From: Rhodothermus profundi
Lineage (GTDB): Bacteria > Bacteroidota > Rhodothermia > Rhodothermales > Rhodothermaceae
Reading direction: 5' to 3'
DNA length: 64,000 bases
Assembly: GCF_900142415.1 (NCBI RefSeq)
Contig: NZ_FRAU01000008.1
Span: forward strand, 3,013 to 67,012
Shown piece by piece: positions 1-64,000 of this stretch (its first letter is position 1; every line of letters begins with the position of its first letter). Both the position numbers and the translations under genes were made by a program. A model generated the notes under the pieces. That model did no database searches. It was not told where the DNA came from and saw only the letters and a list, made by a program, of their open reading frames with translations.

Positions 1-71
1 TGAACTTTTAATCGCACCTATTTGGTATTGAAAGATGGCTAATGCGCGAACCAGCGACACAGCGCACCTGC

Positions 72-339
72 CTTTTAATCGCACCTATTTGGTATTGAAA
101 GCCTTCGTGCCAATTCACGTTCTTTTCACCACTTCGCAACTTTTAATCGCACCTATTTGGTATTGAAAGACGTGAATTCTGGCTGAACGATAATAGGCGC
201 TACGGCTTTTAATCGCACCTATTTGGTATTGAAAGCCTTCGTGCCAATTCACGTTCTTTTCACCACTTCGCAACTTTTAATCGCACCTATTTGGTATTGA
301 AAGACGTGAATTCTGGCTGAACGATAATAGGCGCTACGG
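72..339 (+). repeat. 134-bp tandem duplication inside the CRISPR array
   Basis: Bases 72-205 (two repeats plus a 38-bp and a 36-bp spacer) are repeated exactly as 206-339. The spacers at 102-139 and 236-273 are identical, as are those at 170-205 and 304-339. This is a duplication of two neighbouring units, most simply by unequal recombination between repeats, and not independent acquisition. Confidence 0.97.
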
Positions 340-1006
340 CTTTTAATCGCACCTATTTGGTATTGAAAGCTTTTCAAAATCCGCCAAAATGTCTACAAGT
401 TTATAGACTTTTAATCGCACCTATTTGGTATTGAAAGGATGGGCTTCCAGTCGCGGCCGTAAAGGACGGTGCCCTTTTAATCGCACCTATTTGGTATTGA
501 AAGCCACGGGCGGAAAATCGGCGAAGAAATCGAATACGACTTTTAATCGCACCTATTTGGTATTGAAAGTGCGCCCAGGCTGCGCACGCGTCTCTGTGTG
601 CCTTCCTTTTAATCGCACCTATTTGGTATTGAAAGGAGGGCGTCTCATCGCTTAATCGTAATATTGCGATGAACTTTTAATCGCACCTATTTGGTATTGA
701 AAGGATTGCGTGCGGCGGCAGACTTAAAACCGGAAAACGACTTTTAATCGCACCTATTTGGTATTGAAAGAGACAAAGCGCATGGTGGTAGGCGCTTTGA
801 GCTCGGGGCTTTTAATCGCACCTATTTGGTATTGAAACAGGCTGCTGCCTCGAAGATTGCCTCGATGTGTTTTTCTTTTAATCGCACCTATTTGGTATTG
901 AAACGGGGATGTTCCGGCTTATGGTCGCGTAAGTGGCGATCTTTTAATCGCACCTATTTGGTATTGAAAGGCGTGACGGACGATGTGAAGCGCTTGAGGA
1001 ACACGA

Positions 1007-1024
1007 GTTTTTTGGTATTGAAAC
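1007..1024 (+). repeat. CRISPR repeat with internal 12-bp deletion
   Basis: This copy reads GTTTT joined directly to TTGGTATTGAAAC. Relative to the consensus it lacks the 12 internal bases AATCGCACCTAT. Taking it as an 18-bp repeat leaves spacers of exactly 36 bp on both sides (971-1006 and 1025-1060), which supports an internal deletion and not general decay. Confidence 0.85.
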
Positions 1025-1060
1025 GAGCTCATGCATGAAGGGCGATAGTCCGTTGCACAG

Positions 1061-1090
1061 GGTTTAATCGCACTTATTTGGTGCCGAAAT
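1061..1090 (+). repeat. Degenerate terminal CRISPR repeat
   Basis: A 30-bp copy aligned to the consensus with changes at the first two bases, one central C to T, and ATT to GCC near the 3' end. It is the last recognisable repeat, as expected for the leader-distal end of an array. Confidence 0.85.
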
Positions 1091-1591
1091 TTGTAGAACC
1101 TTAACAGGGAGGTGCACGCTGTAACAGTTCTCGTAAAAACGACTAAAACTCAGGCCGTACAGCCCATACACTGTAACTGCTTCTGCCACCGCCTGCTGCG
1201 AAGCCTCCTCCAGACAATTACCGCTCCCTGAAAATCCAGCAGTACGTCCGGACAAGAAATCAAACGGACTCTCAAACAGGTGGGCCAGCAGTTGCTCGGC
1301 TGGTCCCAAGAGATCAACCCCACTATACTTCCCTGACCACTTCGCATTCTTGCAGTGTAATGCAACGAATCAACCCGCCTGATATCTTTAATAATGAGGC
1401 CAGCAGTACTAAGGCTAACGGGCGACCACAATCCAGATCAAACCGACTGCTTTAAAATGAAGCCGGCTAAAGACCAGTGTGTTCTGCGCGTCTCTGGACC
1501 GGTTATCCTCCAGTAATTTTGTTGAAACATGTATGCTACCCGGGGGTTTTTGCCTGTAAACAGGGGTAAAGCAACGTACTAATTCAGGGCT
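1091..1591. other. Intergenic region between CRISPR array and lipoprotein gene
   Basis: About 500 bp with short overlapping reading frames on the minus strand (1064-1309 and 1150-1431) that match no family I recognise, lack a good ribosome binding site and run into the array. It may hold decayed coding sequence, but nothing can be called. A promoter for the lipoprotein gene at 1592 would lie at its right end. Confidence 0.5.
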
Positions 1592-2005
1592 ATGAAGCGC
1601 TTCTGGGGATGGATGCTGGCCGCTGCCCTCCTGATAGCCGGGTGCGACTTTCTGGGACTGGGCTCTAAAACCATTGAGGTAGATGGCCAGGTGCTGGAGC
1701 TCCGCTCAGGGGAGCCAATCCCGGATATCGCGGTGGGCATCTATGGCCGCAATGGGTGCGTAAGGCTGGGCGATCCGACCTGTAGCACGCGATTGGAGCT
1801 CACGTTTACCGACCAGGAAGGGCGCTTCAAACTCCGACATGAACCTACCGGTGAATTCACGTTTCTGTTTGTCTTTGTCAATCCCGATGATATGCGCAAT
1901 TTCGAGTATAGCCAGGAAGTAGAGCTCTTAGAAGAAGGGAAGCGGATTCGGCGCACGTATCTGCTGGCCAAACGAGATACCAGCAGCACAGGCGGACAGG
2001 AATAG
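1592..2005 (+). CDS. Small lipoprotein with carboxypeptidase-regulatory-like fold
   Basis: A 137-residue protein. The N-terminus has a basic start, a hydrophobic stretch and the lipobox LIAGC with Cys18, so it should be lipidated and anchored in the envelope. The rest looks like one beta-sandwich of the carboxypeptidase regulatory-like type: VDGQVLELRSGEPIPDIAV, then a turn TDQEGRFKL, the pattern also seen at the N-termini of SusC proteins. Two cysteines (in NGCVRLGDPTC) could form a disulfide. It stands alone between two intergenic stretches. Function unknown; a surface or structural role is a guess. The start is the ATG that gives the signal peptide; no strong Shine-Dalgarno sequence is visible. 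Confidence 0.8.
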   Translation: MKRFWGWMLAAALLIAGCDFLGLGSKTIEVDGQVLELRSGEPIPDIAVGIYGRNGCVRLGDPTCSTRLELTFTDQEGRFKLRHEPTGEFTFLFVFVNPDDMRNFEYSQEVELLEEGKRIRRTYLLAKRDTSSTGGQE

Positions 2006-2534
2006 TCCAGAAAACAAATAGCCCGGGCAGATTAAAAAAGGGAAAATCTGCATAAGTCGGAAGGTTAGCTCATCAACCATCTTGATCAGCCGCTCCGCTC
2101 TCAGGCCCTAGCCGGAGGCCTGAGGCAGGGGAGGAGCCGTCGGGGACCAGCTCTCGTAGTCGGAATAACCGGCAAAAAAGCGCAGAGCAATAGCAGCAGG
2201 ATGACGGACAGGTACCTCGCCGGTCGGTATTCAACAGCAAAGCGGCACTTTTGAGCATGCAGTAGAGACGTCGAGGGAGGGCGTAATCAGCGGAAGCGTA
2301 ACGGTGGTCGGGTAAGCAACAGACCACCTTTGCCAAAGAAGGAAAGTCCCGGGAATGAGTCTATGGTGCGGTGGCAAGGTCTGCACGCGGTCAAATTTAC
2401 GTCAATCCCCAGAAAGTCTGACTTCGGCGCGGAAGGGGAAACCTCTGAGAGGCTGAAGAAATAACCCGACTGCCCGCCGCGGAACGTTTCGTACCTGACC
2501 TTTCTCCGAGGGAAAGGATGCTCGGCCAGACACT
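2006..2534. other. Intergenic region rich in hairpins, no convincing gene
   Basis: About 530 bp between a plus-strand lipoprotein gene and the 3' end of a minus-strand gene. It holds several local inverted repeats: GCAGATT/AATCTGC at 2027-2051 just after the lipoprotein stop, GGTGGTC/GACCACC at 2303-2328, and a CCTTTC/GAAAGG hairpin near 2500. Short minus-strand frames (2073-2336, 2287-2538) overlap each other and resemble no family. It could contain a structured RNA or a decayed element. I tried RNase P RNA, tmRNA, SRP RNA and group II intron signatures and none fitted. Confidence 0.4.
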
Positions 2535-4526
2535 TCAAGAAATAAGATTAAAGCTGATCTCCCGCGCCACCTGCTGACCGCTCTGCTGGTCCGTAACCGT
2601 TACGCGCACCCGAATATGCCCGCGCTCTGGTATCTGTTGTAGATCAACTTCAATGTATTCCTGCGCCGTCCGACTCTGGCCAGTGTATTCCGTACGGGCG
2701 GCCACTACCGTTTCGTCACGCCCGCCTTTTTCGCGGATGACGGCATACTCCACCGTGTAATGGGTACGGTCGTCCGGGCCAAATTGCAGATGATAGACTT
2801 CAAACCGAAGGCCCAGTTTAGTCTCAGAGGTTATGGCCAGGAAAGGATAGCGAACGAGGCTGTCCGGGTTTTCCGGAAAAACGCCTCGCAGCACGGGCAC
2901 CAGATCACTCATCTCGAGCTGGGCCGGGTCGGCACTCAGCGCCTGCAGGGTGTCTATCCGGAAAGTGCCCATCTTGAAGCGCGGCCCTAACTGGTACTGG
3001 CCATCGCCCAGCGGCTCGGTGGCGTACACGTCCCACTGTAGGGCCACGTGGAAGATGGGAGCAGCTCCCTGCAGAGTAACCGTCTGGATGGAGAGGGTGG
3101 GATCGGTAGAAGAAAGGGTATAGCGTTGCCGCTGAAAGTCGCCCAGCTGATAATCAGCCGTGCGCGTCATGGCATACAGGTCGATCAGATAATGCCCACT
3201 GTCCGCATAGCCCTGCTCCCGCAAGATGCGACGCCCCTGACTGCCCGGCGATACCGCCACGGGATTATGCCCCCAGAAAACTTCGATCCGCGTTTTGCCA
3301 GTGGTCTGGTCCAGAAAACGAGCCACGCGGGCTTCTACGGGCATGTTCTCCACGTTGTCATAGGCAGCTGCCGAGAAAACAGCCGGGGCGATCCGGTCAC
3401 GCTGAGCCGCTGAAATCTGCTCCTGCCGCTTGAAATGCATGCGGCGCATCATGACAAAGTTATCCGGATTGGCCCGGCCCGTAATGCCCGTGATCATGTT
3501 ATCTACTTCAATGCTCTGCTTGACAAAGTCGGGATGCAGCAGGGCCAGTTGTCCGTAAATGATCTGCCAGGTCTCCAGCAGGGCTGCCCAGCGATACTGG
3601 AAATAGGAGGAGTGGAGCAGGCTCTGGGGAACCAGGTCCGACGGCAGGCCAATCTGGTAGTAGCCGTCTTTCTCTACAAACAGGTAGTAAAGGAGCGGGT
3701 CGATGTGGCGGTACGACCAGAACTCATTGGGATTTAGATCCAGGCCGCTGCGATAGGGGGACATGGTGCTCTTATTAATCCCCCGGTCCTGCATGTGAAT
3801 CTTCGAAGTGAACTTCGGCGGGCCAAGCCGCACGTACACAATGCCACGGTCGTCCAGACGCGAACGCCGACGATTGGTGGCATAGTGCTTTTCAGCATAA
3901 ATAACACGCTGGAGATGCTCAATCAGGCGTTCGTTCTGGGGCGTTGAGATAACGGGATCCTGAGCCTGCCACCAGACCACCAGCTTTTCGCCCATGCCCG
4001 AGACGGCCGGCTTACGTCGGTCGGGACGGACCTGGTCGCGCAACGAAGGGGGTAAGAGAAATTCCATCTGGGCAACATGGCGGTCGACTACTTTGCGCGC
4101 TTCTGCATTCAGCGTAGGTGTGTCAAGGCTTCGCAGCAGTTCCAGGTAGGCCCATGAAGCCCGCAAGTACTGGGTCTCATAATCTTCTTCAAAGACGGTA
4201 TGAATGTACGCGTCGGCCGCCAGCGGATCAAAGCGATTGCTACGATGCAGAGCACTCAGTCCCTGACTCCATACTGCAAGCGCTTCATCTTCGCGATCGG
4301 CTTTCTTGAGGGCAAGGCCCAGCCAATATGCCACAGAGTAGCCCTGATCATCTACATAGGCCGGATCCTGGCGAAAGACGCGGTACAGAAGCGGAACAGC
4401 TTGTTGGTATCGTCCCTTTCGCGCCAGCGAAGTGCCCTGCACGTAAAGCGCCTCCAGTGAATCCGTCTGCGCCTGGGTCGGGGAGGGTAGCATCAGCAAC
4501 CCGATCAGTACCAGCGACCAGCCCAT
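2535..4526 (-). CDS. GWxTD-domain protein with N-terminal TPR-like region
   Basis: A 663-residue protein with a cleavable signal peptide ending near TQAQ. Residues about 22-110 form helix pairs of TPR type (VQGTSLARKGRYQQAVPLLY; YWLGLALKKADREDEALAVW). Around residues 190-260 is the GWxTD-like block: WWQAQDPVISTPQNERL, then RRSRLDDRGIVYVRLGPP, which is diagnostic of this Bacteroidota and Acidobacteriota family. The C-terminal part is beta-rich and ends with a conserved VRVRVTVTDQQSGQ strand region. The family is secreted and of unknown function. It is transcribed toward the hairpin-rich intergenic region, and a terminator separates its start from the SusD gene upstream, so it is probably its own unit. 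Confidence 0.85.
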   Translation of the reverse strand: MGWSLVLIGLLMLPSPTQAQTDSLEALYVQGTSLARKGRYQQAVPLLYRVFRQDPAYVDDQGYSVAYWLGLALKKADREDEALAVWSQGLSALHRSNRFDPLAADAYIHTVFEEDYETQYLRASWAYLELLRSLDTPTLNAEARKVVDRHVAQMEFLLPPSLRDQVRPDRRKPAVSGMGEKLVVWWQAQDPVISTPQNERLIEHLQRVIYAEKHYATNRRRSRLDDRGIVYVRLGPPKFTSKIHMQDRGINKSTMSPYRSGLDLNPNEFWSYRHIDPLLYYLFVEKDGYYQIGLPSDLVPQSLLHSSYFQYRWAALLETWQIIYGQLALLHPDFVKQSIEVDNMITGITGRANPDNFVMMRRMHFKRQEQISAAQRDRIAPAVFSAAAYDNVENMPVEARVARFLDQTTGKTRIEVFWGHNPVAVSPGSQGRRILREQGYADSGHYLIDLYAMTRTADYQLGDFQRQRYTLSSTDPTLSIQTVTLQGAAPIFHVALQWDVYATEPLGDGQYQLGPRFKMGTFRIDTLQALSADPAQLEMSDLVPVLRGVFPENPDSLVRYPFLAITSETKLGLRFEVYHLQFGPDDRTHYTVEYAVIREKGGRDETVVAARTEYTGQSRTAQEYIEVDLQQIPERGHIRVRVTVTDQQSGQQVAREISFNLIS

Positions 4527-4605
4527 TGCCCGTTCGTTTCTTCCAGGTTAGGGATTTTTGAAGTTGAACCGAAGGATCGAATGTTGGGTCCCGATGCCAG
4601 ATAAG

Positions 4606-4632
4606 AAAAGGGGGGCCCGAGGCCCCCCTTTT
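4606..4632 (-). terminator. Rho-independent terminator of the first SusC-SusD operon
   Basis: Perfect 12-bp stem (4606-4617 with 4621-4632) and a 3-nt loop. The outer bases are AAAA/TTTT around a GC core, so on the minus strand it ends in a T run. It lies 22 bp after the SusD stop and is symmetric enough to work in both directions. Confidence 0.9.
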
Positions 4633-4653
4633 CTATAAAAGATGATGGTGTGA

Positions 4654-6330
4654 TTACTGCGTGTCGACCATCGACAGGAATTCCTGCACCGAGACCGGGC
4701 GCCCGAACGTGTTCAAGTGTTCACGCAGGGCGTTCACCCATTCGGTCAGGAGCTCGCGGTCGTTGTTCCAGTCGGGCGCCTTCTTCATTTCGCCAGCCGC
4801 GCCACCGAAGGTGTAAATCGGCTGCTGCAGCACTTCCAACTCAGCACCGGGCACCGGGAAGTGGCGCAGCGTTCCCGGCTTGTGCTGGAAGATGCCCGGC
4901 TTGGACGGATCGTTGTCGTAGTGCGCCGGTCCCGGATAGTCGAAACGGCGCCGGTCGCAGAAGCCGATGCCTGCGGCCGTCCAGCCGATTTCGATGCGGC
5001 GCTCATACATGAGCGCTTCCAGCAGCTCCTGATCCGACTCGCTGCCCGTCAGCGCGGGAAGCCCACCGTTGTTCACACGGGTCTTGTTGATCAACTGCGC
5101 CGCACGGGCCTTGTCGCCACCTGTCCGGATCAGGGCTTCGGCGATCATCAGGTCATTTTCCGTCTCGGTGGCGTAGCGCATGGGCCCGAGGAAGTCCAGG
5201 TGGCCTTCCCGAATGTGGCGCCAGCGGCTGAAGTGGTAAGTACCACGGTTAGCGCGGAAGGGCGAGCCGGATTCATAGACGAAGTACGCCGTGGCGCCTC
5301 CTTTGCTGGGAATACGCGCGTCGGCAGGAGATACCTCATCCAGCCGAGCCTCAAAGGGCGCCGGCGTCCGATCCTGCAACGGCGTAGCCAGCCACTGCTG
5401 GAGGGCAGGCAGCAGGTTGGGGTCCATGCCCAGCAGCTCGAGGTCTGCCTGCGACCAGCCCGGACGCTGCATGTACGCCTTGATCAGGTCCCACCACTGG
5501 TCCTGGTCACCCTGGGGCGCGAAGTCCCAGCCCGAGATGCCCTGCTCGGCATGAGCCAGCACGGCATTCCAGTCGGTCTGGGCATTCTCCTGCGGCGTGC
5601 GGGCCGACAGCATCATGGTCCGGGCCACCATCGTGTGGGCCAACTGGGCGACCTTTTCCCCGTCCAGATCAAGGCCATTGAAATAGTTGTCCGGGAAGGG
5701 GACGGCCATGTTCTGGGCAAGCTGTGCCGCCTCTAGAAGCGCAGCAATCGCTGCCGCCGCGACATCTTTATAATTGGAGTTTGCAGGAAACTCCAGGGTC
5801 GCCACATCCGTGTTTTCGTCCACGATGAAGGCCCGGTCGTAGAACAGCGACAGCGAGCTCAAGCAGAGGCCCTGCAGCAGCTTGGCCGCCGTCCGCACCA
5901 TCTGTGTTTCTTCCGGGCTGTTGATAATTAGCCCCTCGTCCAGCCGCCGCAGCACGTCGTTGGCGATGGAAAGGGCTGAATACAACCGCTGCCAGGGCCT
6001 CAGGTGCGTGGAGGCATACCGATAGGTGGAGTTATTGTTGAGCGCTACCCGGGGCTCCGAGGACAGGTCCTTCATGGAGAAGTTACCCCAGGAGGAAGTC
6101 GTCTGGTCAGCCATCGTAATCAGGGCCGGTCCCATGCCCGGGTAGCCCTGGTTGGCCTGCCACCACGTCAGGAAGCCACCGGCCAGGATGTTTTTGACGT
6201 CCTCCGGGGTGGCCAGCACGCGCTCAGCGTCTGGCTCGTTCAGGTTCTGCACGCTCAGATCCGCACAGCCCCAGAGGAAGGCGGTGAGCACCGGCACCGC
6301 CAGAATCCAGCGCAATCTCTGCTTAATCAT
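4654..6330 (-). CDS. SusD/RagB-family outer-membrane lipoprotein
   Basis: A 558-residue lipoprotein with basic N-terminus, hydrophobic segment and lipobox FLWGC (Cys22). The N-terminal part has the SusD pattern (SVQNLNEPDAERVLATPEDV, then helices with LYSALSIANDVLRRLDEG), and the C-terminal part has the typical motifs LMIAEALIRTGGDKARAAQL, INKTRVNNGGL and LMYERRIEIGWT. SusD proteins sit as a lid on the TonB-dependent SusC channel and bind the substrate before import. The gene follows its SusC partner on the same strand with an 86-bp gap containing a large hairpin. No degradative enzyme lies next to this pair, so its substrate cannot be named. Confidence 0.95.
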   Translation of the reverse strand: MIKQRLRWILAVPVLTAFLWGCADLSVQNLNEPDAERVLATPEDVKNILAGGFLTWWQANQGYPGMGPALITMADQTTSSWGNFSMKDLSSEPRVALNNNSTYRYASTHLRPWQRLYSALSIANDVLRRLDEGLIINSPEETQMVRTAAKLLQGLCLSSLSLFYDRAFIVDENTDVATLEFPANSNYKDVAAAAIAALLEAAQLAQNMAVPFPDNYFNGLDLDGEKVAQLAHTMVARTMMLSARTPQENAQTDWNAVLAHAEQGISGWDFAPQGDQDQWWDLIKAYMQRPGWSQADLELLGMDPNLLPALQQWLATPLQDRTPAPFEARLDEVSPADARIPSKGGATAYFVYESGSPFRANRGTYHFSRWRHIREGHLDFLGPMRYATETENDLMIAEALIRTGGDKARAAQLINKTRVNNGGLPALTGSESDQELLEALMYERRIEIGWTAAGIGFCDRRRFDYPGPAHYDNDPSKPGIFQHKPGTLRHFPVPGAELEVLQQPIYTFGGAAGEMKKAPDWNNDRELLTEWVNALREHLNTFGRPVSVQEFLSMVDTQ

Positions 6331-6378
6331 ATCGCTTCAACCGTTTTGATTCTCAAGGTTGTTTGCCTGGAAGGTGAA

Positions 6379-6409
6379 CAGGGTACCGGGCAGGCCGCCC
6401 GGTACCCTG
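6379..6409 (-). other. Strong intercistronic hairpin between susC and susD
   Basis: Perfect 13-bp stem (6379-6391 with 6397-6409) and a 5-nt loop, starting 8 bp after the susC stop. No T run follows on the minus strand, so it is unlikely to be a simple terminator. It could stabilise the susC 3' end or set the susC to susD expression ratio. Confidence 0.75.
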
Positions 6410-6416
6410 GCTTCCA

Positions 6417-9400
6417 TCAGAATACCAACTGGACGGTGAACGTGAAGGAGCGGAACAGCGGATAGCCGTAGCTGTCACCACCGAACACGGTCGGGTCAGC
6501 CGTACCGTTTACATCGACATTACGGGCCGATTCCGGATCGTATCCCTTGTAGCCCGTAAAGGTCAGCAGGTTACGGCCGGTTACGCCCACCCGGAGCTGC
6601 TGCAGCGACGGCATAAAGGCCGCCAGCGCCCGCCGGCCCAGCGTGTAGGTGAGCGACACTTCCCGCAGTTTCACAAAGCCACCGTCCTCGACGAAGTAGT
6701 TGTTCGTGGCGTTGACGTTGTAGAGCGTAGCGTAGTAGCCCCACGGCTTCTTGACCTTCTTGCCCCGCTGATCCACATCGCCCCCGCGGAGCTCACGCAG
6801 CACCCACTGCCGCGTATTGTTGTAGACGTCGCCACCCTTCTGCCACTGCACCAGCGCATACAGGTTGAAGTTCTTGTAGCGCAGGTTGGTGGCGAAGCCC
6901 ATGTTGAAGTCGGGGTTGGAGTCCCCGATCTTGCGCAGGACCGGGTTCCCGGAGGCCGGATCCAGCACCTTGATGGGCTTTTCGTCCGGCGTGCCGTAGG
7001 CGCTCTTCAGCACCACAAACCCATCTTCGTTGACCATGAAGTCGTCCAGCGACATGCCCGCATAGGGTGTGGCCGCACCTGGATCGAGCATGGGAGCGAT
7101 GTCGTCCAGGCTGCGGGCAAAGTACTCGCCGTAGATAATGCCGAAGGTTTCGTTCGGTGCGATGTAGTAGAACCCGGTGCGGTAGGGGGGTACGAACAGC
7201 TCGGTGATCTTCTGGCGCGTGCGGTCGAAGGTGATGTCCAGCGTCCAGCTGAAGTCGTCCCGCTGGGCCAGGATCGTGTTAAGCTGCATCTCGAAGGTGT
7301 TGCCTTCGAGCGTACCGGCATTGCGCCACTGGAAGCGATAGCCGGTAGCAGCCGGCAGCGGGACCAGCAGGATCTGGTCTTCGGTCTTGTTCAGCGCATA
7401 GCTGGCCTGGAAGGAGTACCGATCCAGGAAGTCGATGTTGACGCCGTATTCGATGGCCGTCGACTTAGCCGGCCGGAGGAGCCGGTTCCCCAGCGTGTTC
7501 TTCACCGGGTTGCCCGAGACGATCGAGAAGGTCTCGTACTGAGCCGAGAATCCCGGCCGCAATCCGGCTGTACCGATCGAAGCCCGCAGGCGGAATTCGT
7601 TGATGCCCGGCACGTTGAAGAACGGCTCTTCGCCCAGGCGCCAGGCCACCGAGGCGCGGTAGTAGGTGGCCCAGCGGGCATCCGGCCCGAAGAGCGAGGA
7701 CCCGTCGCGCCGGATCATCACGTCCCCGATGTAGCGATCCTTGAAGTCGAAGGTCAGGATCGCGAAGTAGTTTTCCGAGCGGATGTCGGCAATGTAGGAG
7801 TCGATCGTCTTGTCACCGACCGTCGCGCCCAGGTCTTCCACGCCGCTGACGGCAAACTCACGGCCCGTGACGCTGAACTGCTCGGTGCGTTCATCCTCGT
7901 ACAGGTAGCTCAATTTGAGTTTTGTATTCAGGTCGCCGAAGCTGTACGAGAGCAGGGCCGTGAGGCTGGTGTTGATGGCGCGATTGTCCTGGTTGAAACG
8001 ATACAACCGCCCTTTGAAGTCCGCCGGGTTGTCGCTCAGGTAGCCCCGCGGGAAGAGGTCTTTCCAGTAAGTCTGCTGCCGGTCCAGGCCGACAAGCCCT
8101 TCCAGCATGAGCCAGCGGAACGGCCGCCAGTTCGTCTTGAAGCTGGCCAACTGGCGCACGACCCGGCGCTTCCGGTCGCGGTTAGCCAGCTCATAGAGCG
8201 GGTTCAGCTCCAGCGACAGGCCATAGACCCAGGCTGCATCCCAGTTGTATTTCGAGCCGTCCTCTTCATTGGGCGCTTCCAGGTTCACGTTCGGCGGCAT
8301 GAACAGCAGCCCGTAGAAGGGCGAACCCGGGCCTTCCACCACGTCGTCCCGCTCCGACTGGCCGTACATCATGCTCGCCGAGAAGTCCAGGTTGTTCAGC
8401 ACCCGGTGGTCCAGGTTGATGCGGAAGTTCTGACGCGTGTAGCCCGTTACTTCCCGCAGAATCCCTCCTTCGCGCGTGTTGCTGAAGGAGGCCATGAAGT
8501 TGGTCTTCTGCGTATTCTGGGCCACCGAGATGTAGTTGTTGAAGGTCGGATTCGAAGTGAAGAAGTCCCGCTGCGGGTCGCTAATGTTGCAGTAGAGCTC
8601 TTCCGTAATGGTACCATCGGGCTGCTTGACCGGCTGCTCAATGCACGGCCAGGGGTTGTCCGCAATCCCATCCGGATCCAGCACCGGGTTGTCGCCCGGC
8701 GACAGCGGATTGCCATCCTGATCGACGAAGCGCAGCTTTCCGTTGACTTCGGCCACCAGATAGGGGTGGCTTTCGGCCATGTCGATGAAACGATAGGGCG
8801 ACGAGATCCCGAAGTCGTTCCGGATGGTCACCTGCGTGCGGCCCGCCGCTACGTTCGTGCCGCGCTTGGTGAAGATGCGGATAACCCCGTTAGCGGCGCG
8901 GGAACCCCAGATGGAGGCTGCGGCCGCATCTTTGATCACTTCAATCGACTCGATGTCGTCGGCATTCAGGTCGGCCAGCGAACCCTCCATAATGACGCCG
9001 TCCACAATGATAAGCGGCTCCTGATCGCCTCGAATGGCCGTCGCACTCCGCAGTCGAATCGATGGATCTCGCCCGGGCTCACCCGTAGGCCGCACTACAA
9101 CCGCGGCGGCCACCTTGGCCTGCAGCGCCGTGCCCGGATCGGGGGCAATCACCTGCTGCAGCTTCTCGGTGTCGACGCGGTCAACGGTGAAAGACAGCTT
9201 CTTACGAGGCGTTTCGGCAGCCACACCGGTGACCACCACCTCTTCGAGGCGCAGCAGGTCGGGCTCCAGCGTGAAGTCGAAGGTATGGCGCCCTGGCGTC
9301 AGCTCAAACTGCTGCTCTGCCGGCTTGTACCCCACGAAGCGAGCTACCAGCGTGACGGTCTGCCCCCGCACCAGATCGGCCGGTACGGTAAACGAATAAT

Positions 9401-9584
9401 TTCCATCGATATCGGTAGCGCTTCCGATTGTCAGCTCCGTAATTGAGACGTTAGCGCCAGGAAGTGGCTCGCCTCTTTCGTCGGTGACTCTGCCCTGAAT
9501 GATGGCTTCCTGCGCCCAGACAACACCAGGCAGCAGAAATCCTGTCAGAGCAAGGGTCAGCAAACGTTGAAACCACCTTCTCAT
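6417..9584 (-). CDS. SusC/RagA-family TonB-dependent outer-membrane transporter
   Basis: A 1055-residue protein with signal peptide (cleavage after VVWA). Residues about 27-110 are a carboxypeptidase-regulatory-like domain (IIQGRVTDERGEPLPGANV), followed by the conserved EEVVVTG linker, a plug domain ending DDIESIEVIKDAAAASIWGS and ANGVIRIFTKRG (about 215-245), and a long beta-barrel that ends in a terminal phenylalanine (FTVQLVF). It is the energised outer-membrane channel for the substrate held by its SusD partner downstream. A GGAG precedes the start codon, and a good promoter lies 45 bp upstream of the start. Confidence 0.96.
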   Translation of the reverse strand: MRRWFQRLLTLALTGFLLPGVVWAQEAIIQGRVTDERGEPLPGANVSITELTIGSATDIDGNYSFTVPADLVRGQTVTLVARFVGYKPAEQQFELTPGRHTFDFTLEPDLLRLEEVVVTGVAAETPRKKLSFTVDRVDTEKLQQVIAPDPGTALQAKVAAAVVVRPTGEPGRDPSIRLRSATAIRGDQEPLIIVDGVIMEGSLADLNADDIESIEVIKDAAAASIWGSRAANGVIRIFTKRGTNVAAGRTQVTIRNDFGISSPYRFIDMAESHPYLVAEVNGKLRFVDQDGNPLSPGDNPVLDPDGIADNPWPCIEQPVKQPDGTITEELYCNISDPQRDFFTSNPTFNNYISVAQNTQKTNFMASFSNTREGGILREVTGYTRQNFRINLDHRVLNNLDFSASMMYGQSERDDVVEGPGSPFYGLLFMPPNVNLEAPNEEDGSKYNWDAAWVYGLSLELNPLYELANRDRKRRVVRQLASFKTNWRPFRWLMLEGLVGLDRQQTYWKDLFPRGYLSDNPADFKGRLYRFNQDNRAINTSLTALLSYSFGDLNTKLKLSYLYEDERTEQFSVTGREFAVSGVEDLGATVGDKTIDSYIADIRSENYFAILTFDFKDRYIGDVMIRRDGSSLFGPDARWATYYRASVAWRLGEEPFFNVPGINEFRLRASIGTAGLRPGFSAQYETFSIVSGNPVKNTLGNRLLRPAKSTAIEYGVNIDFLDRYSFQASYALNKTEDQILLVPLPAATGYRFQWRNAGTLEGNTFEMQLNTILAQRDDFSWTLDITFDRTRQKITELFVPPYRTGFYYIAPNETFGIIYGEYFARSLDDIAPMLDPGAATPYAGMSLDDFMVNEDGFVVLKSAYGTPDEKPIKVLDPASGNPVLRKIGDSNPDFNMGFATNLRYKNFNLYALVQWQKGGDVYNNTRQWVLRELRGGDVDQRGKKVKKPWGYYATLYNVNATNNYFVEDGGFVKLREVSLTYTLGRRALAAFMPSLQQLRVGVTGRNLLTFTGYKGYDPESARNVDVNGTADPTVFGGDSYGYPLFRSFTFTVQLVF

Positions 9585-9966
9585 AGGTCTCCGCGGTTTG
9601 CATGAAGGTTATTTTTATAGAACAGAAAAATTTTAGGGATGCTGTAACGGTTTTGTCAAGCCTACGTAGAAAAAAGGATTGGTTTTTCAGGGGCGTGCGC
9701 ACAAAAAAGAACGCCAATGGTCAAAGGAAGGGGCTGTGTGGTCATATCAAGGGATTGAACTGTTGCAACAACCAATTGTAACCGCTTAACGCGCATGCAA
9801 CCTCAAAAGAACTAACGGTTTGTTCGTAGCGGATAACCAGCTCAAAAAAGGCCTTCCGGAACGAACAGCGCGTAAGCGCTCTGCCAGCGGGACATTGTGC
9901 GTGGGTTCTGCGCAGGCTACGGTTAATAAGGCAATCTCTTTTCAAAAATGGAGGTAGCTATATCAT
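9585..9966. other. Intergenic region between susC promoter and argH
   Basis: About 380 bp. The left end holds the susC promoter. The remainder, downstream of argH on the minus strand, shows no coding region that I trust (one 67-codon minus-strand frame at 9742-9945 resembles nothing) and only a small AGCGC/GCGCT hairpin. Confidence 0.5.
9630..9659 (-). promoter_or_regulatory. Predicted promoter of the first susC gene
   Basis: On the minus strand, TTGACA (9654-9659) is followed after 18 bp by TAAAAT (9630-9635), about 45 bp before the susC start. The -35 box is perfect and the -10 matches 5 of 6 bases of the classic consensus. The second susC gene has the same -10 hexamer and the same spacing. 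Confidence 0.65.
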
Positions 9967-11289
9967 TCAGGTGTCGGACTGCTCTGAGCGTTCCAGCCAC
10001 GATCGAAACGTCTGAAGCTGTTGCCGCAGGAGATCCGGTCGTCCGCGTCCCGGATAGCCGTCCACATGGTACGCTTTTAAGACCGTCTGGGGGTCCGGAT
10101 GGGGGAGCTGGTCAAGAGCGGCTGCTGCCTGCCGGTAGGCTTCGCGAAAGGGGACCCCATCGGCTACGCGCCGCAGCGCCTCAGCAGTTGCCAGCAAAGA
10201 CGGCGTGCAGGCCGCCTGCATCCGGTCGCGCCGAAAGCGCAGGCCGGGCAGGAGTTGCACCATGGCCATGAGCAGGTCATGGGCGCTTAGCATGCAGCGT
10301 ATCGTCGCTTCTTTGGTAAGCTGCAGGTCGCGGTGGTAGCCCGAAGGAAGATTGGCCGGAAGCGTTAGCAGCACGTTCAGCTCGGCCAGCAACCGGTGAT
10401 ACCCTGCACGCACCAGCTCCAGCACATCCGGATTTTGCTTCTGGGGCATGATGCTGCTCCCGGTGCAGAATTCCGGGGGAAGCTCCACAAAGCCGAACTC
10501 TTGGGTGTTGAACAGCACCAGGTCCGATGCCATGCGGTTGAGCGTAGCGCTCACCTGCACGAGCGCGTGAACGGCATGGAGTTCCAGTTTGCCGCGCGAG
10601 AGCTGAACGGCCGTCACGTGAAGCTGCACCGTGCGAAAGCCCAGCCGCTGGGCTACTTCTTCACGGGGCAGAGACAGGAACGGGACGCCGTAACCGGCCG
10701 CACTGCCCAGCGGCGAGACGTTTACCTGCTCGAAGGCATGCTGCAGGGCCGCCAGATCGCTCAGCAGCAGTTCGGCATAGCCCAGGGCCCAGAGGCCTGC
10801 GGTCGAGGGCATGGCCTGCTGCAAATGGGTGTAGCCTGGCATCAGGGCGTCGTTGTACCGGGCGCCCAGCTCGCAGAGTTGTTCGATCAGGCGGGCTACC
10901 TGGCGGCCTGCTTTGCGCAGCCCATCCTTTAAAAACAGACGAAGGGCCGCCAGGACCTGATCGTTGCGCGAGCGGCCGGTATGGATCTTCTTGCCCACAT
11001 CCCCCAGGCGCTTGGTCAGGAAGGTTTCAATAACCGTGTGGGCATCTTCGTCTTCCGGGCGCACGACGACCCGGCCCGCCTGCACTTCAGCTTGCAACGC
11101 ATCCAGAGCTTCCGAAATGGCCTGGAATTCTTCGTCCGACAGAATTCCAGTTCGGACAAGCCCGGCAGCATGGGCACGGGTTCCCTCAATATCATAGGGC
11201 AGCAGCAGCGTATCCCAGCGGTAGTCTTCGCCTACGGTAAAGCGCTGCACCCATGCCGCAACGTCCTGGCCTTTATCCCAGAGCACCAT
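9967..11289 (-). CDS. argH: Argininosuccinate lyase
   Basis: A 440-residue fumarase/aspartase-superfamily enzyme that splits argininosuccinate into arginine and fumarate, the last step of arginine synthesis, in the cytoplasm. Visible family motifs: DEDAHTVIETFL, HTGRSRNDQVLAALRLFLKD, MPGYTHLQQAMPST, and the signature loop GSSIMPQKQNPD, with the flexible catalytic serine. The usual signature is GSSIMPQKKNPD; here the second lysine is glutamine, a tolerated variation elsewhere. The length is slightly shorter than the common 450-470 residues. Other arginine genes are not adjacent; the M20 deacylase at 13.5 kb could be linked by function. It is divergent from the chemotaxis receptor gene. Confidence 0.95.
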   Translation of the reverse strand: MVLWDKGQDVAAWVQRFTVGEDYRWDTLLLPYDIEGTRAHAAGLVRTGILSDEEFQAISEALDALQAEVQAGRVVVRPEDEDAHTVIETFLTKRLGDVGKKIHTGRSRNDQVLAALRLFLKDGLRKAGRQVARLIEQLCELGARYNDALMPGYTHLQQAMPSTAGLWALGYAELLLSDLAALQHAFEQVNVSPLGSAAGYGVPFLSLPREEVAQRLGFRTVQLHVTAVQLSRGKLELHAVHALVQVSATLNRMASDLVLFNTQEFGFVELPPEFCTGSSIMPQKQNPDVLELVRAGYHRLLAELNVLLTLPANLPSGYHRDLQLTKEATIRCMLSAHDLLMAMVQLLPGLRFRRDRMQAACTPSLLATAEALRRVADGVPFREAYRQAAAALDQLPHPDPQTVLKAYHVDGYPGRGRPDLLRQQLQTFRSWLERSEQSDT

Positions 11290-11424
11290 AGCTACAAGGT
11301 TTGTAGGAGAGAAGTAAAAAATACAATCAAGTGCAGCCTCTTGCCGCTTTTCGCCTAAAAAGGAGAGGGTTTTTGCCGATTCTTACCGCGCAGATGTTTG
11401 CCTCACCTTCCAATCTGGCAGCTT

Positions 11425-13350
11425 ATGGATATGTGGACCCGATTGAAGCAGACCTCCATTCAGACGAGGGTAATCCTGGCCTTACTGGTTCCTCAGCTAC
11501 TGGCTGTGGTAGCGGCCCTTTTTGTCTGGAATGGTATACGAGCGCTGCACGAGATAGTCGCCAGGAATTTCCACGCCCAGAAGGTGCTGCACAGGGCCCA
11601 GGTGCTGGCCGTAGACCGGGCCATGATGGAGCGCAACATGCTGATGTACGTGCTCACCGGTGAGGAGGCGTTTCGACAGGCGTATCAGGAGCGATGGGAG
11701 GCGTTGCGACAGGCCTTAAACGAGCTGCAGCAGATGGTTCCAGATGATCCGGAGCAAGTTGCGCGGCTGCAACAGTTGGCCGCAGTGGTGCAGCAATGGG
11801 AGCAGACGGCAAGCAGCCTGCTGACGCGTCGCGCTGAAATGGCCGGTCGGTTGCGCATGGGCCGCCTGGCTGCCGAAGTGGCCGCGCATCAGGCCCAGCA
11901 ACAGACCCTGCAGCGCCAGATGGACACCCTCCTGCAGGAATTTCTGGAGGCAGAGCAGGCGCGGAATGCGGCGCGGCTGGCCGATATGAAACGCCGGGAA
12001 ATATGGCTATTTATTGAGGTGCTGATTGCGCTGCTGGCGGTATCCATGGGAATTGGGCTGGCCTTTCAGGTGATTCGACGGTCGGTAGTTCGCCCGATTC
12101 AGGAGCTGGAGGCAGTTGCGCATCGCATTACCGATGGAGACCTGGAGGCGACAGCTCCTGTGCATACGGATGATGAGCTTGGCAGGCTGGCTCAGGCGTT
12201 TAACCAGATGGTAATGAGCCTGCGCCGCTCGCTTGAAGCACTCCGTGAGGAAAAGGTCCGGGTCGAGCAGAAAGTGCGGGAGGCGGTGGCCGAGATTGAA
12301 GCGCAGCAGCATGATCTGGCCGAAAGCGTTGAGCGCATGCTGGCGCAGATGGAGCGCTTTGCTGCGGGGGATCTGACCGTGCAACTCAACGCTGAGCGCG
12401 ACGATGAAATCGGGCGGCTGTATGAAGGCTTCAACCGCGCCGTGGCCAACATCCGGCAGATGCTGGTGCGCGTCACCGAGGCCATTGCAACGGTAGCAAG
12501 TTCGGCGGCGCAGATCAGCGCTTCTGTGGAGGAACTGGCGGCCTCGTCGCAAGAGCAGGCGGCGCAGGCTAATGAGGTTACCGGGGCGATTGAAGAAATG
12601 ATGCGCACCATTGTTGACAGCGCACGTAATGCCAGCGAAACGGCTGAGTTTACGCGGACCAATGGGGAGCGGGCACGCCAGGGCGAACAGGTGGTGCGCG
12701 AAACGGTCGAAAAGATTCGTCAGATCGCCCGCGTGGTGGACGAGTCGGCTCAGACAGTGGAGCGCCTGGGAGCTTCCAGCGAACGCATTGGCGAAATTGT
12801 GCAGGTGATTAACGAAATTGCGGAGCAGACGAATCTGCTGGCGCTTAATGCAGCCATTGAGGCAGCGCGTGCTGGCGAGCATGGCCGTGGCTTCGCCGTG
12901 GTGGCCGACGAAGTGCGCAAGCTAGCCGAGCGTACGGCGCAGGCGACGACCGAAATTGCCCAGATGATCGAAGACATTCGTAGGGAGACGCGCGAGGCGG
13001 TAGCTGCTATCCAGCGCGGGCGACAGGAGATGGAGGAGGGCATCCAACTGGCAGATCAGACAGGGGAGGCGCTTACCCAGATCGTCGAAGGGGCGGCGTG
13101 CGTGCTGGAGCGTGTTTCCCAGATTGCGGCAGCGGGAGAAGAGCAGGCGGCCACCAGCGAGCAGATTAGCCGTAATGTCGAGCGGATTTCTATGTTGTCG
13201 CGCGAGTCGGCACAGGGCATTGAACAGATCGCGCGGGCGGCTGAAAGTCTGAGTCGCCTTACAGACGAGCTCAATCAGATGGTGCGGCGGTTTCGGTTAG
13301 AGCAAACAGGTAGTGTGCAAACCGATGAGGTGCCGGTGACTGTAGTTTAG
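11425..13350 (+). CDS. Methyl-accepting chemotaxis protein
   Basis: A 641-residue membrane receptor. TM1 spans about residues 15-37 and TM2 about 192-216; the roughly 150 residues between them are helical and probably a four-helix-bundle sensor outside the membrane. After TM2 comes a HAMP domain ([20 protein letters not shown]) and a second HAMP-like segment ([20 protein letters not shown]). The cytoplasmic signalling coiled coil carries the conserved hairpin tip [19 protein letters not shown] near residue 465. It would signal through CheA/CheW, which are not in this window. The ATG at 11425 is preferred because it starts with a short basic tail before TM1; a TTG at 11398 would add nine residues. 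Confidence 0.93.
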
Positions 13351-13483
13351 AGGCGGGCGGAGTCTGCTGCGTCGTTGCTACCGAGCAGAGGGCGGCGTCG
13401 GTGAAAGCGATGGGGGCTTACGGTACCTTGTTTGAGGGATGCGCCGACATCCGGAAACCCATACTGATGGATGGAACAAGGGG

Positions 13484-14596
13484 TCATGCTGCAGAGGCCA
13501 GTGCGTAATAGTGGCGGATTATGCCCCGGTAGACCTCAACAGCACGCACGAGCTCTTCCAGCTCGATGTGCTCCCCGCCGGTATGGGAACGCTCGCTGGG
13601 TCCTGGGCCGAGCTTGACGGTGGGGATGTCGTGCAGAAAAATCCAGTCTGAAGCGGTGGGCGAGCCAAAAGGACGACTGCCCGGATGGGCGCGCAGGCAG
13701 GCCTGCACGATGCGGGCATCGACCGGCGTTGCCACGGGAATAAACCGGTCGCTGTGCACTTCAATTTCGGATTCTACCAGGCCGGCCAGGAGCTGCACGA
13801 TTTCCGCGTGGGTATAGGCGGGCGTGGTGCGAATGTCGAGCGTGAAGGTGCAGTGTTCGGGCACCACATTGTGAGCGGTGCCCCCCTGAATTGTAGTAAC
13901 GGTCAGGGTAGGAGCCCCCAGAAATGGATCGGCTCGTTCAAACCGGAGCTGGCTGAGACGTTCAATGTCGCGAGCAGCGCGCAGAATGGCATTGTCGCCC
14001 AGATGGGGACGGGCGGCGTGCGCGGTGCGGCCGCGAGCATGTAGCTTCAAAATCAGGAGTCCCTTTTGCGCCACGCAGGGTTGCAGCCGGGTCGGTTCGC
14101 CTACGATGGCGGCCTGAAGGGGGGGAAGGTGAGGGCGCAGAGCTTCCAGACCGTTGTATCCGCCGCCGGTTTCTTCACAGGCGGTCAGCGCAACAATGAC
14201 CTGTCCGTTTGCAGGGCGCCAGCCCTCCCGCGCCAGCGAAAGCAAAGCCGTTGTCATGGCGGCACCGCTGGCCTTGGCATCGACCGTGCCCCGGCCGTAG
14301 AGCTTGCCGTCAACTTCGACCGGTTCAAAGGGATCGAAGGGATGATCGGCAGAGGGAGGCACTACGTCTAGGTGGGAATTCAGCAGCAGCCGATCTTCCC
14401 CGTCGCCGAGCCAGAAGTACACGTTGTTGTCCAGCCGACGGACCGGCAACCCTGCCTGGCGCACGTAGTGCTCAATGAAGTCGGCGATCTCGGCTTCCTG
14501 ATGGCTCAGCGACGGAAAGCGGACGAGTGATTTGAGCAGCTCAACGACTTCGGTGGCGACCTTCTGCGTGATCGAACCTGACATGAGCCAATCCAT
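13484..14596 (-). CDS. M20-family amidohydrolase, ArgE/DapE-like deacylase
   Basis: About 370 residues. The co-catalytic zinc ligands of the M20 family are visible: HLDVVPP, GRGTVDAKASGAAM with the bridging Asp, EETGGG with the catalytic Glu and the next ligand, GEPT, and a C-terminal SHTGGEH. The middle dimerisation domain contains GRTAHAARPHLGDNAI. Members remove acyl groups from N-acetylornithine, succinyl-diaminopimelate, or LysW-bound amino acids; the sequence alone does not decide among these. With argH nearby, a role in arginine or lysine synthesis is plausible. The frame continues upstream to 14683, but that start would overlap the divergent pseudouridine synthase gene, so the ATG at 14596 (or 14584) is preferred. 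Confidence 0.85.
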   Translation of the reverse strand: MDWLMSGSITQKVATEVVELLKSLVRFPSLSHQEAEIADFIEHYVRQAGLPVRRLDNNVYFWLGDGEDRLLLNSHLDVVPPSADHPFDPFEPVEVDGKLYGRGTVDAKASGAAMTTALLSLAREGWRPANGQVIVALTACEETGGGYNGLEALRPHLPPLQAAIVGEPTRLQPCVAQKGLLILKLHARGRTAHAARPHLGDNAILRAARDIERLSQLRFERADPFLGAPTLTVTTIQGGTAHNVVPEHCTFTLDIRTTPAYTHAEIVQLLAGLVESEIEVHSDRFIPVATPVDARIVQACLRAHPGSRPFGSPTASDWIFLHDIPTVKLGPGPSERSHTGGEHIELEELVRAVEVYRGIIRHYYALASAA

Positions 14597-14660
14597 TAAA
14601 AATGTGGTGCCGGAAAAATGAGCCGAGCTGCAGGTTTGTTTCCATAGAAATGTTGAAGTA

Positions 14661-15728
14661 ATGACGTTGCAAGAAGTTTGCATTCGGCTTGAGGTACCGC
14701 CGGGGTATCGAGAAGGTGGGCGGCTGGATGCCTACCTGGCGCGTTTTCTGGCGCAGGCCTCGCGCACCAAGATTCAGCGAGGCATCCGGGAGGGGCGGGT
14801 AACGGTAAACGGCGTCGTGGTCCAGAAGCCTGCCTACACGGTGCAACCCGGTGATGTAATTACCCTGCGGATTCACAGGCCGCCGCCGGTGGAGATAGTG
14901 CCTGAGCCGATTCCGCTGGACATTGTTTATGAAGATCCTTACCTGATTGTGGTGAATAAGCAGGCGGGGCTGGTAGTGCATCCGGCGCGCGGAAACCGAT
15001 CGGGCACGCTGGTCAACGCCCTGCTGCATCACATTGGCAGTGGGCCGGTGCGTTTTGACGAGGAGGAGGCGTTGCCCGAAGATGACGAGGTCGGCCTGTC
15101 GATGGTCAGCACAGGACCTACCGAGGCGCGCCTGGAAGCTCCGCGTCCTGGCATTGTGCATCGTCTGGACAAGGACACGACGGGACTTATGGTCGTGGCT
15201 AAAGACGACGTCACCCATACCGGGCTGGCTCGTCAGTTTGAGCGTCGGACAATTAGCCGCACCTACCTGGCGTTGCTCTGGGGCGTGCCTGATCCTCCGC
15301 AGGGGCGTATTGAGGCGCCAATCGGCCGCGACCCGCGCGACCGGCAGCGTATGGCGGTGGTGCCGGCTGAACGAGGAAAAGTCGCTATTACCCACTACGA
15401 AGTGGTCGAAGCCCTGCCGGCAGCCGCTCTGGTGCGTTTTCGGTTGGAGACAGGCCGCACCCATCAGATTCGGGTGCACGCCCGTCACCTTGGGCATCCG
15501 GTGCTGGGAGATCCTACCTATGGGGGACGTGCGATTCGGTACGGGCCGCGCACGCCTCGGCGCAGGGCGTTTTATGAGCGTCTATTTGCACGGTTGACGC
15601 GGCAAGCGCTGCATGCGCACACGCTGGGGTTTCGGCATCCACGTACCGGGGAGTGGCTGGCATTTGAAGCGCCGCTGCCCGACGACATGGCCTGGGCCCT
15701 GGAGCAGTTGCGGCAGGATCCCGTGTAA
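14661..15728 (+). CDS. rluD: RluD-type 23S rRNA pseudouridine synthase
   Basis: A 355-residue RluA/RluD-family enzyme that isomerises uridines in rRNA. An N-terminal S4 RNA-binding domain (GRLDAYLARFLAQASRTKIQ, GRVTVNG) precedes the catalytic domain, which carries the signature HRLDKDTTGLMVVAK near residue 170 with the nucleophilic Asp, and RLETGRTHQIRVHARHLGHP near 255. Between the VVNKQAGLVVHPARG strand and the catalytic loop there is an acidic insertion of roughly 35 residues (EEEALPEDDEVG and following) that standard RluD lacks. RluD acts on helix 69 of 23S rRNA; the exact target here is inferred. It starts divergently from the M20 gene, 64 bp apart. Confidence 0.9.
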   Translation: MTLQEVCIRLEVPPGYREGGRLDAYLARFLAQASRTKIQRGIREGRVTVNGVVVQKPAYTVQPGDVITLRIHRPPPVEIVPEPIPLDIVYEDPYLIVVNKQAGLVVHPARGNRSGTLVNALLHHIGSGPVRFDEEEALPEDDEVGLSMVSTGPTEARLEAPRPGIVHRLDKDTTGLMVVAKDDVTHTGLARQFERRTISRTYLALLWGVPDPPQGRIEAPIGRDPRDRQRMAVVPAERGKVAITHYEVVEALPAAALVRFRLETGRTHQIRVHARHLGHPVLGDPTYGGRAIRYGPRTPRRRAFYERLFARLTRQALHAHTLGFRHPRTGEWLAFEAPLPDDMAWALEQLRQDPV

Positions 15729-15796
15729 GCGTGCAAAGAACAAGGCGTCCACTGCTTCGTTCTACGCCGTTCAGAAAGACTGAGAGTAAATTGACC

Positions 15797-16360
15797 ATGA
15801 TTGGCTTTCGTAAGCACCGGCGCGCGGGAGAAAAAGCAACGCCAGCGCCGGCCGATCCGCGACCCGAGCCTGCGATGCAGACGTCAACGTCGCAGTTGCA
15901 CCAACTCCTGGCTCCCGAGACAATTCGGGTAGGATTGCCCGGACATACCAAAGAGGAGGTGCTGAACCGCCTGATTGATCTGCTGCGGGGGCATCCGGCC
16001 GTGCGCGACCTGGAGGCTGTCCGGCAGGCGGTGCTGGCGCGTGAGCGCATGATGTCCACAGGCGTTGGCAAAGGGCTGGGGCTGCCTCATGCCAAGACGC
16101 CGGCCGTGTCAGCGACGGTAGCGGCATTTGCCATTACAGCCGAGCCGGTCGAGTTTGACGCGATCGACCAGCAGCCGGTGCGGCTGCTTTTTTTGCTGGT
16201 TGGTCCTGAGGCGGCCAAGTCGCAGCACATCAAGCTGCTCAGCCGCATTTCGCGCCTGATGAACCGTGACGGCTTTCGGGCGCGTTTGCTGAAGGCGCAC
16301 ACGCCTGAGGAGGTCCTGCAACTCTTCGAAGAAGGAGAGTCGCAACTGGTGGATCAATGA
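15797..16360 (+). CDS. PTS EIIA-type (PtsN-like) protein
   Basis: A 187-residue cytoplasmic protein of the fructose/nitrogen EIIA class. A short basic N-terminal tail leads into the EIIA fold (LLAPETIRVGLPGHTKEEVL), with the active phosphorylatable histidine His98 in the motif GKGLGLPHAKT, and LLFLLVGPEAAKSQHIKLLS in the second half. Such proteins take a phosphate from HPr and usually have a regulatory role when no sugar EIIBC is nearby, as here. The gene overlaps hisS by 4 bp (ATGA), suggesting coupled translation. The ATG at 15797 is preferred over a GTG at 15731; both leave the EIIA domain intact. Confidence 0.87.
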   Translation: MIGFRKHRRAGEKATPAPADPRPEPAMQTSTSQLHQLLAPETIRVGLPGHTKEEVLNRLIDLLRGHPAVRDLEAVRQAVLARERMMSTGVGKGLGLPHAKTPAVSATVAAFAITAEPVEFDAIDQQPVRLLFLLVGPEAAKSQHIKLLSRISRLMNRDGFRARLLKAHTPEEVLQLFEEGESQLVDQ

Positions 16361-17667
16361 GCCTGGAACCGACCCTTCAAAACATTCGGGGAACGTTCGA
16401 CATTTTGCCGTATGACGGGCGCGGGGAGGGAGTGCACGAAGCGCCCAGTCGCGCCTGGCAGCATGTCGAGCAGGTGATCCGGACGGTACTGGAACGTTTC
16501 AATTTTCGGGAGATCCGCACGCCGATTCTGGAACCCACCGAGCTGATAGCCCGCGGCGTCGGTCAGTTGACCGACATTGTTACCAAAGAGATGTTTGCCT
16601 TTCAGCGGGGGGATACGCATTACGTGTTGCGTCCGGAGGTAACTGCGCCGGTCATGCGGGCTTATTTGCAGCATCGGTTGGATCAGCAGGGGAGTGTGCA
16701 GAAGCTCTATTACATTGGGCCGTGCTTCCGGGCTGAAAACCCCCAGAAAGGCCGCTATCGCCAGTTTCACCAGTTTGGCGTTGAACTGATCGGAACGGGA
16801 ACGCCGGAGGCCGACGCCGAAGTGATCGCGGCTATGATGGCTGTTTACGAGGCATTTGGCCTGCGCAATCTGCGGCTGCGGATCAACACGCTGGGCGATG
16901 CCGAAAGCCGTCCGCGTTACCGGGAAGCGCTGCTGGCGTATTTGCGGCCCCTGGCTGATCAACTTTCGCCTACCAGCCGGCAGCGCCTGGCGTCGAATCC
17001 CCTGCGCATTCTCGATACCAAAGATGAGCGGGAGCGTCGCCTGCTGGAAGGGGCGCCCCGGCTTATTGACTTCGTAAATGAAAAGGGCCGCGCGCACTAC
17101 GAAGCCGTGAAGGTGCACCTGGAGGCCATGGGCATTGCCTATGAGGAAGATCCGTACTTGGTGCGCGGGCTTGACTACTACACGCACACGACGTTTGAGC
17201 TGGAGAGCCCGGATCTGGGGGCGCAGCGGGCTCTGGCAGGCGGCGGACGCTATGATCTGCTGGCGGTCGATCTGGGCCACGCGACTCCGGTGCCGGCCGT
17301 GGGGTTTGCCGCGGGTATGGAGCGGCTTTTTATTGCCTTGCAGGCCCAGGGGTATCGCTTTCCGGAGGAGCCTCCGCTGGATGCGTACCTGGTCTCGCTC
17401 GGGGAGGCAGCGCTGCACTGGGCCCTGGTGCAGGCCCAGGTCTTGCGCAAGGCCGGACTGCGCGTCGATCTGGATCTGAAAGGGCGTTCCATGAAAGCGC
17501 AGATGCGGGAAGCCAACCGCCAGCGCGCCCGCTATGCTGTGATTGTGGGCGAGCGCGAACTGGAGCAAGGGCGGGCTGTTGTGCGAGACATGCAGTCCGG
17601 GCAGCAGCAGGAAGTAACGTTGGCAGAACTGGCAGATTTCCTGCAAGGAGCCGTGCGTGCGGTTTAA
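16357..17667 (+). CDS. hisS: Histidine-tRNA ligase
   Basis: A 436-residue class II aminoacyl-tRNA synthetase that charges tRNA-His. Motif 1 (FREIRTPILEPTELIARGVG), motif 2 (YYIGPCFRAENPQKGRYRQF with its catalytic Arg), the histidine-binding loop LVRGLDYYTHTTFE, and motif 3 (AVGFAAGMERL) are all present, followed by the anticodon-binding domain. Length is normal for the bacterial enzyme. It starts inside the ptsN-like stop codon and is followed after 15 bp by lgt, so the three probably form one operon. Confidence 0.97.
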   Translation: MSLEPTLQNIRGTFDILPYDGRGEGVHEAPSRAWQHVEQVIRTVLERFNFREIRTPILEPTELIARGVGQLTDIVTKEMFAFQRGDTHYVLRPEVTAPVMRAYLQHRLDQQGSVQKLYYIGPCFRAENPQKGRYRQFHQFGVELIGTGTPEADAEVIAAMMAVYEAFGLRNLRLRINTLGDAESRPRYREALLAYLRPLADQLSPTSRQRLASNPLRILDTKDERERRLLEGAPRLIDFVNEKGRAHYEAVKVHLEAMGIAYEEDPYLVRGLDYYTHTTFELESPDLGAQRALAGGGRYDLLAVDLGHATPVPAVGFAAGMERLFIALQAQGYRFPEEPPLDAYLVSLGEAALHWALVQAQVLRKAGLRVDLDLKGRSMKAQMREANRQRARYAVIVGERELEQGRAVVRDMQSGQQQEVTLAELADFLQGAVRAV

Positions 17668-17682
17668 TCCAGACAAGGCGTC

Positions 17683-18603
17683 ATGTATCCACGATTGAGC
17701 GATCTGTTCAAAGATCTGTTCGGGATCGAACTACCGTTCCCCATCTATTCCTTTGGGGCCATGGTGGCCATAGCCGTGCTAACGGCCACCTGGCTAACCG
17801 CCCGCGAGCTGGACCGGCGCTACCGATCGGGCCAATTGCCGGGCGTGCGCGTGCGGGAGCGGGATAAACGGGGCCGCGTCCGTACGCGTCAGGTTAGTCC
17901 GGCCTCCCTGGTTGGCACCATGACGCTGGTTGCGGTCGGCTTTGGGTTTGTAGGGGCCAAGATCTTCCACATTCTGGAGAATCTGGATGATTTTGCGCTG
18001 GACCCGGTCGGCATGCTCTTTTCCACGGGTGGCTTTACCTTTTATGGAGGCCTCATTTTCGGGGCGTTCGGCGTAGCCTGGTATGCCCGCAAGAAAGGTA
18101 TTGCTATTCCCGTGCTGGCCGACGCGGCAGCGCCTGGATTGATGCTGGCCTATGGGATCGGGCGCATTGGCTGCCATTTAGCCGGCGACGGCGACTGGGG
18201 CATTGCTGCTGATCTGGCGGCCAAACCGGACTGGCTTCCCATGTGGCTCTGGGCCGAAAGTTACCCGAGAGCGATCATTGGGCCGCCTCCAGCGCCTGTG
18301 TATCCGACCTCCCTGTACGAGTTTGCGATGGCGGCCGTGCTTTTTGGCGTGCTCTGGGCGCTTCGGAAGCACCCGTTTCGGCCAGGGTGGCTGTTCTCGC
18401 TTTACCTGGTGCTGAACGGACTTGAGCGGTTTTTGATTGAGCAGATCCGCGTGAACAATCGGTTCGACTTCCTGGGGCTTTCCGTAACGCAGGCCGAGGT
18501 GATTGCCGTGCTGCTCATGGTAGGCGGTCTGGTTGGCCTGATCTGGCACTGGCGTCGAGCCGAGCCAGCGTCTGTGCCTGCCCCCGAAGCACAGGCTGGT
18601 TAA
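17683..18603 (+). CDS. lgt: Prolipoprotein diacylglyceryl transferase
   Basis: A 306-residue inner-membrane enzyme that transfers diacylglycerol from phosphatidylglycerol to the lipobox cysteine of prolipoproteins, the first step in maturing the many lipoproteins in this window. It shows seven or so hydrophobic segments, the conserved start PFPIYSFGAM, and the family signature GRIGCHLAGDGDWG near residues 159-172; LYEF and NGLERFLIEQIRVNNRF are also typical. An unusually long basic loop (about residues 45-75, rich in Arg and Lys) lies between the first two membrane segments. The stop overlaps the convergent oxygenase gene by 4 bp. Confidence 0.95.
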   Translation: MYPRLSDLFKDLFGIELPFPIYSFGAMVAIAVLTATWLTARELDRRYRSGQLPGVRVRERDKRGRVRTRQVSPASLVGTMTLVAVGFGFVGAKIFHILENLDDFALDPVGMLFSTGGFTFYGGLIFGAFGVAWYARKKGIAIPVLADAAAPGLMLAYGIGRIGCHLAGDGDWGIAADLAAKPDWLPMWLWAESYPRAIIGPPPAPVYPTSLYEFAMAAVLFGVLWALRKHPFRPGWLFSLYLVLNGLERFLIEQIRVNNRFDFLGLSVTQAEVIAVLLMVGGLVGLIWHWRRAEPASVPAPEAQAG

Positions 18604-19232
18604 CGTAGCAGCGCCAGCGGATCAAAGCGGCGCAGCCAGCCCGTCAGACTGTAGCGCGTGCGGCGCGCCGGTAGCACTTCGTGCGGGATCGTATCGCTCC
18701 GGAAGCCGACAAGCAAGCCGCCTTTGGGAAGCACATCGATGCCCTGGTCCGGAGCATAGGGATCGGGGTAGAGGCGAAGCTGACCGCCATCTTCGGGGTG
18801 CCAGTGAGGGTTCAGGTATAGCACCAACGTAATCAGGCGTAAATGGCGTCCCCGGTGTTGATCGAGATGGCGGCGGTAAAAGCTACCCGGGGGATAGATA
18901 GCCAGGTGCGCCTCCGCATCGCGCAGGCTGAGAAAGAGCGTTTCGTTCAGGCGCTGGCGCAGCGTGTCAATTACCTGCCAGTAGGCGGTCTGGGCCGGAG
19001 TTGGACGCTCCGGATCCAGCCAGTAGATGCGGTCGCCCCGAATGTCGTGCCGGATTGCCTGAGCCGTACCGTGTCCGATAGCGGCCGGGCGAAACGCTCC
19101 GGCACGGTCCAGCGCCTGCGCTTCCTGATGCAGCGCCTGGATCTGGTCGGGAGTAAAAGCTTCCGTGGTGGTAGCCCAGCCGCGCTGGGCGAGGGTTTCG
19201 ATGAACGGCTCAATCCAGGAGGCCATCTGCAT
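18600..19232 (-). CDS. 2OG-Fe(II) oxygenase
   Basis: A 210-residue protein with the double-stranded beta-helix pattern of the prolyl-4-hydroxylase-like family. The iron triad is clear: His122 and Asp124 in FYRRHLDQH, and His184 in DTIPHEVLPARR, with Arg191 or Arg193 to bind 2-oxoglutarate. LITLVLYLNPHWHPEDGGQL is the typical core strand pair. It hydroxylates an unknown substrate; related proteins modify protein prolines or free amino acids. It has no signal peptide. Its 3' end overlaps lgt convergently by 4 bp. Start is MQMASW; the second Met is an alternative. Confidence 0.88.
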   Translation of the reverse strand: MQMASWIEPFIETLAQRGWATTTEAFTPDQIQALHQEAQALDRAGAFRPAAIGHGTAQAIRHDIRGDRIYWLDPERPTPAQTAYWQVIDTLRQRLNETLFLSLRDAEAHLAIYPPGSFYRRHLDQHRGRHLRLITLVLYLNPHWHPEDGGQLRLYPDPYAPDQGIDVLPKGGLLVGFRSDTIPHEVLPARRTRYSLTGWLRRFDPLALLR

Positions 19233-19365
19233 CGAGGCGCTTGCGCGTCTCGGGCTGCTCCATCGTCAGGGGCTCCGAAAGGTTCCCGCTTTTTACAGGC
19301 TGTTCTAAAACTTTAGCTGCCGCTTTTCGTGGAATCGCGGCAAAAGATGACCAGCATAGAAAACC

Positions 19366-20304
19366 ATGACGCCCGCATTAAGTCTGTTGCTACTGGTTGT
19401 TGGCGGTCTGTTACTGTACGTAGGGGCAGAGGGACTGATTCGGGGAAGTGTGGCGTTAGCGCTGCGGTTGGGACTGACGCCGCTTGTGATTGGACTCACC
19501 GTAGTATCGTTTGGCACGAGCAGCCCGGAGCTCGGGGTCAGCCTGCGGGCCGCGTTGAAAGGGAGCCCCGATCTTGCCGTGGGCAATGTGGTGGGCTCCA
19601 ACATTGCAAATCTGGCCTTGATTCTGGGTGTAGCGGCTGCCATTCGGCCTATTCGCATTCAGCTTCAGTTGGTGCGTTTTGACGTGCCAGTTGCGATCGG
19701 GTGCACGTTATTGATGCTCTGGATGTTGCACGATCATCGCATTGGTCGGGTAGAAGGGGCGGTGCTTTTCGGGCTGCTGATTCTGTATCTCTGGGTCAGT
19801 TTCTGGATTGCTCGCCGGACCAATCAGACGGTTTCGCTGGACGTTCCCGCGCGTCCCTCGCGTAGCGTCTGGTTAGATTTATTGTTTACCGGGGGAGGAC
19901 TGGCGCTGCTGCTGACCGGGGCCGATTTGTTTGTCGAGGCGGCCGTTGCGCTGGCGCGGGCGCTTCAGGTGAGCGAGGCCGTGATCGGACTGAGCGTAGT
20001 GGCGGTAGGAACGAGCCTGCCGGAGCTGGCGACTACGATTGTGGCCTCGATTCGCAAAGAAGCCGACCTGGCGGTGGGCAATGTGGTGGGCTCCAACATT
20101 TTCAATATTCTGGCCATTCTGGGGCTGACGGCCCTGGTGCACCCCATTCAGAGCAGTGGGCTGCGCAATCTGGATCTGGCGGTTATGACAGGGGTAACGC
20201 TGCTCATTCTGCCGCTTTTCTGGAGTCGATTTCGCATGATGCGCTGGGAGGGCGGCTTGCTTTTGATTATCTACGCGGCTTATCTCTATACGCTGGCTCC
20301 GTGA
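19366..20304 (+). CDS. CaCA-family calcium/sodium antiporter
   Basis: A 312-residue inner-membrane protein with about ten hydrophobic segments. The two inverted alpha repeats that define the family are clear: SFGTSSPELGVSLRAALKG followed by NVVGSNIANLALILG near residues 45-85, and AVGTSLPELATTIVASIRK followed by NVVGSNIFNILAILG near 215-255, each with the ion-binding Glu in PEL. It exchanges Ca2+ for Na+ or H+, like YrbG. A halophilic or marine host would fit, but this is an inference. It stands alone. Confidence 0.94.
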   Translation: MTPALSLLLLVVGGLLLYVGAEGLIRGSVALALRLGLTPLVIGLTVVSFGTSSPELGVSLRAALKGSPDLAVGNVVGSNIANLALILGVAAAIRPIRIQLQLVRFDVPVAIGCTLLMLWMLHDHRIGRVEGAVLFGLLILYLWVSFWIARRTNQTVSLDVPARPSRSVWLDLLFTGGGLALLLTGADLFVEAAVALARALQVSEAVIGLSVVAVGTSLPELATTIVASIRKEADLAVGNVVGSNIFNILAILGLTALVHPIQSSGLRNLDLAVMTGVTLLILPLFWSRFRMMRWEGGLLLIIYAAYLYTLAP

Positions 20305-20444
20305 GCGCCTGCGCGGCGGTTTGGCTGGAGGCAACGACAAGTTGGAGCAGGCAGCATCGGTAGAGGGGCCGGGGTGCGTTTGCGTTTTTGCTGTTTGTCA
20401 TAGATATTTGTATCGACAGGATTTCACCTGTATCATGATGCATT

Positions 20445-20549
20445 ATGGCCTGGCTGAGCCGTCGTCGCCGTCGTGAGTTGTTACTGGCGCTGGGGATTTT
20501 GTTGGGGTTTGCGGCGTTGATGATTCTGATAGGAATTCTGGCCGGTTAA
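20445..20549 (+). CDS. 34-residue single-span membrane peptide
   Basis: A short frame: MAWLSRRRRR, then a hydrophobic run ELLLALGILLGFAALMIL ending IGILAG. Five consecutive arginines before one membrane span predict an N-in small membrane protein. It is followed within 3 bp by a perfect bidirectional terminator, as a real gene end would be. No homologue is recognised. It lies between the antiporter gene and a convergent ECF sigma factor gene. The terminator position and clean topology support it, but coding is not proven. Confidence 0.5.
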   Translation: MAWLSRRRRRELLLALGILLGFAALMILIGILAG

Positions 20550-20551
20550 AT

Positions 20552-20587
20552 AAAAAAGCGGCGTTCGTTGAAGAACGCCGCTTTTTT
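20552..20587 (+). terminator. Bidirectional Rho-independent terminator
   Basis: Perfect 15-bp stem (20552-20566 with 20573-20587), loop of 6 nt, six A on the left and six T on the right. It can end transcription of the small membrane peptide on the plus strand and of the ECF sigma factor gene on the minus strand. Confidence 0.93.
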
Positions 20588-20607
20588 GTGCGGTTCTGTG
20601 GGAAGTT

Positions 20608-21273
20608 TTATACTTCCTCGGGGGCGTAGATGTCTTTCAGGAGCGCCTGCAGTTTGGTGCGTCCCCGGTTGATGCGGCTTTTAACCGTACCCATGGGCAG
20701 CCCGGTAATCTGGGCAATTTCTTCATAAGTGAGCTGCTGCACGTCCCGCAGCACGACTACTTCGCGGAAGTCCGGGGGAATGCTACGCAGGGCTTCCTGA
20801 ATGTACTTGTCCTGGATAATGCTTTCTGCGTGTTTATCGGGCGCGAACGTTTCGTCGGGCAGCGCAATTTCGTATTCCTCGTCGTCACGGTTGACCGACT
20901 GGATGGAATAGACGCGCCGCCGCTTACGTTTCCGGTACTCCGAGCGTGCCAGGTTGCCGGCGATGGTGTACAGCCAGGTCGAGAATTTGGCAATGCGTTG
21001 ATAGGAGTGCCGGTTGCGGTAGACGCGCAGGAAGGTTTCTTGCAGCAGGTCTTCGCAGCGACGGGCATCGCCCAGGAACCCGTAGAGGTAGTGCATCAAC
21101 CGTTCGGAGTAGCGCTCTACCAGGATATTGAACGCTTCCACCGTGCCCGCCTGAAACTGCTCCATCAGGTCTTCGTCGCTCATCTGCTGAAGCAGCGCCA
21201 GGCGGTCCTGCTGTTCAGGCTCTTCCGAACGGGGGCGCTGGGTTTTTTTGACGATGCGTGTTCTATGCAGCAC
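20608..21273 (-). CDS. ECF-type sigma-70 family RNA polymerase sigma factor
   Basis: A 221-residue two-domain sigma factor. Region 2 spans about 45-115 (FNILVERYSERLMHYLYGFL, DLLQETFLRVYRN, FSTWLYTIAGNLARSEYRKR) and region 4 about 160-215 (ALRSIPPDFREVVVLRD, TYEEIAQITGLPMGTVKSRI). A basic and acidic linker (KRKRRRVYSIQ..DDEEYE) joins them. It recruits RNA polymerase to a stress or envelope regulon. No anti-sigma gene is adjacent, which is uncommon for ECF factors. The upstream region shared with the divergent isoaspartyl peptidase gene is AT-rich with TAAAATTTTTG near 21310. Confidence 0.92.
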   Translation of the reverse strand: MLHRTRIVKKTQRPRSEEPEQQDRLALLQQMSDEDLMEQFQAGTVEAFNILVERYSERLMHYLYGFLGDARRCEDLLQETFLRVYRNRHSYQRIAKFSTWLYTIAGNLARSEYRKRKRRRVYSIQSVNRDDEEYEIALPDETFAPDKHAESIIQDKYIQEALRSIPPDFREVVVLRDVQQLTYEEIAQITGLPMGTVKSRINRGRTKLQALLKDIYAPEEV

Positions 21274-21494
21274 GGTTTCGTCTGGCTTGTTGGGTTTGGT
21301 TCAAAAATTTTACAGACTTACCAATATATATGATCCCAACAAAAAAGGATACGAAATTTTCGTTAAATAATAAAACTTCTGATTTTATCCTGCGGGCTCT
21401 GTAAGTTTACGCAACACAGCCTACAGGAATTGTAACGATGTGGCGGTTCGCTTCATATCTCACAGGGTTTTCGCAAAACCTGCGCATAAAAGCC

Positions 21495-22511
21495 ATGAAA
21501 GGATTGCTGATTGCGTTGCTGATGGTAGGCGTGCCGGGCTGGTTGGGAAGCGCGACCCCGGCAGGTCTTACGGAGCGCGCAGATACGGTGCGGGTTGTGC
21601 TGGCCATTCATGGAGGCGCCGGCACAATTACCCGGGATCGCATGACGCCGGAGCGCGAGCAGCAGTATCGGGCAGCCCTTCGGGAGGCGTTGGAAGCCGG
21701 CTATCAGGTGCTGCAAAAAGGAGGGACCAGCCTAGATGCCGTCGTCGCCGCCATCCAGGTCTTAGAAGATTCCCCGTTGTTCAACGCAGGGCGGGGGGCT
21801 GTGTTGACCAGCGAGGGAACGGCAGAACTGGACGCTTCGATCATGGAAGGGCGCACGCGGCAGGCCGGTGCGGTGGCCGGCGTCAAGACGGTCAAGAATC
21901 CCATTGTGCTGGCGCGGCGCGTCATGGAAGCTTCGCCGCACGTGATGCTGGTCGGGCGCGGTGCTGAAACATTTGCGCAGGAGCAGGGACTGGAGCTGGT
22001 GCCCAACGAGTATTTTATTCTGCCCGCTCGACGTGAACAGTTGCGTCGCATGCAGCAGCGGGGCATGGGGGCTGTGCCTGAGTTGCAGGAGCATGCGTAC
22101 GGCACGGTGGGTGCGGTAGCGCTGGACCGCTACGGCAATCTGGCGGCGGGTACGTCAACCGGGGGCATTATGGGGAAGCGATTTGGGCGTGTGGGGGATT
22201 CGCCCATTATCGGAGCAGGCACGTATGCGGACAATGCAGCGTGTGCTATCTCGGCCACCGGCCAGGGCGAGTACTTCATTCGCGCGGCGGTCGCGCATGA
22301 AATTGTGGCGCTCATGAAATATGCAGGGTTGACGGTGGAGCAAGCAGCCGCCGCGGTAATTCATGGTACGCTGACCCGCATGGGAGGTACCGGGGGCGTA
22401 ATAGCACTGGACCGTAACGGACGGGTGGCCATGGTGTTCAACACGGAGGGAATGTACCGGGGCTACGTGGACGAACACGGCCACATCACCATTCAGATCT
22501 ATCGCGACTAA
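21495..22511 (+). CDS. Isoaspartyl peptidase / L-asparaginase, Ntn-hydrolase type, secreted
   Basis: About 338 residues. It opens with a signal peptide (MKGLLIALLMVGVPGWLG), then the plant-type asparaginase fold: LAIHGGAGTI at the substrate loop, SPLFNAGRGAVLTSEG, and the autoprocessing site HAYGTVGAVALDRYGNLAAG, where the Thr of GTVGA becomes the N-terminal nucleophile of the beta subunit. GRVGDSPIIGAGTYADN and the GTGGV strand complete the site. It hydrolyses beta-aspartyl dipeptides and asparagine. The signal peptide implies periplasmic action. A start at 21438 would add 19 residues before the signal peptide and is less likely. Confidence 0.92.
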   Translation: MKGLLIALLMVGVPGWLGSATPAGLTERADTVRVVLAIHGGAGTITRDRMTPEREQQYRAALREALEAGYQVLQKGGTSLDAVVAAIQVLEDSPLFNAGRGAVLTSEGTAELDASIMEGRTRQAGAVAGVKTVKNPIVLARRVMEASPHVMLVGRGAETFAQEQGLELVPNEYFILPARREQLRRMQQRGMGAVPELQEHAYGTVGAVALDRYGNLAAGTSTGGIMGKRFGRVGDSPIIGAGTYADNAACAISATGQGEYFIRAAVAHEIVALMKYAGLTVEQAAAAVIHGTLTRMGGTGGVIALDRNGRVAMVFNTEGMYRGYVDEHGHITIQIYRD

Positions 22512-22550
22512 ACGGCCTGCCGTCCATTGCATTGGACACTGTCGGCTGTA

Positions 22551-22588
22551 AGCAAGCCAGGGGGCGCATCGGTGCGCCCCTTGCTGTT
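22551..22588 (+). terminator. Terminator after the isoaspartyl peptidase gene
   Basis: Stem GGGGCGCA/TGCGCCCC (22561-22568 with 22573-22580) with a TCGG tetraloop, extended after a short internal loop by AGCAAG/CTTGCT pairing, then TTGCTGTTT. The T tract is imperfect. Confidence 0.7.
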
Positions 22589-22626
22589 TGAAGCGCATGT
22601 CCCCCCAAACGATCCAGCAAATAGTC

Positions 22627-23142
22627 ATGCGGACCTATCGCCTGTTTCTGGTTGCTGTTGCAGGAGCAATAGCACTGGCTGCCTGCGAAGGACCGGCCGG
22701 ACCACCAGGGCCTCCAGGCAATGCAAACGTGATCTCGTTTACCTTTACGTTGAATCCGGAGGATCTCCGCTATAACGGTCCGGTGGCCTCGGTCGGGTAT
22801 GATATACCCGAGATCACGCCCGATGTCGTGGCCGGTGGGGCGGTGTTGCTGTACTTCTATGAACAGGGCACCTGGACGGCACTGCCCTACGTCTTTGCAT
22901 ATGAGTCGCCGGAGCTTCCGGCGGTGGATTTTACCGTTACGCTGGGCTATGCCTTTGAGGTGGGGTTTCTAGAAGTCTTTTATGAGGCCTCAACGAGCGC
23001 GGTCAACCTGCGTGAACTGGCGCTGGTCCAGACGCCCCGGCAACTTAAGGTGGTCATCATTGATGGATTTGCGGCAGCAAAGGCCCCGATTGATTGGCGC
23101 AATTACAGTGCGGTGAAGGCCTATTTTGGACTGGAAGATTAA
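22627..23142 (+). CDS. Lipoprotein with short collagen-like start
   Basis: About 171 residues. Signal peptide and lipobox ALAAC, followed directly by two collagen-type triplets (EGPAGPPGPPGN). The rest is predicted beta-rich with no known motif (VISFTFTLNPEDLRYNG, VLLYFYEQGTWTALPYVF). Proteins of this build, a lipid anchor plus a GPP linker and one beta domain, are frequent in Bacteroidota, with unknown function. It is upstream of the SodC lipoprotein gene on the same strand. The ATG at 22627 fits the signal peptide; an in-frame ATG at 22597 exists. Confidence 0.8.
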   Translation: MRTYRLFLVAVAGAIALAACEGPAGPPGPPGNANVISFTFTLNPEDLRYNGPVASVGYDIPEITPDVVAGGAVLLYFYEQGTWTALPYVFAYESPELPAVDFTVTLGYAFEVGFLEVFYEASTSAVNLRELALVQTPRQLKVVIIDGFAAAKAPIDWRNYSAVKAYFGLED

Positions 23143-23256
23143 CGGAGAGGGCTTGCTTATCCGCACGTCCAGCAGGCATCGGTGGAATTTCTGAGGGCGA
23201 ATGCGTTTTTTTTACCGGTCGACCGTTCCCATTAAGGACCAACCGATAGAATAAGC

Positions 23257-23820
23257 ATGCGCGCGTTTTCTTCAGGAAGCCTGTTGCTTTTGTTGCTCCT
23301 ACTGGGAGCAGCCTGTCAGCAGCCGGCCTCGCCGCCTGCGGAAACGCCGGCGCTACCTGCCATTGCTCGGGCGGTTGCTGTGCTGCATCCGACCGAGGGT
23401 AGTCAGGTAGAAGGCGTGGTGTATTTCACGGAAACTGCCGAAGGCATTCGGATCGAAGCCACCGTATCGGGGCTGACGCCCGGGCGCCATGGCTTTCACA
23501 TCCATGCCTGGGGGGATTGCAGTGCCCCGGATGCCACCTCCGCCGGTGGCCACTTCAATCCGACCGATCAGCCGCATGGGGGGCCCGATCAGGCGGCGCG
23601 GCATGTGGGAGACCTGGGCAACCTGGAAGCGGATGAGCAGGGAATGGCCCACTACAGCCGCGTGGATACCGTAGTGGCCTTTCACGGACCGCGGGCCATC
23701 ATCGGCCGGGCCGTGATCGTGCATGCTGCGGAAGATGATCTGACCTCGCAGCCTACGGGTAATGCCGGGGGACGGTTGGCCTGCGGGGTCATAGGGGTGG
23801 CGGCTCCAGCCGGTGAGTAG
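23257..23820 (+). CDS. sodC: Cu/Zn superoxide dismutase, lipoprotein form
   Basis: A 187-residue lipoprotein (lipobox LGAAC, Cys20). It converts superoxide to peroxide and oxygen in the envelope. Every metal ligand is present: His81 and His83 (GFHIHAWGDC), bridging His99 (GGHFNP), His107, His116 and Asp119 for zinc, and His156 (VIVHAAEDD). Cys88 and Cys176 can form the structural disulfide. The protein is the monomer-like bacterial type. A second, cytoplasmic-type Fe/Mn dismutase lies at 35027. Confidence 0.96.
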   Translation: MRAFSSGSLLLLLLLLGAACQQPASPPAETPALPAIARAVAVLHPTEGSQVEGVVYFTETAEGIRIEATVSGLTPGRHGFHIHAWGDCSAPDATSAGGHFNPTDQPHGGPDQAARHVGDLGNLEADEQGMAHYSRVDTVVAFHGPRAIIGRAVIVHAAEDDLTSQPTGNAGGRLACGVIGVAAPAGE

Positions 23821-23929
23821 CGACCAGTACGCGCCGCTGGTTTATGCAGCAGGTGGCGGGAAGTGCTGCTGGCGTTTTCCCGCCGAGAAATCAACAGGTG
23901 CGGCATTGGAAGGGGATAGGTAGGTGTAT

Positions 23930-23963
23930 AAAAAAGGGGGCTGCCTGCCCGGCAGGCAGCCCC
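23930..23963 (-). terminator. Terminator of the malate dehydrogenase gene
   Basis: On the minus strand, a 12-bp GC-rich stem (23937-23948 with 23952-23963) with a minimal loop is followed by six T (A run at 23930-23935 on the plus strand). It starts about 20 bp after the mdh stop. Confidence 0.88.
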
Positions 23964-23983
23964 TTCGGGGGATCCAGACTATT

Positions 23984-24928
<945 letters not shown>

Positions 24929-25051
24929 TCATTGGCTTTGGTGAGCGGAATTGCCATCTTTTTGCTAAAAATAGCACGGCAAGGCCGAAAAGAAAGGCAT
25001 TGCTGTGTAAATTGCCGGCAAAGGCTGTGATAAGGTAGCTCAGCGAAGACC

Positions 25052-26032
25052 ATGCGAGCCGTTCTGGTTAGGGCACCAGGTGGTCCGGAAAATCTCTACA
25101 TTGGCGAATTTCCAACACCTGCGCCAGGTCCTGGTGAGCTGTTGGTGCGCGTATGCGCTACGTCACTTAACCGTGCCGATCTGTTGCAGCGGGCCGGAAA
25201 GTATCCACCACCTCCGGGCGCCAGCCCGATTCTGGGACTGGACGTGGCGGGTACGGTGGTGGCCCTGGGCCCGGGCGTAACGGGATGGCAGATGGGAGAT
25301 CGGGTGTTTGGGCTGGTAGAAGGGGGCGGATATGCTGAGTATGCGGTGTTGCCGGCGGCGATGGCCATGCGGATTCCGGACAATCTGTCGTGTGAAGAAG
25401 CGGCGGCCATTCCAGAGGTATTTCTGACGGCCTATCAGGCGCTGTGCTGGCTGGGGCAGCTCCAGAAAAACGAGCATGTGCTGGTGCATGCAGGTGCCAG
25501 CGGGGTAGGAACCGCTGCGATTCAACTGGCGCGCCGCATAGGGGCACACGTGCACATCACTGCTTCGGCGCCCAAGCATAGCGTCTGCCAGGCGTTAGGT
25601 GCCGAAACGACCATCGATTACCGACGGGAGGACTTTGCCGAACGCGTGTTGCAGGCGACCGGAGGAAACGGCGTGCACGTGGTGCTGGATTTTGTAGGCG
25701 CTCCTTATTTAGCGGCCAACCTGCGGTGCCTGGCGCCTGATGGTCGGATCGTGTTGCTGGCAACCCTGGGCGGAAGCCGGGTTGCTTCGTTCGATTTGCG
25801 GCTGCTTTTTGCCAGGTGGGCTCATGTGATGGCGTCAACGCTACGCAACCGATCGCGCGACTACAAGGGACGGCTGACCCAGGAATTTGCCGAGCGCTTT
25901 CTGAGCGATTTTGCGGCCGGTCGGTTGCGGCCCGTTATTGATCGCATTTATGACTGGACGGAAGTAGTTGACGCGCACCGCCGCATGGAAGCCAATCAGA
26001 ACGTGGGGAAAATCGTACTGCGCATTTCCTGA
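25052..26032 (+). CDS. NAD(P)H:quinone oxidoreductase, PIG3-like MDR enzyme
   Basis: A 326-residue medium-chain dehydrogenase/reductase without zinc-binding cysteines. Motifs: ATSLNRADLLQRAGKYPPPP (PIG3-type), GLDVAGTVVALGPGV, the cofactor loop VHAGASGVGTAAIQLARRIG, and a C-terminal GKIVLRI. PIG3-like enzymes reduce quinones with NADPH in the cytoplasm. The substrate here is inferred. It is followed after 95 bp by a Rieske-ferredoxin reductase gene on the same strand, so they may be a redox unit. Confidence 0.9.
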   Translation: MRAVLVRAPGGPENLYIGEFPTPAPGPGELLVRVCATSLNRADLLQRAGKYPPPPGASPILGLDVAGTVVALGPGVTGWQMGDRVFGLVEGGGYAEYAVLPAAMAMRIPDNLSCEEAAAIPEVFLTAYQALCWLGQLQKNEHVLVHAGASGVGTAAIQLARRIGAHVHITASAPKHSVCQALGAETTIDYRREDFAERVLQATGGNGVHVVLDFVGAPYLAANLRCLAPDGRIVLLATLGGSRVASFDLRLLFARWAHVMASTLRNRSRDYKGRLTQEFAERFLSDFAAGRLRPVIDRIYDWTEVVDAHRRMEANQNVGKIVLRIS

Positions 26033-26127
26033 CCAGAAGGACAACGCAGAAGGCTGGACGGCTGGCTGTGGGGGGGTTATCTTCTGGAAGATGCGTTGCA
26101 AAGCTTAGAAACAGCTACTTACCTGCT

Positions 26128-27684
26128 ATGCCGGTGCATGTCGTAGCGCATGTCGAGGAGCTGGCCGACGGCCAGATGAAACAGGTAAATGTGGACGGGG
26201 TCGAGCTGTTACTGGTACGCCTGGACGGGCAATTCTATGCCCTGGGGGCGCGTTGCACGCACTACGGAGCTCCGTTAGCAACAGGCGTGTTGCATGGCGA
26301 GCGCATCATCTGTCCCTGGCATCATGCCTGTTTCCACGTGCGCACAGGGGCCCACCTGGAGCCTCCGGGAATGGACGCGCTGCCGACCTTTCCGGTGCGC
26401 GTTGAAGGGGCGCAGGTACTGGTCGAGTTGCCGGAGCAGGTGCCTGGGCGGCAAGAGCCAGCTCTGGGAGGGCGCAAGGCCCAGGATACGCGCACAGCCG
26501 TTGTGGTGGGTTCAGGGTGTGCGGGAGCCTACGCTGTCGAAGCCCTGCGGGCTCAGGGGTTTGGCGGACGTGTGGTGTGGATAGCCGGAAGCGAATTCCC
26601 ACCGATTGACCGGCCCAATCTAAGCAAAGAATATCTGGCCGGTAAGGCGCCCGAGGCCTGGATGCCGTTGCGCGATGCGGCTTTTTATGAAACGGCCGGT
26701 ATAGAGGTCGTGCAGGGGCGGTCGGTAGTGCGGCTGGACGCTGCGGCCCGGACGATTACGTTAGACGACGGCACCGTACTGTCCTATGATGCGGCGGTAG
26801 TGGCGCCTGGAGCGCAGCCCCGCCAGCTGGAAGTGCCCGGTGTCACCCTGGCCGGAATTTTCACGCTGCGCACCCTTGAAGACAGTCGTGCGATTCGGGC
26901 GGCAGCGCAGCAGGCGCGGCAGGCTGTGGTTGTAGGCGCCAGCTTTATTGGCATGGAGGTGGCGCAAAGTCTGCGGCATCTGGGGCTTGAGGTAACGGTC
27001 GTGGCCCCGGAGGCGGTGCCCTTTGAGCGCACGCTCGGGGTGGAGGTCGGACGCGTGTTGCAGGCGCTGCATGAGGAAAACGGCGTGACGTTCAAGCTGG
27101 GGCATACGGTGCAGGCGTTTGAGGGAACAGATCGCGTGCAGCGCGTGGTGCTTGACGATGGAAACGTGCTGGCAGCCGAACTGGTGGTGGTAGGTGTGGG
27201 CGTGCAGCCGGCAGCAGCGTTTGTGCAGGGTGTGCAGAAGGCTCCTGATAGCAGTATTCTGGTCGATGCGTATTTGCAGGCGGCGGATGGACTGTTTGTG
27301 GCGGGGGATGCTGCCCGATTTCCCGACTGGCGTACCGGTACGCCTATCCGGATTGAGCACTGGCGGGTGGCTGCGCAGCAGGGGCGGCTGGCTGGCATGA
27401 ATGCGGCAGGGGCGCGACAGCCCTATCAAGGAATTCCCTTTTTCTGGACGCGTCAGTTTGGCGTGAGCCTGCAGTACCTGGGGTACGTAGAATCCTGGGA
27501 TGAGGTGGTGCTTGAGGGCGATCCGGCTTCTCGCAAGTTTCTGGCATTTTATCTGCGCAACGATCAGGTATGGGCGGTGGCCGGGATGGGACGCGGGTAT
27601 GAGCTGACCCGCCTGCACGGCCTGCTGCTGGACGATCCACTTCCTGATATCGAAAAAGTGCGCGCTTATCTGTCCAATACCTGA
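26128..27684 (+). CDS. Rieske-domain FAD/NAD(P) oxidoreductase (AIFM3-like)
   Basis: About 518 residues. Residues 1-105 form a Rieske [2Fe-2S] domain with ligands Cys43, His45, Cys62 and His65 (ARCTHYGAPL and CPWHHACFH). From about 120 a pyridine nucleotide-disulfide reductase fold begins: VVVGSGCAGAYAVEALRAQG for FAD, a second dinucleotide site AVVVGASFIGMEVAQSLRHL for NAD(P)H, and GLFVAGDAARFPD near 385. The C-terminal domain is the ferredoxin reductase dimerisation type. It moves electrons between NAD(P)H, FAD and the cluster; the partner is unknown. The in-frame extension to 26068 lacks support. Confidence 0.93.
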   Translation: MPVHVVAHVEELADGQMKQVNVDGVELLLVRLDGQFYALGARCTHYGAPLATGVLHGERIICPWHHACFHVRTGAHLEPPGMDALPTFPVRVEGAQVLVELPEQVPGRQEPALGGRKAQDTRTAVVVGSGCAGAYAVEALRAQGFGGRVVWIAGSEFPPIDRPNLSKEYLAGKAPEAWMPLRDAAFYETAGIEVVQGRSVVRLDAAARTITLDDGTVLSYDAAVVAPGAQPRQLEVPGVTLAGIFTLRTLEDSRAIRAAAQQARQAVVVGASFIGMEVAQSLRHLGLEVTVVAPEAVPFERTLGVEVGRVLQALHEENGVTFKLGHTVQAFEGTDRVQRVVLDDGNVLAAELVVVGVGVQPAAAFVQGVQKAPDSSILVDAYLQAADGLFVAGDAARFPDWRTGTPIRIEHWRVAAQQGRLAGMNAAGARQPYQGIPFFWTRQFGVSLQYLGYVESWDEVVLEGDPASRKFLAFYLRNDQVWAVAGMGRGYELTRLHGLLLDDPLPDIEKVRAYLSNT

Positions 27685-27731
27685 AATTGACGGTTCAGCC
27701 CAGATTTTTGACCAATCAGCGCAAAAAGGTG

Positions 27732-27761
27732 TTGAAGGAAAAATCAATTCTGTTTTAAAAT
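27732..27761 (+). promoter_or_regulatory. Predicted promoter of the second susC gene
   Basis: TTGAAG (27732-27737), 18 bp, then TAAAAT (27756-27761), about 57 bp before the susC start. The -10 hexamer and the 18-bp spacing equal those of the first susC promoter. Confidence 0.55.
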
Positions 27762-27777
27762 TAGGCCAAATTGATTT
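27741..27777 (+). promoter_or_regulatory. Inverted repeat bracketing the -10 box, candidate operator
   Basis: Perfect 9-bp arms AAATCAATT (27741-27749) and AATTGATTT (27769-27777), 19 bp apart, enclose the TAAAAT box. The layout suits a repressor or activator site. The spacing of the arm centres is close to 28 bp. Confidence 0.6.
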
Positions 27778-27817
27778 CCCTTAAATGTACACCTTAACCA
27801 ACTACTGGGGAGCGATT

Positions 27818-30800
27818 ATGCGCATCGGATGCGTGCTGTTACTGGCGTTGCTGGTGCCTGGTAGCGTGCTGGCTCAGGGCACAATTCAAGGGCGCGTGGT
27901 GGATGCAGAGACGCAGGATCCCATTCCAGGCGCCAACGTCGTGATTCGTGAGCTGCTACGTGGAGCCGCGACAGACATTGACGGCAACTATACCATTGAG
28001 CGTGTTCCGGCGGGGACCTATACGCTGGAAGTCAGCTTCATTGGGTATCGAACCGAGACCCGGCAGGTAACGGTCGAAGAAGGGGCTACGGTCACGGTAA
28101 ACTTTGCGCTGCAGCAGACGGCCCTGAACCTGCAGGAAGTGGTCGTTACCGGCGCGGGTGGCCCGGTTGAAGTGAAGCGCTTGGGGAATACGATTGCGAC
28201 CATTAATGCGGCCGAGCTGGAGCTGGCGCCGGTGCAGAATCTTTCGGAAATGCTGATGGCGCGTGAACCTTCGGTGGCCGTGCTGCCATCGGGCGGCCTT
28301 ACGGGCGAAGGGGCGCGCATTCGCATTCGTGGTTCGGCGTCGCTTTCGCAGAGCAATGAGCCGATCGTGTATATCGACGGCATTCGCATCAATCGTGGGG
28401 GCGGTTTTGGTAGCGGTTTCGTAGGCACCGGCGGGGGCGGTTCGCCTTCGCGGCTGGACGATCTGGACCCGGAGGCCATCGAGCGGATCGAAATACTGAA
28501 AGGAGCAGCGGCAGCTACGCTCTATGGCACGGAGGCCTCGAACGGCGTGATTCAGATCTTCACCAAGCGAGGAGCCGTAGGGCCCCCGCGGTTCAACTTC
28601 CGCATTGAGCAGGGTGCTTCGTGGTATCCGCATATCTATCCGCCCAATACGGGCTTTGCCTGGAACCAGGCGATTGCCGATACCATGTCGAAGTATCTGG
28701 GGCGTACGGTGCGGCCCTTCGAGTTGGTGCAGGAGAACTTTATCCATGAGCTGTTTGAGACCGGGTATCATCAGTCCTACTCGGCTTCCGTTTCGGGCGG
28801 AACCCCAGGCGTTACCTATTTCCTGAATCTGCGCTGGGCGAGCGAAGATGGGCCGTTCGGTGGAAAGACAGGGCGGCGTTATCCGCCGGGTGTGCGTACC
28901 CTTTCCGCCGACATTAACCGGATCGGTCAGGCAACCGCAACGATTAACATTTTCCCCAGCGATAAGCTGCGGATCGGGGTAACGACGGGGCTGACGCGGC
29001 GGCATTACGAGACGCCTAACAACAATAACAACATTTTTGCGGCCTTTACGCTGGCTATGTTCAGCAAGCCCGAGCTGGTTCGCTTCAACAACCAGACGGG
29101 CTCGCCGGCCTTCATGACCGTCAACGAAGGGTTGCAGCAGATTTACTCGCAGGACGTTGACCGCTTCTTCGGCAGCCTGAACTTGAACTATCGTCCCTCT
29201 CGGCCGCTGATGTTCGACGCCACCTTTGGCGTGGACGTGGTCAACCAGCTCAGCCGGGAGGTCTTCCCCTTCGGGTGGAATATCGACAAGTTTAGCCGCT
29301 ACAATCCGGAAGGCGTGCGGCGCATTAGTGACCTGAACTCGCTCGACATTACGGCCGACATCAAGCTAACCCATCGCACGCGTCTGACCTCGTCGCTGGA
29401 GTCGGTCTTCATTCTGGGAACGCAGGGATTCATTACGCGGCGTATTGAAGAGTCGGCCGAAGGGCGTCGCTTCCCTGGTCCAGGTATTGACGTGACCGGC
29501 GGGGCTGCCGAGCAGTCGGTGTTTGAGTCGTTCCTGGAAGTGGTCAACCTGGGGATTTTTGCGCAGGAGCAGATCGGGTTCAACGACTATCTGTTCCTGA
29601 CCATTGGCGGCCGCCTGGACGCAAACAGTGCGTTCGGTTCGGAATTTGACGCGGTGTTTTATCCCAAGGCCTCGCTGAGCTTCATTCCCTCGGATGCTCC
29701 CTTCTGGCGCCCGCTAGGACCGATTTCCTCGATGCGGTTGCGTGCGGCTATCGGGCAGTCCGGGCTGCAGCCGGGTGCCTTTGACGCGCTGACCACTTAT
29801 GTCCCGCTTGCTTCTGTCAGCGGACCGGGGATTGCTCCAGGAAACCTGGGGAATCCCAAGTTGAAGCCCGAGATCTCGACAGAATGGGAAGTGGGAGTGG
29901 AGCTCGGGTTGTGGCAGGACCGGCTTGCCGTGGACGCCACCTACTGGGATCGGGTGGTGAGCGATGCGCTGGTGGACAAGCAGTTCCCGGTAACGGGTGG
30001 CTTCCGGGCGCGTCAGCTTACCAACATCGGGGAGCTGAAGGCGCGAGGAGTTGAGCTGGGCCTGAAGGGCAATCTCTACAACAGTGAAAATCTATCCATC
30101 GACATTTTTGCCAGCGCGTCTTACCTGTGGGAGCAGGTCACCGACATGGGTGGGGCGCCGCCCATCAAAGTCGGGGGGGCATACCCGCGCTATCGTAACT
30201 TCCTGATTGAGGGGTATGCGCCAGGTGCCCACTTTGGTGCCAAGCTACTGCCGACTGGGCCGGATCGCCTGCCGGTGGACTTCAACGGCGATGGGCAGCC
30301 GGACACCCGGGATGAGGTGCTGGCCTATCTGGCCACGCTGCGTGCGGAAGATCTCATCAACCCGGCCAACGGACGGGTCAGCATGCCGCAATCCCTGGCG
30401 CTGGTCCTGCTGGCCGATGAGGACGGAGACGGCGACTTGCTGGATCACTACCTCGGCAAGCCCACGCCCGACTGGCAGGGGTCCTTTGGCGCGACCATCC
30501 GACTCTTCCGGAATTTCCGGATCTTTACAGCCTTTGAATTCAAGGCGGGCAACTACTACGTCAACAACCTGACGTTTGCCTTCCGCCAGGCCAACCCGGT
30601 CATTGGACGGAACCTGCCGTGGTCGGCAGAAGTGGTGCGGGATTATGCCACCGGTGGGGTAGATGCCAACGGCAATCCCAAGAACGATCCGCAGGTGCGG
30701 CTGCGGGCATTGGAACGCTGGCTGAACGAGCTGTTGGCCCTGGCGCCTTTCAGCGGCCTGAATGGTATCAAGCCAGCCGACTTTCTGCGCTGGCGTGAGC

Positions 30801-31045
30801 TCAGCCTGACCTATGAGGTGCCGCGTTCCCAGCTCCAGCGGCTGTGGGGCATCGACCGGCTGTCGTTCACGCTGGGCGTGCGTAACCTGGCGCTCTGGAC
30901 GCGCTACGACGGACCGGATCCGGAAGTGAATGCGGTAGGACGTGGCAGCGGCAGCCAGCTTTCGCAGAACTATCTGGATGGCGTGGATGCCTTTGGCTTT
31001 GTGCTGCCGCGGCGGGTGACGTTTACGGTTCGGTTTGGATTCTAA
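27818..31045 (+). CDS. SusC/RagA-family TonB-dependent outer-membrane transporter
   Basis: A 1075-residue barrel protein. Signal peptide (MRIGCVLLLALLVPGSVLA), carboxypeptidase-regulatory-like domain (TIQGRVVDAETQDPIPGANV), EVVVTGAGG linker, plug domain with NEPIVYIDGIRINRGGG and an unusual glycine-rich loop (GSGFVGTGGGGSPS), then EAIERIEILKGAAAATLYG and EASNGVIQIFTKRG, and a barrel ending VTFTVRFGF. Imports an unknown substrate with the SusD encoded directly after. GGGGAGCG sits before the chosen ATG at 27818; the ORF could begin at 27785 but that would place residues before the signal peptide. Confidence 0.96.
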   Translation: MRIGCVLLLALLVPGSVLAQGTIQGRVVDAETQDPIPGANVVIRELLRGAATDIDGNYTIERVPAGTYTLEVSFIGYRTETRQVTVEEGATVTVNFALQQTALNLQEVVVTGAGGPVEVKRLGNTIATINAAELELAPVQNLSEMLMAREPSVAVLPSGGLTGEGARIRIRGSASLSQSNEPIVYIDGIRINRGGGFGSGFVGTGGGGSPSRLDDLDPEAIERIEILKGAAAATLYGTEASNGVIQIFTKRGAVGPPRFNFRIEQGASWYPHIYPPNTGFAWNQAIADTMSKYLGRTVRPFELVQENFIHELFETGYHQSYSASVSGGTPGVTYFLNLRWASEDGPFGGKTGRRYPPGVRTLSADINRIGQATATINIFPSDKLRIGVTTGLTRRHYETPNNNNNIFAAFTLAMFSKPELVRFNNQTGSPAFMTVNEGLQQIYSQDVDRFFGSLNLNYRPSRPLMFDATFGVDVVNQLSREVFPFGWNIDKFSRYNPEGVRRISDLNSLDITADIKLTHRTRLTSSLESVFILGTQGFITRRIEESAEGRRFPGPGIDVTGGAAEQSVFESFLEVVNLGIFAQEQIGFNDYLFLTIGGRLDANSAFGSEFDAVFYPKASLSFIPSDAPFWRPLGPISSMRLRAAIGQSGLQPGAFDALTTYVPLASVSGPGIAPGNLGNPKLKPEISTEWEVGVELGLWQDRLAVDATYWDRVVSDALVDKQFPVTGGFRARQLTNIGELKARGVELGLKGNLYNSENLSIDIFASASYLWEQVTDMGGAPPIKVGGAYPRYRNFLIEGYAPGAHFGAKLLPTGPDRLPVDFNGDGQPDTRDEVLAYLATLRAEDLINPANGRVSMPQSLALVLLADEDGDGDLLDHYLGKPTPDWQGSFGATIRLFRNFRIFTAFEFKAGNYYVNNLTFAFRQANPVIGRNLPWSAEVVRDYATGGVDANGNPKNDPQVRLRALERWLNELLALAPFSGLNGIKPADFLRWRELSLTYEVPRSQLQRLWGIDRLSFTLGVRNLALWTRYDGPDPEVNAVGRGSGSQLSQNYLDGVDAFGFVLPRRVTFTVRFGF

Positions 31046-31062
31046 CCCATATGGAGAGTGCC

Positions 31063-32379
31063 ATGCGGTACGATAAAGGTATCTGGACGGGGTTGTTGGC
31101 TTTCGGGCTGATGCTAGGGGTTGCCGGCTGTAACCTGCTGGACGTCAACAACCCGAATAACTTGGTGGAAGAAGATTTGAACAATCCCGCAGCCATCATC
31201 CCCATGGTCAATGGGGTGGAGGCTGCGGTGACGCGGGCGGTCTATGCAATGATGGCCCCCTATTCTACCGCTACAGATGAGCTGGTATGGGTCGGATCGC
31301 GGGATGCCTGGCAGCAGCTCGACTTTGGCAACATTGATGACCCGTATAATGAGTTCACTGATGCTGCCTTCCCCTATGTGGCAGAAGCGCGGTGGTGGGC
31401 AGACGAGGTGATCAAACGTCTGGAGAGCTTCCAGGAGGAAGGGGCGCTAACAGATAGACGGGCGTTGGCTCGAGCCTATCTTTATGGCGCGATCATTTAT
31501 GTGGTCATTGGGGATATGTTTGATGATTTTGCGTTCTCCAACCGGCAAGAGCCAGCGCCGCCGATAGGCCGGGAGAACCTGGATCAGGTTTATGCAACGG
31601 CCATCGGTTACCTGGACAAGGCCATTGCCGTTGCTGAGGCCCTGAACGATGATAATTTGCGGGGCCAGTTGCTCATGTTCCGGGCACGAACGAAATATAG
31701 CCGGGCGCTTCGCGCCCTCATCTTCCCGGGAAATGTGCAGGTGAATGCGTTGGTGAATGATCCTGGAGCGGTTGCTGATGCGCAGGCGGCGTTGGCCCTG
31801 GTGAGTCCAAACGAGCGTGTGTTGCTGGATCTGGATCCCAGTGCACCGGATGTGGTAGTGGCGGGAATTGGCTGGCAGGTCAACAGCCGATTGGAAATGC
31901 GTTTCGGAGATACCTATATTCAGCCGACGCCAGATAATAAACGGACAGAGGCGGTTATTTTCAAAGACCTGATTGATGATGTAGTGCATCCTTATGTGGA
32001 GCAGGAGATCATGGCATTTCATTCGTCCGAAAACTATACGGATATTACGGTTGCCTCGGAACGGGAAATGCATTTGATCTTGGCAGAGGCGGAGCTTGCG
32101 GCGGGTAATGTCAATGCCTTTGCGGCCCATATCAACGCGCTGCGCACGCGCGATGGGCTTTCGCCTTACGATCCAGCGACGTCAGGAGTTGAACCCATCG
32201 AGATGTTGCGCCATAGCCGCCAGGCGTACCTGTTCCTCCAGGGAAGACGCCTGGCTGATCACTACCGCTTCGATGATCCGGCGCCCGAATGGCGGCCCGA
32301 TGGAACCGCCATGCGTCAGCCGGGGACCTTCTTCCCGATTACTGCGATTGAGCGCCGCGCTAATCCCTACATTGACTGA
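31063..32379 (+). CDS. SusD/RagB-family lipoprotein, short form
   Basis: A 438-residue lipoprotein with lipobox GVAGC. The start LLDVNNPNNLVEEDLNNP and helix pairs (RALARAYLYGAIIYVVIGDM; GYLDKAIAVAEALND) follow the SusD TPR core; EREMHLILAEAELAAG and FLQGRRLADHYRF match the family C-terminus. It is about 100 residues shorter than the other two SusD proteins here, so parts of the ligand-binding lobe are reduced. It partners with the SusC encoded 17 bp before. An ATG at 31051 is also possible; GGAGAG supports 31063. Confidence 0.93.
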   Translation: MRYDKGIWTGLLAFGLMLGVAGCNLLDVNNPNNLVEEDLNNPAAIIPMVNGVEAAVTRAVYAMMAPYSTATDELVWVGSRDAWQQLDFGNIDDPYNEFTDAAFPYVAEARWWADEVIKRLESFQEEGALTDRRALARAYLYGAIIYVVIGDMFDDFAFSNRQEPAPPIGRENLDQVYATAIGYLDKAIAVAEALNDDNLRGQLLMFRARTKYSRALRALIFPGNVQVNALVNDPGAVADAQAALALVSPNERVLLDLDPSAPDVVVAGIGWQVNSRLEMRFGDTYIQPTPDNKRTEAVIFKDLIDDVVHPYVEQEIMAFHSSENYTDITVASEREMHLILAEAELAAGNVNAFAAHINALRTRDGLSPYDPATSGVEPIEMLRHSRQAYLFLQGRRLADHYRFDDPAPEWRPDGTAMRQPGTFFPITAIERRANPYID

Positions 32380-32413
32380 ACCAGGGCGGCGTGCGTGAGT
32401 GTAAGCGGAGGTG

Positions 32414-32450
32414 GGAGGTGCCGAAGACGACCTTCGGCACCTCCTTTTTT
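32414..32450 (+). terminator. Terminator of the second SusC-SusD operon
   Basis: Perfect 13-bp stem GGAGGTGCCGAAG (32414-32426) with its complement (32432-32444), 5-nt loop, followed by six T. It lies 35 bp after the SusD stop. Confidence 0.95.
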
Positions 32451-32481
32451 CCCTTTTTAGCCAACAGACCGCAAGCTGGCG

Positions 32482-32943
32482 ATGCGTAGATGGGGTAACT
32501 GGCTCGGGGTTGTGGGCAGTCTCGGGTGCCTGTTGCTGCTGGGCGCCTGTGATTTGCTCAGGGGGCAGGATGCGCCAGAGCGAGCCCGACTTCGCATTGA
32601 AGGTGCCTCCGACAGTACGCTAATTCTGGTAACATCTACAAATTTCCTTTTGCAACGAACGGCCATTCTGGATGAAGCAGGAATTGCCCGCCGAGATACG
32701 TTGCTGGTCTACTTTTTAGAAGCCGACACCTTACAGATTCAACTGCCTTACAATCAGGAATATGACATTCGGTTGCGGGAGCGGTTTTTTGTGCGGCTGC
32801 GCCCGGGTGCGGCGGGCGTCCGCATGCGCGTCTGGATTGATGATCAGCTCCGGTATGATACCAGACCAGAGGAAACCATTCCTTTGTTACAGTTTGTTTA
32901 TTTCCGCGTAAAAGGAACACCTCCCTACAACGAGTTCTTCTAA
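32482..32943 (+). CDS. Lipoprotein of unknown function
   Basis: A 153-residue protein with signal peptide and lipobox LLGAC (Cys23). The mature part looks all-beta: ARLRIEGASDSTLILVTSTN, TLLVYFLEADTLQIQLPYNQ, then FFVRLRPGAAGVRMRVWIDD. No family is recognised. It follows the second SusC-SusD terminator and precedes rsmB; the 66-bp gap to rsmB leaves both an operon and a separate promoter possible. Confidence 0.75.
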   Translation: MRRWGNWLGVVGSLGCLLLLGACDLLRGQDAPERARLRIEGASDSTLILVTSTNFLLQRTAILDEAGIARRDTLLVYFLEADTLQIQLPYNQEYDIRLRERFFVRLRPGAAGVRMRVWIDDQLRYDTRPEETIPLLQFVYFRVKGTPPYNEFF

Positions 32944-33009
32944 TAGTAAGCGCTACTATTCCGCATACCCATAATCCACATACGTCCGTGCCTTTGGGGT
33001 CGTAGGCCT

Positions 33010-34371
33010 ATGCCCAGAGCTCGCGCTTCTCGCAAACGCCTTGATCCGGCCCGCCGGGAGGCGGTGCGTCTGCTCCAACGCATTGAAACGGATCAGGCCT
33101 ATGTCAATCGGCTCATCTCGGCCGGGCTGACCGATGAGCTGGAGCCAGAAGCCGGGCGGCGAGCAACCGAGTATGTTGCGGGCATCACCCGCTGGCGCCG
33201 CTGGCTCGACTTTTTGCTAGCTCAGGCTTATCGCGGACGCTATGACAAAATGGAGCCCCGACTGCGGTACGTTCTGTATCTGGGGCTCTATGAGTTGCTT
33301 TTTACCGATACGCCGCCTTACGCGGCCCTGCACGAAGCCGTCGAACTGGCGCGGCGGCTTGTGCGGCCGCAGGCCGGGGCTGTGGTGAATGCTGTCCTGC
33401 GCACATTGCTGCGCCAGCGCGACTTTCTGCCACAGCCGCAAACAGGCGATACCGCCGAAGATCTGGCCATCCGGTATTCTCATCCAACCTGGATGGTGCA
33501 GCACTGGCTGGCGCGGTATGGACCTGCCGAGACCGAAGCCCTTTTGCGCTACAATAACGAGCGTCCCTGGTTTGGCGTGCGCGTGCGCACGGATCGCATC
33601 GCCCGCCATGTGGTGCTGCATCGCCTGGCCGACCGAGGCGTTGAAGCCGAACCTTCCCCCGTGCTGGACGACTTTATTCGCGTGCGGCGATTGGGCCCTA
33701 TTCTGGAAGATCGACTGATTGAGAAAGGATTGTTGGCGGTCCAGGACGAAAGCGCTGGCCTGGTCGTACGGCTGCTGGATCCCCATCCAGAAGAGACAAT
33801 CGTCGATGCCTGCGCAGCACCGGGGGGCAAAACCACGTACATTGCCACCCGAATGCGTGATCACGGCCGCGTGCTGGCCTTCGACGTGCACGCCCGGCGC
33901 GTGGAACTCATCCGAAAAGCGGCCTTGCAACAGGGGCTGACGAGCATCGTCGCAGAAGCCGTCGATCTGCGGGAGGTCCCCACGCGGTATCCTGACCTGC
34001 AGGCAGACCGCGTGCTGCTGGACGTCCCCTGCACCGGACTGGGCGTGCTGGCGAAACGGGCTGATCTGCGATGGCATCGCCAGCCGGAAGACCTGAGCGA
34101 ACTGGTTCAGTTGCAGGATGAGTTGCTGGAAGCAGCTGCCCGTCTGGTGCGTCCGGGAGGCGTGCTTGTCTACAGCACCTGCACCATTGAACCGGAGGAG
34201 AATGAGGAGCGCATCCGGGCGTTTCTGGCACGCCATCCAAACTTCACCGTAGAACGAGCGGATGCCTGGGTGCCTGCCGCTATGGTTACCGCTGAAGGAT
34301 TCTTTGCCACGTGGCCGCCGCGCGACCAGATGGATGGCGCCTTTGCGGCACGACTGCGTCGAACAAGCTGA
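33010..34371 (+). CDS. rsmB: 16S rRNA (cytosine-967-C5)-methyltransferase
   Basis: A 453-residue enzyme that methylates C967 of 16S rRNA with S-adenosylmethionine. An N-terminal NusB-like RNA-binding domain (about 1-140; YAALHEAVELARRLVRPQAG) leads to the methyltransferase: DACAAPGGKTTYIATRM (SAM motif I), LLDVPCTGLGVLAKRADLRW with the PC cysteine, and YSTCTIEPEENEERI with the TC nucleophile. Both catalytic cysteines of RNA m5C enzymes are present. The following unknown gene begins within 4 bp and is probably coupled. Confidence 0.95.
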   Translation: MPRARASRKRLDPARREAVRLLQRIETDQAYVNRLISAGLTDELEPEAGRRATEYVAGITRWRRWLDFLLAQAYRGRYDKMEPRLRYVLYLGLYELLFTDTPPYAALHEAVELARRLVRPQAGAVVNAVLRTLLRQRDFLPQPQTGDTAEDLAIRYSHPTWMVQHWLARYGPAETEALLRYNNERPWFGVRVRTDRIARHVVLHRLADRGVEAEPSPVLDDFIRVRRLGPILEDRLIEKGLLAVQDESAGLVVRLLDPHPEETIVDACAAPGGKTTYIATRMRDHGRVLAFDVHARRVELIRKAALQQGLTSIVAEAVDLREVPTRYPDLQADRVLLDVPCTGLGVLAKRADLRWHRQPEDLSELVQLQDELLEAAARLVRPGGVLVYSTCTIEPEENEERIRAFLARHPNFTVERADAWVPAAMVTAEGFFATWPPRDQMDGAFAARLRRTS

Positions 34372-34374
34372 GTG

Positions 34375-34926
34375 ATGGTGGAGGAGCTGATTCGCGAACT
34401 GATTCCCCATGCCCCCCAGTGGGGATTGTTTGTGGCACCGCACATTCCGGAAGATCGGCTGCGGGGGGCACTGGCCGATTATGCGCAGGAAGTGCACCCG
34501 CACGAAGTACTGGCGCTGTACGATGCCACCCTGATGGGGACCGGCCGAGATGGCGCCGTTTTTTTGCACGACCGGTTTGTCTTTCAAAATCTGGATCTGG
34601 AGCCGGCCCAGACCGTCCGCTACGAAGATCTCGTAGGTGTTGAACTGAAGCGACGGTGGCTCGGCGGACGCCGCATTGTACTGCAGGTCAACCGGGGACG
34701 CGCCACATTTACGCTTACGCTGGACTTTTCCGGCAAGCCTAAAGCGGCGCCCTACGTGGCGCGCTTTCTGCAAGAAGCCATGCTGCGGGCGCCATTTCCC
34801 CGGGAAACGTCATCAACGCAGACTGATCTACCGGCCGTGCAGGCCGCCCTGCAGCGGTTGCGACAGGAAGGAAAGCTGAGCGCGCGCGACTACGAACGAT
34901 TGCTGGAAGTGTTACGATCTGGTTAA
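34375..34926 (+). CDS. Unknown protein with SHOCT-like C-terminus
   Basis: A 183-residue cytoplasmic-type protein without signal peptide. The middle part (about 45-130) has alternating strands resembling a PH-like fold ([38 protein letters not shown]). The last 30 residues, [20 protein letters not shown] and following, look like the short SHOCT oligomerisation motif. Function unknown. It follows rsmB by 3 bp (GTG and ATG alternatives at 34372 and 34375). Confidence 0.75.
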
Positions 34927-35026
34927 CCCGGAAAACTTTCCTCTTATCTTTCCCGTTAGAACCATTCCCGTGGGAGGAACGCCTGCGGCGATCCAACACA
35001 CCCCAAAACCAACTCAAGGAGACGCT

Positions 35027-35656
<630 letters not shown>

Positions 35657-35679
35657 ACTGTAGCACAGGCTGGAACGTG

Positions 35680-35708
35680 AAAGGCAGGGCCACGAGCTCT
35701 GCCTTTTT
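35680..35708 (+). terminator. Terminator of the superoxide dismutase gene
   Basis: 8-bp stem AAAGGCAG/CTGCCTTT (35680-35687 with 35699-35706) with an 11-nt loop, and a T run (35704-35709). Confidence 0.8.
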
Positions 35709-35720
35709 TGTTACCGGTAC

Positions 35721-36350
35721 ATGATGGAACTGCCAGAGACCATCAGTTGGAACTGGTTGCGCTACGACTCCGCCCGGGAAGCGGTATGGCAGACGTGGCT
35801 GTCGGCAGCAGAACGCCAGCGACTGGACGCATTCCGCCAGGCGCAGCGCCGGCGCGCCTTTTTGCTGGGGCGAGCAGCCGCCCGGCAGCTTCTGGCCACG
35901 CGCCTGGGCATTCCGCCGGACCGCGTGCCGCTGGTGGCGCAGCCGGACGAGCCACCGCAGGTGCCCGGCACCGGACTGTTCGTGTCGATTGCACATGCCG
36001 AAGACATGGCGCTGGCTGCAGCCGCTCCGCATCCGGTTGGCGTCGATCTGGAGCGCCTCAGACCGCGGCCGCCAGAGCTCTGCCGCTACGTGCTGCATCC
36101 CGAAGAGTACCCGGTGCTCCAGCAGTTTAAGACCGATCCAGGACAGGCGATTGTCTGGTGCTGGGCATTCAAGGAAGCGGTGCTAAAAGGGATGGGGGTC
36201 GGGCTGCGCTGCTCTCCGAAACGCTTGCGCCTCGTATTGGAGACTCCGACGCAGGGACGAATGCGCCTGGAAGATGGCACCTGTTGGCGCGTGCAGGCGG
36301 CAGAGCGTGAGGGCTACGTCTGGGCGTTCGCCTGGCCAGAAAACTCATAG
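35721..36350 (+). CDS. 4'-phosphopantetheinyl transferase
   Basis: A 209-residue Sfp-type enzyme that loads the phosphopantetheine arm of coenzyme A onto carrier proteins. The conserved pieces are RRRAFLLGRAAARQLLATRL, SIAHAEDMALAA (the P-site), VGVDLERLRPR with the Mg-binding Asp and Glu, and WCWAFKEAVLKGMGVGL with the catalytic Glu-Ala-x-x-Lys. The target carrier is unknown; with one copy of this type it could serve fatty-acid ACP. MM start; either Met can be used. Confidence 0.92.
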   Translation: MMELPETISWNWLRYDSAREAVWQTWLSAAERQRLDAFRQAQRRRAFLLGRAAARQLLATRLGIPPDRVPLVAQPDEPPQVPGTGLFVSIAHAEDMALAAAAPHPVGVDLERLRPRPPELCRYVLHPEEYPVLQQFKTDPGQAIVWCWAFKEAVLKGMGVGLRCSPKRLRLVLETPTQGRMRLEDGTCWRVQAAEREGYVWAFAWPENS

Positions 36351-36426
36351 CGCATGCCGGCTGTTTGCATCCTATATTGGCCAACCATCCTCTGGGAAGT
36401 TGTTTCACCAAAACGCAGATAATCCC

Positions 36427-37323
36427 ATGGTTTCAGCTATCTTCGATCCGGATCGCTGGGTGGAAGTCCCGGGATTTCAGTTCGAGGACATCACGTATCA
36501 TCGGGCCAAGGACCAGGGCACGGTACGCATCGCCTTCAACCGGCCCGAAGTGCTCAATGCATTCCGGCCCAGAACCGTCGATGAACTCTACCAGGCGCTG
36601 GATCATGCACGCCAAACGCCCGATGTGGGTGTGATTCTGCTAACAGGGAACGGTCCTTCCAAAAAACATGGCAAATGGGCCTTTTCGGCAGGAGGGGACC
36701 AGCGCGTGCGGGGACCGTCGGGCTACCAATACGAGGCAGGAGACGACACGCCGGCCGCTAAGGCGCACATGGGACGGCTGCACATTCTGGAAGTGCAGCG
36801 GCTCATTCGCTTTATGCCCAAGGTGGTGATTGCTGTCGTGCCGGGCTGGGCTGTGGGGGGAGGACATAGCCTGCACGTTGTGTGCGACCTGACGATTGCC
36901 AGCCGAGAGCATGCGCTGTTCAAGCAGACCGATCCCGACGTGGCCAGCTTCGACGGAGGGTTTGGCTCGGCCTATCTCGCCCGCATGGTGGGACAAAAGC
37001 GAGCCCGGGAGATCTTCTTTCTGGGGCGCACCTATACGGCAGAAGAAGCGTATCAGATGGGTATGGTCAATGCTGTGGTGCCGCACGAAAAGCTCGAAGA
37101 GGTCGCACTGGAATGGGCGGCTGAAATTAATCGAAAGAGCCCCACCGCCATTCGCATGCTCAAGTACGCCTTTAACCTGATTGATGACGGACTCATCGGG
37201 CAGCAGTTGTTTGCCGGCGAGGCCACGCGACTGGCCTACATGACCGAAGAAGCCCGGGAAGGACGCGACGCGTTCCTGGAAAAGCGGCGACCCGACTATT
37301 CATCCTTTCCCTGGTACTATTAA
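36427..37323 (+). CDS. menB: 1,4-dihydroxy-2-naphthoyl-CoA synthase
   Basis: A 298-residue crotonase-superfamily enzyme that cyclises succinylbenzoyl-CoA in menaquinone synthesis. Distinctive: RIAFNRPEVLNAFRPRTVDE, LTGNGP then SAGGDQRVRG (the oxyanion GGDQ loop), VVIAVVPGWAVGGGHSLHVV, QTDPDVASFDGGFGSAYLAR, and a C-terminal PDYSSFPWYY typical of MenB. Length is near the usual 285-300. Other men genes are not in the window. The start is the ATG after an A-rich leader; the frame is open further upstream without support. Confidence 0.96.
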   Translation: MVSAIFDPDRWVEVPGFQFEDITYHRAKDQGTVRIAFNRPEVLNAFRPRTVDELYQALDHARQTPDVGVILLTGNGPSKKHGKWAFSAGGDQRVRGPSGYQYEAGDDTPAAKAHMGRLHILEVQRLIRFMPKVVIAVVPGWAVGGGHSLHVVCDLTIASREHALFKQTDPDVASFDGGFGSAYLARMVGQKRAREIFFLGRTYTAEEAYQMGMVNAVVPHEKLEEVALEWAAEINRKSPTAIRMLKYAFNLIDDGLIGQQLFAGEATRLAYMTEEAREGRDAFLEKRRPDYSSFPWYY

Positions 37324-37364
37324 CCAGGTTCTTGCAGGCTTCCCTGCGAGCCGAAAATTCCTGG

Positions 37365-37396
37365 CCGGCCGAACCTTTACGGCCGGTTTTTTGTTT
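37365..37396 (+). terminator. Terminator of menB
   Basis: Stem CCGGCC/GGCCGG (37365-37370 with 37381-37386), 10-nt loop, T-rich tail with six T. Confidence 0.8.
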
Positions 37397-37428
37397 TCTA
37401 AAGCTGAAAGCGCTTGCGAAAACCTGAG

Positions 37429-40400
37429 ATGGCCATGGAAACGCGTGTCTATAAACCCAAGCACCGCATCCGCTTTGTAACGGCAGCCAGTCTTTTCGAC
37501 GGGCACGACGCCGCCATTAATCTGATTCGCCGCCTGTTGCAGGCCAGCGGCGCGGAAGTGATTCACCTGGGCCACAACCGATCGGTGCTGGAGATCGTGG
37601 AGACGGCCATTCAGGAAGATGTGCAGGGCATCGCCGTCTCAAGCTACCAGGGCGGGCACATGGAGTTTTTCAAGTACATGATCGACCTGCTGCGGGAGCG
37701 GGGAGCCGCGCACATTAAAGTTTTTGGCGGTGGCGGTGGCGTGATCGTGCCAGAGGAGATCCGGGAGCTGGAGGCCTACGGGGTCTGCAAAATTTTTTCG
37801 CCGGAGGACGGGCTGCGCATGGGCTTGCAGGGCATGGTCAACTACATGCTGGAGCAGTGTGACTTTCCAACCGTGCGCCAGCTCGAAGAAGAGGAACTGG
37901 AGCGGGTGCGGCAGCGGGACAAGCAAGCGCTGGCCCGGGTGCTGACGGCCATCGAGGCGCGGCTGCTTGAGCAGGTGCCGGCGCATCTGGTGCCAGAACC
38001 TGCAGGAGGCGATGGCTTCCCGGATGCGGAAGTGCGCACGGCGCCGGTGGTGGGCATCACCGGCACTGGTGGCGCAGGAAAATCGACGCTAACCGACGAG
38101 CTAATTCGGCGATTTCTGAATGACTTTGAGGATATTCACATTGCGGTGCTCTCGGTCGATCCGACCCGGCGGCGCACTGGCGGCGCACTGCTGGGCGACC
38201 GCATTCGTATGAATGCGCTCTATGGGGAGCACGGCGACCGGGTCTACATGCGCTCTTTTGCCACGCGCCAGGCACATCGGTCTATTTCAGAGTCGCTTCA
38301 GGAGGCTATTGCGGTATGCCGGGCGGCCGGATTCGACCTGATTTTTGTCGAAACGGCCGGTATCGGCCAGAGTGACACGGAAATTGTCGACCTGGCCGAT
38401 GTAACGCTCTATGTGATGACCCAGGACTATGGCGCCCCGACCCAGCTCGAAAAGATCGGCATGCTCGACCTGGCCGATCTGATTGTGCTGAACAAGTTTG
38501 AAAAACGAGGCAGCCAGGATGCCCTGCGGGACATCCGCAAACAGGTGCAGCGCAACCGGGGCGCCTTCGACCAGCCTCCCGAGGCCATGCCCGTTTTTCC
38601 CACCATGGCTTCGCACTTCAATGATCCGGGCACGACGCGGCTTTACCTGGCGCTGCTGGATCTGCTCAACGAACGGTTTCATTTCGGACGAACCTCGCGT
38701 CTGTTCAGGTCGGAAGATCTTCCTGAAGTCGATCCAGAAAGGCAGGCCATTATTCCCCCGAAGCGCGAACGCTACCTGGGCGAGATTGTCGAGACCTGTC
38801 GCAACTACCGGAAGTGGGTCGAGGAACAGGTAACCTATGCCCGCAAGTGGGGCGAAGCGGTGGGCGCGCGACGCCAGGTAGAACGCTGGGCGCCTGAGGA
38901 TCAGGAGCGCCTGCTGGAACGACTGGATCAGATGATCCGCCACTGGTGGGACAAGTTGGACGCGCGCTGCAAGCGCATCCTGGAAGAATGGGACGCCACA
39001 GCCGAGCGCTATCGCCAGGAGACGTTCACCTACAAAGTGCGGGACCGGGAGATTCGCACGCCGCTCTACCACACATCGCTTGCCGGCACCCGGGTGCCGC
39101 GCGTGGCGCTGCCGCGCTATGAAGACCCCGGAGAACGGTTGCGATTTGCGCTCCTAGAGAATCTGCCGGGCTACTTTCCGTACACCGCCGGCGTTTATCC
39201 GTTCAAGCGCACCGAGGAAGAACCTACGCGCATGTTCGCCGGCGAAGGAACGCCCGAACGCACCAATCGTCGTTTCCACTACATCTCGGAGGGCATGGCA
39301 GCCAAGCGGCTCTCGACCGCTTTCGACTCGGTGACGCTCTACGGCCGCGATCCAGATGAACGTCCGGACATCTACGGCAAGATCGGCAATGCGGGCGTGT
39401 CGATCTGCACGCTCGACGACATGAAGAAGCTCTACTCGGGCTTCAACCTGTGCGATCCGAAGACGAGCGTGTCGATGACCATCAACGGGCCGGCGCCCAT
39501 GATTCTGGCTATGTTCCTGAATACGGCCATCGACCAGCAGGTGGAGTACTACCTGCGGGAGATCGGGCGCTGGGAAGAGGTGGCCCGCGTCATTGCCGAG
39601 CGTCTGGGAGACGACCGGCCACGCTACGTGCCGTTCGGGCCACAGGGACGGGTCGACAGCCTGCCTCCTACGCATGACGGCACCGGACTGGGCCTGCTGG
39701 GAACAAGCGGCGCCGAACTGGTCGAATGGGGCCTGCTGGACCGCGAAACCTATGAAAATATCAAGGCCCGGGCGCTCTCCGTTGTGCGCGGCACCGTGCA
39801 GGCCGACATCCTCAAGGAAGACCAGGCGCAGAACACCTGCATCTTTTCCACCGAGTTTGCGCTGCGCCTGATGGGAGACGTGCAGCAGTATTTCATTGAC
39901 CACAAAGTCCGCAATTTTTACTCCGTCTCGATCTCCGGGTACCACATCGCCGAAGCAGGGGCCAATCCGATCACGCAACTGGCCTTTACGCTGGCCAATG
40001 GTTTCACGTACGTGGAGTACTACCTGAGCCGGGGCATGCACATCGACGACTTTGCGCCCAACCTGTCGTTCTTCTTCTCAAATGGCATGGATCCAGAGTA
40101 CAGCGTGATCGGGCGCGTGGCCCGGCGCATCTGGGCCGTGGTGATGCGGGACAAATACGGCGCTAACGAACGCAGCCAGAAACTCAAATACCACATCCAG
40201 ACCTCCGGGCGCAGCCTGCACGCCAAAGAAATTGCCTTCAATGACATCCGCACGACGTTGCAGGCGCTGATGGCCATCTACGACAACTGTAACTCGCTGC
40301 ACACCAACGCCTACGACGAGGCCATTACGACTCCGACTGAAGAGAGCGTCCGGCGTGCTATTGCAATCCAGTTGATCATCAACAAAGAGTTAGGGCTGGC

Positions 40401-40887
40401 CAAAAACGAAAATCCCCTGCAGGGCAGCTTCATTATCGAGGAACTGACCGATCTGGTTGAAGAAGCCGTGCTTCGAGAGTTTGAGCGCATCGACCGCCGA
40501 GGGGGGGTGCTGGGCGCCATGGAATCGATGTACCAGCGGGGCAAAATTCAAGAAGAATCGTTGCTCTACGAGCGCAAAAAGCATAGCGGCGAGCTTCCCA
40601 TCATCGGCGTCAATACGTTTCTGCCCAAGAACGGCGAGTCGCACGATGCGCCGACGGCGCTCATGCGCTCGCATGAAGAGGAAAAGCGGCACCAACTTGA
40701 GAACCTGCGCGCTTTTCAGCGGCGGAATGCCCACCGGGCGCCCCATATGCTGGAGCGGCTGCAGCAGGTCGCGCGTCGCGGGGAGAACGTGTTTGCCGAG
40801 TTAATGGAGACGGTGCGCTACTGTTCGCTGGGGCAGATCACGCAGGCGCTGTTTGAAGTAGGGGGCGAGTACCGTCGGAATATGTAG
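37429..40887 (+). CDS. icmF: Fused isobutyryl-CoA mutase (B12 domain, G-protein chaperone, mutase)
   Basis: A 1152-residue fusion. Residues about 10-140 are the cobalamin-binding domain with DGHDAA around the cobalt-ligating His, SSYQGG and GGGGGVIVP. About 190-420 is a MeaI/MeaB-type GTPase: P-loop [60 protein letters not shown], and NKFEKRG. About 550-1140 is the TIM-barrel mutase ([59 protein letters not shown]). IcmF swaps isobutyryl-CoA and n-butyryl-CoA by radical rearrangement, with the G domain acting as cofactor chaperone. Some members act better on isovaleryl- or pivalyl-CoA, so the exact substrate is inferred. No B12 riboswitch precedes it. Confidence 0.96.
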
Positions 40888-40895
40888 CCAGAGCC

Positions 40896-40945
40896 TGGAC
40901 GCTGGGTGCGCTAAGAGGCAAAGCGCGTTTGCACCCGAGCGTCCA
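40896..40945. other. Large hairpin at the icmF/purE convergent junction
   Basis: Arms of 14 bp (40896-40909 with 40931-40945, one bulged G at 40937) and a 21-nt loop. It lies after the icmF stop and includes the last codons and stop of purE. Without a T run on either strand it is not a classic terminator, but it may end or protect both transcripts. Confidence 0.65.
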
Positions 40946-41420
40946 TTTGCTCGACTTTTTCTACCAGTTGTTGCTTATAGTCCAGCATACGCTGGAGTAG
41001 AGTTGCATCACTCGAGGCCAGGATCTGCACGGCCAGCAGGCCAGCGTTGCGCGCCTGCCCGATCGCCACAGTAGCCACCGGCACGCCCCCCGGCATCTGT
41101 ACAATAGAGAGGAGCGAATCAAGACCTTGAAGGTGACGGGTCGGAACGGGCACGCCAATAACCGGTAACGGTGTAGCAGCGGCAATCATACCGGGGAGAT
41201 GGGCAGCGCCGCCTGCGCCGGCAATAATCACTTTAAGCCCTCGCGTGTGGGCCGTGCGGGCATATTCCAGCATCCGGTGGGGGGTGCGGTGGGCTGAAAG
41301 TACCCGGATCTCGTAAGGCACTTCAAAGGCGTCGAGCACGTGGGCTGCTTCTTCCATGACGGGCAGATCGGATTCACTGCCCATAGCAATACCGACCAGC
41401 GGCGTAGCGGCGGCAGGCAT
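40911..41420 (-). CDS. purE: N5-carboxyaminoimidazole ribonucleotide mutase
   Basis: A 169-residue class I PurE that moves the carboxylate of N5-CAIR to C4 to give CAIR in purine synthesis. Motifs: [20 protein letters not shown] (nucleotide binding), [15 protein letters not shown] with the catalytic His, and [20 protein letters not shown]. Presence of PurK next to it fits the two-step bacterial route. The purK-purE gap is 17 bp, so the two form an operon on the minus strand. Confidence 0.97.
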
Positions 41421-41437
41421 GACGGTTGCAGGTTGGT

Positions 41438-42595
41438 TTACAGGTAGCGAGCAATCAGGTCGGCGGCTGTTTCAGCGCGGCGGCGCACGTCTTCCGGATC
41501 GGTTCCAGTAGCGGTAACGTGGCCCATTTTACGTCCGGGTCGCACCTGCGTTTTCCCATACAGGTGCACGGCCACGCCTGGAATGCGCAGCGCCTCCGGC
41601 AGCCCGCGGAGCTCAATGCTGTTGCTGCTGCGTCGTCCCAGAATGTTGACCATGACGGCTACAGGTTCTCGCAGCTCAGGCGATCCCAGCGGCCAGTCGA
41701 GCACAGCCCGTACATGGTTCTCAAATTGAGAGGTATAGCACCCTTCGATGGTGTAGTGCCCCGTGTTATGCGGGCGCGGCGCTAATTCATTGATCAAAAT
41801 GCGCCCATCGGCCAGTTCAAACAGTTCTACCGCGGTAATCCCGATGCCCCCAACAGTTTCAACAGCAGCCCGTGCTACGCGCCGGGCTTCCTCTGCGACG
41901 GCGGGGTCAATGGCAGCCGGGGCCTGCACCAGGTAGCAGCGGTGGTCTTGCTGCCGGGTATAGACTACCGGGTAGATCACTTCTTCTCCGCCGGGACTCC
42001 GAGCCACCAGCACGGCCAGTTCTCGAACGAATGGAACCCAGGCCTCGACAAGCAGGCCATCTTCCTGGGCTAACCGGGCCCATCCGGTCTGCAACGCCTC
42101 CGGCGAGCGAGCGGTGAAGTTGCCGTAGCCGTCGTAAGAGCCGCGGTAGCGTTTCAGCACGACCGGATAGCCAAACCGCTCCGCGGCAGCCTGAGCTTCC
42201 TCCAGCGTTGCGCAGCAGGCAAACGCAGGGAGTGGCAGTCCGGCTTCGGCCAGCACGCGCTTTTGCTGCCCTTTATCTCGAATGATTTGAAGGGTTTCCG
42301 CACGAGGCCAGAGCGTGGTGCCTTCAGGCAGTACCGGTTCCAGCACGTCAGCCGGCGCCCATTCACTCTCGACCGTTACTACCGTGCAGCCTTCGGCAAA
42401 GCGGCGCAGCACGTCGGGGTCCTGCCAGTTTCCAACGACCACTTCGCCCAGGCCTTCGGCCGAGCCAGTAGGCTGGGGGACCAGAAACCGCACCTGAAGG
42501 CCCATCCGAAGGGCAGCCATCGCCGTCATGCGGCCAAGCTGTCCCCCGCCCAGAATGCCAATAACCGGAATATTTGGGGTTCGAACCACCGACAT
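41438..42595 (-). CDS. purK: N5-carboxyaminoimidazole ribonucleotide synthase
   Basis: About 385 residues, an ATP-grasp enzyme that carboxylates aminoimidazole ribonucleotide with bicarbonate and ATP. N-terminal [20 protein letters not shown] is diagnostic; [37 protein letters not shown] (ATP-binding Lys), and [20 protein letters not shown] (metal-binding) follow, then [20 protein letters not shown]. Starts at 42625 or 42595 are both possible. A candidate TTG-20-TATTTTG promoter sits so close to 42625 that it would leave no leader, hence 42595 is preferred. Confidence 0.95.
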
Positions 42596-42631
42596 CCCGA
42601 TGAGCTTGCGGCGTTTTTCGTACATGCGCCC

Positions 42632-42661
42632 CAAAATACAGGGAATCGCCGAACGAGACAA
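42632..42661 (-). promoter_or_regulatory. Candidate promoter of purK-purE
   Basis: On the minus strand, TTG (42659-42661) and, after 20 bp, TATTTTG (42632-42638), similar to the Bacteroidota pattern TTTG-19/21-TAnnTTTG with one base less between TA and TTTG. It lies about 37 bp before the chosen start. Confidence 0.35.
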
Positions 42662-42837
42662 TGGAAGCTCTGCAAAGGATCTCCTAAACTCTCGAATTGA
42701 CAGCAGGCGTGTTAAGCAAGGCCCATTTTCCGGGAAGCAGACGCAGGGTGGCCTCTCCGCGGGTCGGTAGACGTAGGATAGCAGGTCCGCTTGCTTGCAG
42801 CTCCCTGAAACTTAAGCGGCCCGGCGCACTGGGCGAC

Positions 42838-44505
42838 TTACTGCAGACCGAGCACTTCTGGTCCCTGGATGAACACGATGTCCACCGGAATGCCGGCCTG
42901 CTGAATGCGGGCCAGGTCGGCGCGGAGCGTGTCGTCTATCTGGCCATAGCGTGCGATGAAATCGGCCGTGGCCGCATAGTCGCCGTCGCCCTGCAGGCGA
43001 AGGATTTGCTCTGACAGCGCATTTACGGCCGTTTCCATGCGTTCCGGAACGATGCGATAGGTGCCGGTGGCCGGATCTCGGGTAAAGGCTCCTTGCTCTT
43101 TGAAAAAGTTAAACCGAATCAGATTGGCCCGGCCGTGCGCGCTGGCAGCACCGAAGCGGATGGAGCGAAAGATGCCTGCCAGGAAGGTAACGTAATGGTC
43201 CATCGGGTCCGCTTCCCACTCGTTTTGTTCGATCAGCCAGGTGACCATGTACAGGCCCAGCACGTCGGCCTTGCCTTCCTCCATGGTTGTGTACAGGTCA
43301 CGCAGCGCTTCCCGGACAGTCCCGCGGCCCGTGATTGTGTGCTTAATGCCCAGTCCGTGGGCCACTTCGTGGAACATTGTATTGCCAAAGAAGGCATCGA
43401 AGGTAACGTGCGGTCGCTGATCTTCGGCAATCAGGATGTCGGCAATGGGGAGGAGGATCTTCTCAAACTTGGCACGCATCACGTTTTTGAGTTGCAGGCG
43501 GCGCGTGCCTTTTTCGAGCTGTACGCGCTCGTCGTTGGGCAGGTTGACTGCAATGGTTTTGGCGCCGGCGTTTGCGTCCCCTGCGTAATAGAGGGCATCG
43601 TAGGCGCCCAGGTCGGAGTCGGTACCCGGCTGTTCCTGTTTGTACGCTTCCGGTACGGGGAGGGCTGCCTGCAGCGCAGGCAGTAGTGTGGTGTAGCGGT
43701 TGAGGCGCTGGCTCCAGGTGGGGTCTTTGAGCAGCACAAAGGCTTCGGCCGCTGCCTTGTAGCCGAAGAGTTGATCTTCATAGGTTTCAATAGGGCCAAT
43801 AATCACGTCGATGGTGTTTGTTTTCATGTCGAGCCAGGCGCGGTCACTTTCGTAGTAGTCGTCGGTCAGAAGCGCTTCAGCCCGAAGGGTGAGGTAGCGG
43901 CGAAGCCCTTCATCTTCGGCCAGCTCGGCTGCCTGGCGAAGTAGTGCGGCGGCCCGCTGGACGTGTGAGGCAAAGAATTTGTGGTACGGAATGGCAACAA
44001 GCCGCCCCCGGGCGTCTCGCCGGACCATGGTGTAAAGGCTGCGAAGTGCCGGGTTGTGGGCCGCGGCTGCTTCAAATTCTTCGGGCGTCATGTCGGCCGG
44101 GTAAAAGTTAGCGCCAGGCGGTTTAGGACCTGTGCCTTCAAGAAAAGGCCGGTTGCCCTCCAGCCGATCCCAGGGGCCATAGTTTATCTCCACAAAACGT
44201 CGAAGACCAGGATCTTCGATGGTGGCCAGCAAAGAGTCCAGGTTGCCGTAAGCCTGTACCTTGAAGATAGCGTCCATCTCACGTGCTGCTTCAATGAGCA
44301 GACGGAGGATTTGGCGTTGATTGTCTGACAGTCCGCTCAGATCCGCTTCAAGCCGAAAAGGAGCATATTTGCGGAGCAGGGTCTGGGCTTCCGGCGAGGC
44401 GCCGGGTACGACCAGCAGCGCGTCGTGGGTTGTTTCCGGCATGGTTTCCGGGGGTTCACAGGCGATAAGGAAACTGCATATTCCGAGTAAGAGGCACCAG
44501 CGCAT
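42838..44505 (-). CDS. Zinc peptidase lipoprotein, dipeptidyl-peptidase III (M49)-like
   Basis: A 555-residue lipoprotein (lipobox FLIAC, Cys16). Zinc motif NTMFHEVAHGLG with His379, Glu380 and His383, then about 30 residues later TTMEEGKADVLGLYM, giving the third ligand Glu, as in the M49 class (a longer HExxxH in eukaryotic enzymes, HExxH in this bacterial subgroup). YDALYYAGDANAGAKTIAVN and IGPIETYEDQLFGYKAAAEA are conserved in the same family. It probably cleaves dipeptides or short peptides outside the cytoplasm; substrate unknown. It is followed by purK on the same strand, 240 bp away. Confidence 0.88.
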   Translation of the reverse strand: MRWCLLLGICSFLIACEPPETMPETTHDALLVVPGASPEAQTLLRKYAPFRLEADLSGLSDNQRQILRLLIEAAREMDAIFKVQAYGNLDSLLATIEDPGLRRFVEINYGPWDRLEGNRPFLEGTGPKPPGANFYPADMTPEEFEAAAAHNPALRSLYTMVRRDARGRLVAIPYHKFFASHVQRAAALLRQAAELAEDEGLRRYLTLRAEALLTDDYYESDRAWLDMKTNTIDVIIGPIETYEDQLFGYKAAAEAFVLLKDPTWSQRLNRYTTLLPALQAALPVPEAYKQEQPGTDSDLGAYDALYYAGDANAGAKTIAVNLPNDERVQLEKGTRRLQLKNVMRAKFEKILLPIADILIAEDQRPHVTFDAFFGNTMFHEVAHGLGIKHTITGRGTVREALRDLYTTMEEGKADVLGLYMVTWLIEQNEWEADPMDHYVTFLAGIFRSIRFGAASAHGRANLIRFNFFKEQGAFTRDPATGTYRIVPERMETAVNALSEQILRLQGDGDYAATADFIARYGQIDDTLRADLARIQQAGIPVDIVFIQGPEVLGLQ

Positions 44506-44639
44506 GGCAGCATATCAACAGGTGGCAAAACAGGGTAAAAGAAGATGCGGGATACCCGGCATACTTGCAAGAGGACGCAGCCTTAAAAGAAGCTGAGCAA
44601 GACGGGCGTTTATGAGTTATCGTTAAAAGACTTAACAAC

Positions 44640-44668
44640 TTGACTGTAAAACGAATGCCCATTACATT
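44640..44668 (+). promoter_or_regulatory. Candidate promoter of the unknown envelope operon
   Basis: TTGACT (44640-44645), 17 bp, TACATT (44663-44668). It lies in the gap between divergent genes and about 120 bp before the start at 44786. Confidence 0.45.
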
Positions 44669-44785
44669 TCTCACAGATGCCGTTCTGTGCCCGTAGAGGA
44701 GGCCCATCAGTTCAGAGATGGTGTCGATTTCCGGGTGCGGCTGTTTGCCAGGAGCCTTCCAACCGCATAGAAACGCTGGGAGCAA

Positions 44786-46318
44786 ATGCATCAGGGCTTG
44801 CGCTGGCAGATCCTGTGTCTGGTCTGGTTGCTGGGGGGGTGCATGCAGTCGGTGTATGGACCGCGTCTGTTTCCGGCAGAAGAGCCCCCACCCCAGGCCT
44901 CTGATACTCCGTTAAAGGTACACCTGTACAACGGCGGTGTCATAGTACTGGAGCACTGGGAGCAGCGGGGATCGATGCTGGTGGGGACAGGCATCCGCTA
45001 CGATGTGCACCGGCAGCCTGAAGGAGCGCTGCAGGAGCATCACATCCCTGTAGATTCCATTGCTCTGCTGGAAATGCATGTGCGGGAAGGGAGTCGGCCC
45101 ATCGGCGTGGCTGGACTGGCCGTCTGGAGCGTGCTGTACGGAGCCCTTACGGTGAGCTGTGTGATTAATCCGAAAGCCTGTTTTGGCTCGTGTCCTACTT
45201 TTTACGTAGAGACTCCGACAGGGGAAATACTGGTTGCGGAAGGGTTTTCGTCCAGCATTGCCCGGGCGCTGGAGGCGCGCGATGTGGACGCTCTGTTTAC
45301 GGCACAGACACGCGGCGGAGTCTTCACGCTGACGATGCGGAACGAGGCGTTGGAAACCCACGCTGTTCGGCGGTTGCGTCTGCTGGCCGTGCCTCGTCCC
45401 TCCGGGCGCCGCGTGCTGGCCGGAGCAGACGGACGGTTTTATCCAGCCCGTACGCTGCTGCCGCTGGTGCGCTGCCAGGCTCCAGAGGGCGATTGCCGCC
45501 GCATGCTGATTGCCCTGGACGGCAGTGAGCGCCGTTCTCCGGCCGATGCGCATAATCTGGCGGCTCGCGAAGTGCTCGAGCTAACGTTTCCGCCGGCGCA
45601 GGGACGTCTGGCACTGGTACTGGGCATTCGCCAGTCCTTACTGACCACGTTCCTGCTGTATGAGACCATGGGATTCCTGGGCCGTCGTTTTGGCGAGGTG
45701 CTGGCGGCCTTGGAGCGCATGGGACCGGTGGCAGCCCGGCAGCAGTTTCAGCGTGTAACCCAACTGGTGGGCACCCTGGAAATAACCGTCTGGGATGGAC
45801 AGCGATGGGTAGACGTGGGAACGCACCGGGAGGCTGGTCCACTGGCGACCGACGTGGTAGCCTATCCCTTTGACCACCAGCGCGACGACTCGGTGCGCAT
45901 TCGGTTGCGTGCGGCCAGAGGAGCCTGGCGGTTGGACTGGGTTGGCGTGGCTCTGCTGGATCGTCCGGTCGAGGCGCAGGCGTTTGAACCGGCGATAGTC
46001 CACGTTAAGGGCATGCCGGATACCACAGCCCTTGCCCTGTTGCGAGACCCCGACCGCTATCTGGTCACCTATCCAGGTGCCCTTTATCAGATCACCTTTA
46101 CGCTGCCTGCAGCTCCGGAAGGATGGGAGCTCTTTCTGGAGAGCCAGGGCTACTACTATGAATGGATGCGGGCTGCATGGTGGCAGGATGAAGACTCGCT
46201 GCAGGCTGCTCTGATGCTCTACCAGCCCGAACAGGCGCTCCGATTACTGGCACCACGCTATAAACAGGTAGAGGCCGAACTGGAACGCACATTCTGGAAC
46301 AGTCGCTTTCGACGATAG
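44786..46318 (+). CDS. Lipoprotein of unknown function with CFGSCP motif
   Basis: A 510-residue lipoprotein (lipobox LLGGC, Cys19). Residues about 40-95 are short strands (KVHLYNGGVIVLEHWEQRG, then IPVDSIALLEMHV). Then comes a hydrophobic Gly/Ala segment followed by INPKACFGSCPTFYVETPTG, a cysteine motif shared by many Bacteroidota proteins of unknown role. The C-terminal half is beta-rich with EITVWDGQRWVDVGTHREAG. No enzyme family is recognised. The next gene starts 2 bp after its stop and shares the strand-plus-hydrophobic N-terminal build, so the two form a translationally linked pair. Confidence 0.8.
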   Translation: MHQGLRWQILCLVWLLGGCMQSVYGPRLFPAEEPPPQASDTPLKVHLYNGGVIVLEHWEQRGSMLVGTGIRYDVHRQPEGALQEHHIPVDSIALLEMHVREGSRPIGVAGLAVWSVLYGALTVSCVINPKACFGSCPTFYVETPTGEILVAEGFSSSIARALEARDVDALFTAQTRGGVFTLTMRNEALETHAVRRLRLLAVPRPSGRRVLAGADGRFYPARTLLPLVRCQAPEGDCRRMLIALDGSERRSPADAHNLAAREVLELTFPPAQGRLALVLGIRQSLLTTFLLYETMGFLGRRFGEVLAALERMGPVAARQQFQRVTQLVGTLEITVWDGQRWVDVGTHREAGPLATDVVAYPFDHQRDDSVRIRLRAARGAWRLDWVGVALLDRPVEAQAFEPAIVHVKGMPDTTALALLRDPDRYLVTYPGALYQITFTLPAAPEGWELFLESQGYYYEWMRAAWWQDEDSLQAALMLYQPEQALRLLAPRYKQVEAELERTFWNSRFRR

Positions 46319-46320
46319 CC

Positions 46321-46830
46321 ATGCCACGCTGGTTTTTCTGGATCCTCTGGACCGGCCTTGTGCTGGAACCAGGAGCCGTGAGGGGACAGGCGCCGCAGCG
46401 TAACGCCCCGCGCGGGTACAGTATCCGACTTTATGTGGAGCAGGGGCAACAGCTTAAGGGGGAGCTGCTGGCCGTTACGCAGGACACCCTCTGGTTGCTG
46501 ACCGATGCAGAAATTCGGCCGCTGCGTCTGGAGAGCATCTCTCAGGTGCAGGTGCGTTATCCAGGCATTCGCCGCAGCCATCTGATGCGCTGGAGTGTGA
46601 TTGGAGGAGGAGTGACCGGCATTGCCCTTACGGGCGCATGCATGAGCGTATCGGAGGGGTGTGTCGGCGTGTTTGCGCTCAGCATGGGCCTGTGGCTTGT
46701 CGCAGGTGGCGTCGCAGCGCTGTTTACCCATCCTCCGCATCTATGGGTGGTGCCGGATTCTCAAGCGCTGGTTCCTTATGCCCGGTTTCCGCAGGGGCTC
46801 CCGCCCTCCATGCGCCCGTCCGGTCATTAG
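46321..46830 (+). CDS. Small envelope protein, partner of the CFGSCP lipoprotein
   Basis: A 169-residue protein. N-terminal signal-like segment (FFWILWTGLVLEPGAVRGQA), a compact beta part (RLYVEQGQQLKGELLAVTQD, TLWLLTDAEIRPLRLESISQ), then a Gly/Ala-rich hydrophobic pair (WSVIGGGVTGIALTGACMSV; VFALSMGLWLVAGGVAALF) that may span the membrane. It resembles in order of elements the N-terminal third of the previous protein. Function unknown. It converges on the porin gene, whose stop is 10 bp away. Confidence 0.75.
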   Translation: MPRWFFWILWTGLVLEPGAVRGQAPQRNAPRGYSIRLYVEQGQQLKGELLAVTQDTLWLLTDAEIRPLRLESISQVQVRYPGIRRSHLMRWSVIGGGVTGIALTGACMSVSEGCVGVFALSMGLWLVAGGVAALFTHPPHLWVVPDSQALVPYARFPQGLPPSMRPSGH

Positions 46831-46839
46831 CGGAAAAAG

Positions 46840-48027
46840 TTACGGGTGCCACCGCAGGCGCAGTCCTCCGATCAGCACGCTGCCGGCGCGGGTGTCGGGG
46901 TGCTGTACCCATTGCAGGTCGAGTTGAAGCTGCACGGTAGCGCTGAGCGCCAGCAGGTAGGTGCCTTCCAGGATCCATTCTGTATGATGCACGCGGCTGC
47001 CAGGCTGCCGCCGGAGGCGACGATAGGCCCTGCTGTTGTGGGCTGCGGCAAGGGCCAGGCCCATGCGGTCGTTCGGACGCCCCGGAAGCCACCCCTGGCC
47101 GCTGAAGCCGCCGCCGGTATAAGCGCCAAATCGATTCACCTGCGGATGGGCGAAGCCGATGCGCAGAAATGCCCAGAGCGTTCGCGTCCCTGCTGTGTAT
47201 AGGCGAGATTCCGCCAGCAGATAGCCCCCCCAGTTGCCCCGTTGCCAGCGGTCTGCATAAAGCCATTGAAAACGAGCAGTGTAATACCAGAAGCCCAGGG
47301 CCAGTTTGCGATGGTAGGCAGGCTCATGCAGGCGGCTGACCCATCGAATCGGCGACCAGTCGGCCAGACGCTTCAGGGCATATAACTGCGTACCTATTTC
47401 GGCTACCCCCAGCAGCCCATCGTTGCGTCCAAAAACGATAGAGGTACCTGTCTGATGGTGCGTGTGGCCGGGGGCCCCGTCCAGCAGGACAAGCTGCAAG
47501 TAACCGGCTTTGCGAGACGTAAGGGGGAACCCGAGACGAACGCGGAGCCCTACCGTGGTAACAGGAAAAATGGAAGGTCCCTGCGGCCGGCTATTGGCCA
47601 GTTCTGGTCCGATTCCAAAAGAGCTGTTCAGAAAGAGCTCGGCTGCTTGCAGCACGTCGAATTCACTGTTCAGGTCATAAAGGCCAATCAGCAGAGAAAG
47701 CCGGTCGTTAGCTGTTACGTGCTCAATAAACGCTTCATAGAGCCGCCAGGAGGTGGGTGCTTCAATGTTGCTAACGCTCTGCGCGACGCCGATGCGCTCG
47801 CTAAGGGTACGCCCCTGGTTGCCCAGGCCGTAAAAGAAAAGCGTCGTTCGCGAGGTAAGCCGAAGCGTCAGGGTTACGTCGATGTTGTCCATCCACACCG
47901 GCCGGGTTGAAGCGCCGACCAGTGGGCTCATCAGGTCCACCGTATAAGTCACGGACAGTTTGGACGGGAACTGGCTGGTGTCGGCAGTTAGCAGCCAGCC
48001 GCCCAGCCCCAGCACCAGCGCTAGCAT
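46840..48027 (-). CDS. OprB-like carbohydrate porin family protein
   Basis: A 395-residue outer-membrane protein. It has a short hydrophobic start (LALVLGLGGWLLTA), then amphipathic strands throughout: YGLGNQGRTLSERIGVAQ, SWRLYEAFIEHVTANDRLSL, LIGLYDLNSEFDVLQAAELF, LNSSFGIGPELA, and GTYLLALSATVQLQLDLQWV near the end with RWHP at the terminus. The block YDLNSEFD..FLNSSFGIGPE is typical of the OprB family of sugar-selective porins. Substrate is not inferable. The start lacks a usual basic residue and a stop codon lies 12 bases upstream, so it may be a weakly supported start. Confidence 0.85.
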   Translation of the reverse strand: MLALVLGLGGWLLTADTSQFPSKLSVTYTVDLMSPLVGASTRPVWMDNIDVTLTLRLTSRTTLFFYGLGNQGRTLSERIGVAQSVSNIEAPTSWRLYEAFIEHVTANDRLSLLIGLYDLNSEFDVLQAAELFLNSSFGIGPELANSRPQGPSIFPVTTVGLRVRLGFPLTSRKAGYLQLVLLDGAPGHTHHQTGTSIVFGRNDGLLGVAEIGTQLYALKRLADWSPIRWVSRLHEPAYHRKLALGFWYYTARFQWLYADRWQRGNWGGYLLAESRLYTAGTRTLWAFLRIGFAHPQVNRFGAYTGGGFSGQGWLPGRPNDRMGLALAAAHNSRAYRRLRRQPGSRVHHTEWILEGTYLLALSATVQLQLDLQWVQHPDTRAGSVLIGGLRLRWHP

Positions 48028-48041
48028 CCAGACGATTTAAG

Positions 48042-48061
48042 TTTTTAGGTATGACTAAAAA
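48042..48061 (-). promoter_or_regulatory. DtxR/MntR-like palindrome upstream of the porin gene
   Basis: TTTTTAG and CTAAAAA (7-bp perfect arms) flank a 6-bp centre: the full string is TTTTTAGGTATGACTAAAAA. It lies 15-34 bp before the porin start. Sites for DtxR/MntR/IdeR metal regulators share the TTAGG-n-CCTAA theme, so this is a candidate metal-responsive operator. No regulator of that family is in the window. Confidence 0.45.
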
Positions 48062-48175
48062 ACACCTTCCAAGATACGGAACGGGGTTACATGGCGCAAG
48101 AGGGGCGTTCGGTGATGAGGCAGGATTTGCAAGGATGATTGCACGCTATGTACCTGAGGATACTTCAGGGAGTGC

Positions 48176-48364
48176 GTGAAGTCTTGGCTGTTTGCTTGCT
48201 CGGGTTGCGCCGGGCAGGCAAAATCACCTTTGGCGCTGTGGGGGGCCGGGTTGATCGGAGGGGACTGTCTGGATCTGGAATGCGGGGGATGCTTTACGCG
48301 GGTTATCTTTATTGGCGCTCTGATTAAGCTGGTACGTCTGCTGCAGCCCCGGAAGCATACATGA
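48176..48364 (+). CDS. Possible 62-residue cysteine-rich membrane peptide
   Basis: A GTG-started frame in the gap between porin and Gld operon. It contains two CxxC pairs (ACSGC, ECGGC) and a fifth cysteine (GGDC), then a hydrophobic stretch VIFIGALIKLVRLL. Codon choice (many CTG, GGG, GAT, TGC codons) resembles neighbouring genes, but no ribosome binding site or homologue is recognised and other frames overlap. It may be a metal-binding peptide or chance. Confidence 0.3.
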   Translation: MKSWLFACSGCAGQAKSPLALWGAGLIGGDCLDLECGGCFTRVIFIGALIKLVRLLQPRKHT

Positions 48365-48437
48365 GGCAGCCTGCTTATGCCATTGCAAAGAATTGGTGAG
48401 ACGTTGGCAGTCGTGTACTAAACGATTAGCTGTTTCG

Positions 48438-48468
48438 TTTGTATTTTTCTGATAGGGCCGTAGGATTG
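48438..48468 (+). promoter_or_regulatory. Bacteroidota-type promoter of the Gld-like ABC operon
   Basis: TTTG (48438-48441), 19 bp, then TAGGATTG (48461-48468), five of six fixed bases of TAnnTTTG. It lies about 70 bp before the ABC ATPase start. Confidence 0.4.
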
Positions 48469-48536
48469 TGCGGTCTGGTTTGCTTTTCTGGCGAAGAAAG
48501 TCCCACCACGACCGAGTAAACACCGGCACGCGTGTC

Positions 48537-49463
48537 ATGATTGAGGTACGCGAGCTGACAAAGCGCTATGGGTCGGAGGTGGCGGTTGATCGCATCTCCT
48601 TTACGGTGCGGTCAGGTGAAGTGCTGGGGTTTCTCGGGCCCAACGGGGCCGGGAAGACCACCACAATGAAAGTGATTACCTGTTACCTGCCTCCGACCGA
48701 AGGTACTGTCCTGGTGGACGGGCTGGACGTGCGGCAGGATAGCCTGGCGATTCGGCAAAAGATCGGGTATTTGCCAGAGAACACGCCCCTTTACCCCGAC
48801 ATGGTTACCTACGATTATCTGGAGTTTATGGCGGCCATGCGGGGGCTGGATGGGGCGATGCGTCGGCGTCGCCTGGCCGAAGTGATTGAGGTGTGTGGGC
48901 TGGGAGACGTGCTCACCAAGCGCATTGATGCCCTCTCGAAGGGATATCGCCAGCGCGTGGGGCTGGCGCAGGCCATGGTGCATGATCCCCCGATTTTGAT
49001 TCTGGACGAGCCCACCTCTGGCCTGGATCCCAATCAGATTGTTGAGATTCGGAGCCTGATTAAGACGCTCGGGCGTGAAAAAACGGTCATTCTCTCGACG
49101 CACATCCTGCCCGAGGTGCAGGCTTCGTGCGACCGGGTGCTCATTATCCATCGGGGACGTATTGTAGCCGATGGTACGCCTGAGGAGCTACAGTCGGCCC
49201 ATGGGGGGCAGCGCATCCTGTTCGGGGTGCAGGCGCCGGAGGCGGAGGTGCGCGCAGCGCTGGAGCGGGTCGATGGCGTGCAGATAGAGGAGGCCCGGAT
49301 GGACAGCGACGGTACTGTACTCCTGCGATTGCGCACCGACGGCCGGCAAGACCTGCGTCCAGAGTTGTTCCGGTTGGCTGTTGAACGGGGCTGGACGCTT
49401 ACTGAGCTGCATCGGGAGCGGGTGGATCTGGAGGAAGTGTTCCGCCAGCTTACCATGAACTAA
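48537..49463 (+). CDS. gldA: ABC transporter ATPase, GldA-type
   Basis: A 308-residue ATP-binding subunit. Walker A is LGPNGAGKTTTMKVI near residue 38, the signature motif is LSKGYRQRVGLAQAMVHDP, Walker B is ILILDEPTSGLDPNQ, with the switch His in ILSTHILPEVQ. The C-terminal 80 residues are an extension with LRLRTDGRQDLRPELFRL seen in GldA and NatA-type ATPases. It pairs with the following permease and GldG-like protein. In gliding Bacteroidota these three genes are needed for motility, but the module is also present in non-gliding species, so its true role is uncertain. Confidence 0.92.
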   Translation: MIEVRELTKRYGSEVAVDRISFTVRSGEVLGFLGPNGAGKTTTMKVITCYLPPTEGTVLVDGLDVRQDSLAIRQKIGYLPENTPLYPDMVTYDYLEFMAAMRGLDGAMRRRRLAEVIEVCGLGDVLTKRIDALSKGYRQRVGLAQAMVHDPPILILDEPTSGLDPNQIVEIRSLIKTLGREKTVILSTHILPEVQASCDRVLIIHRGRIVADGTPEELQSAHGGQRILFGVQAPEAEVRAALERVDGVQIEEARMDSDGTVLLRLRTDGRQDLRPELFRLAVERGWTLTELHRERVDLEEVFRQLTMN

Positions 49464-49476
49464 ACGGGTGGCAACG

Positions 49477-50184
49477 ATGCGGGAGATCTGGATTCTCACG
49501 CGACGCGAACTGCGGGCGTTTTTTGACAGTCCTTCTGCCTATATCGTACTGAGCGTGTTTCTGTTGATTACGGGGTGGTTCTTTGGCAACAGCCTGTTTG
49601 TAGAAAACGTGGCTTCGTTGCGCTCGGTTTTTGACCTGGCGCCCGTGCTGTTCATGTTCTTTATTCCGGCGCTCACGATGGGCACCTTCGCCGAGGAGCG
49701 CCGGGCCGGTACCATTGAGCTGTTGCTGACGCTCCCTGTGCGCGATGGGCAGGTGATCGTTGCCAAACTGCTCTCTGTGGTCACGGTATTGCTGGTGGCG
49801 TTGGCCCTGACCGGGATCTACGTGCTAACGCTGGCTGTGCTGGGCGACCCCGACAACGGGGCAACGCTCGGAGGGTATCTCGGGCTGGCGCTGCTGGGCC
49901 TGTCTTGCAGCGCTCTGGGACTGCTGGCCTCCAGCCTGACGCGCAACCAGATTGTGGCCTTTATTCTGGGATTTGCGATGATTTTTGGGCTGTATCTGCT
50001 GGACAAGGTCACCATCTTTGTGCCGGGCTGGCTGGCTCCGATTCTGGAATATCTGAGCATTGATTTTCACTACCGCAACTTGATGCGGGGCGTTATTGAT
50101 TCGCGCGACGTGCTCTACTACCTGTCGCTAACCGTGTTTGCCGGTTTGCTGACTGCGTACCACCTGGCACGACGTCCGGAGTGA
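49477..50184 (+). CDS. gldF: ABC transporter permease, GldF-type
   Basis: A 235-residue integral membrane protein with about six spans (AYIVLSVFLLITGWFFG, VLFMFFIPALTMGTF, VVTVLLVALALTGIYVL and others). ALTMGTFAEERRAGTIELLL is the conserved ABC-2 type permease motif near residue 70. It sits 13 bp after the ATPase stop and 3 bp before the GldG-like start. Start choice ATG 49477; GTG 49468 is possible. Confidence 0.92.
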   Translation: MREIWILTRRELRAFFDSPSAYIVLSVFLLITGWFFGNSLFVENVASLRSVFDLAPVLFMFFIPALTMGTFAEERRAGTIELLLTLPVRDGQVIVAKLLSVVTVLLVALALTGIYVLTLAVLGDPDNGATLGGYLGLALLGLSCSALGLLASSLTRNQIVAFILGFAMIFGLYLLDKVTIFVPGWLAPILEYLSIDFHYRNLMRGVIDSRDVLYYLSLTVFAGLLTAYHLARRPE

Positions 50185-50187
50185 GCC

Positions 50188-51717
50188 ATGCAACGGAATT
50201 GGACCACACGCACGACGCTGCTGCTGGCGGGGCTAATTCTGGTTGTACTCAACCTGATCGGCCTGAACGTTTTCTTCCGTCTCGATCTGACGGACGACCG
50301 GGTCTATTCGCTCTCCGAGGCTTCCATTGAAACGGTTCGCAATCTGGACGACCCGGTTACCGTACGGGTATTCTTTACGGCTGATTTGCCTGCTCCGTAC
50401 AGCAGTTACCGGCGGTTTTTGCGGGATAAGTTGGACGAGTACCGCGCCTACGGAGGCAACAAGTTTCAGTATGAATTCCTGGACCCGGGAGCCGACGAGT
50501 CGTTGCAGCAGGAGGTCGCCCGCTACAACATTCCACCGGTGCAGGTGCAGGTGATTGAGGATGACAATCTGCAGATTAAAAATGCCTACATGGGGCTGGT
50601 CATTGAATATGGGGGCGAGCGGGAAACGATTCCGGTGATTGAGGACCTCTCGACGTTGGAGTATGACCTGACCAGCGCCATCCGAAAGCTCACGCGCGAG
50701 CGGCTTCCCGTGGTGGGATTGTTGACCGGGCACGGAGAGACCGGACGGGCGGCAATGGAGACGTTCTGGCGGGGATTGGAACGCAACTATGACGTGCGGA
50801 CCGTTACGGTAAAGGGAGACAGCACGCTGGATCCGCGGCCGGATGTACTCTTCATCATTGCGCCGACTGATACGTTTCCAGAACCCCACCTGCAGGTGCT
50901 GGATCGGTATCTGATGGAAGGGGGGCGCATTGCGGTGCTGCTAAACCGGATCAATGCAAACTTGCAGTTTGGCTTTGCCAGTGAGCAGGAGACCCGACTG
51001 GAGGAGCTGCTGGCGCATTACGGGGCCGTTGTGCGGCCTGACCTGGTGATGGACCGGCAGAGCTCGGTGGTCACGATGCAGCGGACGGTCGGCTTTTTCC
51101 GGGTGGCGCAAATGATTGAATATCCCTTTTTCCCGATAGCGACGCGTTTCAATCTGGACCATCCCATGGTCAGCCGCTTGCGTGAGGTCTTCTTCTACTA
51201 CGTCAGCTCCATCGATACGAGCGCAGCGCTGCCAGCAGGGGTTACGCGGATTCCGCTGGTGTACTCTTCGCCCCAGAGCGCGACGCAGCAGGGCTTCTTT
51301 ACTATCCAGCCAGCCATGCTGCCGGCCACCGAGAACCTTCAGGATGGCCCCTATGTGCTGGCCGTAGCCCTGCACGGAACGTTCCCGAGCGCTTACGACA
51401 CTACGCGGGTCGGAAAGCCGGCCCGACTGGTGGTCGTAGGAGATGGCGATCTGGTTAACGAGCAGCGCTACGGAGGACAGATTCCACCGGGCAACCTGGC
51501 TTTTGCCCTGAACATCGCAGACTGGCTCGGGCAGGATGAGGCGCTGCTTACCATTCGTACCAAGTCGATTGCACCCCGCGCCTTAGAGCCGGTCAGCGAA
51601 AGCCTGCGGCCTTTTATCAAGTATGCCAACATTCTGGGGCCGGTGGTGCTGGTGGTGCTCTTCGGACTGATTCGCTGGCGCATCCGGCGCCAGCGTCAGA
51701 TCCTGCTGACCACCTGA
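50188..51717 (+). CDS. gldG: GldG-type auxiliary protein of the ABC transporter
   Basis: A 509-residue membrane-anchored protein with one N-terminal span (LLLAGLILVVLNLIGLNVFF) and one C-terminal span (ILGPVVLVVLFGLIRW). Between them lies the periplasmic part: FRLDLTDDRVYSLSEASIET, YEFLDPGADESLQQEVARYN, then a domain with LTGHGETGR and PDVLFIIAPTDTFPEPHLQV. This matches the GldG/ABC-type uncharacterised transport family. It is placed after the permease with 3 bp between, typical of the conserved order. Confidence 0.9.
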   Translation: MQRNWTTRTTLLLAGLILVVLNLIGLNVFFRLDLTDDRVYSLSEASIETVRNLDDPVTVRVFFTADLPAPYSSYRRFLRDKLDEYRAYGGNKFQYEFLDPGADESLQQEVARYNIPPVQVQVIEDDNLQIKNAYMGLVIEYGGERETIPVIEDLSTLEYDLTSAIRKLTRERLPVVGLLTGHGETGRAAMETFWRGLERNYDVRTVTVKGDSTLDPRPDVLFIIAPTDTFPEPHLQVLDRYLMEGGRIAVLLNRINANLQFGFASEQETRLEELLAHYGAVVRPDLVMDRQSSVVTMQRTVGFFRVAQMIEYPFFPIATRFNLDHPMVSRLREVFFYYVSSIDTSAALPAGVTRIPLVYSSPQSATQQGFFTIQPAMLPATENLQDGPYVLAVALHGTFPSAYDTTRVGKPARLVVVGDGDLVNEQRYGGQIPPGNLAFALNIADWLGQDEALLTIRTKSIAPRALEPVSESLRPFIKYANILGPVVLVVLFGLIRWRIRRQRQILLTT

Positions 51718-51736
51718 AACCATTCCGGATAGGGCC

Positions 51737-52654
51737 ATGCAGCGGAAAAATCCTGTGCTGATCCTGTCGGTTGTGCTGGTGGTCCTGCTGGTGCTGGCCT
51801 GGGCCACCGGTGCCTTCAAACGGAATCCATCGACCATTGACGTGCCGGAATGGAAGCTTCGGGCAGAGCGGATCACGCGCATTCGGTTGACGTGGCCAGG
51901 TAAAGAACCGCTGGTGCTGGAACGGAGCGGCGCAAACTGGCAACTGACGGCGCCGATTCACTATCCAGCCGATTCCTCCTTTGTGCGCCGTTTTGTGGAG
52001 AATCTGGCGAAGCTGGAGCTGGAGAGCGTTGTCTCGACTAATCCAGCCCGCTATGGTAACTATGGCGTTGCCGATTCAAACGCCGTCCTGGTGGTATCCT
52101 ATCAGCAGGATGGGGACTCCCTTCGCCTGTTCTGGGGTAAGGCAGGGCCAGACTTCCAGACGCGCTATGTGCGGCTGGGAGATGATGCCCGTGTCTTTCT
52201 GGCTCGTACCAACCTGACGGTGCCTGAAGACCTGAGCCGCTGGCGTAATAAGATTGTGCTGAACGTGCCTGCCGCGCAGCTTGAAGCATTGGCGTTAAAA
52301 CGCGAAGGAAAGACCTATGAAGTGCGGCGCGGAGAGGCCGGGTGGGAGCTGGTAGAAAATGGCCAGACCACCCGGGCCGATTCGATTGCGGTTGTGCGCT
52401 GGGCCAGCCAGTTTGATCCCCTGCGGGCAAATGGCTTCTTTGATGATCTGTCGGCCGATTCGGTTCGACAGGCACCGGATTATGTGCTGACGCTCCGCTT
52501 ACCCGGGGGCGTGCAGCAGGTTCTTTACTTCAAAGAGCATAACAACGGATGGGCGCTGGTGCGCGGAGATGATGATACGGTGTTTCGCCTTTATGCCTAC
52601 CGGCGCACGCAGCTCCTGCCCGAAGTTACTTCGCTGCGCGCAAGGTCCACCTGA
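51737..52654 (+). CDS. DUF4340-domain protein of the Gld-like module
   Basis: A 305-residue protein with one N-terminal membrane span (VLILSVVLVVLLVLAWATGA) and a periplasmic part of the DUF4340 kind: WKLRAERITRIRLTWPGKEP, LVLERSGANWQLTAPIHYPA (repeated later as EVRRGEAGWELVENGQTTRA), and DSSFVRRFVENLAKLELESV. Two copies of the same small fold seem to be present. Such proteins typically follow GldG-like proteins in ABC modules. The last gene before a strong terminator. Confidence 0.88.
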   Translation: MQRKNPVLILSVVLVVLLVLAWATGAFKRNPSTIDVPEWKLRAERITRIRLTWPGKEPLVLERSGANWQLTAPIHYPADSSFVRRFVENLAKLELESVVSTNPARYGNYGVADSNAVLVVSYQQDGDSLRLFWGKAGPDFQTRYVRLGDDARVFLARTNLTVPEDLSRWRNKIVLNVPAAQLEALALKREGKTYEVRRGEAGWELVENGQTTRADSIAVVRWASQFDPLRANGFFDDLSADSVRQAPDYVLTLRLPGGVQQVLYFKEHNNGWALVRGDDDTVFRLYAYRRTQLLPEVTSLRARST

Positions 52655-52676
52655 GGGCCGAGGACTTGACCATGAG

Positions 52677-52712
52677 GCCCGTCCGGTGCTTTCTTGCCGG
52701 ACGGGCTTTTTT
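52677..52712 (+). terminator. Terminator of the Gld-like ABC operon
   Basis: Perfect 10-bp stem GCCCGTCCGG with CCGGACGGGC (52677-52686 with 52697-52706), 10-nt loop, six T. It stands only 30 bp before the glycosidase start. Confidence 0.93.
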
Positions 52713-52741
52713 AATAGACAACCAAGTGTTGAGCTGTTATT

Positions 52742-55342
52742 ATGCGCAAACAATGGTTCATGCTCGGGGTGCTGAGCATCTGGAGTCTGGGGACAATGGT
52801 CGGGCAGGCTCAAGAGCCCGCACTGGTGCCTCGATTTGAACGCCCGGTGGGGCGCCTGGTGTTGGCGCGGCCAACGCAGGCCGGTGCTTTTCTGGACGTG
52901 GTAGGTCGCCGGGCTGCGCTGCTGGGCTACGAGCACCGGCCATTTGAGGTCTGGGTCTATCCGCTAAAGATTCTGGATGATCTCCGGCTGGAATTTCAGA
53001 TTGCCGACTATCCGGTGCCGCTGAGCGGTGAGGAGACGTTGGCCTACATTGAGGTGCGTCCGGAGGCGACCGTGCTCACCTACAGCCATGCGGCGTTTAC
53101 GGTGCGCCAGATTCTTTACGCACCGGTTCACGAGCCGGGCATTGTGATGCTCTTTGACGTGCAGGCCGTGCGGCCGCTGACGATTCGCGTGGCCTTTCGG
53201 CCGGATTTGCGGCTCATGTGGCCGGCGGGGCTGATGACTGGTTATCTCGGGTGGCATGAGGAGGCGCATGTTTACACCATTACCGAAGAGACCCGACGTT
53301 TTGCCGGCGTGATTGGCTCTCCGCTGGCTCAGGACATTTCGGTGCAGCCTTACCAGGAAGAGCCAAAGGATCTGCCTAACCGTTTTGAACTGGTTGTAAC
53401 GCCTGAACTCGCTGCGCATTACTACATCCCCGTAATTATTACGGGGAGCATTGAAGGCATAGATGGGGCTATTGCGGCTTATCGGCGCCTGCTCAGCCAG
53501 GCGGAGAGCTATTACCGCCAGAATGTGGCCCATTACGAGCGATTGCTTGACGAAGCCTTGCAGATTGAAACCCCGGATCCAAGGCTGAACGCCGCCTACG
53601 CCTGGGCACTGGTAGGTATTGATAAAGGGCTGGCCACCAATCCGTATCTGGGTACCGGGCTGGTAGCCGGATTCCGGACGGCAGGCAATAGCGAGCGGCC
53701 TGGTTTTGCCTGGTTTTTTGGGCGCGATGCACTCTGGACCGTACTGGCCACCACGGCGGTCGGCCATTTTGAAACGACGCGCACAGCGCTGGACTTTCTG
53801 CGCCAGTTTCAGCGGGAAGATGGCAAAATTCCCCACGAAATTTCTCAGAGCGCAGCGCTAATCGATTGGTTTGAGGCGTATCCGTATCCCTGGGCCTCAG
53901 CGGATGCAACACCGCTTTTCATCATCGCGCATGCCGACTACTGGCAGACCAGTGGTGATCTGGACTACATTCGCCAGCACTGGACGTCGCTTGTAAGGGC
54001 TTACCGCTTTACAGCAGGTACTGATACCGACGGAAACGATCTGGTAGAAAATACGGGCGTGGGGCACGGCTGGGTGGAAGGAGGACAGCTCTATCCTCCG
54101 CATGAGGAACTGTACCAGCAGGGGGTGTGGCTGGCTGCGCTGGAGGGAATGGAGGCAATGGCGCAGGCGCTGGGGGAGACGGAGCTGGCGGCCGAGGTGC
54201 GTCAGCGGGCGCTTGCGGTGCGAGCGGCGATTGAGCGCACCTACTGGCTGGAAGACGAGGGATACTATGCCTTTGCTACCTGGAAGCCGGCAGGAGCGAC
54301 AGCGCTGGAGTTGCTCAGAGAAAACACGGTACTGCAGGCAGTCCCCCTCTGGTGGCGGTTGCTCAGCCCGGAGCGAGCACGTCGCGCCCTGGAGCACATA
54401 GGAAGCGCTTATCTGGCTACAGACTGGGGCACCCGCATTCTCTCCAGCGCCAGCCGTCGGTATGATCCCCTTTCTTACCATCATGGATCGGTCTGGCCCC
54501 TGTTTACGGGATGGGCATCAATGGCGGCCTATCGGTATGAAAAGCCGCATATTGGCTACCAGGCCCTGATGGCCAATGTCCTGCTGACGTATCAGGGAGC
54601 ACTGGGGTACGTGACGGAGCTGCTCTCAGGGGCCTTTAATCGGGATTTTGGGCGGTCGTCGCACCATCAGGTCTGGTCTGAAGCCATGGTGGTAACGCCG
54701 CTGGTGCGGGGGTTACTGGGGCTTGAGGTGCAAGAGGGCGGTCGTGTGTTGCGCGTTGCGCCGCAGCTACCCGCTGTATGGGACTCGGTGCAGTTGCGAC
54801 ATGTGCCGGTAGGGCAGGATCGGTATGCGCTGACCTTCCGGCGCACCAGCGATGCCTTTGAGGTTCAGCTTGTGCCGGAAGGCGAGGCGGCGCCGATTTC
54901 GCTGGACCTGGCCCCTGCCTTTCCCCGGGACGCCCGGGTAGAGGCGGTAACGGTAAACGATCGGCCGGCGGTGTTTGAGGTGCGGGAAGAAGGAGACTGG
55001 CAGCGCGTGCGCATCCGCGTGCCGGTGGGAGAGGCGACCACGATCCGGTATCGCATGCAGCCCGGAACGGATGTGTATGTGGCGCCGGAGCCATTGGTGC
55101 CGGGCATGGACAACCAGGGACTGCGCGTGCTGCAGGTACGTGCCGACGCAGATGCGTTGCAACTGGTGCTGGAAGGACGCGCGGGCCGAACGTATACGCT
55201 GCAGGTCCGCACGCCGCGGCAGTTGCAGGCTGTCGAAGGTGTGCAGCTTAAACCAGAAGGCAATGGGTACCGCGTGCAGGTGCATTTTGCGGGCCAGACG
55301 AATGCTTATGTGCGCCGCACCCTTCGACTTCCCTTCCAGTAA
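52742..55342 (+). CDS. Secreted (alpha/alpha)6-barrel glycosidase
   Basis: An 866-residue protein with signal peptide (MLGVLSIWSLGTMVGQA). After an N-terminal beta-sandwich (about 30-270), residues 280-690 form the six-hairpin toroid: NAAYAWALVGIDKGLATNPY, PGFAWFFGRDALWTVLATTA, REDGKIPHEISQSAALIDWF, DLVENTGVGHGWVEGGQLYP, SYHHGSVWPLFTGWASMAAY, FGRSSHHQVWSEAMV. This pattern matches amylo-alpha-1,6-glucosidase and GH63/GH15-like enzymes on alpha-glucan or related glycans. The exact family and catalytic acids need alignment. It heads the third Sus-type locus, which suggests it degrades the same polymer. Confidence 0.85.
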   Translation: MRKQWFMLGVLSIWSLGTMVGQAQEPALVPRFERPVGRLVLARPTQAGAFLDVVGRRAALLGYEHRPFEVWVYPLKILDDLRLEFQIADYPVPLSGEETLAYIEVRPEATVLTYSHAAFTVRQILYAPVHEPGIVMLFDVQAVRPLTIRVAFRPDLRLMWPAGLMTGYLGWHEEAHVYTITEETRRFAGVIGSPLAQDISVQPYQEEPKDLPNRFELVVTPELAAHYYIPVIITGSIEGIDGAIAAYRRLLSQAESYYRQNVAHYERLLDEALQIETPDPRLNAAYAWALVGIDKGLATNPYLGTGLVAGFRTAGNSERPGFAWFFGRDALWTVLATTAVGHFETTRTALDFLRQFQREDGKIPHEISQSAALIDWFEAYPYPWASADATPLFIIAHADYWQTSGDLDYIRQHWTSLVRAYRFTAGTDTDGNDLVENTGVGHGWVEGGQLYPPHEELYQQGVWLAALEGMEAMAQALGETELAAEVRQRALAVRAAIERTYWLEDEGYYAFATWKPAGATALELLRENTVLQAVPLWWRLLSPERARRALEHIGSAYLATDWGTRILSSASRRYDPLSYHHGSVWPLFTGWASMAAYRYEKPHIGYQALMANVLLTYQGALGYVTELLSGAFNRDFGRSSHHQVWSEAMVVTPLVRGLLGLEVQEGGRVLRVAPQLPAVWDSVQLRHVPVGQDRYALTFRRTSDAFEVQLVPEGEAAPISLDLAPAFPRDARVEAVTVNDRPAVFEVREEGDWQRVRIRVPVGEATTIRYRMQPGTDVYVAPEPLVPGMDNQGLRVLQVRADADALQLVLEGRAGRTYTLQVRTPRQLQAVEGVQLKPEGNGYRVQVHFAGQTNAYVRRTLRLPFQ

Positions 55343-55356
55343 AGGGCTGCGGCAGC

Positions 55357-55380
55357 AGCCGTCATAAGAGACGGCTTTCC
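55357..55380 (+). terminator. Weak hairpin after the glycosidase gene
   Basis: 7-bp stem AGCCGTC/GACGGCT (55357-55363 with 55370-55376) and a 6-nt loop, with only two T after. It may be a weak terminator. Confidence 0.35.
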
Positions 55381-55506
55381 CCGGGCAGCCTCCGGAGATG
55401 CCAGGAAAGGAGGCGTCAGAGGTTGCCAGAGCAATCCTTTTGATTTTTGGTGCGGATGTCTTTACTTTTCAATAACAAGTATGTGCAATCTATCCGCCAG
55501 AGCGTC

Positions 55507-55959
55507 ATGGTACAGCGTGCCTGGAAGGGCAGCGGCTGGCTGGTGGTAGGCTTGCTGCTCATCGGATGCGCCGGCAGTCGGTCGGTGAGCCATACCGAAG
55601 CGCCTGCTGAAATGGCTACGTCTGCGCAAGGCTCAGAAGGACAGGTAGTCGTGGCTGTGCAGACGCAAGAGACGGGCGAGGAAGCGCAGGTAGCGGTATC
55701 CTTGCCGGGGCGGGTGACAGCGGTGCATGTTGTGGAAGGGCCGTCCGGTAGCTGGACGGTCTACGTGCAGGGGCAGCAAGTTGAAGCGGCCGAGCCCCTG
55801 TACATCCTGGATGGGGTGCCGACCACGTCAGAGGTGCTGCATCGGCTCGACCCGCAGCTCATTGAGCGCATTGAGGTCCTGAAGGGAGAGGAAGCGGTTG
55901 CAGCCTACGGTAGGCGCGGCGCTCACGGGGTGATTCGCATAACGACCCGGCAGGATTGA
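55507..55959 (+). CDS. Lipoprotein carrying only a TonB-receptor plug-type motif
   Basis: About 150 residues. Signal peptide and lipobox LLIGC, a linker rich in Glu, Gln and Thr, then YILDGVPTTSEVLHRLDPQL, IERIEVLKGEEAVAAYGRRG and AHGVIRITTRQD. The same block ends the plug domain of the SusC proteins here (IDGVPIDNVP, IESITVLKDAAATAIYGSRG). Here the barrel is missing and the protein is a free lipoprotein. It lies 200 bp before a SusC gene. It could interact with the TonB system or regulate the barrel; this is inference. The frame is open to 55447, but the ATG at 55507 fits the signal peptide. Confidence 0.8.
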   Translation: MVQRAWKGSGWLVVGLLLIGCAGSRSVSHTEAPAEMATSAQGSEGQVVVAVQTQETGEEAQVAVSLPGRVTAVHVVEGPSGSWTVYVQGQQVEAAEPLYILDGVPTTSEVLHRLDPQLIERIEVLKGEEAVAAYGRRGAHGVIRITTRQD

Positions 55960-56019
55960 GCAGGGAAGGAGGAATGAGCCAATGAATTGATGAAATTTTT
56001 TTAAAGGTTGCAAGTGCGT

Positions 56020-56027
56020 TACATTTG
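56020..56027 (+). promoter_or_regulatory. TAnnTTTG promoter box of the third susC gene
   Basis: TACATTTG matches the Bacteroidota -7 box TAnnTTTG fully. A T-rich stretch about 20 bp upstream lacks a clear TTTG. It lies 137 bp before the susC start, leaving a long leader. Confidence 0.4.
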
Positions 56028-56163
56028 AACCGGTTTAGCTGGCCGGTGTCCCTTGAGAAGGGGATTGCATTTCGTGGGAAAAGCTTGGAGATTTTGACTG
56101 AAAGCGTTCCCACAGAATGTGAAAATACCCGCTTTATCCAACCAACTGGAGCTACAGGTTGCT

Positions 56164-59100
56164 ATGAGAACGTTGCTTCCACGGAGCCTCTGGCTGGGGA
56201 TTTTGCTTGGATTCTGGAGTGTAAGCGTTGCCATCGGGCAGCCCCGGACCGTGACCGGGACCGTGACCGACGCTTCCACCGGCGAGCCATTGCCCGGCGT
56301 TAACATCGTGGTGCTGGGCACCATGACCGGTACGACCACCGATGTAGAAGGACGCTACCAGATTGAAGTGCCCGGTCCTGAGGCGGTGCTTGTCTTCTCG
56401 TTTGTAGGGTACGAGCAGGTGCAGGAAGTGGTGGGAGACCGTGCGGTGATCAACGTGCGCATGCAGCCCACCGTTGAAGTGCTTGAAGAAATCGTGGTGG
56501 TGGGCTACGGGGTGCAGCGGCGCGAAGACGTAACCGGATCGGTGGCCACCATTAACGCGGATGATGTGAACCAGGGGAACTACATTTCGCCAGACCAACT
56601 GCTGCAGGGACGCGTAGCGGGGCTGACGATCTTCGCAAACAACGGGGAGCCAGGTGCCGGCCTGAACATCCGTCTGCGTGGTGGCACTTCGATCAGCGCT
56701 AGTAACGAGCCGCTGATTGTAATCGACGGGGTGCCCATCGACAACGTGCCGCTCATGCCGCAAGGGGCGGGCATCAACGGCGCGCCACCGCCTCCGCGCA
56801 ATCCGCTGAGCCTGATTAATCCGAACGACATCGAGTCGATCACGGTGCTGAAAGATGCGGCGGCCACGGCTATTTACGGGTCACGTGGGGCCAATGGCGT
56901 TATTCTGATCGAGACGAAAAAAGGCCGTCAGGGCCAGTTGCAGGTAGACTATGACGCGTACATCACGGCGGCCTCACCCTACAAGAAAATGGATGTGCTC
57001 AACGGCGAGGAATATCGCCGGTTCGTGGAAGAACAGATTCAGGCGGGTAATCTACCTCCCAGCGCCCGGGATGTGCTCGGGAATGCCAATACCGACTGGG
57101 AAGAGGCCGTCATGCGCACGGCCATCACCCAGTTCCACAACCTTGCCTTTTCGGGTGGAACCAGCCAGACGCGCTACCGGGCTTCCGTCAGCTACCTGAA
57201 CCAGCAGGGGCAGGTGATCGATTCTGGACTGGAGCGGCTGACCGGTCGCCTCAATGCCGATCATCAGGCCTTTGATGGACGACTGCGGCTGCAGCTCAAC
57301 CTGACGGGATCCTTCCAGTACGATGACCTGCTGCCCTATAACCAGACGGCCGGATTTGAGGGCGGCGTGCTCTCGAACGTGTTCCAGATGAACCCGACGT
57401 ATCCGATTTATTCGGAAACCAACCTGGACGGCACGCCGGCCACCGATGGTTACTTTGAGATTGCAGACGGCCGCACCTCGGTGCGCAACCCGGTGGCGAT
57501 GGCCGAACAGGTCGAAGATATTGCCAAAACCACGCGCGCTCTGGGGAACATTGCAGCCGAGCTGGACCTGCTTCCGGGACTGACAGCCAAGGTGAACTTC
57601 GGGGCCGACCGGGCTCAGTCCAGCCGACGGCAATACTTCCCCCAGCAGAGCCCGGTAGGCAGTGAGTTTGGCGGACGGGCGTTGCTGCGCAGCCGTGAAC
57701 ACTCCTCGCTGACCTTCCAGAGCTATCTGACCTACCGCAACACGTTCGCGCAGGCGCACAACGTCGAACTCCTGGGCGGCTATGAGTTCAACGAATACAT
57801 GACGGAAGAATTTGGCGTAGAGGGGCGGGATTATGTCACCGACGCCACGTCGTACAATGCCGTGCAGGCAGGCGCCCAGTTGGTTAAAGAAGGCACCTTC
57901 TCCTTTAAGGAGAAAAGCCGGCTGGTTTCGTTTTTTACCCGGCTTAACTACAACTATCAGAACAAGTATTACCTGACGGCTGTGCTGCGTTACGATGGCT
58001 CCTCGCGCTTCGGTGAGGGCAATAAATGGGCGCTGTTTCCGGCTATTTCAGGTGCCTGGCGCCTGAGCGCTGAACCCTTCATGCAGGGGCTGGAGTGGCT
58101 TACGGACCTGCGCCTGAAGATCGGCTACGGCATCACGGGAAGCCAGGAAATCGGCAACTACCTGTCGCTGGCGCAGCTCGGCGCCCGGCAAGACCTGCAG
58201 GCCGTCTTTAATCAGACCGCCTATACGGGGTTTGCTCCCATCAACTACGCCAATCCAGACCTGAAGTGGGAGGAAACCTCCACCTTCAACATCGGACTGG
58301 ATTATGAGCTGCTGAACGGCAAGTTCTCCGGTACGATTGAGTACTACGTCAAGAATACCAGCAACTTGCTGCTGGAAATTCCGGTGCCGCAGCCCGCGCC
58401 GGTGCCCACGCGCATTGAAAACATCGGCAAAACGCGCAACCGGGGCTTTGAACTGTCGCTCGACGCGCTGGCCGTTGATCGGCCTAACCTGAGCGTACTC
58501 TTCGGGCTGGTCTTCAGCACCAACCGCAACGAAGTTGTCAGCCTGGGGCCCCACGACTTTATCGTAACCGGCATCGTGAGCGGACGCGGCCAGTCGGGGA
58601 CGTTCGCGCAGCGCTTGATCCCCGGTGAGCCGGTGGGGACCTTCTACGGCTGGATCTTCGAAGGCGTGGATGCTAACGGTCGGCAGCAATTCCGCGACCT
58701 GAATGGCGATGGCCAGATTACCGATGCCGACCGCACAATCATCGGCAATGCGCAGCCCGACTTTACCTACGGCTTCCGGACCAACATCTACTGGGGCAAC
58801 TTTGACATCAACATCTTCATCCGAGGCGAACAAGGGCGCGACGTCTTTAACAATACGGCCCTGGTCTACCAGACAAAGAGTGCCGTATTGCAAAACCAGA
58901 ACTTCCTGAAAGCGGCCCTGGATGACCCGGATGCGCTGGATGAGCCGGCGATCTATTCTTCGCGCTGGATTGAGGATGGCTCCTTTATCCGGCTGGACAA
59001 CGTTACCATCGGATACACCTTCAACAACCTGGGAGGCGTCTGGGGACGCTACGTGCGGCGGGCCCGCATCTACGTCACCGGCCAGAACCTGCTGGTGATT

Positions 59101-59223
59101 ACGCCCTACTCTGGCTACGATCCAGAAGTCAACATCAATGCCGGACTGGCCTCGCTGGGCATCGACTATGCCCAGTATCCGCGGGCTCGGAGCTTTACGC
59201 TGGGCATCAGCCTGGGCTTCTAA
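56164..59223 (+). CDS. SusC/RagA-family TonB-dependent outer-membrane transporter
   Basis: A 1019-residue protein. Signal peptide (LWLGILLGFWSVSVAIG), carboxypeptidase-regulatory-like domain (TVTGTVTDASTGEPLPGVNI; TDVEGRYQI), the linker EEIVVVGYGVQRREDVTGSV (the classic SusC TonB-box-like linker), plug with NEPLIVIDGVPIDNVPL, IESITVLKDAAATAIYGSRG, ANGVILIETKKG, then a barrel ending FTLGISLGF. It is paired with SusD 42 bp downstream. The preceding glycosidase suggests a carbohydrate ligand. Confidence 0.96.
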   Translation: MRTLLPRSLWLGILLGFWSVSVAIGQPRTVTGTVTDASTGEPLPGVNIVVLGTMTGTTTDVEGRYQIEVPGPEAVLVFSFVGYEQVQEVVGDRAVINVRMQPTVEVLEEIVVVGYGVQRREDVTGSVATINADDVNQGNYISPDQLLQGRVAGLTIFANNGEPGAGLNIRLRGGTSISASNEPLIVIDGVPIDNVPLMPQGAGINGAPPPPRNPLSLINPNDIESITVLKDAAATAIYGSRGANGVILIETKKGRQGQLQVDYDAYITAASPYKKMDVLNGEEYRRFVEEQIQAGNLPPSARDVLGNANTDWEEAVMRTAITQFHNLAFSGGTSQTRYRASVSYLNQQGQVIDSGLERLTGRLNADHQAFDGRLRLQLNLTGSFQYDDLLPYNQTAGFEGGVLSNVFQMNPTYPIYSETNLDGTPATDGYFEIADGRTSVRNPVAMAEQVEDIAKTTRALGNIAAELDLLPGLTAKVNFGADRAQSSRRQYFPQQSPVGSEFGGRALLRSREHSSLTFQSYLTYRNTFAQAHNVELLGGYEFNEYMTEEFGVEGRDYVTDATSYNAVQAGAQLVKEGTFSFKEKSRLVSFFTRLNYNYQNKYYLTAVLRYDGSSRFGEGNKWALFPAISGAWRLSAEPFMQGLEWLTDLRLKIGYGITGSQEIGNYLSLAQLGARQDLQAVFNQTAYTGFAPINYANPDLKWEETSTFNIGLDYELLNGKFSGTIEYYVKNTSNLLLEIPVPQPAPVPTRIENIGKTRNRGFELSLDALAVDRPNLSVLFGLVFSTNRNEVVSLGPHDFIVTGIVSGRGQSGTFAQRLIPGEPVGTFYGWIFEGVDANGRQQFRDLNGDGQITDADRTIIGNAQPDFTYGFRTNIYWGNFDINIFIRGEQGRDVFNNTALVYQTKSAVLQNQNFLKAALDDPDALDEPAIYSSRWIEDGSFIRLDNVTIGYTFNNLGGVWGRYVRRARIYVTGQNLLVITPYSGYDPEVNINAGLASLGIDYAQYPRARSFTLGISLGF

Positions 59224-59265
59224 AGAAACCGGAGACGTAGACGACGACCAAACGTTTAGCATACC

Positions 59266-60888
59266 ATGGCCATGATACGTTGGAATAGCAACACGCGGCG
59301 GGTTGCAGGAATGACGCTCCTGGCTTTCCTGCTGCTCAGTGGCTGCACGGATTTGAGTGAGGAGACCTTCTCGGTGATCACGCCGGACAAGTTCTACAAG
59401 ACCGAAAAGGAAATTACCGCCGCGCTGGCGCCCATCTACGCGCAGCTCCGGGCGCTGGAATGGAGCTATTGGACCATGAGTCAGGTTACCACCGACGAAA
59501 CGGTGGTGCCAACGCGTGGCCAGGACTGGTTCGACGACCGCCGCTGGCTTAACCTGCATGAGCACAACTTCCAGCCTACCCAGGTAGACTTCAACGGAGC
59601 CTGGGTAGACCTGTACACCGGAATCGCCCGGGCCAACGGCTTGCTTCAGACGCTGGCCGAAATTGAGGCGCCTAACGAGGCCCAGCTGGAGGCCGAGGTG
59701 CGCTTGCTACGGGCACTTTATTACTACTTCCTGCTGGATCTCTTCGGAAATGTGCCGATTGTCGGGGACGATGAGTTCGTGGTAGATCCCAATAACCCGC
59801 CAGCTACGGAGCCGCGGGAAAGGGTCTTCCGTTTCGTAGAAAGCGAACTGCTCTTTGCACGTGACAACCTGCCGGAGACTCCTCCGCTGCCCGGACGCGT
59901 AACCCGATGGGTCGCGGAAGCCCTTTTAGCTAACCTGTATCTGAACGCCGGCGTCTTTACCAAAAACAGCACGGAAATCGATCCAAACGGCTATAACTCC
60001 TGCATGGACGTGCAGACCAGCGGGGGACAGAATGCCTGCCAGGCGGCTGTCCAGCATGCGGACAACGTGATTAACTCGGGCTACTTCCGGCTGGCAGAGG
60101 GCGAAGAGTGGTTCCAGAACTTCCTGCCCAACAACGAGAACTCCCCGGAAATCATCTTTGCCACGCAACATCTGCCCGAACCAGGACTGGGCATGAACTT
60201 CCAGATGCGCACGCTCCACTACTTCCAACTGGAACCGTCGCCCTGGAACGGCCATGCCATTCTGGCCGAAACTTACAATCTGTTTGACGATGACGACCTG
60301 CGGAAAACCATCTTCCTGGTGGGGCAGCAGTATGCGGAACCGCGCGGCAACTGCATTGGCAGCCAATGCTACTCGCAGGGAGAACCGCTGACTGACCGGG
60401 CAGGCAATCCGCTGGCCTATACGCCAGAGATCCAGAATATCTTCAATGCGACCGAATATGAGGGCGTGCGCGTGCTCAAGTACGGACCCGACCCGAACCA
60501 TGTGGGAGGCGATCACGGCAACGACTATGCCTGGTTCCGGCTGCCGGAGATGTACCTGATCAAGGCGGAAGCGCTGAACGAACTGAACGGGCCCACTCAG
60601 GAAGTAGTGGACCTGATCAATGCCGTGCGCAACCGCGTCTTTGAGCCGGACAAGCCGATCAGCCTGGCCGACTATCCCACGAAAGAGGCCATGCGGGAGG
60701 CTATCCTGAACGAGCGGCTCTTTGAGTTCACCTGGGAAGCCAAACGGCGCCAGGACCTGATCCGTCACGGCAAATTTACACGGGCCTACCAGTTCAAGCC
60801 GCAGAGCGATCCGAAAGTGTTGTTGCTCCCGATTCCGCAGCAGCAACTCGACGCCAACCCGAACCTGGTTCAGAATCCGGGCTATTGA
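59266..60888 (+). CDS. SusD/RagB-family outer-membrane lipoprotein
   Basis: A 540-residue lipoprotein with lipobox LLLSGC (Cys27). Strong SusD features: TDLSEETFSVITPDKFYKTE, NGLLQTLAEIEAPNEAQLEA, EVRLLRALYYYFLLDLFGNV, RLPEMYLIKAEALNELNGPT, VRNRVF and ILNERLFEFTWEAKRRQDLI near the C-terminus, then PIPQQQLDANPNLVQNPGY. It binds substrate at the surface for the SusC before it. Confidence 0.97.
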   Translation: MAMIRWNSNTRRVAGMTLLAFLLLSGCTDLSEETFSVITPDKFYKTEKEITAALAPIYAQLRALEWSYWTMSQVTTDETVVPTRGQDWFDDRRWLNLHEHNFQPTQVDFNGAWVDLYTGIARANGLLQTLAEIEAPNEAQLEAEVRLLRALYYYFLLDLFGNVPIVGDDEFVVDPNNPPATEPRERVFRFVESELLFARDNLPETPPLPGRVTRWVAEALLANLYLNAGVFTKNSTEIDPNGYNSCMDVQTSGGQNACQAAVQHADNVINSGYFRLAEGEEWFQNFLPNNENSPEIIFATQHLPEPGLGMNFQMRTLHYFQLEPSPWNGHAILAETYNLFDDDDLRKTIFLVGQQYAEPRGNCIGSQCYSQGEPLTDRAGNPLAYTPEIQNIFNATEYEGVRVLKYGPDPNHVGGDHGNDYAWFRLPEMYLIKAEALNELNGPTQEVVDLINAVRNRVFEPDKPISLADYPTKEAMREAILNERLFEFTWEAKRRQDLIRHGKFTRAYQFKPQSDPKVLLLPIPQQQLDANPNLVQNPGY

Positions 60889-60916
60889 TGGTCCCGTAGC
60901 GAATGGTTGCGCCCCA

Positions 60917-60960
60917 ACCGCCGGGGTGCTGCCTTGGGGCAGTGCTCCGGCGGTGTTTTC
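60917..60960 (+). terminator. Terminator of the third SusC-SusD pair
   Basis: Stem ACCGCCGG/CCGGCGGT (60917-60924 with 60947-60954) with inner CTGCC/GGCAG pairing and a T-rich tail GTTTTCTTG. It lies about 30 bp after the SusD stop and 32 bp before the next start. Confidence 0.75.
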
Positions 60961-60991
60961 TTGAAACAGGGCTGTTCGGGATCAAGGCATC

Positions 60992-63900
60992 ATGCAGCGC
61001 TGGTCGTTACGAATTAGCTGGTGTTACGGCTTCGGTCTGCTATTGCTGATCGGAACAGGAGGGTGCCGCAAGGCCGAAGCACCCCCCGACACCCTGTTTG
61101 AGACGGTATCGCCACGTCAAACGGGCATTCGCTTCACCAATCGCCTGCACGAAACGCAAGAGTTTAACGTTTTTATCTATCGCAATTTCTATAACGGCGG
61201 CGGCGTTGGACTGGGCGATTTCAACGGCGACGGCCGACTGGATGTATTTCTGACGGCCAACCAGGGCCCCAATCGGCTGTACCTGAACCGGGGCAACTGG
61301 CGCTTCGAAGACGTTACGGAAAAAGCCGGGGTGGCCGGCACAAAACCCTGGACAACCGGGGTGGCGGTGGCCGACGTGGACGGTAATGGCTGGCTGGATC
61401 TATACGTATGTTATGCCGGACCCTTTGCCGATAGCCTCCGCGCCAATGAACTGTACCTGAACCTGGGGCCCGATGAAGCGGGCATTCCGCGCTTTCGCGA
61501 AGCCGCCGCCGAACTGGGCCTGGCCGACACCGGCTTTTCGGTCCATGCCGCCTTTTTCGATTATGACCGGGACGGAGACCTGGACGTCTACGTGCTGAAC
61601 AACTCCATGCGGCCCATCATCAGTCTGGACTTCCGCAACACGCGCCATGAACGCAACCACGAAGGCGGCGACCGCCTGTATCGCAACGATAACGGCCGCT
61701 TTGTAGATGTAAGTGCCGAAGCCGGCATCTATGGACCGGAAATCGCTTTTGGCCTGGGGGTAACCGTGGCCGATCTCAACCGGGATGGCTGGCCCGACCT
61801 GTACATTTCCAATGATTTCTTTGAGCGCGACTACCTCTATTTGAATCAGGGCGACGGCACCTTCCGGGAAGTTCTGGAAGAGGCCATGGCCTATCTCAGC
61901 CTGTCGTCTATGGGCGCAGACGCTGCCGACATCGACAATGATGGGCTACCGGAGCTTTTTGTAACCGACATGCTGCCCGAAGAGGATGCGCGGCTGAAAA
62001 CTACGACCACCTTCGAAGGCTGGCAGCTCTATCAGACCAAAGTGGAGAACGGGTTTTACCACCAGTTTACCCGCAACACCCTGCAATACAACAACGGAGA
62101 CGGCACCTTCAGCGAAATCGGTATGTGGGCCGGGGTGGCCGCGACCGACTGGAGCTGGGCCGCGCTGATCTTTGATGCTGATCTGGATGGGTATAAGGAT
62201 ATCTTTGTGGCCAACGGTATCTTCTGGGACGTGATCGATCAGGATTACCTCGAATACCTGTCGGCCGAAGAAACCATGCGGGCGGTCATTCGAGAGGAAG
62301 GGGTCGATTACCTGACGCTGATCCGAAGAATGCCCTCCCATCCCCTCCCAAACTACGCCTTTCGCAACAACGGAGACCGCACGTTTACAAATCAGGCGCA
62401 GGAGTGGGGGCTCGGACAACCCGGTTTTTCCAGTGGAGCCGCCTACGGGGATCTGGACGGCGATGGCGATCTGGACCTGATTGTCAACGACGTGAACGGG
62501 CCGGCGCGCGTCTACCGCAACCAGGCCCGGGAACGATTGGGAAGACGCTTTCTGCAGGTGCAACTGGTGGGCACGCCGCCTAATACTCAGGGAATCGGGG
62601 CCCAGGTGACAGTACTGGCAGGAGAGCAGCGCTTCTACCAGGAGCAGATGCCCAACCGGGGGTTCCAGTCGTCCGTGGATCCGGTGCTGACCTTTGGGCT
62701 GGGAAGCCTGGACACCGTGGATGCGGTGGTTGTGGTCTGGCCCGACGGCCGCTACGAGATGCGTCGTCACGTAGCCACCAACCAGCGGCTGGTCTTCCGG
62801 CAGGAAGAGGCCCTGGTCGGTCAGCCTGACGAGCCGCTGGTCCCGGCACGGGCGAGGCCCCGCTTTGTAGAGGTTACCGAACGGGTTGCCCTGCATTACC
62901 GCCACCAGGAAGATGCCTTCGTGGACTTTCTGCGCGAAGGACTCATGCCCTGGATGCGTTCCCGTGAGGGGCCGCGTGTGGCCGTAGGGGATGTAAATGG
63001 CGACGGGCGTGACGATTTCTATCTGGGAGGAGCCAAAGGCTTTCCGGGAGCGCTTTTTGTCCAGCAGCCTGATGGTCGGTTCGCACGCACCAATGAGGCC
63101 CTGTTTGCCGTGGATGCGCTCTCCGAGGATATAGGCGCCGTGTTTTTCGACGCGGATGGGGACGGGGATCTGGACCTGTACGTGGTCAGTGGTGGCAATG
63201 CTTACGCCCCCCGGGCCCCGGCCCTCCAGGATCGGCTGTACCTGAACGATGGGCAGGGACGCTTCCGAAAGGCTGTAAACCACCTGCCGCGCATTCGCAG
63301 CAGCGGCGGACCCGTAGCAGCGGCCGACTATGATGGAGACGGCGATGTCGATCTGTTTGTGGGAGGACGCGTTGAGCCCTGGTTCTATGGCCAGGCGCCG
63401 GAAAGCCTGCTGCTACTTAATAACGGGCAGGGACGCTTTACCAACGTCGCCGATGCGCAGGCACCGGGTCTGTCCCGCGTAGGCATGGTGACCGACGCGG
63501 CCTGGGCGGACTTTGACGGCGACGGACAGCTTGACCTGCTCGTCGTGGGCGAATGGATGCCACTCACGATCTTCCGCAATACCGGAAACGGTCGGCTGGA
63601 ACGCTGGGAGCTACCCGACCTGGCCACCACTTCGGGCATCTGGCACCGCGTAGCGGTGGCGGACTTCGACGGCGATGGTGATCCAGACTTTATCGCGGCA
63701 AATCTGGGGCTGAATACGCCCCTGAAAGCGTCTCCGGAGACACCGCTTCGGCTTTTTGTGAAGGACTTTGATCAAAACGGCTTTGCGGATCACCTGTTGG
63801 CCCGTCCCGAAAGCACCGCTGTTGGATGGCGGCACCGTCCCCTGAACCTGCGCCGCGAACTGCTGGGCCAGTTGCCTTTTCTCCGCGCCCGCATTCCTTC

Positions 63901-64000
63901 GCATGCCGCCTATGCGCGCATGATGTTAGAAGATTTTCTACAACCAGAGGAGCTGGAAGGCGCAGTGGTGCTGGAGGTGCAGGAATTGCGCAGCCTGTAC
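60992..64000 (+). CDS. FG-GAP/VCBS-repeat protein with ASPIC/UnbV domain (cut by window edge)
   Basis: The frame is open for 1003 codons to the last base, so the gene continues. It begins with a signal-like segment (GFGLLLLIGTGGC, weak lipobox). Repeats with a DxDxDGxxD calcium-loop type motif recur: DFNGDGRLDVFL, DVDGNGWLDLYV, DYDRDGDLDVYV, DLNRDGWPDLYI, DIDNDGLPELFV, DADLDGYKDIFV, DLDGDGDLDLIV. Between about 510 and 590 lies an ASPIC/UnbV domain (LVGTPPNTQGIGAQVTVLAG; VVVWPDGRY), then a second set (DVNGDGRDDFYL, DYDGDGDVDLFV, DFDGDGDPDFIA). It is an extracellular beta-propeller type protein. Homologues often accompany SusC/SusD pairs. Confidence 0.9.
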   Translation, partial: MQRWSLRISWCYGFGLLLLIGTGGCRKAEAPPDTLFETVSPRQTGIRFTNRLHETQEFNVFIYRNFYNGGGVGLGDFNGDGRLDVFLTANQGPNRLYLNRGNWRFEDVTEKAGVAGTKPWTTGVAVADVDGNGWLDLYVCYAGPFADSLRANELYLNLGPDEAGIPRFREAAAELGLADTGFSVHAAFFDYDRDGDLDVYVLNNSMRPIISLDFRNTRHERNHEGGDRLYRNDNGRFVDVSAEAGIYGPEIAFGLGVTVADLNRDGWPDLYISNDFFERDYLYLNQGDGTFREVLEEAMAYLSLSSMGADAADIDNDGLPELFVTDMLPEEDARLKTTTTFEGWQLYQTKVENGFYHQFTRNTLQYNNGDGTFSEIGMWAGVAATDWSWAALIFDADLDGYKDIFVANGIFWDVIDQDYLEYLSAEETMRAVIREEGVDYLTLIRRMPSHPLPNYAFRNNGDRTFTNQAQEWGLGQPGFSSGAAYGDLDGDGDLDLIVNDVNGPARVYRNQARERLGRRFLQVQLVGTPPNTQGIGAQVTVLAGEQRFYQEQMPNRGFQSSVDPVLTFGLGSLDTVDAVVVVWPDGRYEMRRHVATNQRLVFRQEEALVGQPDEPLVPARARPRFVEVTERVALHYRHQEDAFVDFLREGLMPWMRSREGPRVAVGDVNGDGRDDFYLGGAKGFPGALFVQQPDGRFARTNEALFAVDALSEDIGAVFFDADGDGDLDLYVVSGGNAYAPRAPALQDRLYLNDGQGRFRKAVNHLPRIRSSGGPVAAADYDGDGDVDLFVGGRVEPWFYGQAPESLLLLNNGQGRFTNVADAQAPGLSRVGMVTDAAWADFDGDGQLDLLVVGEWMPLTIFRNTGNGRLERWELPDLATTSGIWHRVAVADFDGDGDPDFIAANLGLNTPLKASPETPLRLFVKDFDQNGFADHLLARPESTAVGWRHRPLNLRRELLGQLPFLRARIPSHAAYARMMLEDFLQPEELEGAVVLEVQELRSLY

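Follow-up and report, generated by a model that had tools for sequence, protein, structure and literature searches.

Lipid-anchored SusC-type plugs without a barrel, a conserved family tied to SusCD loci in Rhodothermales and Gemmatimonadota

What keeps the outer membrane sealed while TonB draws an entire plug out of a barrel as wide as that of SusC is a standing question, on which a locus of Rhodothermus profundi bears. This locus lies in a stretch of 64,000 nucleotides that was analysed as a whole (hereafter, the window) and encodes, just before a SusC receptor, a small lipoprotein that carries a plug and no barrel (Table 1). What is this protein, does it belong to a family, and what could it do at the outer membrane? 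A conserved, separately made plug encoded next to SusC would give a genetic handle on outer-membrane sealing; whatever the mechanism, a family so far annotated by homology alone is now defined, with a partner that can be tested. Neither the plug fold nor SusCD loci are new. Searches of the open-licence literature yielded no description of plug-only or stand-alone plug proteins, nor of a conserved, one-origin family of lipid-anchored plugs tied to SusCD in two phyla.

A lipoprotein derived from a SusC-type plug

The ORF can be read from an in-frame ATG, which gives a signal peptide followed by Cys21 (codon 55567-55569); an alternative TTG start, 20 codons 5' of the ATG, is possible and would place the lipobox at residue 41. 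The protein matches Pfam Plug with E=1.6e-9 over residues 59-142 (38.7 bits, for a cut-off of 23.9) and the NCBIfam SusC/RagA model TIGR04056 with E=8.9e-18 over model positions 103-205, corresponding to the plug region only, and these scores exclude a chance match. The three blocks singled out in the earlier note (YILDGVP, IERIEVLKGEEAVAAYG and HGVIRITT) are all present, within residues 99-147. The ORF ends directly after the last plug strand (GVIRITTRQD, then the stop), with no barrel in frame and no barrel match in Pfam or NCBIfam. According to Pfam, the N-terminal extension CarbopepD_reg_2 is likewise absent, whereas the adjacent SusC has it. The stand-alone lipoprotein with a TonB-receptor plug motif that had been proposed from the letters alone is thus borne out, and the window protein is almost certainly a lipoprotein derived from a SusC-type plug, without a barrel.

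Table 1. Features of the plug lipoprotein gene and its surroundings in the window.
Feature	Coordinates	Strand	Basis
Six-hairpin-type glycoside hydrolase, conserved upstream neighbour	52742..55342	+	PF22422 1.2e-11, PF17389 1.7e-9
Plug-only lipoprotein gene, 150 aa plus stop	55507..55959	+	In-frame ATG, Plug and TIGR04056 matches
Lipoprotein signal peptide, ending at LLIG before the lipobox C	55507..55566	+	Read from sequence
Low-confidence tether, residues 22-72, probably flexible	55570..55722	+	pLDDT block means 44-66
EGQVVVAV, residues 44-51, Ton box-like in position and composition; putative remnant, no GYG after it	55636..55659	+	Sequence, family alignment
Plug core, residues 73-147 (strands, helix 127-138, GVIRITT strand)	55723..55947	+	AlphaFold, Foldseek
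TACATTTG, like the -7 element TAnnTTTG of Bacteroidota promoters	56020..56027	+	Consensus match only
SusC/RagA receptor that has both plug and barrel; ATG 56164 is a possible start	56119..59223	+	TIGR04056 8.8e-257
SusD-like surface lipoprotein	59266..60888	+	PF07980 1.9e-29
FG-GAP/UnbV_ASPIC protein, continuing past the window end	60992..64000	+	PF13517 3.4e-89, PF07593 4.8e-22

A split receptor, with its plug here and its barrel elsewhere, was also considered. The genome of the window contains 33 Plug matches, the window ORF being the sole one in a short frame, and 31 barrel-family matches, every one of them in a frame of 671 aa or more. When the two lists are compared, a Plug match is found in each of the 31 barrel frames, so that no orphan barrel awaits the window plug, and this candidate was rejected.

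The AlphaFold model of the window protein, built from an alignment of 51 sequences, has a mean pLDDT of 66.7, with about 90 for residues 101-147 and low values for the first 70 residues. Searched against the PDB with Foldseek, it retrieves TonB-dependent receptors, with the SusC plugs 8aa4, 8aa0 and 8a9y at the top (E from 7.8e-6); RagA structures are also among the best PDB matches of the plug-only models. For a relative with a full plug (L094), the pLDDT reaches 76.2 and SusC plugs are matched at 2e-10. Profile searching by sequence also retrieves SusC, RagA, FepA and BtuB. As SusC plugs are present in the model alignments, the models confirm the fold class and do not constitute independent proof; within that limit, modelling of the lipoprotein alone, as the earlier note had advised, returned a plug fold with SusC plugs as the top match, and no different fold. 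The modelled plug only covers about residues 73-147. Many relatives have the whole SusC plug, beginning with VxVGYG...VTGSVS at the place of the SusC Ton box; this first part is lost in the window protein, where it is missing or unrecognisable, and in some other relatives.

Two other frames with a plug or a plug-like part were encountered. A 757-aa neighbour combining CarboxypepD_reg and Plug was discarded as a barrel-less control, its plug having no match to the SusC plug model. On the minus strand of L138 (4341-4535), a 591-aa frame carries at its C-terminus a plug-like motif of another kind, likewise barrel-less (MYVLNGE...KYGEAGKNGIIEL), perhaps of the kind attached to M56-type membrane peptidases.

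One origin, and a recurrent place beside SusC and SusD

Barrel-less plug ORFs occur in at least 32 of the 114 Rhodothermales genomes searched, and barrel-less plug lipoprotein genes in about 11 of 150 Gemmatimonadota genomes. Among 394 genomes sampled across Bacteroidota, none outside Rhodothermales gave one in a short frame at 1e-14, a threshold at which weaker or different ones are possible. A lipobox-like G/A/S-C site can be assigned in all 32 aligned plug-only proteins, the site of G001 being doubtful, and the relatives listed have a hydrophobic signal with G/A-C. A tree of 33 plug-only proteins and 53 SusC plugs (138 columns) places the former on one side of a branch supported at 100/95. 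When the tree is restricted to a 69-column core, obtained by removing the N-terminal half along with the main indel regions, the clade is still supported at 86/91. The single clade contradicts a history in which local SusC genes were truncated repeatedly and independently. A long branch, the exact placement of which is unsure, leads to the window protein and its G039 homologue.

Selection was estimated from ten pairs, two more having saturated synonymous sites. The dN/dS ratios range from 0.00 to 0.30, with 0.235 for the window pair; the value of 0.00 comes from an identical protein with synonymous changes only, and the other pairs range from 0.02 to 0.30. On values so far below 1, a pseudogene fragment was rejected. 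The plug-only lipoproteins are a conserved family with one origin from a SusC plug, cut just 5' of the barrel and equipped with a lipid anchor.

The earlier note placed the lipoprotein near a SusC gene, and SusC and then SusD do follow it on the same strand (Table 1). Within the genus, the glycoside hydrolase comes first and is followed by the plug lipoprotein, SusC, SusD and FG-GAP/ASPIC (window and L073-L076), and the same glycoside hydrolase neighbour is found in L061, L073-L076 and L083. The plug lipoprotein gene can also lie between SusD and FG-GAP (L166, L172) or 3' of SusD (L084, L089, L171); in L078 and L090, it follows FG-GAP and a PAP2-type protein and precedes SSF transporters. In the window, TACATTTG is the sole -7-like motif between 48 and 62 kb, with no -33 element at the tested spacing; this match suggests that SusC may have its own transcription besides.

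Among 36 plug-only genes of Rhodothermales, a count that leaves out a SusC truncated at the edge of L077, 22 have SusC, SusD or FG-GAP/ASPIC in the fetched stretch, always on the same strand (22/22), and for 14 SusC or SusD is no more than 1 kb away, the distances being approximate as they were taken from stop-to-stop frames. By chance, about 2% of positions would be expected within 1 kb of a barrel gene (30 barrel genes in 3.14 Mb), a rough figure that would be higher in the receptor-richer Gemmatimonadota. About 40% of the Rhodothermales members were not seen near SusCD, some of them owing to short contigs. For seven of the 12 plug-only genes of Gemmatimonadota, SusC or SusD lies at a distance of at most about 210 bp, and no FG-GAP genes are present there, so SusCD is the partner common to both groups. 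The survey of neighbours thus finds the SusC link again in other Rhodothermales genomes and in a second phylum, and the plug-only lipoprotein is very probably an accessory of SusCD loci. Neither of the two outcomes named as refuting in the earlier note, a different predicted fold or the lack of a SusC link in other genomes, was observed. It is dispensable in the congeners G040 and G041, since these keep the glycoside hydrolase-SusC-SusD-FG-GAP locus with no working plug lipoprotein gene. G040 has a decayed remnant on the expected strand (L162, 12071-12247, minus; tblastn 3e-7), while none was detected in G041 (L163).

These surroundings yielded further observations. FG-GAP/UnbV_ASPIC proteins of about 1100 aa, often as tandem pairs, accompany SusCD (window 60992-64000, L074-L092, L162-L173), and SSF transporters and a PAP2-type protein that is possibly haloperoxidase-like are sometimes present as well; the literature searched contained no paper covering both UnbV/ASPIC and SusD. 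Four genes (331, 238, 509 and 305 aa, the last one DUF4340) occupy 48468-52654, 5' of the locus; homologues of all four are found at the same place in L076, and of at least two in L075. Judged by sequence, this string resembles a GldFG-type ABC system. Tandem pairs of two different plug-only lipoproteins occur away from SusCD in L064 (G076) and L091 (G075), the former adjoining genes that match QTMAN_N and phosphoribosyltransferase domains.

Predicted orientation and possible roles

Acidic residues soon after the cysteine constitute an export signal of Bacteroidota surface lipoproteins (PMC5080379). Two or more such residues at positions +2 to +6 are found in only one of 32 plug-only proteins versus 16 of the 19 SusD proteins of the same loci, whose mature starts read, for example, CTDLSEET; the window lipoprotein has none. 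Because this signal is lacking, although the neighbouring SusD proteins carry it, the plug-only lipoprotein probably faces the periplasm, by a rule taken from other Bacteroidota than Rhodothermales. This prediction agrees with the periplasmic side suggested in the earlier note.

The identity of the lipoprotein and its link with SusCD are well supported; its mode of action is inferred. The family members may be plugs or regulators provided apart from the receptor, a role of which the literature searched gave no description. The reading that we prefer, still tentatively, is that of an accessory of SusCD loci that presents the SusC barrel, or the plug ejected from it, with a plug in trans; direct contact with SusC is a possible mode of action, to be held with similar reserve. 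That Rhodothermales and Gemmatimonadota share a dedicated family of plugs in trans, sealing or regulating SusC barrels from the periplasm during withdrawal of their own plug, is a bolder claim and rather doubtful. The SusC plug can exit its barrel as one piece in the closed state, with the SusD lid shut; the authors deem complete expulsion in detergent probably non-physiological, but in their proposal the closing lid loosens the plug, which TonB then removes (PMC7782687). In such a cycle, the lipid-tethered plug would sit on the inner face of the outer membrane beside SusC. Upon closure of the SusD lid and withdrawal of SusC's own plug, it would cap the barrel mouth or slip into it, or else keep hold of the displaced plug, so that leakage would be limited or the cycling frequency of the channel set. 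With only the C-terminal plug half in the window member, capping or holding would be likelier than full occupancy in its lineage.

The plug core is conserved across the family (R of IRG in 88% of members, K of VLK in 97%, YG, R of YGSR in 88%, NGV), with a shortened S-G-x-P-G loop and without the long loop 3' of DGVP. In receptors, the IRG arginine is part of a plug-barrel salt-bridge cluster, and its retention in 88% of the members favours a receptor-like contact. Its replacement in the window lineage (Q88), together with the loss of the first plug half, means that this lineage may not fit a barrel. Loss of the Bt1763 substrate-contact residues H169/E170 was dismissed as uninformative, as the loop concerned is variable in SusC proteins themselves. 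Wherever the SusC next to a plug-only gene is fully visible, it comes with a plug of its own, and there is no plugless barrel in the genome of the window; no receptor obviously needs the plug-only protein, which counts against a plug in trans.

The main rival is a modulator binding TonB, in which a lipid-tethered Ton box on a plug stub would compete for TonB-ExbBD or store TonB at the SusCD locus. The Ton box of the SusC Bt1763 is DEVVVTG (PMC7782687), and the EGQVVVAV segment of the window protein may be compared with it. A GYG motif, mostly after a V-x-V-like segment, is kept in 17 of 33 members, among them all eight Gemmatimonadota members compared, which have GYG or GYQ. Nevertheless, the resulting D-x-V-x-V-GYG-like element, seen in about half of the relatives, is a weakened Ton box with mostly polar residues in place of the middle hydrophobic ones, the other 16 members lack GYG and still keep the plug core, which argues against a common function of this kind, and a decoy could do without a conserved plug fold. 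Modulation of TonB is therefore unlikely. A sensor is somewhat less probable still: the plug fold would be reused as a periplasmic binder of a ligand or protein, reporting SusC transport to a regulator. The conserved C-terminal core, variable N-terminus and short loops would suit it, as would the linkage to catabolic loci, but Pfam detects no STN or other signalling domain, and no signalling gene was among the neighbours that were identified.

An assembly factor that stabilises SusC at insertion, or recruits it to SusD, would explain a gene adjoining susC/susD on the same strand and a product anchored in the outer membrane. It is improbable in view of the many SusCD loci without the gene and of a protein with no BAM-like or chaperone feature. 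Even less likely is a substrate-binding accessory at the cell surface, comparable to surface glycan-binding proteins: the protein is a lipoprotein of a glycan-type locus, but it has a plug fold, no carbohydrate-binding domain and no LES-like acidic signal. The least credible option is a functionless, decaying fragment of SusC. The remnant of G040, the absence of a detectable one in G041 and the long branch of the window lineage speak for decay; the single clade, the conserved lipobox and the purifying selection, which extends to the window pair, largely refute it. The receptor relict suggested in the earlier note is unlikely in this simple form.

Comparison with known systems

The window lipoprotein has the plug core of SusC/RagA receptors in sequence and fold. 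It differs from them in having no barrel and no N-terminal CarbopepD_reg, in its lipid anchor and shortened loops, and in a weakened or lost Ton box. With SusD and other PUL surface lipoproteins it shares the status of an outer-membrane-type lipoprotein encoded with SusC; unlike SusD, it has a plug fold and no acidic export signal. Signalling receptors of the FecA/FpvA type are likewise plug-based outer-membrane proteins, and the lipoprotein, too, may have a regulatory role, although it has neither their STN signalling domain (Pfam) nor a barrel. Finally, the plug and barrel of FhuA have reportedly been produced as separate chains and reconstituted in the laboratory, which would demonstrate a plug functioning in trans. 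That system is artificial, whereas here the lipoprotein accompanies a SusC with its own plug.
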